This document shows, in pieces, positions 1 to 23,712 of a stretch of 23,712 bases of DNA. The stretch comes from a virus. The notes beneath the pieces are model-generated. The model was not told the DNA's origin and did not search any database. It was given only the letters and a program-made list of their open reading frames with translations. Location of the stretch: the IMG/VR virus record IMGVR_UViG_3300045741_000038, positions 1 to 23,712 of that record; one strand, written 5' to 3'. How positions within the stretch are numbered: position 1 is the stretch's first letter; every line of letters begins with the position of its first letter. The position numbers and the translations under genes are program-made.

Positions 1-1565
1 ACATTGCTGGTCCAGGACCCTCGGTTGCCGCCCGTGGGTATGGCAATGAGCGCGTTGTATGAGCCCATCGCCGTAGCCCCCGACACGCCTCCGTGATTGT
101 GCGTTGCCCCCGTGCTCTCGCTGGCACTATGCGTGTGCGTTTTCGTTGTCGGCCCACTGATATGACCCGACTTGCGGCGCCCCGCCGGATCTCTGCCCGC
201 ACCGGTGTCGATGAACCGAACAAAGTTTCCACGGCAGTCAGGCAGCTTTGCGCGATTAGCGTTCGCATCGTAATAGGGATGCGAAGGGTCACCGGCAACT
301 TCCGTCCGCAGCATGTCTACCAGCTTCGTATACTGCGGGTTTACCGATTTGTCGATCACGCTGCCGTCACAGAACAGCCAACCCGCCACACCCGTCTCTG
401 GTTTCGTCGGGTGAGCTACCACCTTCCCAATCCTGGATTGCGCTATCTCCGCGATCACGCTTTCGACCGTAGCGTTGTCGTAGTAGTCCGCCGCATCGTT
501 TACGGATACCAGGGCAGCGCCCGTGAGCGCAGCAAGGTCGGCGAATGTCTCCTGGAGCGCAGCTTCCACGGTCGCGCTATCGTAGAAACCTCCGGCGTCT
601 GCCACGGGAATATCGGAAGCCTTGACCTGCGTTCCGCCGAGCCCCCAATCCACGAATCTTGCCGCAAGAGAAGCGTTACCGGCGCCCGACAAGTCTATGA
701 GCCTGTCGAATAGCTCACGGATGGCAGCCCGGATTATGGAGGTTGCCTGGAGGTCCGTTGCTACTCCTCCCGCTGGCGCGCTCGCCACTCCCGTCCCCAG
801 CGGCCAGATATCGGCGTCGATCTGCCCGGCCGACACCCCGGGATCGGTCTGGCTGGCATGGATCGTCGCAGCGAGATGGTCCCCGGCTTCGTCGTGGCGA
901 TAGCGGAACTTGAGTTTGTTGTACTTCTCCGACCCATGGAAGTAGGTTTTCGTCGTCTCCGCCGTCCAGGCCGCGTTCACGTCTCCTACCAGGGTCGCGG
1001 TGACGTTCTTGATATTAGCGTTCAGGATTTGCGTTACGGCAGCCCCTACCGCTATCTCCGCGATCTTCACCCAGCCTGTGCTCTGATTTGGAGCAACCCC
1101 GGATCCGGGCGTTCCTGCCGTGGTTCGCGCCGCTACTCTGTAGCGGGATTTGACGTTGATCGTGCTGTAGCCGATGCTCCCCGCGTCGTTCTTTGTCGCC
1201 CTGGCCTGGGAGTCGTAGTCCTCGATGAGCCTCTGGACTTCCACGATATCGACCCGCGCCAACGTTGCGTGTGCCCCAGCCACCGCTATCCCCGTGATAG
1301 CTGCGGGGATGATGAGGAACTGTTCGTCGGCCGCATCGAAGAGAGAGCCCAGCGCCAGTTGTACGCTCATGCCTGGGGCCGCGCTCTGCGCGACCGCGCA
1401 TCCACGGATGATGATATTGGTAGCCGATCCGTAGGCGTTGTCCGCCCAAAGCTCGGCGACAAGCGTGTCGATGTTCTGGACTTCGCGGTCCTCTCCAAAC
1501 TGGAAATCAGCCGAGATCGCCTGTTCGTGAGCCTCGACGTGCGGTGTCAGAACCTCAACGCTCAT
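1..1565 (-). CDS. Tail fibre protein with phage tail collar domain (C-terminus beyond window)
   Basis: Reading the minus strand from ATG at 1565 gives about 521 codons with no stop to base 1, so the gene is cut by the left edge. The start follows AAAGGA six bases upstream and lies three bases after the stop of the tail protein I gene. The N-terminal ~200 residues resemble the baseplate-attachment region of tail fibres. Two related segments around residues 325-375 share the pattern YD-x-ATVE followed by a short helix. A tail collar-like domain spans about residues 380-465, recognised by GWLFCDGS and later KLPDCRGNFVRF. It is followed by a His-rich THTH...HNHGG segment, like metal-binding tips of T4-type fibres. 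Role inferred: receptor binding at the distal baseplate. Family assignment is from recognition only; any chaperone or further fibre gene would lie left of base 1. Confidence 0.85.
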   Translation of the reverse strand, partial: MSVEVLTPHVEAHEQAISADFQFGEDREVQNIDTLVAELWADNAYGSATNIIIRGCAVAQSAAPGMSVQLALGSLFDAADEQFLIIPAAITGIAVAGAHATLARVDIVEVQRLIEDYDSQARATKNDAGSIGYSTINVKSRYRVAARTTAGTPGSGVAPNQSTGWVKIAEIAVGAAVTQILNANIKNVTATLVGDVNAAWTAETTKTYFHGSEKYNKLKFRYRHDEAGDHLAATIHASQTDPGVSAGQIDADIWPLGTGVASAPAGGVATDLQATSIIRAAIRELFDRLIDLSGAGNASLAARFVDWGLGGTQVKASDIPVADAGGFYDSATVEAALQETFADLAALTGAALVSVNDAADYYDNATVESVIAEIAQSRIGKVVAHPTKPETGVAGWLFCDGSVIDKSVNPQYTKLVDMLRTEVAGDPSHPYYDANANRAKLPDCRGNFVRFIDTGAGRDPAGRRKSGHISGPTTKTHTHSASESTGATHNHGGVSGATAMGSYNALIAIPTGGNRGSWTSN

Positions 1566-1568
1566 GTC

Positions 1569-3200
1569 CTATCCTTTGTACCAGTACACCACCGATCCGT
1601 CCACCCCGCGCGGACGGATCATATCCAGGAGAGCGACGTAGAGGCCGAAGGTATAGAACCCTCCCGCCCCTGCTATGTAGTCCACGTCCAGATAGCCCGC
1701 CAGGGCCTCATCCACGTTGTCCCCCTGCCACAAACGGATATCGTCAGCGTTGAAATAGACGCCGTTGGCTTCTCCGGATGCGATCTGGAGGTACATATCG
1801 GCGCCCGTCGCGCTCGCGCGGATCGTGCGCGTGACGTAGAAGTAGAGCCATGTTGCCGTCGCCCCGACGAGCGTTGCCGTCGTGTACTGCCAGGAGCCCA
1901 GGTAATCTCCAAGCACCAGGGAGACGTTTCCAGCCGCCGGGCCCCCCGAGGACGGCAGCCTCACGCGGACGATGAATGAATACTTCGTCCCCGCCACGAG
2001 CCCGTGGAGATCGTTCGTATTCGTGTTGTCCACGAGATGGACGACTCCCGCCGTTCCTGCGGCAACCGTTTTCGTGAACTTGTAGGAGTAGGCCCCGAAC
2101 TTGAATTGCGCGGCATCCCGGGCCCAGGTCGCGCTGGAGAGGACCGGCGTCGTCTCTCCGAAGATCATGGGCGAGGTCGTGCTTTCGCAATCTCCCCTGT
2201 CGATGAGGGTATCCACGCCTCCGAGCCACAACGGCATGTACCCTGGCCCTTCGGAACTCTCAAAGTGAACGATCACCCGGAACTTCGGATAGACGAACGG
2301 GACGCCGAAGCTGATTTCGTCAGCGTCCCAAACGCCCGTGCTCTCTGTGACCATGTGAAGATTCACGGTGATCGTGGACGGGATTTCGACACGATGCGTG
2401 TAAAGCTCGTACCGGCTGGAGGGCGTGAGGTTCAATTCATGGTCAGAGGTCCATGCCGCCGCTTCCCAAACGTTCGTTTTCCAGTTGTACCGTTTGGTAG
2501 TCGCCGAGATCGTCGCCTCCAGGTAGACGTAGGCGTACCGTGTCCCGTTTCCTCCGCTGCCGTTGGCGAAGAGATTGAGGCGCTTTACGCCGGAGGTAAC
2601 TGACGCAATCGCCTGGGCGGCTGCCGCCGTGTCCCCGCCGCCGGGCCGTGTCAGCTTCAAGGCGCCGGTGCCACGGAACTGTGTGCTGGTATCGCGCGCC
2701 ACGGTCCCCGAACCGCCCGTCGAGAGCGTCCACTCCGCGCCCAGCGCCGTCTCGAAGTCGCCGTTCACCATTTGTTCGGTTTCGACGATCTTCTCCATGA
2801 TGTAAAGCTGTCTGCTGTCAAAGTAGTAGCGAAATACGTCCAGGATGGCCCATGGCGTAGCCCAGGATTTGTTTGCCATCCTCTGCGTGAGACTCTTGAT
2901 CCTGTTACGGAAGTTGGCGTCGCTCTCGTCGGGAAGCCTCTTGAGGTAGAGGAACAGCATGGCGAGTTTGTCCAGCGCGAGCCCTTCCATGGCTTCTATG
3001 TCGATGGTTTCCGTGAACCACTTCGCCCATGCCCTGGCATATTCAAGCTCGTTGGCTACCGCGCCACACTGGTAGTCCGCGCTCCTGGTAATGACGGCAA
3101 GCGGCGTGAAAGGAAACTTCCCGTAGATTGCCTGATAGTCCGGGCCGGTTGTCGAGAGCCGCCCCATCTTGTCATTCAGTTCTTCTATGACCGTTGCCAT
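1569..3200 (-). CDS. Baseplate/tail protein I-like with two inserted carbohydrate-binding-like domains
   Basis: A 543-aa protein directly after baseplate J (one-base gap), the usual place for tail protein I (P2 gpI type), which joins baseplate to fibres. Residues 1-137 are helical with LDKLAMLFLYLKRLPDESD and look like the gpI core. Residues 138-302 begin NGDFETALGAEW and end WDADEISFGVPF, the style of a CBM_4_9 beta-sandwich. Residues 303-333 return to the gpI-like type (FRVIVHF, PLWLGG). Residues 334-492 form a second sandwich starting RGDCES and ending FNADDIRLW. Residues 493-543 (GYLDVDYIAGAGG, LYVALLDMIRPRGV) complete the gpI-like fold. So the two domains seem to be inserted into one host protein. 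Sugar binding is inferred; no ligand residues can be assigned. Confidence 0.75.
   Translation of the reverse strand: MATVIEELNDKMGRLSTTGPDYQAIYGKFPFTPLAVITRSADYQCGAVANELEYARAWAKWFTETIDIEAMEGLALDKLAMLFLYLKRLPDESDANFRNRIKSLTQRMANKSWATPWAILDVFRYYFDSRQLYIMEKIVETEQMVNGDFETALGAEWTLSTGGSGTVARDTSTQFRGTGALKLTRPGGGDTAAAAQAIASVTSGVKRLNLFANGSGGNGTRYAYVYLEATISATTKRYNWKTNVWEAAAWTSDHELNLTPSSRYELYTHRVEIPSTITVNLHMVTESTGVWDADEISFGVPFVYPKFRVIVHFESSEGPGYMPLWLGGVDTLIDRGDCESTTSPMIFGETTPVLSSATWARDAAQFKFGAYSYKFTKTVAAGTAGVVHLVDNTNTNDLHGLVAGTKYSFIVRVRLPSSGGPAAGNVSLVLGDYLGSWQYTTATLVGATATWLYFYVTRTIRASATGADMYLQIASGEANGVYFNADDIRLWQGDNVDEALAGYLDVDYIAGAGGFYTFGLYVALLDMIRPRGVDGSVVYWYKG
1725..2201 (-). other. Second carbohydrate-binding-like domain inserted in tail protein I
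   Basis: Residues about 334-492 of the same product. It starts RGDCESTTSP, has SYKFTKT and YSFIVRVRLPSSG strands, and ends FNADDIRLWQG. The pattern is the same sandwich type as the first domain but the two are clearly diverged, so this is not a recent tandem duplication. Boundaries are estimates. Confidence 0.6.
2295..2789 (-). other. First carbohydrate-binding-like domain inserted in tail protein I
   Basis: Residues about 138-302 of the tail protein I-like product. It opens with the typical N-terminal strand MVNGDFET and W157, is rich in alternating Ser/Thr strands, and closes with WDADEISFGVPF, matching the D-D-I/V ending of CBM_4_9-type sandwiches. Boundaries are estimated from where gpI-like sequence stops and resumes. 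Confidence 0.6.
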
Positions 3201-3201
3201 C

Positions 3202-4275
3202 TTAGTTGTCCCAGGTGATCGTCACTGTTCCGACGCGGGCTATCTGGTCGCTCGTGATGCTGGTATTCCCGCTCGGCGCCGTGAGGTTGCAATCGACTAC
3301 CCCCGAAACCTCCATGATGACCTGGATCAATTCGTTCCGTATCACATCCTCTCCGATGCTCAGGCCGTTGATGTACGTCGTTACATTCTGTGCGACCGTG
3401 AAAGAAATGTAGTCTTTGTCGATGATGCCATCCGTTGTGATGGAGACAGTCACAGCCACCGTAACCTTTGTAGCTGCGAGAACACGGGCATGAATCCCCC
3501 CTCCCCGCAGCCCAGGATTTTCCTGGCTGCCGTCTCCATCCACCACCGCCTGGACTTGATCGCGGAGGGCCGCGCTCGCGGTTCCGCTTCCGTCGTCTAT
3601 GTAGACGGTCATGTTGTAGTCCGAGACGGGCGGGAAGTGCTCGACGATATCTGTGCTTGCCACGCCGGGGACCTTCCGGACCCCGGACTTGATTCCGCCC
3701 AGGTTCGATTTCGCCAGACCGATGATGTATTCGGCGAACCGCCGCAGGTAGTCCGTCTCTGTCTCCTGGGCCGCTCCGTTGACGATGGCGGCTGGATTAT
3801 TCACCGTGTCTACCCCTGTCGGGGTCACGATAACGCTCACGCTGCCCGGTGGGACGTTGAAGGCATCACCCTTGTCGTTGGCGAGCACCGATATGGGATC
3901 GGATGCGGTATTCCCCATGAGGATGATGCCGTCCTCCTGAGTCGTATACAGGAGCCCGGATCCGGTCGAAACGACTGTCCCCGCAGGAATGGGACGGTCC
4001 GCTGGGGCGGCAACGTTCACTCCGAACACCACGTCACCACCGGCCGTCTGCGCCTCCTGCCTTTGGAAGTTGAAGGTGTACCCCGGTATCTGCTTGTGGT
4101 ATGTCTCGTAGGCCACCAGTGTCCGAATATAGAATTGGACAAGCTCCCTTCCGAACGCCTCCAGCTTCGTCGTGAGCACGGAGCCTTCGTTGTAATCGCT
4201 GACCTTATCGCTGTTGGCGATAATCCAGTTTTTCATGTCGGAAACGATGTCGTCGTACTCTTTGAACGCCAGCAT
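3202..4275 (-). CDS. Baseplate wedge protein J-like
   Basis: A 357-aa protein of the baseplate J/gp47 type, a wedge component of contractile tails. Recognisable features are the N-terminal helical region with SVLTTKLEAFGRELVQFYI, the central PIPAGTVVSTGSGLLYTT segment with a following GxxxNVPPGSV loop, the ETETDYLRRFAEYI motif, and the DDGSGTAS then LRDQVQAVVDG segment. These run in the order normal for the family. The start codon overlaps the upstream stop as TAATG, and GGAGG lies eight bases before it. It sits between the gp25-like gene and tail protein I, the standard W-J-I order. Confidence 0.9.
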   Translation of the reverse strand: MLAFKEYDDIVSDMKNWIIANSDKVSDYNEGSVLTTKLEAFGRELVQFYIRTLVAYETYHKQIPGYTFNFQRQEAQTAGGDVVFGVNVAAPADRPIPAGTVVSTGSGLLYTTQEDGIILMGNTASDPISVLANDKGDAFNVPPGSVSVIVTPTGVDTVNNPAAIVNGAAQETETDYLRRFAEYIIGLAKSNLGGIKSGVRKVPGVASTDIVEHFPPVSDYNMTVYIDDGSGTASAALRDQVQAVVDGDGSQENPGLRGGGIHARVLAATKVTVAVTVSITTDGIIDKDYISFTVAQNVTTYINGLSIGEDVIRNELIQVIMEVSGVVDCNLTAPSGNTSITSDQIARVGTVTITWDN

Positions 4276-6074
4276 TAGAATGGCCTCCGCAGCGTGATCG
4301 AAGTTCCGCTGATTGGTGTTATCGTGAGCATGATGTAAACCGCAGAATCCTTCGCCTCCAGAAGTACAGCATCGACGCTCTTGACCCTCGGCTCTTGCAT
4401 GAGCGTATCCACGATGTTAGTTATCATGTACGACACCGCCGCACTCTTTCCCATGGCGCTGCCGATTCCCCCGGCGATTCCGTAGGCCGTGAGCCTGATA
4501 CGCTCGCCAAGTTGTGAGGCAAGGCGCAGGTTCAAAGCCTGGAGAAGATTGTCGGTGCCGGAGATCGTGGCATAGTCACCATTCTCTCCGAGAACGGCTT
4601 GTCCGCTCTCCCCTATGGCAATATCGACCCCGAACGCGGTCGGCGTGTCCGAATAGATTTGATTGCGCGAGGGCTGGGAAGTCCTTGGCGTGAGGATGGG
4701 AATGAGTACGGATGCCCCGGCGGTCAACTCCGCATCGACCACAATACCGTTGAGCAATCCAACGAGCGAGGCGAGCGCGGGATTCCCCAGGTACTTGCCC
4801 GCGATGATCTCCAGCGTTTGACCATTCGTTGCCGTAATGACCGAGAACCCGTATATGTCGATCTGCTCCGGAGAGAACGGAGAGCCGAGCATGTTGTCGG
4901 GGATGCTTGCCGCTCCTGGGCTTGCTATGGACGAACTCCTGTCCATAAGGGATGCGGTGAGCCCCTGGCTCGCGTTCATCATTACCGTCAGCTTCGCGTC
5001 CGCCTGGGGTGCCTTCCCTGGTACGCAAAGCTCCGCAGCCACCTGGGAGACGGCAAGAGCCATGCTGTAGGCTTCGGTATAGGCTTCGCTGATGTTCTCA
5101 CCCTCGAACTTGAGGGCGTCCGGGGTATCGCGGATCAGCACCAGATACTCGCGCGCCGTCCGCAGCATTTGCTTTGCGAGCCCCGCCGGGTAGTAGACCA
5201 ACGTTTGCCCGAGTCGCCATGCCGCTCCCAGGGTGCTGGGAATGACCCCCGCCGCATCGGCCAGGATTCCATTCGCCCGGTTGATGACTTCCGTCACCTT
5301 CGTATTGAACTCAGTTATGTTGTCCCTAAGCTCGTCAGCTTTTTCCAGGATAGCCCGGGCCTTCCCAGCTACGTCGTTGACTTGAGAGAAGAAGGTCCGG
5401 AGCGACGCGACGCCATTTGTAGCCGCACCCGCCAAAGCAAGAATCTCTGTTCCCTTCTTCGCTTGCGTCGGTTTCTTTACCGCCTCCCGGTTCACGCCGA
5501 GTATTTCGAGGATGAGAAGGTCGATGGAGTAGGTATAGAACAGCGGTCGGTCCTTGTTTCTCTGCACCTGGAAATCGGTGAGCGACACGACGTAGCCGTC
5601 TATGAATCCGTTGACACTCCCGTTGCTCACAATCGAACCCGCATCGACGCTCGAAAGATCGTAAACGCGAAGCTCCATCTTGTTGTAGTCCGGGGTGTAC
5701 TGTTCCTTGTACCGAGCGAGATGGTCCCGGAGGAAGTAGGCCGCCTGTTTGCCGTCCATCTGCCTTGCCCTGCCGGACGGAAGGATCATGTCTTTCACGT
5801 CGGAGTTTCCCGTGTTCCCCGCTATCGTGATACGGCCGTTATCCATCCCGTAATCGTCCTCGAACATTCCCGCGAACGTCTTTGTCCGCACGATGCGCTG
5901 GGGGAAGGTGAAGCTGATGGAGTCCGGCGGGATGATGAGGGCGAATGATTCCACGGGATCGCCAGCAGCTTCCCTGTTCACGATCTCGAAGAGAATGGAG
6001 CGTTGCGAGAGCGCGGGTCCGCTTGCCACTTTCTTGTTGCGCTGCCTTAGAAGGGTCTGGTCGCTCAGTACCAT
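4275..6074 (-). CDS. Baseplate protein: LysM-like region fused to gp25/gpW-like domain
   Basis: A 599-aa protein with at least three parts. Residues 1-200 hold a beta-rich N-terminal domain with GMFEDDYGMDNGRITIAGNTG-like chemistry (residues 69-90) found in phage LysM/baseplate (gp53-type) proteins. Residues 230-275 look like a coiled coil. Residues 407-462 form a LysM-like unit (FSVITATNGQTLEIIAGKYLG, then LTAGASVLIPIL). Residues 475-599 resemble gp25/gpW of the baseplate wedge (NLLQALNLRLASQLGERIRL, YGI, later LEAKDSAVYIMLTI). Normally gp25 is a separate ~110-130-aa protein placed just before J, exactly where this C-terminus lies. SD GGGAG is about seven bases before ATG. It probably bridges spike/hub and wedge. 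The fusion is read directly; domain names are by recognition. Confidence 0.75.
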   Translation of the reverse strand: MVLSDQTLLRQRNKKVASGPALSQRSILFEIVNREAAGDPVESFALIIPPDSISFTFPQRIVRTKTFAGMFEDDYGMDNGRITIAGNTGNSDVKDMILPSGRARQMDGKQAAYFLRDHLARYKEQYTPDYNKMELRVYDLSSVDAGSIVSNGSVNGFIDGYVVSLTDFQVQRNKDRPLFYTYSIDLLILEILGVNREAVKKPTQAKKGTEILALAGAATNGVASLRTFFSQVNDVAGKARAILEKADELRDNITEFNTKVTEVINRANGILADAAGVIPSTLGAAWRLGQTLVYYPAGLAKQMLRTAREYLVLIRDTPDALKFEGENISEAYTEAYSMALAVSQVAAELCVPGKAPQADAKLTVMMNASQGLTASLMDRSSSIASPGAASIPDNMLGSPFSPEQIDIYGFSVITATNGQTLEIIAGKYLGNPALASLVGLLNGIVVDAELTAGASVLIPILTPRTSQPSRNQIYSDTPTAFGVDIAIGESGQAVLGENGDYATISGTDNLLQALNLRLASQLGERIRLTAYGIAGGIGSAMGKSAAVSYMITNIVDTLMQEPRVKSVDAVLLEAKDSAVYIMLTITPISGTSITLRRPF

Positions 6075-6075
6075 G

Positions 6076-6462
6076 CTATTCTCCCAGCGCCTTTGACTGC
6101 CCAGCCGTTGACACCTTGACGGGCTGACTCAGGAATGGAATCGTCGGAGGGGGAGGAGAGGCGCTTGTCCCCACAAAATCGCCTGTCCCGGTATCGTCCA
6201 GCCGGACTACCAGCGCCCCATCCGCCTTCGATTTCGTGGCCGTCACCGATATCGTACCGCTCCCCGTCACCGTACCAGGAACGCAGCCAGCCGCCGAACC
6301 TCCTGCGAACGTCCAGGCCAACGTCCCGCGATAGACCGCCGCGCCTCCCGCGAAATCCTTCGCGCTGGGCGTACTCGTGATCGTGAACGCTCCCCCCGAT
6401 ATGGCGGACCCTACCCCGTGCGCGATAGAGCCAGCCGTCGTCATAACAGCCTTGCGCGCCAT
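6076..6462 (-). CDS. Small spike-associated protein, possibly PAAR-like tip
   Basis: A 128-aa Gly/Ser/Thr-rich protein starting at a TAATG overlap with the spike gene. It contains SIAHGVGSAISGG near the N-terminus, a single Cys in AAGCVPGTV and GSGTISVTATKSKADG followed by VVRLDDTG, and ends in a PPPP-containing tail. The repeated short Gly-turn strands and location right after the gpV-like spike fit a PAAR-like cap that sharpens the spike. The classical PAAR tetrapeptide is not present, so this is a contextual assignment. Alternative: another small baseplate protein. Confidence 0.45.
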   Translation of the reverse strand: MARKAVMTTAGSIAHGVGSAISGGAFTITSTPSAKDFAGGAAVYRGTLAWTFAGGSAAGCVPGTVTGSGTISVTATKSKADGALVVRLDDTGTGDFVGTSASPPPPTIPFLSQPVKVSTAGQSKALGE

Positions 6463-7127
6463 TACCGCAGTACCTCGAAATTGCCGTTGAGCCTCATGCT
6501 GGTGGAGTCCATGACCAGGGTGTTGCCGTTCCGGTCCGTCATGGTGATCCCCACCGTCTTGTTCATTACAACCTCGTTCTTGGCAGTCGCCCCATCCTTT
6601 TGCGTGATGCGGATGATATGGTTGGCGGTGTCCAGGAGAAGGGTGATCTGGTCATTCCCCGCTGGTGTATTTGCCTGGAGGACTCCCGTGTCCTTGTCAT
6701 AGGCAACTTCCCAGCCCCATTCCGTGACCTCCAGGGTATCACGTTCGAGCCCCGCGCCGACGAGCTTCGCCTTCATCTTCGTCGAAAGAGACAGCCTGGA
6801 ACATAGGATGAAGGCCGACTCCAGGGTCCCGTCCGGGAACATTACAAGGACCTCGCTACCCTGGGGAGGATAATCGCGCTTTCCAAACGCATGATTGCTA
6901 TTCTCGCCAGCCCAGGAGAAGGAGGCTATTCCGATTGCCCGCAGCTTGACGCCGTTGCTCAGGGTCACGTCCACGCGCGCGATATCCGACCGAACCTTGT
7001 CCACGACCGCCCACCGGCAGTTGACGGGTCCACCGATGCTTGACTCGGACCTATCCCGGAGGCGCTCCTGTTGTGCTGGCGTCCCTGGTACATACGGTCG
7101 GTGGACGTTGATCCGTAGGCGGTTCAT
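6462..7127 (-). CDS. Baseplate spike protein, gpV/gp45-like
   Basis: A 221-aa protein starting at the ATG that forms an ATGA overlap with the hub gene; a longer reading from 7196 would run 70 bases into the hub gene and is not preferred. Residues 38-112 form an OB-fold-like domain (VVDKVRSDIARVDVTL, then YPPQGSEVLVMFPDG). Residues 150-221 are a run of short strands (ITLLLD, IIRITQKDG, VGITMTDRNGNTLVMD), typical of the trimeric beta-helix of gpV/gp45 spikes. It likely pierces the outer membrane or cell envelope. Placement between hub and tip/wedge genes agrees. Confidence 0.85.
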   Translation of the reverse strand: MNRLRINVHRPYVPGTPAQQERLRDRSESSIGGPVNCRWAVVDKVRSDIARVDVTLSNGVKLRAIGIASFSWAGENSNHAFGKRDYPPQGSEVLVMFPDGTLESAFILCSRLSLSTKMKAKLVGAGLERDTLEVTEWGWEVAYDKDTGVLQANTPAGNDQITLLLDTANHIIRITQKDGATAKNEVVMNKTVGITMTDRNGNTLVMDSTSMRLNGNFEVLR

Positions 7128-8566
7128 AGAGGATTCATCCCCCTCTTGCGCTGCGGTTCCTTCGGCGAGGCCGGGTTGATCTGATCCTGGACCCATTCAA
7201 GGGCCTTGATCTTCTGCCCCGCGTTCTCCATGCGCCCCATCTGCCAGCCCGCGCTATTGTAGTGGTAGCCGCGTGAAATGTCGAGGCGGGTCGTCATTTT
7301 CCCCATGGCGCTCCAGGATCGGCTCGTTTGCTCGATATAGAACTCGCCACCGAGAAATGCCAGCCGTTCCCCGATCCTCGGGTACGGATCGTTCATGGTC
7401 ATAAAGGTCAAAGTCCCCGCGTAGAACTCCTCGTTCGGTTTGTACCAGTAGTACAACTCCCTGGAGATTTGATTCATGGTGACTTTCGCGTTCACGAAGT
7501 TATCCACTTCTGAGGTATCGAAGAATCGAAACTCCGCAATCAGCGGTCGGTATCCGTAGATGGCAAACTTCTTCTGGTCGATGACCGCCGTTCCCGCGCT
7601 CAGGACCTCGGCGAGCCCCCGGTCGATCTGCGAGCCGGGCAGCAACGCGAGATAGAACGTGTAGACGTTCCGATTGTCATTGCTCACGTCATAGCCCGTG
7701 AGAAGAGTGTTGGAGATCCGGCTTATCGGCAACCTGGACCAATCCCCAGGATTGAATGGGGTCTTTCGGAACACGAGGGCATATTTATTCAACTCCCAAT
7801 TCCACCTTCCGAAAAGCTCATAGTACGGAGGGTTTAGAAGCTGCTCCCATACGTCCCATAGTCCATTGTCTCCCGTCCGGAACATGGAGACGGAAATAGG
7901 ATACTGGAGAACCACGTCCTCCGAAAGCTCATTTCCGAAATCCATGTATTTGTCCAGGACTCCCTTCATCCCGAACGTTGTTATGCCCATGGCGGATTTG
8001 ATGCGCTGGAGAAGGGTGTAGTAGGCGGAATACGTCTGTTCCAGTATCGAGCGCACCTTTGCGCCCTTGCCTTGCTCCATGGAGAGCGCGGCCATGAAAG
8101 CCTTTTGTGCCGACTCCGCGCTGGGCAGGGCGAACGCCGCCAGGATTTTCAGATCGAGAACGAACTTGTACGATTGCAGGAGGTAGGCGATTCCGTTTCC
8201 GACGACCACCACGGACCGCTGCGGACCCTGTTCCGTCATGCTGGAGGAATACCTTACATCGTCCACGAACCCGGCATAGCGGTTCTTTCCGAACTCGGAA
8301 ATGATGACGAGATCGCGCGGCTGCACCTTGTCAAACCACGTCTGCCCCTTCGCATCGGCGCGCGCCGTCAACTGGATCGTGAAAGGACAATTCACTCCGC
8401 GAACACTCTCACTGAAATTGTAGGCCAGGAGGTCTGCTTGCTCCGGGTTGACCGCCTCCTTGGTGGAGCGAAAGACTGCTACCTCCCGGATCTGCATTGC
8501 CGCTGATTCGTAGTCGGGCCGCGTCACCGAAACCTCGAATTGTGGCGTCCTTCGGAAGTGACTCAT
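7124..8566 (-). CDS. Baseplate hub protein candidate
   Basis: A 480-aa protein immediately after the tape measure (ATGA overlap) and before the spike, the place of the gp27/gpD-type hub. The N-terminal part has strands and a short motif IQLTARADAKGQTWFDKVQP followed by DLVIISEFG and YAGFVDDVR, as in hub domains that describe position-dependent limits. The C-terminal part (RIGERLAFLGGEFYIEQTS, then MTTRLDISRG) is typical of hub/late-control D-like proteins. No lysozyme or peptidase motif is visible, so wall degradation is not encoded here. The exact family is inferred. Confidence 0.7.
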   Translation of the reverse strand: MSHFRRTPQFEVSVTRPDYESAAMQIREVAVFRSTKEAVNPEQADLLAYNFSESVRGVNCPFTIQLTARADAKGQTWFDKVQPRDLVIISEFGKNRYAGFVDDVRYSSSMTEQGPQRSVVVVGNGIAYLLQSYKFVLDLKILAAFALPSAESAQKAFMAALSMEQGKGAKVRSILEQTYSAYYTLLQRIKSAMGITTFGMKGVLDKYMDFGNELSEDVVLQYPISVSMFRTGDNGLWDVWEQLLNPPYYELFGRWNWELNKYALVFRKTPFNPGDWSRLPISRISNTLLTGYDVSNDNRNVYTFYLALLPGSQIDRGLAEVLSAGTAVIDQKKFAIYGYRPLIAEFRFFDTSEVDNFVNAKVTMNQISRELYYWYKPNEEFYAGTLTFMTMNDPYPRIGERLAFLGGEFYIEQTSRSWSAMGKMTTRLDISRGYHYNSAGWQMGRMENAGQKIKALEWVQDQINPASPKEPQRKRGMNPL

Positions 8567-10683
8567 TTGGCCGTGCCCGCCGCGTCACCCTGGCCGTCCA
8601 TATTGAGGTTGATGACAAGCTCCTTGTTCGCCACCATCCAGCGACGAAGCTCAACGATGAGATCGGCAAGGTCCCCCTCCACCAGCCTTGCCCCGCCCGC
8701 GCTGGTCGGAGACGTTCCCTTTGCATACAGCGCGCTCATGGCCGATGCCCGTCCCCCGGGCTTCACGTTGGAGAGCATGTTGAGGATTTCGATATCAGAA
8801 GCAATGTCCCCGTTGTCCATGCCGAGGAACGTCCCCACGGGTCCCGTGAGCCCAAGAGAGTCTACCTTCACGTCACGGATGGCCCGGTCGATGGTCTGTA
8901 TCATGCCGAGGCTAAAATCCTTCCTCCTGAAAGCGTCGGAGAGCTTATACGCCATCCCCTTGCCCTGAAATGCCTTTAGCTCCGCTGGGCTCATTGAGGC
9001 AAGGCCGGTCGTCATGGCTGCGGCTGCCGATCCCATGGCAGGGTCGGTGTAGCCCTGGCCGAGCCCCGTTGACATGGCCCTCCCCAGGTAGTCCTCGACT
9101 ATCGGAAGTGTTGATCCCCGGAGATTCTTGGCTGCCTGGGCTTGCACGTCGGCGTATTGGTCGGCATACATCTTGTTCCGGATCCCGGGCAGATCGACTT
9201 TCAGCCCCTTCGCCAGAAGCTCGATCACTGTTCCCAGCCCCGTCTCGATTGCAGCCTTCGCGCCGGTGAGCCCGCTGCCGATTTCCCGGATCCTCTCTCG
9301 TATATCCTCCTGGATCGTGAGCAGCTTGACCTCCGGCGTATCCTGGACATTCGGCGCCGTCAACTCTTTCACGGCAGCCTCGGAATTGAGAATGTTCAAC
9401 CTTTCGGCGGTCGTGTAGTTCACACCGAACGTCTGCCGCAGCATTTCAATCCGGCTTGCCTCGTCCTTGCCAGCGTAGCTCCTGATTTTGTCGCGGATGG
9501 CCGTGAACATTTCCTTGTCGATGGTCTGTTCCATCCGCTTCATTACGTCGATGTAGTTCCCGCCCTTCGTCAAGGACTGCGCGGCCTGGAACATGATAAC
9601 GTCGGTATCCTTCGAGAGCGCCGTTGCACCGGCCACCGATTGCGTAAGCTGATTGATGAACTGCGCCCCGCGCGCCCCCTGGTACAGCGGCCCAAGCTGG
9701 GCTATCCAGTTTTGCGTCTCGCTGACCTTCGTGAATCCGGCGGTGACTCCCCTCTCCATCCCCGCCTCGACGATTTGCACCATTGCCTGGAGGTATTCGT
9801 TCGTCCGGCCCGTTCCCATTCCCGTGGCCTGGGCTCCGCCCGCCGCGAGCGCCAGCGGATTCCCGCCGAGCCCGAACAGTTGACCCATGCCGAGCGCGCG
9901 AGACCCCAAGGCCATGTCTACGTTCATGCCGCGCGTGTAGCCGAATAGATTCCGGCTCATGGCGTCTACGTCGCTCGGCTTCCCTCCAGCCTGGATGAGC
10001 CCCTTGAATACGAGGTTGCCCTCCTTGAGCGTGTAGCCGAACTCGGCCGCGCTCTGACTGGCCCGGCTCATGGACTCTTTGAACAGGAGACTGTTTTCCG
10101 CCGCGCTCTTTCCCAGGCCCCCGAGAGCCGCCGCGACGCTCATGCTATCCTGCATGACCGCCTCGTACTGTTCGGAGAGCTTGTTCAGGACCATGGCGGA
10201 TCCGGCGACGACCGCCGTGATTGCGCCCGCCACCTTTGCCGCCGCTGGCATGGACTGGAGAAAGCCCGCCGCCGTGTCGGTTGCACCGATGGCGGCTCCC
10301 GCGATATCGCCTGTACGCCCCAGGTTGGCGAACGTGGACCCGAGCCCCCGCAGGAGCTTGTTCGATTCGGCCAGGAAGTTGGTCTGCTGCCGCCTGGACT
10401 CTTTCTCCTCGTTCGTCTCCTGCTTTGGCCGGTCGTGGACGGCTGCCGGGCCCCCCTTTGGACCGCCCCCTGCGCCGCGCGCCTTCTCCAGCCCAGCGCC
10501 GATTTCCTTTATGTCCTGATTCAGCTTGTTGTACTGTTCCTGCAAGTCCTCGATGCCGAGAGCCTTCTTGGCCTCGCCAGCCTTGCGGATCACTTGATCC
10601 AGGGCCGACGTTGACTTTTGAGCGACCTGGGACAGATTCTCTGTCGCGTCTATGCGGACGCCGAGGTTAGCTTGATCGGACAT
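8563..10683 (-). CDS. Tail tape measure protein
   Basis: A 706-aa, Ala/Gly/Met-rich protein just after the tail chaperones and before the hub, the fixed place of the tape measure. Residues 42-70 are a charged coiled-coil stretch, 71-100 a Gly/Pro/charged linker, and about 147-167 a hydrophobic Ala/Val segment (AKVAGAITAVVAGSAMVL) that may enter the membrane during ejection. The rest is mainly helical. At roughly 0.15 nm per residue it predicts a tail of about 106 nm. No lytic domain is evident. The gene overlaps the preceding chaperone ORF by 17 bases. Confidence 0.88.
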   Translation of the reverse strand: MSDQANLGVRIDATENLSQVAQKSTSALDQVIRKAGEAKKALGIEDLQEQYNKLNQDIKEIGAGLEKARGAGGGPKGGPAAVHDRPKQETNEEKESRRQQTNFLAESNKLLRGLGSTFANLGRTGDIAGAAIGATDTAAGFLQSMPAAAKVAGAITAVVAGSAMVLNKLSEQYEAVMQDSMSVAAALGGLGKSAAENSLLFKESMSRASQSAAEFGYTLKEGNLVFKGLIQAGGKPSDVDAMSRNLFGYTRGMNVDMALGSRALGMGQLFGLGGNPLALAAGGAQATGMGTGRTNEYLQAMVQIVEAGMERGVTAGFTKVSETQNWIAQLGPLYQGARGAQFINQLTQSVAGATALSKDTDVIMFQAAQSLTKGGNYIDVMKRMEQTIDKEMFTAIRDKIRSYAGKDEASRIEMLRQTFGVNYTTAERLNILNSEAAVKELTAPNVQDTPEVKLLTIQEDIRERIREIGSGLTGAKAAIETGLGTVIELLAKGLKVDLPGIRNKMYADQYADVQAQAAKNLRGSTLPIVEDYLGRAMSTGLGQGYTDPAMGSAAAAMTTGLASMSPAELKAFQGKGMAYKLSDAFRRKDFSLGMIQTIDRAIRDVKVDSLGLTGPVGTFLGMDNGDIASDIEILNMLSNVKPGGRASAMSALYAKGTSPTSAGGARLVEGDLADLIVELRRWMVANKELVINLNMDGQGDAAGTAK

Positions 10684-11005
10684 CCGCTACCGCCTCGATG
10701 ATCTCGTTGATCTCGTCCTCGCTGTACCCCATGTCCTCGAACTCCTCTTTCGGCATCTCGGCCTCGGCGTCGTCCCGTTCTTTCTCGCGGCGCCTCTCCC
10801 GCAGGAACTCGTCACGGACTTCCTCCGGGGTTGCCTGGACCATGTAGGAGAGGTATAGAAGCTCACACTGTTCTTGCGTGAGCTTTAGGTACGACTCCTC
10901 GGTCGGCAGCTTCCGGAAGTGTTCAAGCGTCCACAGACGAATCCTTGTCCGTTCGCTCAGTCCCTCCAGCGTCTGCTCGGTAACTGATGGATTTGCCTGT
11001 GTCAC
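10667..11005 (-). CDS. Tail assembly chaperone, downstream (T-like) frame
   Basis: A 112-codon acidic ORF overlapping the upstream chaperone by 83 bases in the +1 frame and overlapping the tape measure start. The only start-like codon is GTG at 11005, with no good ribosome site before it (just GGA ten bases away). That GTG follows immediately after the TTT TTT C tract of the upstream gene, so the ORF is most simply read as the C-terminal extension of a G-GT fusion produced by frameshifting. It is rich in Glu/Arg helices (FLRERRREKERDDAEAEM). The fusion would be about 225 aa. Chaperones of this type coat the tape measure and recruit tube protein. Confidence 0.75.
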   Translation of the reverse strand: MTQANPSVTEQTLEGLSERTRIRLWTLEHFRKLPTEESYLKLTQEQCELLYLSYMVQATPEEVRDEFLRERRREKERDDAEAEMPKEEFEDMGYSEDEINEIIEAVADVRSS

Positions 11006-11345
11006 GAAAAAAGTCCAGGTATCTCCCGTAGAGATGCGACGTGAACGCGGTGTCAGGATAGTTTTCGGCTGCCCCGAGCTTCATCCACCATTCGGGCGCG
11101 TCGGTTACAACCACGTCCAGGGTCGCGTTCATCCGCATCATAAAGAGCGCCGTGTCGTCGAACTGCGCTATCGTATGACCGGCGCCGAGCATGTCGGCCA
11201 CACGAAGGTCGATCTGACGGCGCTCGAAGGGCGTCGGGTATTTCACCGTGAACGCACCGCGCTCCGTTTTGAAAACGGTCGAGAGGGTTTCCCCTTTCAG
11301 GACCCTCTCGACCAGCTTGTCCGATTCCGTGTTCTGCTTTGCCAT
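10923..11345 (-). CDS. Tail assembly chaperone, upstream (G-like) frame
   Basis: A 140-aa protein between tail tube and tape measure. Two ATG codons compete: the first, at 11351, is only one base from AAGGAGG, while the second, at 11345, has seven bases of spacing, so the second is chosen. The sequence includes RQIDLRVADML and a mixed helical pattern typical of lambda gpG-type chaperones. The last 27 residues (RDTGKSISYR onward) are only in the unshifted product. Identity is from position, size and the overlapping second frame; it shares no strong motif. Confidence 0.75.
   Translation of the reverse strand: MAKQNTESDKLVERVLKGETLSTVFKTERGAFTVKYPTPFERRQIDLRVADMLGAGHTIAQFDDTALFMMRMNATLDVVVTDAPEWWMKLGAAENYPDTAFTSHLYGRYLDFFRDTGKSISYRADAGGTERTDKDSSVDA
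11003..11013 (-). promoter_or_regulatory. Candidate programmed ribosomal frameshift site in tail chaperone gene
   Basis: On the coding strand the sequence reads GAC TTT TTT CGT GAC in the G frame. Shifting +1 at the second TTT (re-pairing to TTC) leads into GTG ACA CAG and the downstream ORF; a -2 slip on the six T run gives the same frame with one extra Phe. A -1 slip would read TCG TGA and stop at once, so the usual lambda-type direction is excluded. TTT CGT is the same core as the influenza PA-X +1 site. Confidence 0.6.
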
Positions 11346-11352
11346 GACCATG

Positions 11353-11359
11353 CCTCCTT
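11353..11359 (-). promoter_or_regulatory. Strong ribosome binding site deciding chaperone start
   Basis: AAGGAGG on the coding strand. It is one base from the first ATG (11351) but seven bases from the second (11345), so initiation at the second is strongly favoured. Confidence 0.75.
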
Positions 11360-11376
11360 GATTATGGCGTTGCCTG

Positions 11377-11865
11377 TCAGCTTACAAACTGCACCGAATC
11401 CGGCGTTTGCAGCCTCTTGATGGACATGAGCCGCATGTTGGCGGTCATGTATGCGTTCGGCGTGATGTTCTCGCCGTTGGACGCTACCACGCTTTCGGCG
11501 AACACGCTGCGCGGCTTCTGTGTCGCCTTGTTGAAGAACACGAGCCCGGCGAAGCGGCGCCCCAGGCCGTCCACCTGGACCGTATCGCGGTACGGTAGGA
11601 GATCGTCGAGCGTCACCTGCCCGCCATCCGCGTACAGCGTTTTCTTCTTTTCAGGGACGAACAGACCGATGTTGACGTTACACTGGTAGTTGTGGCTGTC
11701 CAGTGAGATCGGCCCGAGGTAGCCTACGACGTTGGCGGGTTGCACTCCCCAATCCTCGTCGTAGCTGGCTTGCGTGACCATGCCGATGGGAAGGAACTTG
11801 CCACTCCCGTCCAGGTCCACGCCGACGCCCATCCAGGCGCCACCGGTGATTGTTTTCTCTGCCAA
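11377..11865 (-). CDS. Tail tube protein
   Basis: A 162-aa protein directly after the sheath, the normal place of the tail tube of contractile phages. It starts with TTG, not ATG: AAGGAGG lies six bases upstream and overlaps the sheath stop region, so the start is well supported. The N-terminus (MAEKTITGGAWMGVGVDL) and strands such as NYQCNVNIGLFVPEKKKTLY fit the beta-barrel tube fold. A rare start codon with a perfect Shine-Dalgarno sequence for a high-copy protein is unusual. Confidence 0.8.
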   Translation of the reverse strand: MAEKTITGGAWMGVGVDLDGSGKFLPIGMVTQASYDEDWGVQPANVVGYLGPISLDSHNYQCNVNIGLFVPEKKKTLYADGGQVTLDDLLPYRDTVQVDGLGRRFAGLVFFNKATQKPRSVFAESVVASNGENITPNAYMTANMRLMSIKRLQTPDSVQFVS

Positions 11866-11871
11866 GATCGG

Positions 11872-11878
11872 CCTCCTT
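11872..11878 (-). promoter_or_regulatory. Strong ribosome binding site for tail tube TTG start
   Basis: Coding-strand AAGGAGG, partly overlapping the TAA stop of the sheath gene (11878-11880) and six bases before the TTG at 11865. This is the main evidence that TTG initiates the tube. Confidence 0.75.
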
Positions 11879-13617
11879 TACGCCGCTGCCGCGAACGTGC
11901 TGGCGAACACGCCCATGTTCTGCACGATGAACGCGAAGTTGAACGGCGCCACGAGGTTGCAGGAGTATTCGATCCTCACCGTATCCCCGTTCACACTCTT
12001 CACGTACCCCCAATACACGCGGTTGCCGTGATTCTGGTCCGCGACCACCAGCCCCATGTCCTTATAGAGCGCCATCTTCCCCGCGAAAACAGCATCCACG
12101 AAGCCAAGGAGATCGAGCGTGAGAGCCCGTCCGATGAACACGTTCTCGATGGCGCTGCGGAGATCGCGCGCCATGAACAGCGCCTCGCGCATCATCGAGA
12201 ACTCGCACTTGGCAAGCTCGCTCCCCTGGTAGGTGTTGATCGAGCGCGCCGTGACGAACGATCCATCCTTCTTGCGCTTTCCGACACACCCGCCCAGCGC
12301 GATACACGACTCGATTTCGGACTGCGTGAGCGTCTTTTCCCATCCGAAATGCGAAAGCTGCTTGTTCGTCAGCGGCTCGTTCGGAGCCACGGCGATTGCC
12401 TGTCCCAGCAGCCGCGCGGCGTAGTACGCTGGGCTCCAGGTCTTTGTCTTTGTGGGATCGTTGAAATCGGAGAATACGAACCCGGGGTACGCGCACATGC
12501 CCGCCGTACTATTGAGCGTGACACACCGCGTCTGGAACGCGCTCACGGACTCGCCAGCAGCCCCGCCGACAATGAACTGGCGCTCGCTCTTCCCGGTGCG
12601 GCTGTTCATCTTCTCGCAATGCGACTTGACCAGGAGATGGAACGCAGCGTCCTCGGAAGAGGTCCCGACAAGCTGGACGTTTTCCTGTTCGAGCAGGGTA
12701 AGCGCCGCCGTCATTTCCGAGCTTGTGTATGCACCGTCCGTACCCCCCGTGAGGTAGGTGTAGGTCGCATAGTTGTCGGGGATTGCCCGGCTCGCGGCTC
12801 CCGTATTGAACAGCGCGCTCCCGATCCACGGCATCGAGGCAAAGGCGTCGATGATGGCCTGGAGCGTAGACTTGAACGTGGCCGTCGTCGCCTTGATGAC
12901 AACCGAGCCGCCAACGTCAAGCTCTGTGCTCTTGGACGATCCCGTTCCGAGGAGCGTCGCCACATAGTTGGCCTGATCGTTGATGTAGTTCACAACGTCG
13001 TCCAGGGTCGGGAAGCTGGCAAAGGGCACAGAGAGCCCGCCGCCGCCGTCGATGCTGGTGGTGAGGTCCGTCTTGGAAATGCTGCATGTCGCCGTGGTGC
13101 AGGTCCCGTTGTAGCGGACGGTGATGCTGGGGCGGTCGATATCGTCCAGGACGATTGGCGTGTTGGCCTGGAAGCCCATGGTGAGCTTCTTGCCAGCGTT
13201 TGTCCCCGGCTCCAGCTTGAACTTCACCTGATTGCCATGGAGCCCATTGTCCCATGCCGTCAGAAGGATCAGGTTGATTGCCCCGGTATTCCCCTGGACG
13301 GTGAACCCGGCCTTGAGCCCTGGATTCACGCGCCATGCGGCAACGGCTTGCGGCCGTAGATCGTTGCCAGGATCGAAGGCATGAATGACGGCATCCAGGA
13401 GCGGCCCCGAGCGCAGCGTGTCGCGCGCCTGGGTGTCGCTGGTGAACCAGAGCAGCGTATTCGGCAACCCGCCACGGCTGTCACCGAGAATGACGCCCCG
13501 GTTGATGCTGACTGCCCCGCCCGCGCCCTGGAGGAAGTTCAGATCGGAGAACGCCCCCGGGTCGAGGTGCTGGGACGCTTTCCCGTTCGCCAGGAAAATC
13601 TGCGGTTTTACTCCCAT
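11878..13617 (-). CDS. Tail sheath protein
   Basis: A 579-aa protein of the contractile tail sheath family. Typical signs are an N-terminal GAFSDLNF/SINRGVILGDSRGG region, a middle with TYLTGGTDGAYTSSEM and then LLEQENVQLVGTSSED, KSERQFIVGGAAGES, and a C-terminal section with RSINTYQGSELAKCEF, AIENVFIGRALTLDLL and VRIEYSCNLVAPFNFAFIV. The order of these blocks matches known sheaths, and the length is in the normal range of about 400-650 aa. The C-terminus ends in a short Ala run. SD AAGGAG is eight bases upstream of ATG. It assembles around the tube and contracts during infection. Confidence 0.92.
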   Translation of the reverse strand: MGVKPQIFLANGKASQHLDPGAFSDLNFLQGAGGAVSINRGVILGDSRGGLPNTLLWFTSDTQARDTLRSGPLLDAVIHAFDPGNDLRPQAVAAWRVNPGLKAGFTVQGNTGAINLILLTAWDNGLHGNQVKFKLEPGTNAGKKLTMGFQANTPIVLDDIDRPSITVRYNGTCTTATCSISKTDLTTSIDGGGGLSVPFASFPTLDDVVNYINDQANYVATLLGTGSSKSTELDVGGSVVIKATTATFKSTLQAIIDAFASMPWIGSALFNTGAASRAIPDNYATYTYLTGGTDGAYTSSEMTAALTLLEQENVQLVGTSSEDAAFHLLVKSHCEKMNSRTGKSERQFIVGGAAGESVSAFQTRCVTLNSTAGMCAYPGFVFSDFNDPTKTKTWSPAYYAARLLGQAIAVAPNEPLTNKQLSHFGWEKTLTQSEIESCIALGGCVGKRKKDGSFVTARSINTYQGSELAKCEFSMMREALFMARDLRSAIENVFIGRALTLDLLGFVDAVFAGKMALYKDMGLVVADQNHGNRVYWGYVKSVNGDTVRIEYSCNLVAPFNFAFIVQNMGVFASTFAAAA

Positions 13618-13618
13618 G

Positions 13619-13861
13619 TTACCCTCTCCTTGTCAGATCGGCAGGTATGATCCGATCCCACTCCTTGATGGTGTGAAGCTCCCGTGAATGAAGGCCGTGG
13701 ACCATCTCCCGCAACGCGGGCGGAAGGTCGGGCCGTTTCTCCTCGATCCAGTCCAGCGCCGTGACTTCCGGGTCCGGTGGCCTCTCGATTGCCTCGTTCG
13801 CTGGCTGGGGCGCTCCCGGATCCAGGGGAAGCGCGGTTTCTTCGCCCTTTGTCTTACTCAT
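13619..13861 (-). CDS. Small protein upstream of sheath, unknown
   Basis: An 80-aa protein with a Pro-rich, acidic N-terminal half (ALPLDPGAPQPANEAIERPPDPE) and a charged helical C-terminal half (LREMVHGLHSRELHTIKEWDRII). It overlaps the preceding gene by eight bases and ends one base before the sheath ATG, so it is translationally coupled to both. Small proteins at this spot exist in several Mu/P2-like tail modules but I recognise no family. It could be a tail-assembly accessory protein; this is only from position. Confidence 0.6.
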   Translation of the reverse strand: MSKTKGEETALPLDPGAPQPANEAIERPPDPEVTALDWIEEKRPDLPPALREMVHGLHSRELHTIKEWDRIIPADLTRRG

Positions 13862-14579
13862 CGTGGATATCCTCCCGTAAATGAATGACCTCGCTCACTT
13901 CCAGGGTCTCCGTGTCTACCACAATCGTTTGGACCGGATAGTCCACGGGTATCGTCAGCGCCGCCCCGTACAGGATGCGCCCAAAATCGTAGTTGTAGAT
14001 GCCCGTCTTGTTCCCCGTTATCTGGTTCTCCCACAGCTTCACGTTGTACGTATCGTCCAGGGTGTTGCGGATATCGCTCGTGAGCCATGCCATGACGATA
14101 TCATAAAGGACGTTTTTCAACTCATGGACGGCATCCCACAAGTCCAGGGCGAGCGTGAATCGGCGGTGTGTCGCCGTAGCCTTTCCCCAAACGTAGCTCC
14201 CGGGCGCCGAGGTTGCCGCCGCCAGGGCGGAGACCGCTGCTGGCTTTATCTCGTAGCGTTTCGGATTCGCCACGATATCGGCCATCTCCGCGCTCGTGAA
14301 CTTGAAGTTCTCGGTGAGCACGGGGAAGTCGCCGCCCTCCGGCTTCCTCTCGTTCGTATGAGCCAGGGTGACGGAGGGGAAGAGGTTCACCTGATGGACC
14401 TCGGTACCGTTCATCTTCTGGTCCACCAGGAAGGCGAACGGTGTTATCTCGGAAATGCGGACAGCCGGGAAGTTTGGATAGATGGCTCCGAAATCAATGC
14501 CATCCGGTCCCAGGAACTTTTGAAGCTCCTCTACCAGCATCTCCAGGGCTGGCATTTTGTTGACGAACGTGTACTTCAT
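13854..14579 (-). CDS. Tail terminator/completion protein candidate
   Basis: A 241-aa protein between the gp10-like neck gene and the sheath, where tail terminator or completion proteins usually lie. It has an N-terminal helix MLVEELQKFLGP, a FAFLVDQKMNG strand, and a helical RRFTLALDLWDAVHELKNVLYDIVMAW segment followed by a C-terminal beta region (YGAALTIPVDYPVQTIVVDTE). It starts at an ATGA overlap with the upstream gene. Function is assigned from position and size only. Confidence 0.55.
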   Translation of the reverse strand: MKYTFVNKMPALEMLVEELQKFLGPDGIDFGAIYPNFPAVRISEITPFAFLVDQKMNGTEVHQVNLFPSVTLAHTNERKPEGGDFPVLTENFKFTSAEMADIVANPKRYEIKPAAVSALAAATSAPGSYVWGKATATHRRFTLALDLWDAVHELKNVLYDIVMAWLTSDIRNTLDDTYNVKLWENQITGNKTGIYNYDFGRILYGAALTIPVDYPVQTIVVDTETLEVSEVIHLREDIHDE

Positions 14580-15475
14580 GGAGTCAGCCCCATGTCAACC
14601 TTGATCCCGGCCGTTGCCGCCTCGTTCGCCATGTCCCGTATGTTGGCGACGACGTGCTGTGTCATGTTCATGGCCTTCATGCCGGGATGAATCCACTTGT
14701 CGGGCGCGCTGCGCGTCGAGATCACGCGGAACGTGAGGTAGCTGGAGTATTTCTGTGACAATCCGCTGGCCGTGTCCATGATGACCATGCCTTCGAGGTT
14801 GCGGTGCCCCGTATCGGTGATCCTGGAGCCCCACCAGTATTTCCTCCGCTTGATCTGTTCGCCCCAAAAGTTGGGCGAGGTAGAGGATATCGCGGTCCCT
14901 GCTGGGGTGTTCTGACGGTTGCGGACCTTGCTCTTGGCTATGTCCCCCGCTTCCATTCCTGTCAGCAGGGCCCGGTAGAGGTCCGAGGGAAGGACGCGCC
15001 CGCCTTTCAATTCTCCCGCGAGGTCGGCATTTGACTTCACGAGCCCCGTGTACTGTTTGCTGTCCGGGGTGAAGTGACGGAAAGGAACGATGAGATACGG
15101 GTAGGCGCGGCCGTCCTTTCCGATTGCGACGCGCCCTTTCGTGCCGTAGGGATGCGTCTCTTTCATGTCGTAGCTGGAGGTCCCATACTCCAGCCAGCGC
15201 GCGGGGAGGTAGTCTGTCCATACGACCCACGCGAAGGGACCCGTCTGCTTCATCTGGATAGACGCGGCATACTTTCCGTCCGGCATCTTCAAGCGGCGCC
15301 CGCTGCCCGGGATAAGCTCTCCGTTGGCATAGGACTGCCACTCGCTCTTTGCCATTTCCGCGATCTGGTTCAAGCTGGCCTCGAAGGCGGGAAACTTCCC
15401 GGAGCTGAGCATGTCCATCCGCCCCATGAAGTCACCCCAGCCTTCGATATCCAGGGACAGGTCCAGGTCGATCAA
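14576..15475 (-). CDS. Neck protein, HK97 gp10-like
   Basis: A 299-aa protein. The start is taken as TTG at 15475, overlapping the upstream TGA as TTGA, with AGGGGG eight bases before. A longer reading from 15652 would add 59 residues that are Arg/Pro-rich and overlap the previous gene, so it is rejected. The sequence includes ARWLEYGTSSYDMKETHPYG, the Gly-Thr-Ser element seen in HK97 gp10 and related head-tail completion proteins. It probably sits at the neck joining tail to connector. Confidence is moderate on family and good on the gene. Confidence 0.65.
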   Translation of the reverse strand: MIDLDLSLDIEGWGDFMGRMDMLSSGKFPAFEASLNQIAEMAKSEWQSYANGELIPGSGRRLKMPDGKYAASIQMKQTGPFAWVVWTDYLPARWLEYGTSSYDMKETHPYGTKGRVAIGKDGRAYPYLIVPFRHFTPDSKQYTGLVKSNADLAGELKGGRVLPSDLYRALLTGMEAGDIAKSKVRNRQNTPAGTAISSTSPNFWGEQIKRRKYWWGSRITDTGHRNLEGMVIMDTASGLSQKYSSYLTFRVISTRSAPDKWIHPGMKAMNMTQHVVANIRDMANEAATAGIKVDMGLTP

Positions 15476-16617
15476 ATCTCGTTCCCCCTGTTCATGCCAC
15501 CCGCGATCATCTTGAGCGCCACGCGGCGCGGGAATTGCTGGTTCTCCTGGGACCGCACGGAAGGCATGTCTTTCAGGACGGAGTACGTCGGGAAATACTC
15601 GAAAAAGACATAGACTTGCTCCCCTCCCGTGGGGCGGTGCCCTGAAATCCACCGTATCTGATTTCGGGAGGAGAGTATATAGTCCGTGCCCTCGACGTAG
15701 GTGTTTGCATCGTCATGCGGGAAGCTGGTGACTTTCGGAACGTCCGCCACGTAGTATTCGGGAACGTTGTCATAGTCGCCCGGCTGTTTCGTCAGCAGCC
15801 GCTTGGCGAAGCGCGTACCTACGCAGAGGGTGATGTAGTCCATATCCGCGACGCGGTAGGAGTTGGGGAAGGTGCATGTTGCGTCTCCCCCGATGTCCAC
15901 CAGGAACTTTTGCTCCTGCCTGGATTTTGTCTGACTCAGGATGGCGAACATGACCGGGCGGATGAAGTCAATGTCTGCCACCAGGATATCGTCCGCGTTC
16001 GGCTCTTGTCCTCCTCCAAACGTGAAGATGATCCTGTTATTGAAGAAGCTGGAGATGGTGTAGCTCACCGCCGTTCGGTGATTGACCAGGGTCCTCACGG
16101 CCACGATATCCCCGTGGACCGATCCGCCAGCTACCGGATAGCCCGTCCCTTCTATGAACGCGACTCCCGCTCCCTGGTAGCTGCCCGAGAGGATGCCCGA
16201 TTCCTTGAGCCCGCGCTCATAGGTGACAAACATCTTCTCGTATTGCGCGGGGTGCCTGGGCCCGGTGAACTTGAGGTATGTCCCCGTGACCGTTCCTGGA
16301 GTGTAATCGGCTCCCACCGAATCGCGCAGCCGTGTCACCTTCGTCGCCCGGTGCCCCGTTGGCATACGGACGATGCTCTCGGAGAACAGCGGTACCTCGC
16401 GGTCGTACTCGCGCGCCACGGTATCGAAGTGGTAGCGCATCCCGTCGCCGCCGCACACGGTACATTTGAGATCCGGCTTCCCCGTGTTCGCAACACAAGC
16501 GCACTTCTCCATCTGCATCCAGCGCACATACTGGCCGTGGCGGAGAATGAGATCGTCGAACGATTCCTTGTAGAGATGGGGAGTGACTATGTTTCCGAAA
16601 CCGGGAAGGACCCTCAT
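15472..16617 (-). CDS. Neck/head closure protein candidate with four-cysteine knuckle
   Basis: A 381-aa protein starting at an ATGA overlap. Residues 39-55 hold Cys39, Cys41, Cys52 and Cys55 in the pattern CxC-x10-CxxC followed by GGDG, a probable zinc-binding knuckle seen in some phage neck proteins. The rest is beta-rich with VTGTYLKFTGPRHPAQYEKMFV-type strands and a C-terminal YVFFEYFPTYSVL segment. Position after the connector suggests a stopper or head closure role, but the protein is larger than typical stoppers (~100-150 aa). Its function is inferred, not seen. Confidence 0.55.
   Translation of the reverse strand: MRVLPGFGNIVTPHLYKESFDDLILRHGQYVRWMQMEKCACVANTGKPDLKCTVCGGDGMRYHFDTVAREYDREVPLFSESIVRMPTGHRATKVTRLRDSVGADYTPGTVTGTYLKFTGPRHPAQYEKMFVTYERGLKESGILSGSYQGAGVAFIEGTGYPVAGGSVHGDIVAVRTLVNHRTAVSYTISSFFNNRIIFTFGGGQEPNADDILVADIDFIRPVMFAILSQTKSRQEQKFLVDIGGDATCTFPNSYRVADMDYITLCVGTRFAKRLLTKQPGDYDNVPEYYVADVPKVTSFPHDDANTYVEGTDYILSSRNQIRWISGHRPTGGEQVYVFFEYFPTYSVLKDMPSVRSQENQQFPRRVALKMIAGGMNRGNEI
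15484..15489 (-). promoter_or_regulatory. Ribosome binding site supporting TTG start of gp10-like gene
   Basis: Coding-strand AGGGGG, eight bases before the TTG at 15475, inside the end of the upstream gene. Together with the TTGA overlap it decides the start. Confidence 0.6.
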
Positions 16618-17222
16618 TCCTCATCCTCCGCAGGTTGGATTTCGGAGTAGAGCACAGGCCGCGTCTCCTCCCCGATCTTGACTTCCGGGTAGCCCTTCGC
16701 CGTGAATCCCGTCACGGTCCCCCGCTCCCCGTCTACGGTGACAGAGGACCCGCGCTTTATGCGGATCATGGCGCGCTTTCGATTGTTCAACTGTTGCGTT
16801 AGTTGCGTCGTCTTTTCGTCGTACTCCTTCTGGTAGGCTTTCGCATTGCCGGGCTCACTCTGAATCTTCATCATGTAGTACAGAGTGTCATAGTCGATCT
16901 TGAGGTCCAATTCCTTCGTATCCTGGTCGAAGCCATAGTCGGCATACTTGGCTTCCATCTTGTCCGCGAGCCCCGCATCGACCCCGCGCATGATCTCCAG
17001 GAGAGGCTTTATCTGGTGCTCGCGCTGGGCCTCTTCGATGGCGAAAAGGTAGTCCTCCCCGCCGCTGCCTTCGTCGTCACCGAACAGCTTTTCCTGGCCT
17101 TGCTCATCCTGGGAAACCCAGCGCGTCACCGTCTTTCCGGTGCGATCCTGCTTCTTGACCGGCACCAGCTTGGAGTAGTTTCGTGGCTTCACGGCCTTGT
17201 CCAGTCGCAGCGTGAGAATCAT
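16614..17222 (-). CDS. Unknown neck-module protein with SH3/KOW-like C-terminus
   Basis: A 202-aa protein joined by ATGA overlaps on both sides. Residues 40-60 are acidic and Gly-rich (LFGDDEGSGGEDY). Residues 60-155 are helical and charged. The C-terminal 50 residues (KRGSSVTVDGERGTVTGF, then YPEVKIGEETRPVLYSEI) have the strand-turn look of a KOW/SH3-like barrel. I do not recognise the whole protein. Location between connector and neck genes suggests a structural or assembly role. Confidence 0.6.
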   Translation of the reverse strand: MILTLRLDKAVKPRNYSKLVPVKKQDRTGKTVTRWVSQDEQGQEKLFGDDEGSGGEDYLFAIEEAQREHQIKPLLEIMRGVDAGLADKMEAKYADYGFDQDTKELDLKIDYDTLYYMMKIQSEPGNAKAYQKEYDEKTTQLTQQLNNRKRAMIRIKRGSSVTVDGERGTVTGFTAKGYPEVKIGEETRPVLYSEIQPAEDEE

Positions 17223-18760
17223 ATGTTCCCCATCTTCAAGCGGCCGAAGCGGAAACGGTTGTTTGTGAACCAGTCCTCCACGTCCTTCTCGTACTGCTTG
17301 ATGCGGGCGCCGTAGAGCACGGAGTTGTGTGCCACGAACCCGTTGCCGATGAAGTTTTCATTCCCCTTCACCGATATGTCGTACATCTCCGTGGCAACCC
17401 TTTCCACCTTCGAGACGATGCGCGCGTTGTGGATTGCGCCGTCATAGGACACCACGGCCATGTCCCCGACCCGGATCTCCTCCCCCGGCATGACCCTCTG
17501 CTCGCTCCCGCGCTGCACGTAGAGGCTATGATCCTCTGTGACGTGAATCTCGAATCCGTTTTCCGTGGTGACATAGTAGCACTTCTGGTTTTTTCGGACG
17601 TGGTGCTTCATTACGTCGAGCACTTCTTTCGGCTCGATGATCTGATTCTCAACGTCCAGGCTCAGGACCTTTTTCCCAATCCAGGTGTCCCGCTTGCGGA
17701 ACATTTCCCGTATCGTGATCCATTCCCCGTTGTGTTTGGCGATCCTGGTATCACCGGCCACCGATTGCCCGGAGTTGGTAGAGGAGAAAGATTCGCTCAC
17801 GCCATCCATGGACAAGGAGGCCGATGCGAGCCCGCCAAGCTGCGCGTCGGACACCATCTTGAGAATGTCCATGGTCGCCATCTTGCCGATGATCTCCCGT
17901 AGGTCGTCGTCCAGCCTTGCGGCGTCCGCGAGCCCCACCGTATAGTCGATGCGGTAGCCGTGCGGATAGCTGGGAAGCTGGAAACCTCCGATCACGGCAA
18001 AGATGTACGGGTTGGTCATGGACGTGGGCTGCCCCGCGCGCGGGTAGTAGTGAATCACGCCCTTCTGCTTGTCGAGACGAATCCAAGTAGAGAGGTCGAT
18101 GATCTTGCTCTCCACCTGGGAATAAAGCTCGAAACGCTCTACGGAGATCACCGGGCGGCGGCGCAGCGTTACCCACCCGAACTTGCCGAACTTGTCACGG
18201 CGGTACGGGTACGGAGCCTCCTCGATCTCATAGTCCGTTCCGAACACCTTGCCCGTGACTTCCGGGTGACAAGCGATTCGGCGCTGGAGGATTTGATAGC
18301 CCGTGCGCCTCTCGAACTCCAGCGTGGAGTGGTGGACGTGATCCGTGATCTGTTCATCGGTCCAGTAGGTCCCATCCCTGGCGCGGAGGTCGATGCCGAA
18401 GCAGAAGCTGTAGCGGATATCGTCCGCCGTGAATATCTCCCCGAACTGCCCCGTTGGCGGCTTGTAGTTGCCGAACGTGAACCCGATCTTGCCCGACGTT
18501 CCACCAGGGATCGGGTCGGACGATTCGCTCTCGACCGGGCCCGAAGGGTTGAAGTATGCGATCTTGTACCAGGAGCTTGAGACGCCCGTGGAGTCGGTAT
18601 AGTTGTAGATTTCCTGATTGGCGGTCATTACCGGCCGCGTCCCAGGCCCCGTGATCTCCGCGTAGACGCCATCGACATCGGGTGCCCTATAGACTTTCAA
18701 CTGCGAGAAGGTCGCCAGGATGGCAGCTATGTCGTCTACCTTTATCACGAGCGTGTTCAT
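17219..18760 (-). CDS. Head-tail connector protein interrupted by a mini-intein
   Basis: A 513-aa precursor. Residues 1-90 look like an Ig/FN3-like domain (YRAPDVDGVYAEI, WYKIAYF, PVESESSDPIPGG). Residues 100-332 and 480-513 form a connector-like protein (EIFTADDIRYSFCFG, TDEQITDHVHHSTLEFERRTGY, and GARIKQYEKDVEDWF). Between them residues 333-479 are an intein with all standard splicing blocks. After splicing the mature protein would be 366 aa with the junction STNSGQ-SVLYG. Gene starts at an ATGA overlap with the repeat fibre gene. The connector name is from position plus helical pattern; the intein is well supported. Confidence 0.7.
   Translation of the reverse strand: MNTLVIKVDDIAAILATFSQLKVYRAPDVDGVYAEITGPGTRPVMTANQEIYNYTDSTGVSSSWYKIAYFNPSGPVESESSDPIPGGTSGKIGFTFGNYKPPTGQFGEIFTADDIRYSFCFGIDLRARDGTYWTDEQITDHVHHSTLEFERRTGYQILQRRIACHPEVTGKVFGTDYEIEEAPYPYRRDKFGKFGWVTLRRRPVISVERFELYSQVESKIIDLSTWIRLDKQKGVIHYYPRAGQPTSMTNPYIFAVIGGFQLPSYPHGYRIDYTVGLADAARLDDDLREIIGKMATMDILKMVSDAQLGGLASASLSMDGVSESFSSTNSGQSVAGDTRIAKHNGEWITIREMFRKRDTWIGKKVLSLDVENQIIEPKEVLDVMKHHVRKNQKCYYVTTENGFEIHVTEDHSLYVQRGSEQRVMPGEEIRVGDMAVVSYDGAIHNARIVSKVERVATEMYDISVKGNENFIGNGFVAHNSVLYGARIKQYEKDVEDWFTNNRFRFGRLKMGNI
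17324..17764 (-). mobile_element. Mini-intein (147 aa, Ser1, no homing endonuclease)
   Basis: Residues 333-479 of the connector precursor. Block A is SVAGDTRI with Ser1 (codon TCG at 17762-17764) in place of the usual Cys. Block B is FEIHVTEDHSLYV, with the TxxH motif. Block F is MYDISVKGNENFIGNG. Block G is FVAHN followed by Ser+1 (TCC at 17321-17323). The 147-aa length leaves no room for a LAGLIDADG or HNH endonuclease. The catalytic Ser1, His of TEDH, penultimate His, final Asn and Ser+1 are all present, so splicing is expected. Confidence 0.88.
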
Positions 18761-21700
18761 TTCACCCTCTCAATCCTCGGCCTCGACGTTGAGGAGCCCG
18801 CTTTCGGCCTTCGCGTTGTACGCGAGGCGAGGTCGGTATCCGCCGAATCCGAGTACCCGTGCGGTCTAAGCCTGTCTGGACGTGATGCTACACTGGAAAT
18901 GCCACTCGTCTCAAGGAAGCCGCGCGGCCTGTAGTTGGTGACGATGTTGATGACGATGGAGACATGCGGCCAGCCGACAACCGCTTGGCTGCCAATCCCT
19001 ACCGCCCGAATGTTCACGGAGACGCCCGGGCGCCCCAGGGCCTGGACCGATCCAATCCCTACCGGAGACAGCGTGACGCTGACACCAGGAGAGCCGAACG
19101 ACGCCGCCGAGGCAATCCCGCCCGCACCAGAAATCTGCACGTAGGGGCGGACCGTAGGCTGCCCGAAAGCGGCTGCCGACGCCACCCCGCTCGGGTTGAT
19201 ATTGGCCTGGACCCGCTGGAGATCGCCGAACGTCTCTGCCGTGCCGATGCTGGACGGGGAGACCCGGGCCAAGATGCTTGCCGTGCCGAACGCCAGGGCC
19301 GAGCCAACGCCGACCGGTGACAGATTCACGGTGAGTCCAGGAGCGCCGAACACGGAAGCTGATGGTATGCCCGCCGTTACCGTAAGGTTGACGCTGATAG
19401 AAGGTCGCCCGAAGGTTTCCGCGCTGGCGATCCCTGCCGGATCCATCTCTACGCTTACACCCTGGAGGTCCGTCTTTCCACTTTCGTTACCGGGAACGCC
19501 TACCGCCTCTGCCGATGCGATTCCCGCCGGTCCTATCACGGCACGGACAACGGGCTCGGGTCCGAATGCTTCCTCCGATGCAATCCCGCCCGCAGCCGCG
19601 ATAGCGTGGAGGATGCCCCCTACAGTCGGAGCGCCGAAAGACTCAGAGGAGGCAAGTCCCACCGCGCTTATGTCTACGGTGAGCGCGGGTACGCCTATGG
19701 CTTCCGCCGACGCTATTCCAACGGGAGCAAGATTGATGACACCGGATATTACGATGGTCGGAACCCCAAAGGCTTCCGCCGATGCAATCCCTGTCGGACC
19801 TATGCTCGCCGAGAGCGACGGGCTTCCGAACGCTTCCGCGCTGGCTATACCGGTGGGAGCGAGCGTTGTTTGGAGGGAGGGAATACCAAAGGCTCCCGCC
19901 GACGCGATACCGGCAGGAGACAGCGTTGCCTGGATCGCCGGGGTCCCAATGGCTCCCGCCGAAGCAACACCGGTTGGCGCGAGCGTCGCCTGGGCCGCCG
20001 GGGTTCCAAACGCTTCCGCCGAAGCGATCCCTCCAGCGCCAGTAATGGATGCGGGGACAAGGACAGTGGGGACCCCGAAGGCTTCCCCGGATGCTATTCC
20101 CTTTCCGCCGGTAGGAGGGAGTAACGGGTACTTGCTGCTATCAAGAAGAACGGCAAGCTCATCATAGTACGTGGTGTAGGCGGTTGTCGCCATCTGCCCA
20201 TACATGAAGTAGCTGGTGCCAGCCTGTCCGAATGTTGTGAACGACCTTGATTTCAGAAGAGAGAGGTTTTCATCATATACGCTGAAAGCCGGGTCTACTC
20301 CTGCCGCGAACTCGACGGTGATCCAGTACCAATGGTTCGCGGTAATAGAGACATCATCGGACGTACCTCCGGTGATGAGTCCGCGTATCTTATATGCCGA
20401 GGTACCAGAATCGTATGTAGTGGCAATCTGAATGTATTTGGTCCCCGTGTCGTCGTACACGACAAGGATGTTATTACCGGCCGTGAGGGTCTGTGTCGGA
20501 GCCCAAAACCAGAAGCCCAAGGTGACGGGAGCGTTCCCCGTATTCTTCTGTACCAGGACTCTATCTTGCGTTGACCCTACCATCTTCCCCGATGCAGCCC
20601 CGGCCTTCGCCCTGTCGGTTGATGGTATGACCGGGCTCCCCAGCGGCGTGACCGTCCATCCGCTCATGGTGGCGAGAGTCGAGTCCTCGAAATCTTCGTA
20701 AAGGTCCAGCGACGGTGTAGTGAGGTCGATGGTGACAGATACGCCCGGGGCTCCGAGCGCCCCCGCGCTGGCTATCCCGGTAGGAGACAGAATCGCCTGG
20801 GCTGCCGGAACGCCGAGCGCCTCGGCCGACGCTATACCAGTGGGAGACAGTGTTGCCTGTGCGGAAGGAACGCCGAGCGCCCCAGCGGATGCTACGCCAG
20901 TCGGAGAGAGTGTTGCTTGGACTGCCGGGACGCCGAACGCCTCGGCGGATGGAATAGCTGACGGGGAAATCTGTTGGATGGGAATGACAGTCGGGACTCC
21001 GAACGCCTCGGCGGACGTGATCCCTTGCGATATGTACGGACCTATGGCAACCGAATCGACCTTGATATCGTCGAAGTCAACATGGTCCATAAACCCCACG
21101 GAAGCAGTAGGTATGTGCCCTACGTCTATCTCAGTTACTTGGAGATCGGGAGTGCTTGCCTGTGAGGAGACGAGCGTCCCATCTATCCAGAACTGTGACG
21201 TTCCGTTGCGGACATAGTTGATCTCTACGAGATACCATTTCCCTGGTATTAGGTCGGCAAGACCACCGCCAGCGAAGCCTACGCCGTTGGTCAGAGCCCA
21301 TTTGTTGTTTGACTGGACGCCTACATAAAAGAGCGCCCCACCATTAACCAATGAAACGAATTTCTCGTTTCCCGACGACGTGGTGGGAAACCTTATGTAG
21401 AATCTAAAAAAGAGATTGTTTGCTGCCGTGAAATACTTAGCGCCATAGGGATATGAAACGCTCGTCACGAATTGGTATCGGTAGCCGAAACCCTTATGGG
21501 CCGCTGCTGCCGCATCGAGCGCGAAGGTGCTTGGTCCGCCACCGCCAAGGGCGCTAAACTCCCAGGGCGAGCTTCCAGCGTTCTCTCCATCCATGAGAGC
21601 GATTCCCGGTGATTCGCCGTTGTCGGGCGCTATCACCACGCTTATGCTCGGTACTCCGAAGCTCTCCCGGGACGGGATGGCTCCGGCGTTGTGTATCCCC

Positions 21701-22488
21701 AGGTCGGTTGACTGGAACTGGAGAAGGGCCGCGATCCAGTTGCGTCCGTTGGTCAGTGTTTCGTTGGCGTGTTTCGCGCTCCCTGGAGGCGCAGCAAAAT
21801 GCTTGAAGAAGCCATCGAGTCCGAGAGGACCGGCGAATGTTCCATCCGGAGAGAGCGCCGCAATCTGGCGAGTGCCGGAGGTAGTGCCGCCCGATGGATC
21901 ATACTTGATACCGGCAACGTCTACCCCGGGATTGCTCTGCGCGGTGTCCGTCGTCTGTGCATCGTTGCCAAGCCCGACGTTCTCGGCATGTTCATAGAGA
22001 CCGCCGCGCATAGCCGGTATGTTCGACCGGAACTGACGGACCACTACCTCACGGTTTGTGGCAAGCGCGCCGCTGAGATGGAAGGTGAACGTGACGGTGC
22101 TGGCCGGTCCGGGACGCTCCAGGATGAACACGCCGAGCGAAAGCGTACCTTGTGTGTATCGCGCCTGGAGATTGAACGTGAGTCCTCCGCCGGAGAGCGT
22201 CGGCGTATAGCCCGTCTGCCCTTCCCATGCACAGAAGGCCACCAGGAGGTCGTCGCTGAGAATATCCAGGGTCGCAGAGCTTGTAGTGAGGTCCTGGCCC
22301 GCTGCGGCATTGATGCCGTAGGACGCTCCAATCTCGACGAACGGATTGAGGTTGGGTGTTCCGATTACCTCGGCAGAGGCTATCGCTACGGGACCGACTA
22401 CCGCCGATACACCGGGGGCGCCGAACGCCTCACCCGATGCAATGCCCGAAGGTTGGATTACATAGGGTGTGGCGAGTAGAAGGCTCAT
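18757..22488 (-). CDS. Large repeat-rich fibre or adhesin-like virion protein with LamG-like domains
   Basis: A 1243-aa protein. About 26 copies of a ~20-residue unit with consensus PxGIASAEAFGxPxVxVxL appear: two at residues 12-46, one near 268-288, five at 487-586 and about 18 at 795-1183. Between them lie a beta-rich domain (52-266), a LamG-like sandwich (295-485; FFRFYIRFPTTSSG, KWYLVEINYVRNG, FWIDGTLV, FDDIKVDS) and a second LamG-like sandwich (595-788; LGFWFWAPTQTL, HWYWITVEFAAG, YYDELAVLLD). The C-terminal 60 residues are Arg/Ser-rich. There is no signal peptide. It lies right before the connector gene, so a head- or neck-attached fibre binding glycans is an inference. A tail-attached fibre cannot be excluded. 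Confidence 0.8.
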   Translation of the reverse strand: MSLLLATPYVIQPSGIASGEAFGAPGVSAVVGPVAIASAEVIGTPNLNPFVEIGASYGINAAAGQDLTTSSATLDILSDDLLVAFCAWEGQTGYTPTLSGGGLTFNLQARYTQGTLSLGVFILERPGPASTVTFTFHLSGALATNREVVVRQFRSNIPAMRGGLYEHAENVGLGNDAQTTDTAQSNPGVDVAGIKYDPSGGTTSGTRQIAALSPDGTFAGPLGLDGFFKHFAAPPGSAKHANETLTNGRNWIAALLQFQSTDLGIHNAGAIPSRESFGVPSISVVIAPDNGESPGIALMDGENAGSSPWEFSALGGGGPSTFALDAAAAAHKGFGYRYQFVTSVSYPYGAKYFTAANNLFFRFYIRFPTTSSGNEKFVSLVNGGALFYVGVQSNNKWALTNGVGFAGGGLADLIPGKWYLVEINYVRNGTSQFWIDGTLVSSQASTPDLQVTEIDVGHIPTASVGFMDHVDFDDIKVDSVAIGPYISQGITSAEAFGVPTVIPIQQISPSAIPSAEAFGVPAVQATLSPTGVASAGALGVPSAQATLSPTGIASAEALGVPAAQAILSPTGIASAGALGAPGVSVTIDLTTPSLDLYEDFEDSTLATMSGWTVTPLGSPVIPSTDRAKAGAASGKMVGSTQDRVLVQKNTGNAPVTLGFWFWAPTQTLTAGNNILVVYDDTGTKYIQIATTYDSGTSAYKIRGLITGGTSDDVSITANHWYWITVEFAAGVDPAFSVYDENLSLLKSRSFTTFGQAGTSYFMYGQMATTAYTTYYDELAVLLDSSKYPLLPPTGGKGIASGEAFGVPTVLVPASITGAGGIASAEAFGTPAAQATLAPTGVASAGAIGTPAIQATLSPAGIASAGAFGIPSLQTTLAPTGIASAEAFGSPSLSASIGPTGIASAEAFGVPTIVISGVINLAPVGIASAEAIGVPALTVDISAVGLASSESFGAPTVGGILHAIAAAGGIASEEAFGPEPVVRAVIGPAGIASAEAVGVPGNESGKTDLQGVSVEMDPAGIASAETFGRPSISVNLTVTAGIPSASVFGAPGLTVNLSPVGVGSALAFGTASILARVSPSSIGTAETFGDLQRVQANINPSGVASAAAFGQPTVRPYVQISGAGGIASAASFGSPGVSVTLSPVGIGSVQALGRPGVSVNIRAVGIGSQAVVGWPHVSIVINIVTNYRPRGFLETSGISSVASRPDRLRPHGYSDSADTDLASRTTRRPKAGSSTSRPRIERVK
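18940..20106 (-). repeat. Main block of ~18 coding repeats, 20-residue unit
   Basis: Protein residues 795-1183 of the repeat fibre. The best-kept core is GIASAEAFG, followed by x-P and an alternating V-x-V-x-L strand. Unit lengths vary from 18 to about 30 residues, with insertions such as the one at residues 1000-1016. At the DNA level the units are diverged, so they are not a recent expansion. Towards the C-terminus the core drifts (GIGSVQALG, GIGSQAVVG). Confidence 0.85.
20731..21030 (-). repeat. Second block of five coding repeats between the two LamG-like domains
   Basis: Residues 487-586. Units 5-8 (AIPSAEAFGVP, GVASAGALGVP, GIASAEALGVP, GIASAGALGAP) are close to exact 20-residue spacing with near-identical linkers AQATLSPTG, the most regular part of the protein. 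Confidence 0.85.
22351..22455 (-). repeat. Two N-terminal coding repeats of the fibre protein
   Basis: Residues 12-46: PSGIASGEAFGAPGVSAVVG and PVAIASAEVIGTPNLNPFVE, both 20 residues. They place the repeat at the very start of the protein, ahead of the first beta-rich domain. Confidence 0.75.
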
Positions 22489-22492
22489 CTCA

Positions 22493-23161
22493 TTAGAATG
22501 CTGTCACGTCCGCCCATGCACAGTCTACCACTACCACGACACCGTTTGCGGTTGCCGACCCGGCGACGACGTTCTCGAACTCCCATCCTTCATTCTGGAT
22601 GCAGACCAACGGATGCGTTCCGTTCATGTCGTCCACAAGCTCCTGTACGGAGGGAAGCGTTCCTGCGGCCATCGTGACGGCGGAGAAGAGAACCGTTCCG
22701 AGCGCGTTTCCGTCCTTTGTCAGAGTCCCGCCTGTCATTCCTGCCGCCGCACCAGCGACCGTGTTGTGCCTGACAACCGCGCTCGTCCCGGGGTAGGCAA
22801 CCATGCCTGTCGTGCGCTTCACCGATCCTGTTGGCGTTACCGTGTTCGTCGTGTCGATGGCCGTGAATGACGTGCAGCGGAACAGCGAGATGTCGCCAAG
22901 GTACTGCGTCGTCACCGTACCGTTCGGCATGGCCTGGACGCGCGCGCGCGTGAGAATGATGAGGTTTGTGGCATGGGAATTGCGGACCTCGAAAAGCCGC
23001 GAGTTTGCGGCCTGGGAGATCGCCATGGTGAGCTTGATCGAAGTCCGGTAGTGACCCAGGGACCCGTACTCCAGAGGCTTGACATGGACATGCAGAGCGC
23101 GGAACGTCGTCCCGCCTACTTCCGCCACAACTCCCGAGTTGCCCTGTACCTGGATTGCCAT
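22493..23161 (-). CDS. Beta-rich virion protein, unknown function
   Basis: A 222-aa protein starting one base after the previous stop. It opens MAIQVQGNSGVVAEVGG and is rich in Val/Thr strands, with LTMAISQAANSRLFEVRN and a later TGSVKRTTGMVAYPGTS. It has few Lys/Glu helices, no Cys pair and no signal peptide. Size, composition and position before the repeat fibre fit a structural component, for example a base for the fibre or a minor head protein. I recognise no family with confidence. Confidence 0.6.
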   Translation of the reverse strand: MAIQVQGNSGVVAEVGGTTFRALHVHVKPLEYGSLGHYRTSIKLTMAISQAANSRLFEVRNSHATNLIILTRARVQAMPNGTVTTQYLGDISLFRCTSFTAIDTTNTVTPTGSVKRTTGMVAYPGTSAVVRHNTVAGAAAGMTGGTLTKDGNALGTVLFSAVTMAAGTLPSVQELVDDMNGTHPLVCIQNEGWEFENVVAGSATANGVVVVVDCAWADVTAF

Positions 23162-23162
23162 G

Positions 23163-23396
23163 CTATACCCCCGCGAGCACGGCTCGCCTCAAGAATCGGA
23201 TCATCGCCCGGCAGTCAGTGATGTTCATGTTCATCGAGACGTGCGACAGGCCATGCGCTACGGTCTCATTCGCCGCCTTCTCCAGAAGGGCTGCCAGTTC
23301 CGCCGCGTCGAAGCGTTCAATCTGCCGGGCTCCGAGCCTCGGGGCGAAAGCGGGATTCTCCAGTGCGTTACGAAGCTCAGTCTGCGTCAGTTCCAT
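23163..23396 (-). CDS. Small helical protein, unknown function
   Basis: A 77-aa protein starting at ATG 23396, which shares its A with the stop of the upstream gene (TGATG). A longer reading from 23450 would cover the end of that gene and is not preferred. The sequence is helical with charged residues (LTQTELRNALENPAF, ELAALLEKAANETV) and a C-terminal DCRAMIRFLRRAVLAGV. No domain recognised. Its position suggests a small structural or assembly factor. Confidence 0.55.
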   Translation of the reverse strand: MELTQTELRNALENPAFAPRLGARQIERFDAAELAALLEKAANETVAHGLSHVSMNMNITDCRAMIRFLRRAVLAGV

Positions 23397-23712
23397 CAGT
23401 AAGTCACCCTGAACACCACAAAACTGCACGACCCCGAGAAGTCGATCCATACCGTGCTGTCTGTCTGCGTGTAGATGTCGGGCCTGTTCTCGACCCAGAC
23501 GAACGACTGCCCTGCCCCGACTGAAAGAACACGGTCAACGATGGTGAGGTCTATGTCGGCCTTCGCGGGAACCCGCACCGTGCAGATGATCGGCGCGGAT
23601 GGCGAGTAAACCTCAAGAAGGATTATGTCACCGGCCTGTACCGAGAAGCTATTTCCGTTCACCAGGTCGGGGTTGCTCCACGTCAGTAGCGCCCCAGCCC
23701 GGGGAAGGTTGA
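23396..23712 (-). CDS. Partial beta-rich protein, unknown (N-terminus beyond window)
   Basis: The reading frame is open from the right edge to TGA at 23396-23398, giving about 105 residues. A GTG at 23662 could serve as start, but the 16 codons upstream (reading RAGALLTWSNPDLVNG) continue in the same style without a stop, so the gene likely begins outside. The visible part is Val/Ile/Ser-rich with strands such as GDIILLEVYSPSAP, AKADIDLTIVDRVLSVG and WIDFSGSCSFVVFRVTY. No family recognised; a virion protein is likely from context. Confidence 0.5.
   Translation of the reverse strand, partial: NLPRAGALLTWSNPDLVNGNSFSVQAGDIILLEVYSPSAPIICTVRVPAKADIDLTIVDRVLSVGAGQSFVWVENRPDIYTQTDSTVWIDFSGSCSFVVFRVTY

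Follow-up and report, generated by a model that had tools for sequence, protein, structure and literature searches.

A candidate +1 frameshift site, UUU_CGU, in the tail assembly chaperone pair of a contractile-tailed phage

Introduction

The frameshift in phage tail assembly chaperone genes is classical, and reportedly was described by Xu and colleagues in 2004. In phage lambda, a chaperone encoded upstream of the tape measure gene is made in two forms, G and GT, the longer one through a -1 shift on X_XXY_YYZ; in Mu the shift is -2. Forward shifts occur in other phage tail genes, namely in the Listeria phages PSA, A118 and A500 and in SPP1 (PMC5009743, PMC3498833), where, unlike in the locus described here, they take place on a site of the CCC_UGA type and concern the major tail protein rather than a chaperone.

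Closer precedents come from viruses of bacteria and archaea with contractile tails. The gp10.2/gp11.1 pair of phage SPO1 (NC_011421) is annotated in GenBank as one product made by +1 ribosomal slippage. For the HF1 group of haloviruses, TTT-CGC has been proposed as a +1 site (Dyall-Smith et al. 2020, PMC7230728), and for HSTV-2, whose chaperone is annotated as joined, a +1 shift was thought very likely (PMC5009743). The same codons are familiar from eukaryotic systems: in the PA-X shift of influenza A virus the slip takes place on UUU_C, CGU matters and a UCC codon in the E site stimulates (PMC3498833), while UUU_CGN is the +1 motif of amalgaviruses (PMC5052127). The authors of a 2024 frameshift predictor state that forward shifts lack any known general motif (PMC10885494).

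Here, we analyze a chaperone pair in a viral contig of 23,712 nucleotides (IMG/VR record IMGVR_UViG_3300045741_000038), referred to below as the window. A first-pass annotation had proposed a +1 site in this pair, leaving a -2 shift open.

Results

Anatomy of the chaperone locus

The genes in question follow the order sheath, tube, chaperone pair and tape measure, with the pair consisting of two small overlapping ORFs (Table 1). The gene in the tube position had no match in our family searches; its TTG start is preceded by AAGGAGG. For the G-like chaperone we consider ATG 11345, 7 nt from the Shine-Dalgarno sequence, the likely start, preferred over ATG 11351. The upstream ORF stops at TGA 10925-10923 (minus strand), and the downstream frame, which lies in +1 relative to it, is open from 11080 to 10667, such that the two frames overlap by 155 nt.

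Table 1. Features of the tail gene region and of the proposed shift site (coordinates are those of the window)
Feature	Coordinates	Strand	Basis or remark
Tail sheath protein, 579 aa	11878..13617	-	PHROG 279 (tail sheath), E 8.5e-56; 30% identity to PHB04 sheath
Probable tail tube protein, 162 aa, TTG start	11377..11865	-	Position after sheath, as in SPO1 gp10.1
Shine-Dalgarno AAGGAGG of chaperone gene	11353..11359	-	7 nt 5' of ATG 11345
G-like tail assembly chaperone, 140 aa in frame 0	10923..11345	-	PHROG 1038, E 1e-5; also PHROG 25000
T6 run, codons UUU UUU	11007..11012	-	Found in the window only; E-site codon elsewhere mostly TCC/TCT
Proposed shift site UUU_CGU	11004..11009	-	P-site UUU 11009-11007, A-site CGU 11006-11004, next codon GUG 11005-11003
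Predicted T-like extension after +1 shift, GTG 11005 to stop 10667	10667..11005	-	PHROG 25000 positions 135-204
Predicted G-T fusion, 225 aa	10670..11345 (11345-11007, then 11005-10670)	-	Translation with one +1 step at TTTC
Probable tape measure protein, 706 aa	8563..10683	-	Position directly downstream and length; weak family match

On the minus strand the site reads CTG GAC TTT TTT CGT GAC, with GAC at 11015-11013, directly before the T6 run, and this confirms the GAC TTT TTT CGT of the first-pass annotation. As likewise noted there, the downstream frame can be entered by a +1 (or -2) step only: the -1 frame reads TCG and then TGA (11004-11002), which together with the +1 position of the downstream ORF excludes a lambda-type -1 shift on X_XXY_YYZ. 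Within the window, the string TTTCG is in itself common (65 observed against 52 expected), whereas TTT CGN in frame occurs just four times across all predicted genes. CGU accounts for 39 of the 398 Arg codons of this phage and is not the rarest among them.

The fused product is where homology is most evident. When translated with a single +1 step, the protein aligned with PHROG 25000 in one uninterrupted stretch (residues 29-209 to positions 38-204 of 230, E 4.3e-14), while the halves alone reached E values of only 1e-4 to 1e-5 against the families. The part of the PHROG 25000 profile matched by the T-like extension directly follows the part matched by the G-like ORF. An NCBIfam search returned nothing useful, and a sequence search against solved structures gave no match.

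The G-like protein, modeled with AlphaFold at a mean pLDDT of 82, was ordered up to about residue 115, the shift falling at residue 113, and the frame-0 tail at residues 119-129 had a pLDDT below 50. The folded part of the protein stops, in this model, at the shift site. The best PDB match of this model was the tail assembly chaperone of HK97 (2ob9), a weak one by Foldseek (E 0.19) and also by VIA, where it ranked first with a Z of 5.7 over 94 residues. Matches in a viral structure library included annotated chaperones at E < 0.001.

The locus resembles that of SPO1 in gene order, in a homologous PHROG 25000 product and in having TTT CGT in the overlap. It differs in the E site (UUU in the window, UCC in SPO1) and in the length of the overlap (155 nt versus 86 nt), and the sheath proteins are 25% identical. 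With the haloarchaeal myoviruses of the HF1 group and HSTV-2 it shares a chaperone pair placed between tube and tape measure; unlike the window, these viruses have archaeal hosts, chaperones below profile detection and a site 3 to 8 codons before the stop.

Two other genes of the window deserve mention. The gene at 17219-18760 (minus strand), of a head or head-tail connector type, contains an intein (Pfam Intein_splicing E 7e-15, Hint E 3e-7; residues ~344-455), and the 1,243-aa protein encoded at 18757-22488 (minus strand) consists in part of many degenerate repeats of the type GIASAEAFGVP.

TTT CGN is conserved in the overlap of distant relatives

Scans of viral contigs with single chaperones or the sheath of the window as query found no relative, and a chaperone query against a phage collection gave weak matches in Bacillus and Lysinibacillus phages only. 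Sheath alignments, used as query, retrieved 91 viral contigs and 15 contigs from bacterial genomes. Together with named phages, to which the sheath had also led, these yielded 107 complete chaperone pairs, which fall into 73 groups at less than 70% identity. None of the retrieved pairs was seen fused in one frame.

TTT CGN was present in the +1 overlap of 70 of the 73 groups, where about 1.0 would be expected from codon frequencies and overlap lengths. Clustering more coarsely, we found it in some member of 21 of 23 clusters at 50% identity and of 8 of 10 at 40%. Across an alignment of 54 members, Phe113 does not vary and Arg114 is more than 90% conserved; the sites are therefore homologous. 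Deep conservation of the TTT CGN core is thus established. The first-pass annotation had looked for conservation of the whole T6-CGT tract, and here the outcome is divided: the core stands, while T6 occurs in no other group of the survey.

In a survey of 20 named viruses (Goe8 and Troll, which have extra genes between tube and chaperone, are not among the resolved pairs), the window and 17 of 19 resolved relatives had TTT CGN in frame within the +1 overlap, the relatives being PHB04, Touem01, ST4, Dolphis, phiT5282EW, fHe-Yen8-01, Mecenats66, SPO1, Goe26, LysYB1, EalM-132, Thermus phage phiMa, Enterococcus phage EFDG1, Listeria phage A511, Lb338-1 and the haloarchaeal HSTV-2 and HF2. The site falls among the final three codons of the first gene in A511, EFDG1, Lb338-1 and HF2, and the overlap of A511 and EFDG1 amounts to 14 nt in total. 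Two more Herelleviridae agree, with TCC TTT CGA in Staphylococcus phage vB_SscM-1 and ACC TTT CGA in Bacillus phage Grass.

The two exceptions in the named survey are Leptospira phages, and LE1 also represents, by its A-tract, one of the three groups without TTT CGN. LE1, LalZ and Lin_34 (loci L014 at ~6480, L016 at ~6864 and L015 at ~6585) all have CTA/TTA AAA AAA AAT, the A run being immediately preceded by a TAA of the downstream frame. This arrangement points to another slip mechanism in the Leptospira phages, perhaps transcriptional slippage or a -2 shift. The other two groups have TCC TTT AAA (L064, ~6684-6700) and ACC TTT CAG (L127, ~6438-6444), and constitute natural tests of which A-site codons are permissive.

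Codon choice at the site is under nucleotide-level selection

Conservation of Phe113 and Arg114 raises the question of whether TTT CGN is kept merely because the protein needs Phe-Arg, which we regard as very unlikely: despite the near invariance of both residues, the synonymous choice is fixed as well. Phe was encoded by TTT in 70 of 70 groups, where the codon usage of the individual loci would predict 19.4, and TTC is the preferred codon in many of these genomes, which are GC-rich. Phe-Arg dipeptides elsewhere in long ORFs of the same loci were written as TTT CGN in just 15%.

The neighboring codons are constrained in a similar manner. In the A site, CGG was found once against an expectation of 11.7, and CGA was used 22 times against one of 7.6. 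Where the site is preceded by Ser, the codon was UCC or UCU in 44 of 47 cases against 14.6 expected, and never AGC, AGT or UCA; cluster members are not fully independent in these counts, and p-values are indicative only. Overall, UCC or UCU occupies the E site in 43 to 44 of 70 relatives, UCC being the commonest codon there. Codon choice at the site is thus selected at the nucleotide level.

The resulting consensus, UCY_UUU_CGN, equals the +1 motif of influenza PA-X and amalgaviruses, extending a likeness that the first-pass annotation had drawn for the TTT CGT core of the window. P- and A-site codons are the same, and the stimulatory UCC of PA-X is the commonest E-site codon of the phage set. 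The ribosomes, by contrast, are eukaryotic and the genes unrelated, and the CGN of influenza A virus and amalgaviruses includes all four codons, whereas CGG is nearly absent from the phage set. The window itself is exceptional at the E site, with UUU instead of UCY and hence no UCC of the PA-X type.

Candidate stimulators near the site

Downstream RNA structure did not emerge as a general stimulator, with a mean z of -0.39 after the site compared to -0.49 in a control stretch. The 80 nt downstream of the site in the window have a z of -2.0, which is not shared by relatives. The window has no Shine-Dalgarno-like stimulator at the usual distance 5' of the site. Many PHB04-like loci (L029, L041, L061, L071 and others) have AAGGAG(G) at -12 to -7, 6 nt before the UUU, which could act as such a stimulator; it is missing from the window and from SPO1, and is largely explained by a conserved Lys-Glu, in which GAG was used in 45 of 52 cases against 32.3 expected.

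A +1 slip as the most probable route to the T-like part

Based on the sequence comparisons above, the tail assembly chaperone of the window is very probably made in two forms through a +1 shift at UUU_CGU. In addition to the conservation across groups, the slippage annotation of SPO1, the single-stretch match of the fusion and the codon-level selection all support the +1 site first proposed for this pair. Most ribosomes would stay in frame 0 and produce the G-like protein. In a minority, peptidyl-tRNA-Phe on the UUU at 11009-11007, with CGU waiting in the A site, would slip one base forward, its GAA anticodon re-pairing from UUU to UUC. Translation would then resume at GUG and give the G-T fusion with the junction ...LDFF-VTQ.... 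We infer a shift of this direction and of low rate, and distinct roles for the two products: taking lambda G/GT as the model, one would expect the G part to bind the tape measure protein and the T part to bring in tail tube subunits, so that the fusion may link the two.

The strongest competitor, though an improbable one, is a -2 shift on the T6 run, which would give DFFF-VTQ. A single natural -2 shift, that of phage Mu, is cited (PMC3498833), and in the window the UUU UUU codons allow the P-site tRNA-Phe to re-pair perfectly two bases back. Such re-pairing requires U at two positions before UUU and therefore fails in the relatives, where TCC, TCT, CGA, ACA or ACC before TTT CGN forbids it. 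The confinement of T6 to the window therefore supports +1 over -2, and the homologues decide in this direction the choice that had been left open. Moreover, protein sequencing shows a +1 shift at the same motif in influenza A virus (PMC3498833).

Slightly less probable still is that no frameshift takes place and that translation of the downstream protein is initiated independently, at GTG 11005 or at a later codon. The GTG does sit exactly where +1 reading begins, and in many relatives the annotation gives the pair as two distinct genes. It has, however, no Shine-Dalgarno sequence at a usable distance, in agreement with what the first-pass annotation had remarked. In the relatives we also inspected the stretch of the downstream frame that begins at its upstream stop and extends 25 codons beyond the site: ATG, GTG and TTG are all absent from this region in 14 of 70, and in 62 of 70 it holds no start that bears a Shine-Dalgarno-like sequence. 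The annotated starts in A511 and EFDG1 omit conserved residues adjoining the site, and independent initiation does not account for the selection on UCY_UUU_CGN.

Transcriptional slippage, in which the polymerase drops one U from T6 and an ordinary ribosome then makes the same DFF-VTQ protein, is highly unlikely despite the presence of a possible slippage run, since relatives lack T6 and homology therefore argues against it as well: their three T are too short a run, and they retain CGN and UCY, neither of which is required for slippage.

A forward-shift motif shared by bacterial and archaeal viruses

A +1 ribosomal shift in the chaperone pair is already known from the annotation of SPO1, and the motif from the HF1 haloviruses. 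The open-access papers that we searched contained no description of its occurrence in SPO1-like or PHB04-like phages, of its breadth or of its codon rules, and we consider this survey result more interesting than the site itself. Among viruses of bacteria and archaea, 70 of 73 groups keep a forward motif that is also the one of influenza A virus. We think it reasonably likely that UCY_UUU_CGN is one general +1 signal of contractile-tailed bacterial and archaeal viruses, kept as a unit (UCC or UCU, then UUU, then CGN without CGG and with CGA favored), and that its presence in influenza A virus and amalgaviruses reflects a property of P-site tRNA-Phe next to an A-site CGN codon common to the ribosomes of all three domains. 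If confirmed, SPO1 in Bacillus subtilis would offer an easy bacterial system for asking why UUU_CGN slips forward, and the codon rules (UCY, no CGG) would become testable.

Confirmation would also correct many annotations that omit the T part, start it too late or name it RNA polymerase beta subunit. Database annotations frequently start the second gene too far downstream and so lose conserved residues. In Staphylococcus phage vB_SscM-1, the chaperone T part (L132, 609-1133) is annotated as 'RNA polymerase beta subunit'; PHROG 1316 carries the same name, and its members overlap the chaperone families PHROG 4988 and 25000. On a chaperone T part this name is probably a misannotation that has spread.

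Follow-up and report, generated by a model that had tools for sequence, protein, structure and literature searches.

The window analysed here, the whole 23,712-nucleotide stretch of a 23.7-kb virus record, is one metagenomic contig and probably represents a genome fragment; no close relative emerged when viral contigs were scanned with single proteins, namely the adaptor, the N-extein of the adaptor and the tail sheath. All window features described below lie on the minus strand, and their coordinates are window positions. A 513-aa open reading frame (17219–18760) comprises an N-extein (residues 1–332; 17765–18760), a 147-aa intein (residues 333–479; 17324–17764) and a C-extein of 34 residues, SVLYGARIKQYEKD...GNI, followed by the stop codon (17219–17323). 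The N-extein was assigned to the SPO1 gp6.3/phi812 adaptor family using a profile match to phrog_772 spanning residues 103–344 (E = 6.9e-32), a phmmer match of residues 185–344 to 8q01_b, the adaptor/neck protein of PDB 8q01 (E = 0.0021), and an alignment of 15 homologues; Dolphis, Jeremy, ST4 and 278BB001 carry relatives whose annotation is head-to-tail adaptor or connector. The C-extein was delimited by the gapless alignment of the spliced sequence with adaptors of Leptospira LE1, LbrZ and Bacteroides DAC19. In addition, four to five genes separate the adaptor gene from a tail sheath gene (11878–13617; phrog_279, E = 8.5e-56; tblastn to 169 phage records), an order that matches SPO1-like phages. 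Together, the phrog_772 and 8q01 matches, the annotated relatives and the gene order towards the sheath identify the encoded protein as the head-to-tail adaptor of the SPO1/phi812 type from a contractile phage, consistent with the neck gene named in the original prediction.

Other features of the window and of its annotation also merit comment. The PHROGs label of phrog_772, 'tail fiber protein', is shared by many phage records and is a mislabel for the neck adaptor. Directly upstream of the adaptor gene, a 1243-aa protein (18757–22488) contains many repeats of the GIASAEAFGVP type, which are similar to mycobacteriophage minor tail proteins. Two overlapping reading frames (10667–11351) precede a 706-aa reading frame; the first matches a tail assembly chaperone family, and programmed frameshifting may occur here.

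The 147-aa insert matches four curated models above their cut-offs: Pfam Intein_splicing (PF14890; E = 7.4e-15) and Hint (E = 3e-7) exceed their gathering scores, and NCBI TIGR01445 (intein_Nterm; E = 1.4e-13) and TIGR01443 (intein_Cterm; E = 1.6e-8) pass the curated cut-off. Its boundaries coincide exactly with those of the complete Ser1/TEDH/VAHN/Ser+1 domain first proposed from the nucleotide sequence, and the match to Hint and intein profiles, the loss of which had been named as grounds for abandoning the proposal, is retained. Specifically, the intein begins with the nucleophile Ser1 (17762–17764) in motif N1 (SVAGDT), and continues through motif NX (Lys53-His54; 17603–17608), motif N3 or block B (VTEDH, with Thr76 and His79; 17528–17542), motif C2 or block F (YDISVKGNENF, with Asp129; 17351–17383) and motif C1 or block G (FVAHN, ending in His146 and Asn147; 17324–17338), which is followed by the second nucleophile, Ser+1 (Ser480; 17321–17323), as the first residue of the C-extein. 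The insert therefore displays the residues that define a class 1 intein, namely a nucleophile at position 1, TxxH in block B, a terminal HN and a nucleophile at +1. Motif NX, a His preceded by Lys or Arg, is specific to inteins with Ser1 and Ser or Thr at +1 (PMC10189870), and its presence together with Ser1 and Ser+1 places the insert among the cysteine-independent Ser1/Ser(Thr)+1 inteins; the only cysteine, Cys62, is non-catalytic. Pfam detected no homing endonuclease family in the reading frames scanned. GC3 is nearly equal in the intein (0.796) and the N-extein (0.807), and hence gives no compositional sign of recent transfer.

The AlphaFold2 model of the intein alone, built from an alignment of 21 inteins, has a pLDDT of 96.1 and a pTM of 0.88, and informs on the fold rather than on active-site geometry; the full 513-aa protein modelled without an alignment gave a pLDDT of 30. 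The closest matches of the intein model in the PDB, obtained with Foldseek and VIA-align, are nearly all inteins or Hint domains, including the NpuDnaB intein (Z = 22.1, rmsd 1.4, 136 residues aligned) and the Ser1 intein Aes123 PolB1 (9hth; Z = 19.4, rmsd 2.0, 30% identity over 142 residues). The intein is thus predicted to adopt the Hint fold.

Homologous adaptors provide the corresponding empty sites. The insert is absent from all 15 annotated phage adaptors aligned, as well as from 52 adaptor reading frames that lie beside related sheath genes on viral contigs and eight from bacterial genome contigs, several of these 60 being cut by contig ends or near-duplicates of one another. Removal of the intein restores a gapless alignment over the junction STNSGQ/SVLYGARI (the slash marks the splice point), with LE1 in register as TTQSAT/SSMYGARI. 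Over a longer stretch, the spliced sequence SESFSSTNSGQ/SVLYGARIKQYE aligns with HESVSTTQSAT/SSMYGARILELT of LE1, and the DAC19 adaptor reads SQSISSTSSAT/NAGYGARVLGYQ at the same junction. Both the position near the C-terminus and the junction STNSGQ-SVLYG were therefore anticipated correctly, and the finding that would have counted against the original proposal, homologous connectors that all retain the 147-aa region, did not materialise in this sample. The adaptor intein allele is known from this one contig only. A scan for intein pairs produced 199 pattern matches, none of them confirmed.

To place the intein among known lineages, we searched viral contigs with a DNA pattern in which the YGDTDS site of DNA polymerase B is followed by an intein start, fixing only the first residues. 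Usable polymerase-type inteins were obtained from 26 of the 29 contigs matched, and the intein of Campylobacter phage CC_R7 brought the set to 27. Ser1 occurs in all 27, in part by construction of the search, and all 27 carry the NX histidine, a position outside the search pattern. Ten are contiguous, 153–181 aa long and free of an endonuclease; in the others a stop occurs 115–131 residues after Ser1, as expected for split inteins, apart from one cut by a contig end. Although the absence of an endonuclease from the adaptor intein, as originally noted, is borne out by the domain search, it is not distinctive, since the ten contiguous polymerase inteins are also mini-inteins and the others are split. 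A profile HMM of the polymerase Ser1 inteins, from which the window sequence was left out, scored the adaptor intein at 53.7 bits compared with 9.3 for the K459 helicase intein and 4.9 for that of ME3, these two phage inteins being the only comparators outside the lineage. The best phage tblastn match of the adaptor intein is likewise a polymerase intein. Within this small comparison set, the two results indicate that the adaptor intein most resembles the PolB Ser1 lineage, and the nearest inteins we found, as judged by sequence similarity, are mini-inteins with Ser1 that interrupt phage DNA polymerase B at its YGDTDS site. The insertion site itself lies in the neck adaptor rather than at the YGDTDS motif, and the locus accordingly constitutes a new insertion allele and not a PolB allele.

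These searches yielded further observations on phage inteins. Putative natural split Ser1 inteins occur on contigs L105, L106, L108, L109, L112, L113, L115–L119, L121, L125, L126, L128 and L131, so uncharacterised split polymerase inteins of this type form a sizeable set. The K459 helicase intein matches within positions 256–291 of the profile of phrog_15127, a head protein family, some members of which may carry an intein. A Cys1 intein of 153 aa lies within gp9 of Acinetobacter phage ME3 (L102:1132–2427), which is 431 aa long and carries the name 'RNA methyltransferase'; the gp9 gene adjoins a head-completion gene, and the name appears doubtful.

The insertion point can be related to the cryo-EM structure of the phi812 neck, in which a short loop made up of adaptor residues 265–272 lies at the chamber exit, and Met269 and Tyr270 are positioned against DNA in the neck channel (PMC12886913). 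These two residues correspond to M and Y in the phi812 segment TTQSAMYGG, and in a gapless stretch of the alignment the intein insertion maps exactly between them. As full-length extein identity is at most about 31% to any homologue (22% to phi812), the loop contacts are transferred to the window protein by inference. The loop is shorter in adaptors of the Pseudomonas/Bordetella-type clade, and is therefore not universally required. A ring of 12 unspliced adaptors would set twelve 147-aa (17-kDa) domains at the channel wall, just above a tube less than 3 nm wide. Since the insertion splits the DNA-contact loop and would bring 12 additional domains into the channel, the neck can probably be assembled only after splicing; on this structural analogy, a working ring would probably require spliced subunits.

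Taken together, these results make it very likely that the insert is a class 1 mini-intein with Ser1 and Ser+1 that is competent for splicing, belongs to the PolB lineage, resides in a neck adaptor gene and probably excises itself before the neck ring forms. Removal would be autocatalytic and probably occurs soon after translation. Established intein chemistry leads to the expectation of a class 1 pathway that proceeds via oxygen esters. An N–O acyl shift at Gln332-Ser333, aided by intein residues His54, Thr76 and His79, would be followed by transesterification to Ser480; cyclisation of Asn479, aided by His478, would then release the intein, and an O–N shift would yield the ligated adaptor. 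The predicted products are an adaptor of 366 aa (332 + 34) and a free 147-aa intein. Catalysis, the order of these events and blockage of the channel by the precursor are what we infer from the features above.

The same location could instead suit an assembly checkpoint, in which splicing is conditional, precursor accumulates and a cue late in infection releases it, such that completion of the neck is gated. In favour of this reading, the intein occupies the DNA-contact loop of a channel protein that assembles as a 12-mer, and conditional inteins have precedents elsewhere. In addition, Ser1 is less nucleophilic than Cys1, and the half-lives measured in vitro for the split Ser1 PolB16 intein were in the range of tens of minutes (PMC10189870). 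However, we saw no regulatory motif or cue, related polymerase inteins have no link to assembly, and the intein is absent from all other adaptors examined; all observations are accounted for by a selfish element in a site that tolerates splicing, and we consider the checkpoint unlikely. If it did operate, only spliced, mature subunits would complete the neck, with excision timed or cue-dependent. The earlier proposal that assembly may be gated by splicing holds to the extent that sequence and structure argue for splicing before assembly, but the regulatory component is unsupported.

It is quite improbable that the insert is a degenerate Hint domain, which would cleave at its N- or C-terminus without ligation or persist as a decoration domain of the virion. 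Mini-inteins without homing can decay, and side-cleavage has been seen in the Ser1 PolB16 intein (PMC10189870), yet here all catalytic residues and the open frame are kept. Moreover, cleavage would cost the adaptor the conserved segment C-terminal to the insert, and twelve retained domains would be hard to accommodate in the channel loop. An artefact of assembly or sequencing, with an intein fragment joined to an adaptor gene, would fit the occurrence of the allele on a single contig with no second example. Such a chimera is nevertheless highly improbable given that each of the two junctions is exact, keeps the frame and has the form of a functional one, and given the nearly equal GC3 of intein and extein, and the absence of flanking polymerase sequence. 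The possibility that the insert is an ordinary extra domain of the adaptor family was rejected outright, as it is absent from the homologues examined and shows strong intein profile matches and an intein-like fold.

The self-excising adaptor intein that we favour extends the range of proteins in which phage inteins reside. Most reported phage inteins lie in nucleic-acid enzymes, according to a survey of mycobacteriophages (PMC5050341), and we found no report of an intein in a neck or head-tail adaptor among open-access papers. The emphasis of the original prediction on a structural target is justified in that such a target is unusual, but it is not unique, because portal proteins of mycobacteriophages also contain inteins (PMC5050341). 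Structural exteins are thus not unheard of, and it is the adaptor site that represents a new insertion allele. The occurrence of a polymerase-like Ser1 intein at this site supports movement of Ser1 inteins from polymerases into unrelated exteins. Since the intein interrupts a residue pair that touches the genome in a relative, the outcome of failed splicing can be predicted and observed, being either no neck or a plugged neck, and the adaptor intein offers a natural setting in which to ask if assembly requires prior splicing. As a small intein of the Ser1/Ser+1 type whose single cysteine is non-catalytic, it is also a candidate for protein engineering.

Comparison with known systems highlights which elements of the locus are shared. 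The adaptors of Staphylococcus phage 812 (PDB 8q01) and SPO1 (gp6.3) are homologous to the window exteins, and their genes lie at the equivalent place ahead of the sheath gene, but they lack an intein and share only 22–24% identity with the exteins. In Silviavirus phages (Staphylococcus phages Romulus and CIFT_MFB_MRSA16), the same adaptor gene is interrupted by a probable self-removing, intron-like insert, which differs from the window intein in containing internal stops, and hence not being in frame, and in lying tens of codons upstream of the window site, at ...YQIWG/NLIIGAG. These inserts follow ...KEIYQIWG at about 2560–2960 in Romulus (L007) and about 3560–5380 in CIFT_MFB_MRSA16 (L008). 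The latter holds a TnpB-like reading frame, which suggests an intron- or IStron-like element; Rfam gave no match to the Silviavirus insert at either threshold. The portal inteins of C1 mycobacteriophages (PORT; PMC5050341) also interrupt a component of the channel that carries DNA from head to tail, although the extein is the portal and the insertion site is another; this comparison covers the extein and the site. The closest correspondence is to the phage PolB Ser1 inteins (Aes123 PolB1, PolB16 OarG, CC_R7 and those of contigs L105–L132), which share with the adaptor intein Ser1 and Ser+1, a Lys/Arg-His motif NX, TxDH in block B, YDI in block F, a terminal HN and the lack of an endonuclease; the CC_R7 polymerase intein is 32–33% identical to it over 147 aa. 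Whereas these inteins reside in polymerases, measure 153–181 aa and in many cases are split, the window intein is contiguous, 147 aa long and housed in a neck adaptor.

Follow-up and report, generated by a model that had tools for sequence, protein, structure and literature searches.

A repeat-built candidate fibre gene beside the head-tail connector of an uncultured contractile-tail phage and the anchor cassette of its relatives

Head, neck and tail fibres in described phages

Fibres attached to the heads or necks of phages are known from microscopy, and for some of them, such as the capsid fibres by which phage 7-7-1 contacts flagella, the fibre protein is unidentified (PMC12796354). The neck of the Anabaena myophage A-1(L) bears five flexible fibres that have a carbohydrate-binding module at the distal end (PMC10966104). 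The wing of phage Bxb1, which comprises the gp31 arm and the gp33 brush (PDB 9d93), is a tail structure. In the head fibre of phi29, gp8.5 forms supercoiled helix-turn-helix repeats. The shaft of the adenovirus fibre, a triple beta-spiral, is built from a short strand-turn-strand repeat with Gly/Pro turns.

We analyzed a 23.7-kb record of an uncultured virus (23,712 nucleotides; "the window" denotes this whole stretch), in which a gene for a protein with 26 GIASAEAFG-type units follows a gene for a 222-aa protein. Like gp82-gp81-gp80 of A-1(L) (PDB 8KEG), the fibre that we propose would be long and flexible, would sit at the neck of a contractile phage and would combine an anchoring protein with a carbohydrate-binding module at the distal end (PMC10966104); the beads of A-1(L) are, however, separate subunits, whereas in the window one chain carries the repeats. 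Blastp and profile searches of the 222 family against gp80, gp81 and gp82 gave no significant match, and kinship with these proteins was discarded as having no sequence support. The likeness to the capsid fibres of 7-7-1 and phiCbK lies in the proposed function, a first reversible contact via head-borne fibres (PMC12796354), whereas the 222 family matched none of 50,697 cultured-phage records (three queries). As regards gp8.5 of phi29, the model of the window protein shows strands and no helices, but its mean pLDDT of 38 is too low for a comparison. The proposed shaft would resemble that of adenovirus in its short strand-turn-strand repeat, with units of 20-22 residues in place of about 15. 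Neither the peptide GIASAEAFG nor neck or head fibres built from repeats turned up in literature searches.

The repeat gene and its place in the window

Downstream of the repeat gene, the genes read as those of a contractile-tail phage in normal order, namely a connector-position protein, tail completion (gp10-like), sheath, tube, tape measure, baseplate and tail fibre, the small genes being named from position; head genes are absent because the contig ends. The repeat gene starts with ATG, 4 bp behind the 222 gene, and overlaps the next gene by 4 bp. It lies upstream of connector, terminator and sheath, and the tape measure gene (8563-10683) follows 8 kb downstream. The initial annotation had placed it just before the connector, and synteny with Pseudomonas phage Touem01 bears this out: homologues of the connector-position, gp10-like, sheath, LysM/gp25 and baseplate J proteins occur there in the same order, the gp10-like gene on the other strand. 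In Touem01, no more than two small genes, of about 145 and 52 aa, separate the major capsid protein from the connector, indicating that the repeat gene is an addition in this slot. Neither a whole-window megablast against cultured phages nor a direct search of viral_contigs for relatives of the full repeat protein, the connector and the sheath returned a match.

Two further observations concern these neighbours. The connector-position ORF contains a 147-aa mini-intein (SVAGDTRI...FVAHN, then Ser; 17324-17764, minus strand; Pfam Intein_splicing E=7.4e-15, Hint E=3e-7), which is too short for a homing endonuclease and is absent from the Touem01 homologue. One internal domain of a baseplate-region protein (1569-3200, minus strand) is related to contig L087 (39% over 159 aa); modules of this kind are hence also present at the tail end.

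Table 1. Coordinates of the repeat gene, its parts and the adjoining genes in the window (L numbers denote related contigs).
Feature	Position	Strand	Evidence or remark
Incomplete 104-aa gene, contig end	23396..23710	-	relatives in L026, L053
95-aa gene	23163..23450	-	family also directly upstream of the 222 gene in L128, L149, L092, L139, L154 and others
222-aa partner protein	22493..23161	-	family in about 90 IMG/VR contigs
Repeat gene (candidate fibre), 1243 aa, 26 units	18757..22488	-	PHROG 13352, E=9.3e-66
N-terminal anchor MSLLLA, residues 1-6	22471..22488	-	common to genes behind the 222-family gene in other phages
First repeat block, residues 15-43	22360..22446	-	core profile scan
D1, residues ~50-268	21685..22341	-	no Pfam match, no phage match
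D2, LamG/concanavalin-like, residues ~290-487	21028..21621	-	Laminin_G_3, E=1.9e-4, below curated cut-off
Second repeat block, residues 489-590	20719..21024	-	core profile scan
D3, possibly SO2946-like C-terminal domain, residues ~592-795	20104..20715	-	PF22237, E=0.0036, below cut-off
Main repeat block, residues 797-1175	18964..20100	-	two short strands per unit predicted, low confidence
Basic C-terminal tail, residues 1176-1243	18760..18963	-	acidic/Leu tail of many relatives absent
Head-tail connector-position gene, with intein	17219..18760	-	homologue of Touem01_00060

A position-specific profile scan, in which units had to score above the 95th percentile of shuffled proteins, found exactly 26 GIASAEAFG-type 9-mers, so that both the gene and the copy number given in the initial annotation are borne out. 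The units are mostly spaced by 20 residues, otherwise by 21-24 and once by 30. Their core codons vary synonymously (four Gly, three Ile and five Ser codons are used), which argues for a unit kept by protein-level selection and against recent DNA duplication; TRF reported just two short 60-bp arrays. From the N-terminus, the protein consists of the anchor, repeats, D1, a single unit at 270, D2, repeats, D3, repeats and the basic tail.

Two of the three inserted domains had been described as LamG-like, a description that is partly right: D2 scores 22.0 bits against Laminin_G_3 at a curated cut-off of 27.6, D3 weakly resembles an SO2946-like C-terminal domain and D1 found nothing in Pfam. A relative of D2 was found in L005 (E=2.5e-7). 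On the basis of the sub-threshold LamG match, the protein may bind glycans or mucus.

A near-invariant gene pair and variable repeat bodies

By sequence, a close described family is PHROG 13352, carried by Mycobacterium phages and prophages and labelled minor tail protein, which has the same repeat and matches the repeat region in seven stretches. We found the GIASAEAFG repeat in 37 Mycobacterium phage records, mostly in genes annotated as minor tail protein. The one carrier examined in detail has its repeat gene behind the tape measure gene, a tail-tip position that the window gene does not share. Set against these cultured carriers, the window differs further in that D1 and D3, like the 222 family, have no match in cultured-phage records, and D2 has one weak match.

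A pattern scan of IMG/VR returned the repeat in at least 119 stretches. Among the matches listed, the genes downstream encode terminase, major head protein, head maturation protease, neck, tail terminator, head-tail adaptor and sheath proteins, and these families outnumber baseplate or minor tail families (tallies were counted by family, and related families overlap). The position in the head-neck module, which had been singled out as unusual, is thus real but not paradoxical: it is recurrent and common outside cultured mycobacteriophages. A constant association of homologues with baseplate genes is excluded.

The commonest neighbour of GIASAEAFG genes is phrog_644 (~135 aa; L004:2474-2881 and relatives, a cluster of 58), a homologue of gp31, the tail wing arm of Bxb1 (PDB 9d93_Ra, E=9.3e-26). 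There also appears to be a second pair of anchor and partner: repeat proteins starting MARFGR.FP (L026:1782-3053, L033:1593-3980) are encoded behind apparently related 170/201-aa genes and are followed by connector-type genes. Upstream of other GIASAEAFG genes (L030, L082, L085, L032) are genes of ~177-258 aa that seem distantly related to the 222 family (hhalign probability 76, E=2.9e-6).

In L092, a homologue of the 222 protein is encoded directly upstream of another GIASAEAFG gene, which also starts with MSLLLA. A profile built from these two 222 proteins retrieved 62 loci, and the gene behind the 222 gene starts with M[SA][LI]L[LI] in about 36 of 59 loci after two false positives were removed. 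Such starts occur in 23 of the 2170 genes called across all loci, 22 of them directly behind a 222 gene. The Ser and Leu codons of the tag vary synonymously, hence the start is conserved as a peptide. Starts discarded by hand were L155, L254 and L255 (MSLLLLTSC, lipoprotein-like, 521 nt away), and L149 was taken out of the count as a 41-aa ORF. The window itself combines three of the features by which we define the cassette, namely a 222-family gene directly upstream, an M[SA][LI]L[LI] N-terminus and tandem repeats of 20-22 residues.

In almost every locus, the 222 gene is closely preceded, mostly at a distance of 4-25 nt, by a gene of a further family of ~110-135 aa, named LDFGAFPG after its motif; in the window this gene is not visible and would fall beyond the contig edge. 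As a held-out test, we rescanned with a profile of 26 sequences and obtained 30 contigs not seen before. The LDFGAFPG gene preceded the 222 gene in 29 of them, the exception having only 58 bases upstream, while a credible MSLLL gene followed in 10 of the 30. Six of these ten have a period of 20-23 (or 40) residues, the others 16, 35 or none. A different type of gene stands behind the 222 gene in about 40-65% of the 222 loci. The base pair of 222 and LDFGAFPG genes is therefore near-invariant, and the gene behind it varies and is of the MSLLL type in part of the loci. PDB searches with the full repeat protein and with the 222 profile returned nothing relevant, and a match of the LDFGAFPG profile to chloroplast PsbY (E=4.7e-4) was judged to be due to chance.

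Behind the tag, the bodies of the MSLLL genes fall into at least ten clusters unlinked by blastp. GIASAEAFG units are found in the window, in L092/L148 and in L132, TTDGADVLAA units in L134 and L145, AYTWAGTTA in L135, TNANDT in L140, GGLTSGTAGVVERTRKVV in L156 and SGQTL in L180; the members L131, L144, L146 and L147 are proline-rich. A significant internal period was detected in 24 of 32 MSLLL-type genes (a list that includes one false positive, L155), with 20-22 residues in 19 cases and 40 in one. Repeat classes are exchanged behind a constant tag in the same genomic place. Many MSLLL proteins additionally end in acidic and leucine-rich stretches, for example DDEEILLLL (L140, L141, L150, L176, L180, L134, L156, L161); the window protein does not.

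Candidate attachment site and proposed shaft

PHROG scans of 20 neighbouring genes, picked by eye as likely landmarks rather than sampled at random, gave head and packaging functions for the most part and placed a portal gene upstream of the cassette in seven contigs (L134, L141, L150, L161, L171, L180, L181) and downstream in three (L127, L147, L149), and a protease or major head protein gene downstream in four (L139, L161, L181, L127). The contigs with a head-adjacent cassette are podophage-like and siphophage-like, and the window adds a myophage. A fibre of the head or neck, as the initial annotation had ventured, is the reading best supported by this adjacency to portal, protease and capsid genes in most readable loci; the minor tail proteins of mycobacteriophages limit it.

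With modest confidence, we therefore favour an accessory virion fibre, whose location we infer from synteny. It would attach most likely at the head or neck, at the capsid or the portal vertex, with the N-terminal MSLLLA peptide docking on a base formed by the 222-aa protein and its usual LDFGAFPG-family partner. The 26 units would make up an elongated shaft of strand-turn-strand repeats of ~20 residues, probably trimeric or solenoidal, and the three inserted domains, at least one of them LamG-like, would be glycan-binding modules along this shaft that serve reversible attachment to the cell surface or matrix. More tentatively, the cassette could represent an undescribed class of head or portal-vertex fibres in uncultured podo-, sipho- and myophages, in which a constant two-protein base and hexapeptide tag carry unrelated shafts of ~20-residue period that are exchanged wholesale, with ligand domains spliced in.

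Evidence from the mycobacteriophages counts against a head or neck fibre, namely the PHROG 13352 label and the position behind the tape measure gene described above. The same holds for the absence of head genes, of an LDFGAFPG gene and of an acidic/Leu C-terminus from the window, for the share of 222 loci with a different gene behind the 222 gene, for the missing sequence link to the A-1(L) proteins and for the low pLDDT of the models. The gene might accordingly encode a tail-tip adhesin of the tail-wing or minor tail protein type that is merely located in the head-neck cluster, and we retain this unlikely alternative since phrog_644, next to many GIASAEAFG genes, is homologous to the Bxb1 arm; a relative of the LDFGAFPG family also occurs among the tail-fibre genes of Octadecabacter virus DB2. 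Of the ten genes of the window that were scanned, none belonged to phrog_644; the contig ends before the upstream part of the cassette. A tail location is, however, at odds with the head-gene neighbours of the 222/MSLLL cassette and with the separate large tail-fibre-like genes elsewhere in the podophage-like L181 and L145, and the window has a tail fibre gene of its own (3-1565).

Structure predictions bear on the shaft. The AF2 model of the window protein (1180 residues, 16 sequences) was unusable for a fold search, and its very low pLDDT, together with the Ala/Ser/Gly-rich, low-complexity units, would also suit a brush or spacer that is flexible and in part disordered and spreads the binding domains without forming an ordered shaft, like the PPII brush of Bxb1 gp33 (PMC13243192). 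The proline-rich proteins in the same slot point the same way. Yet the period is strict across many unrelated sequences and the units are conserved at the protein level. The L145 repeat, modelled at a mean pLDDT of 55, shows two strands per 21-residue unit, so that strand pairs are predicted in register in two unrelated classes, both from low-confidence models. Foldseek found no significant match for the L145 model, its weak best matches being largely beta-solenoids. We consider a brush improbable and prefer a strand-turn-strand fold, which the poor models neither confirm nor refute. A role inside the particle or in its assembly, such as that of an alternative scaffold or a length ruler, would fit the slot between portal and scaffold/capsid genes in L181 and L180 and the hydrophobic tags that many members have at both termini, but is very improbable given the LamG-like module, the adhesin-like architecture and the separate gene in the usual scaffold position of L181 and L134.

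Fibres as such are a known component of phages; what is unusual here is that, in the head module of uncultured phages, a constant anchor is combined with repeat shafts that are exchangeable yet equally spaced. That sequences unrelated to one another share one period in this slot points to repeats evolving convergently or under a constraint of shape. Since the cassette of LDFGAFPG gene, 222 gene and MSLLL-anchored repeat gene can be recognized by sequence, it provides concrete fibre candidates in many uncultured phages, along with a testable rule of constant anchor and variable shaft.
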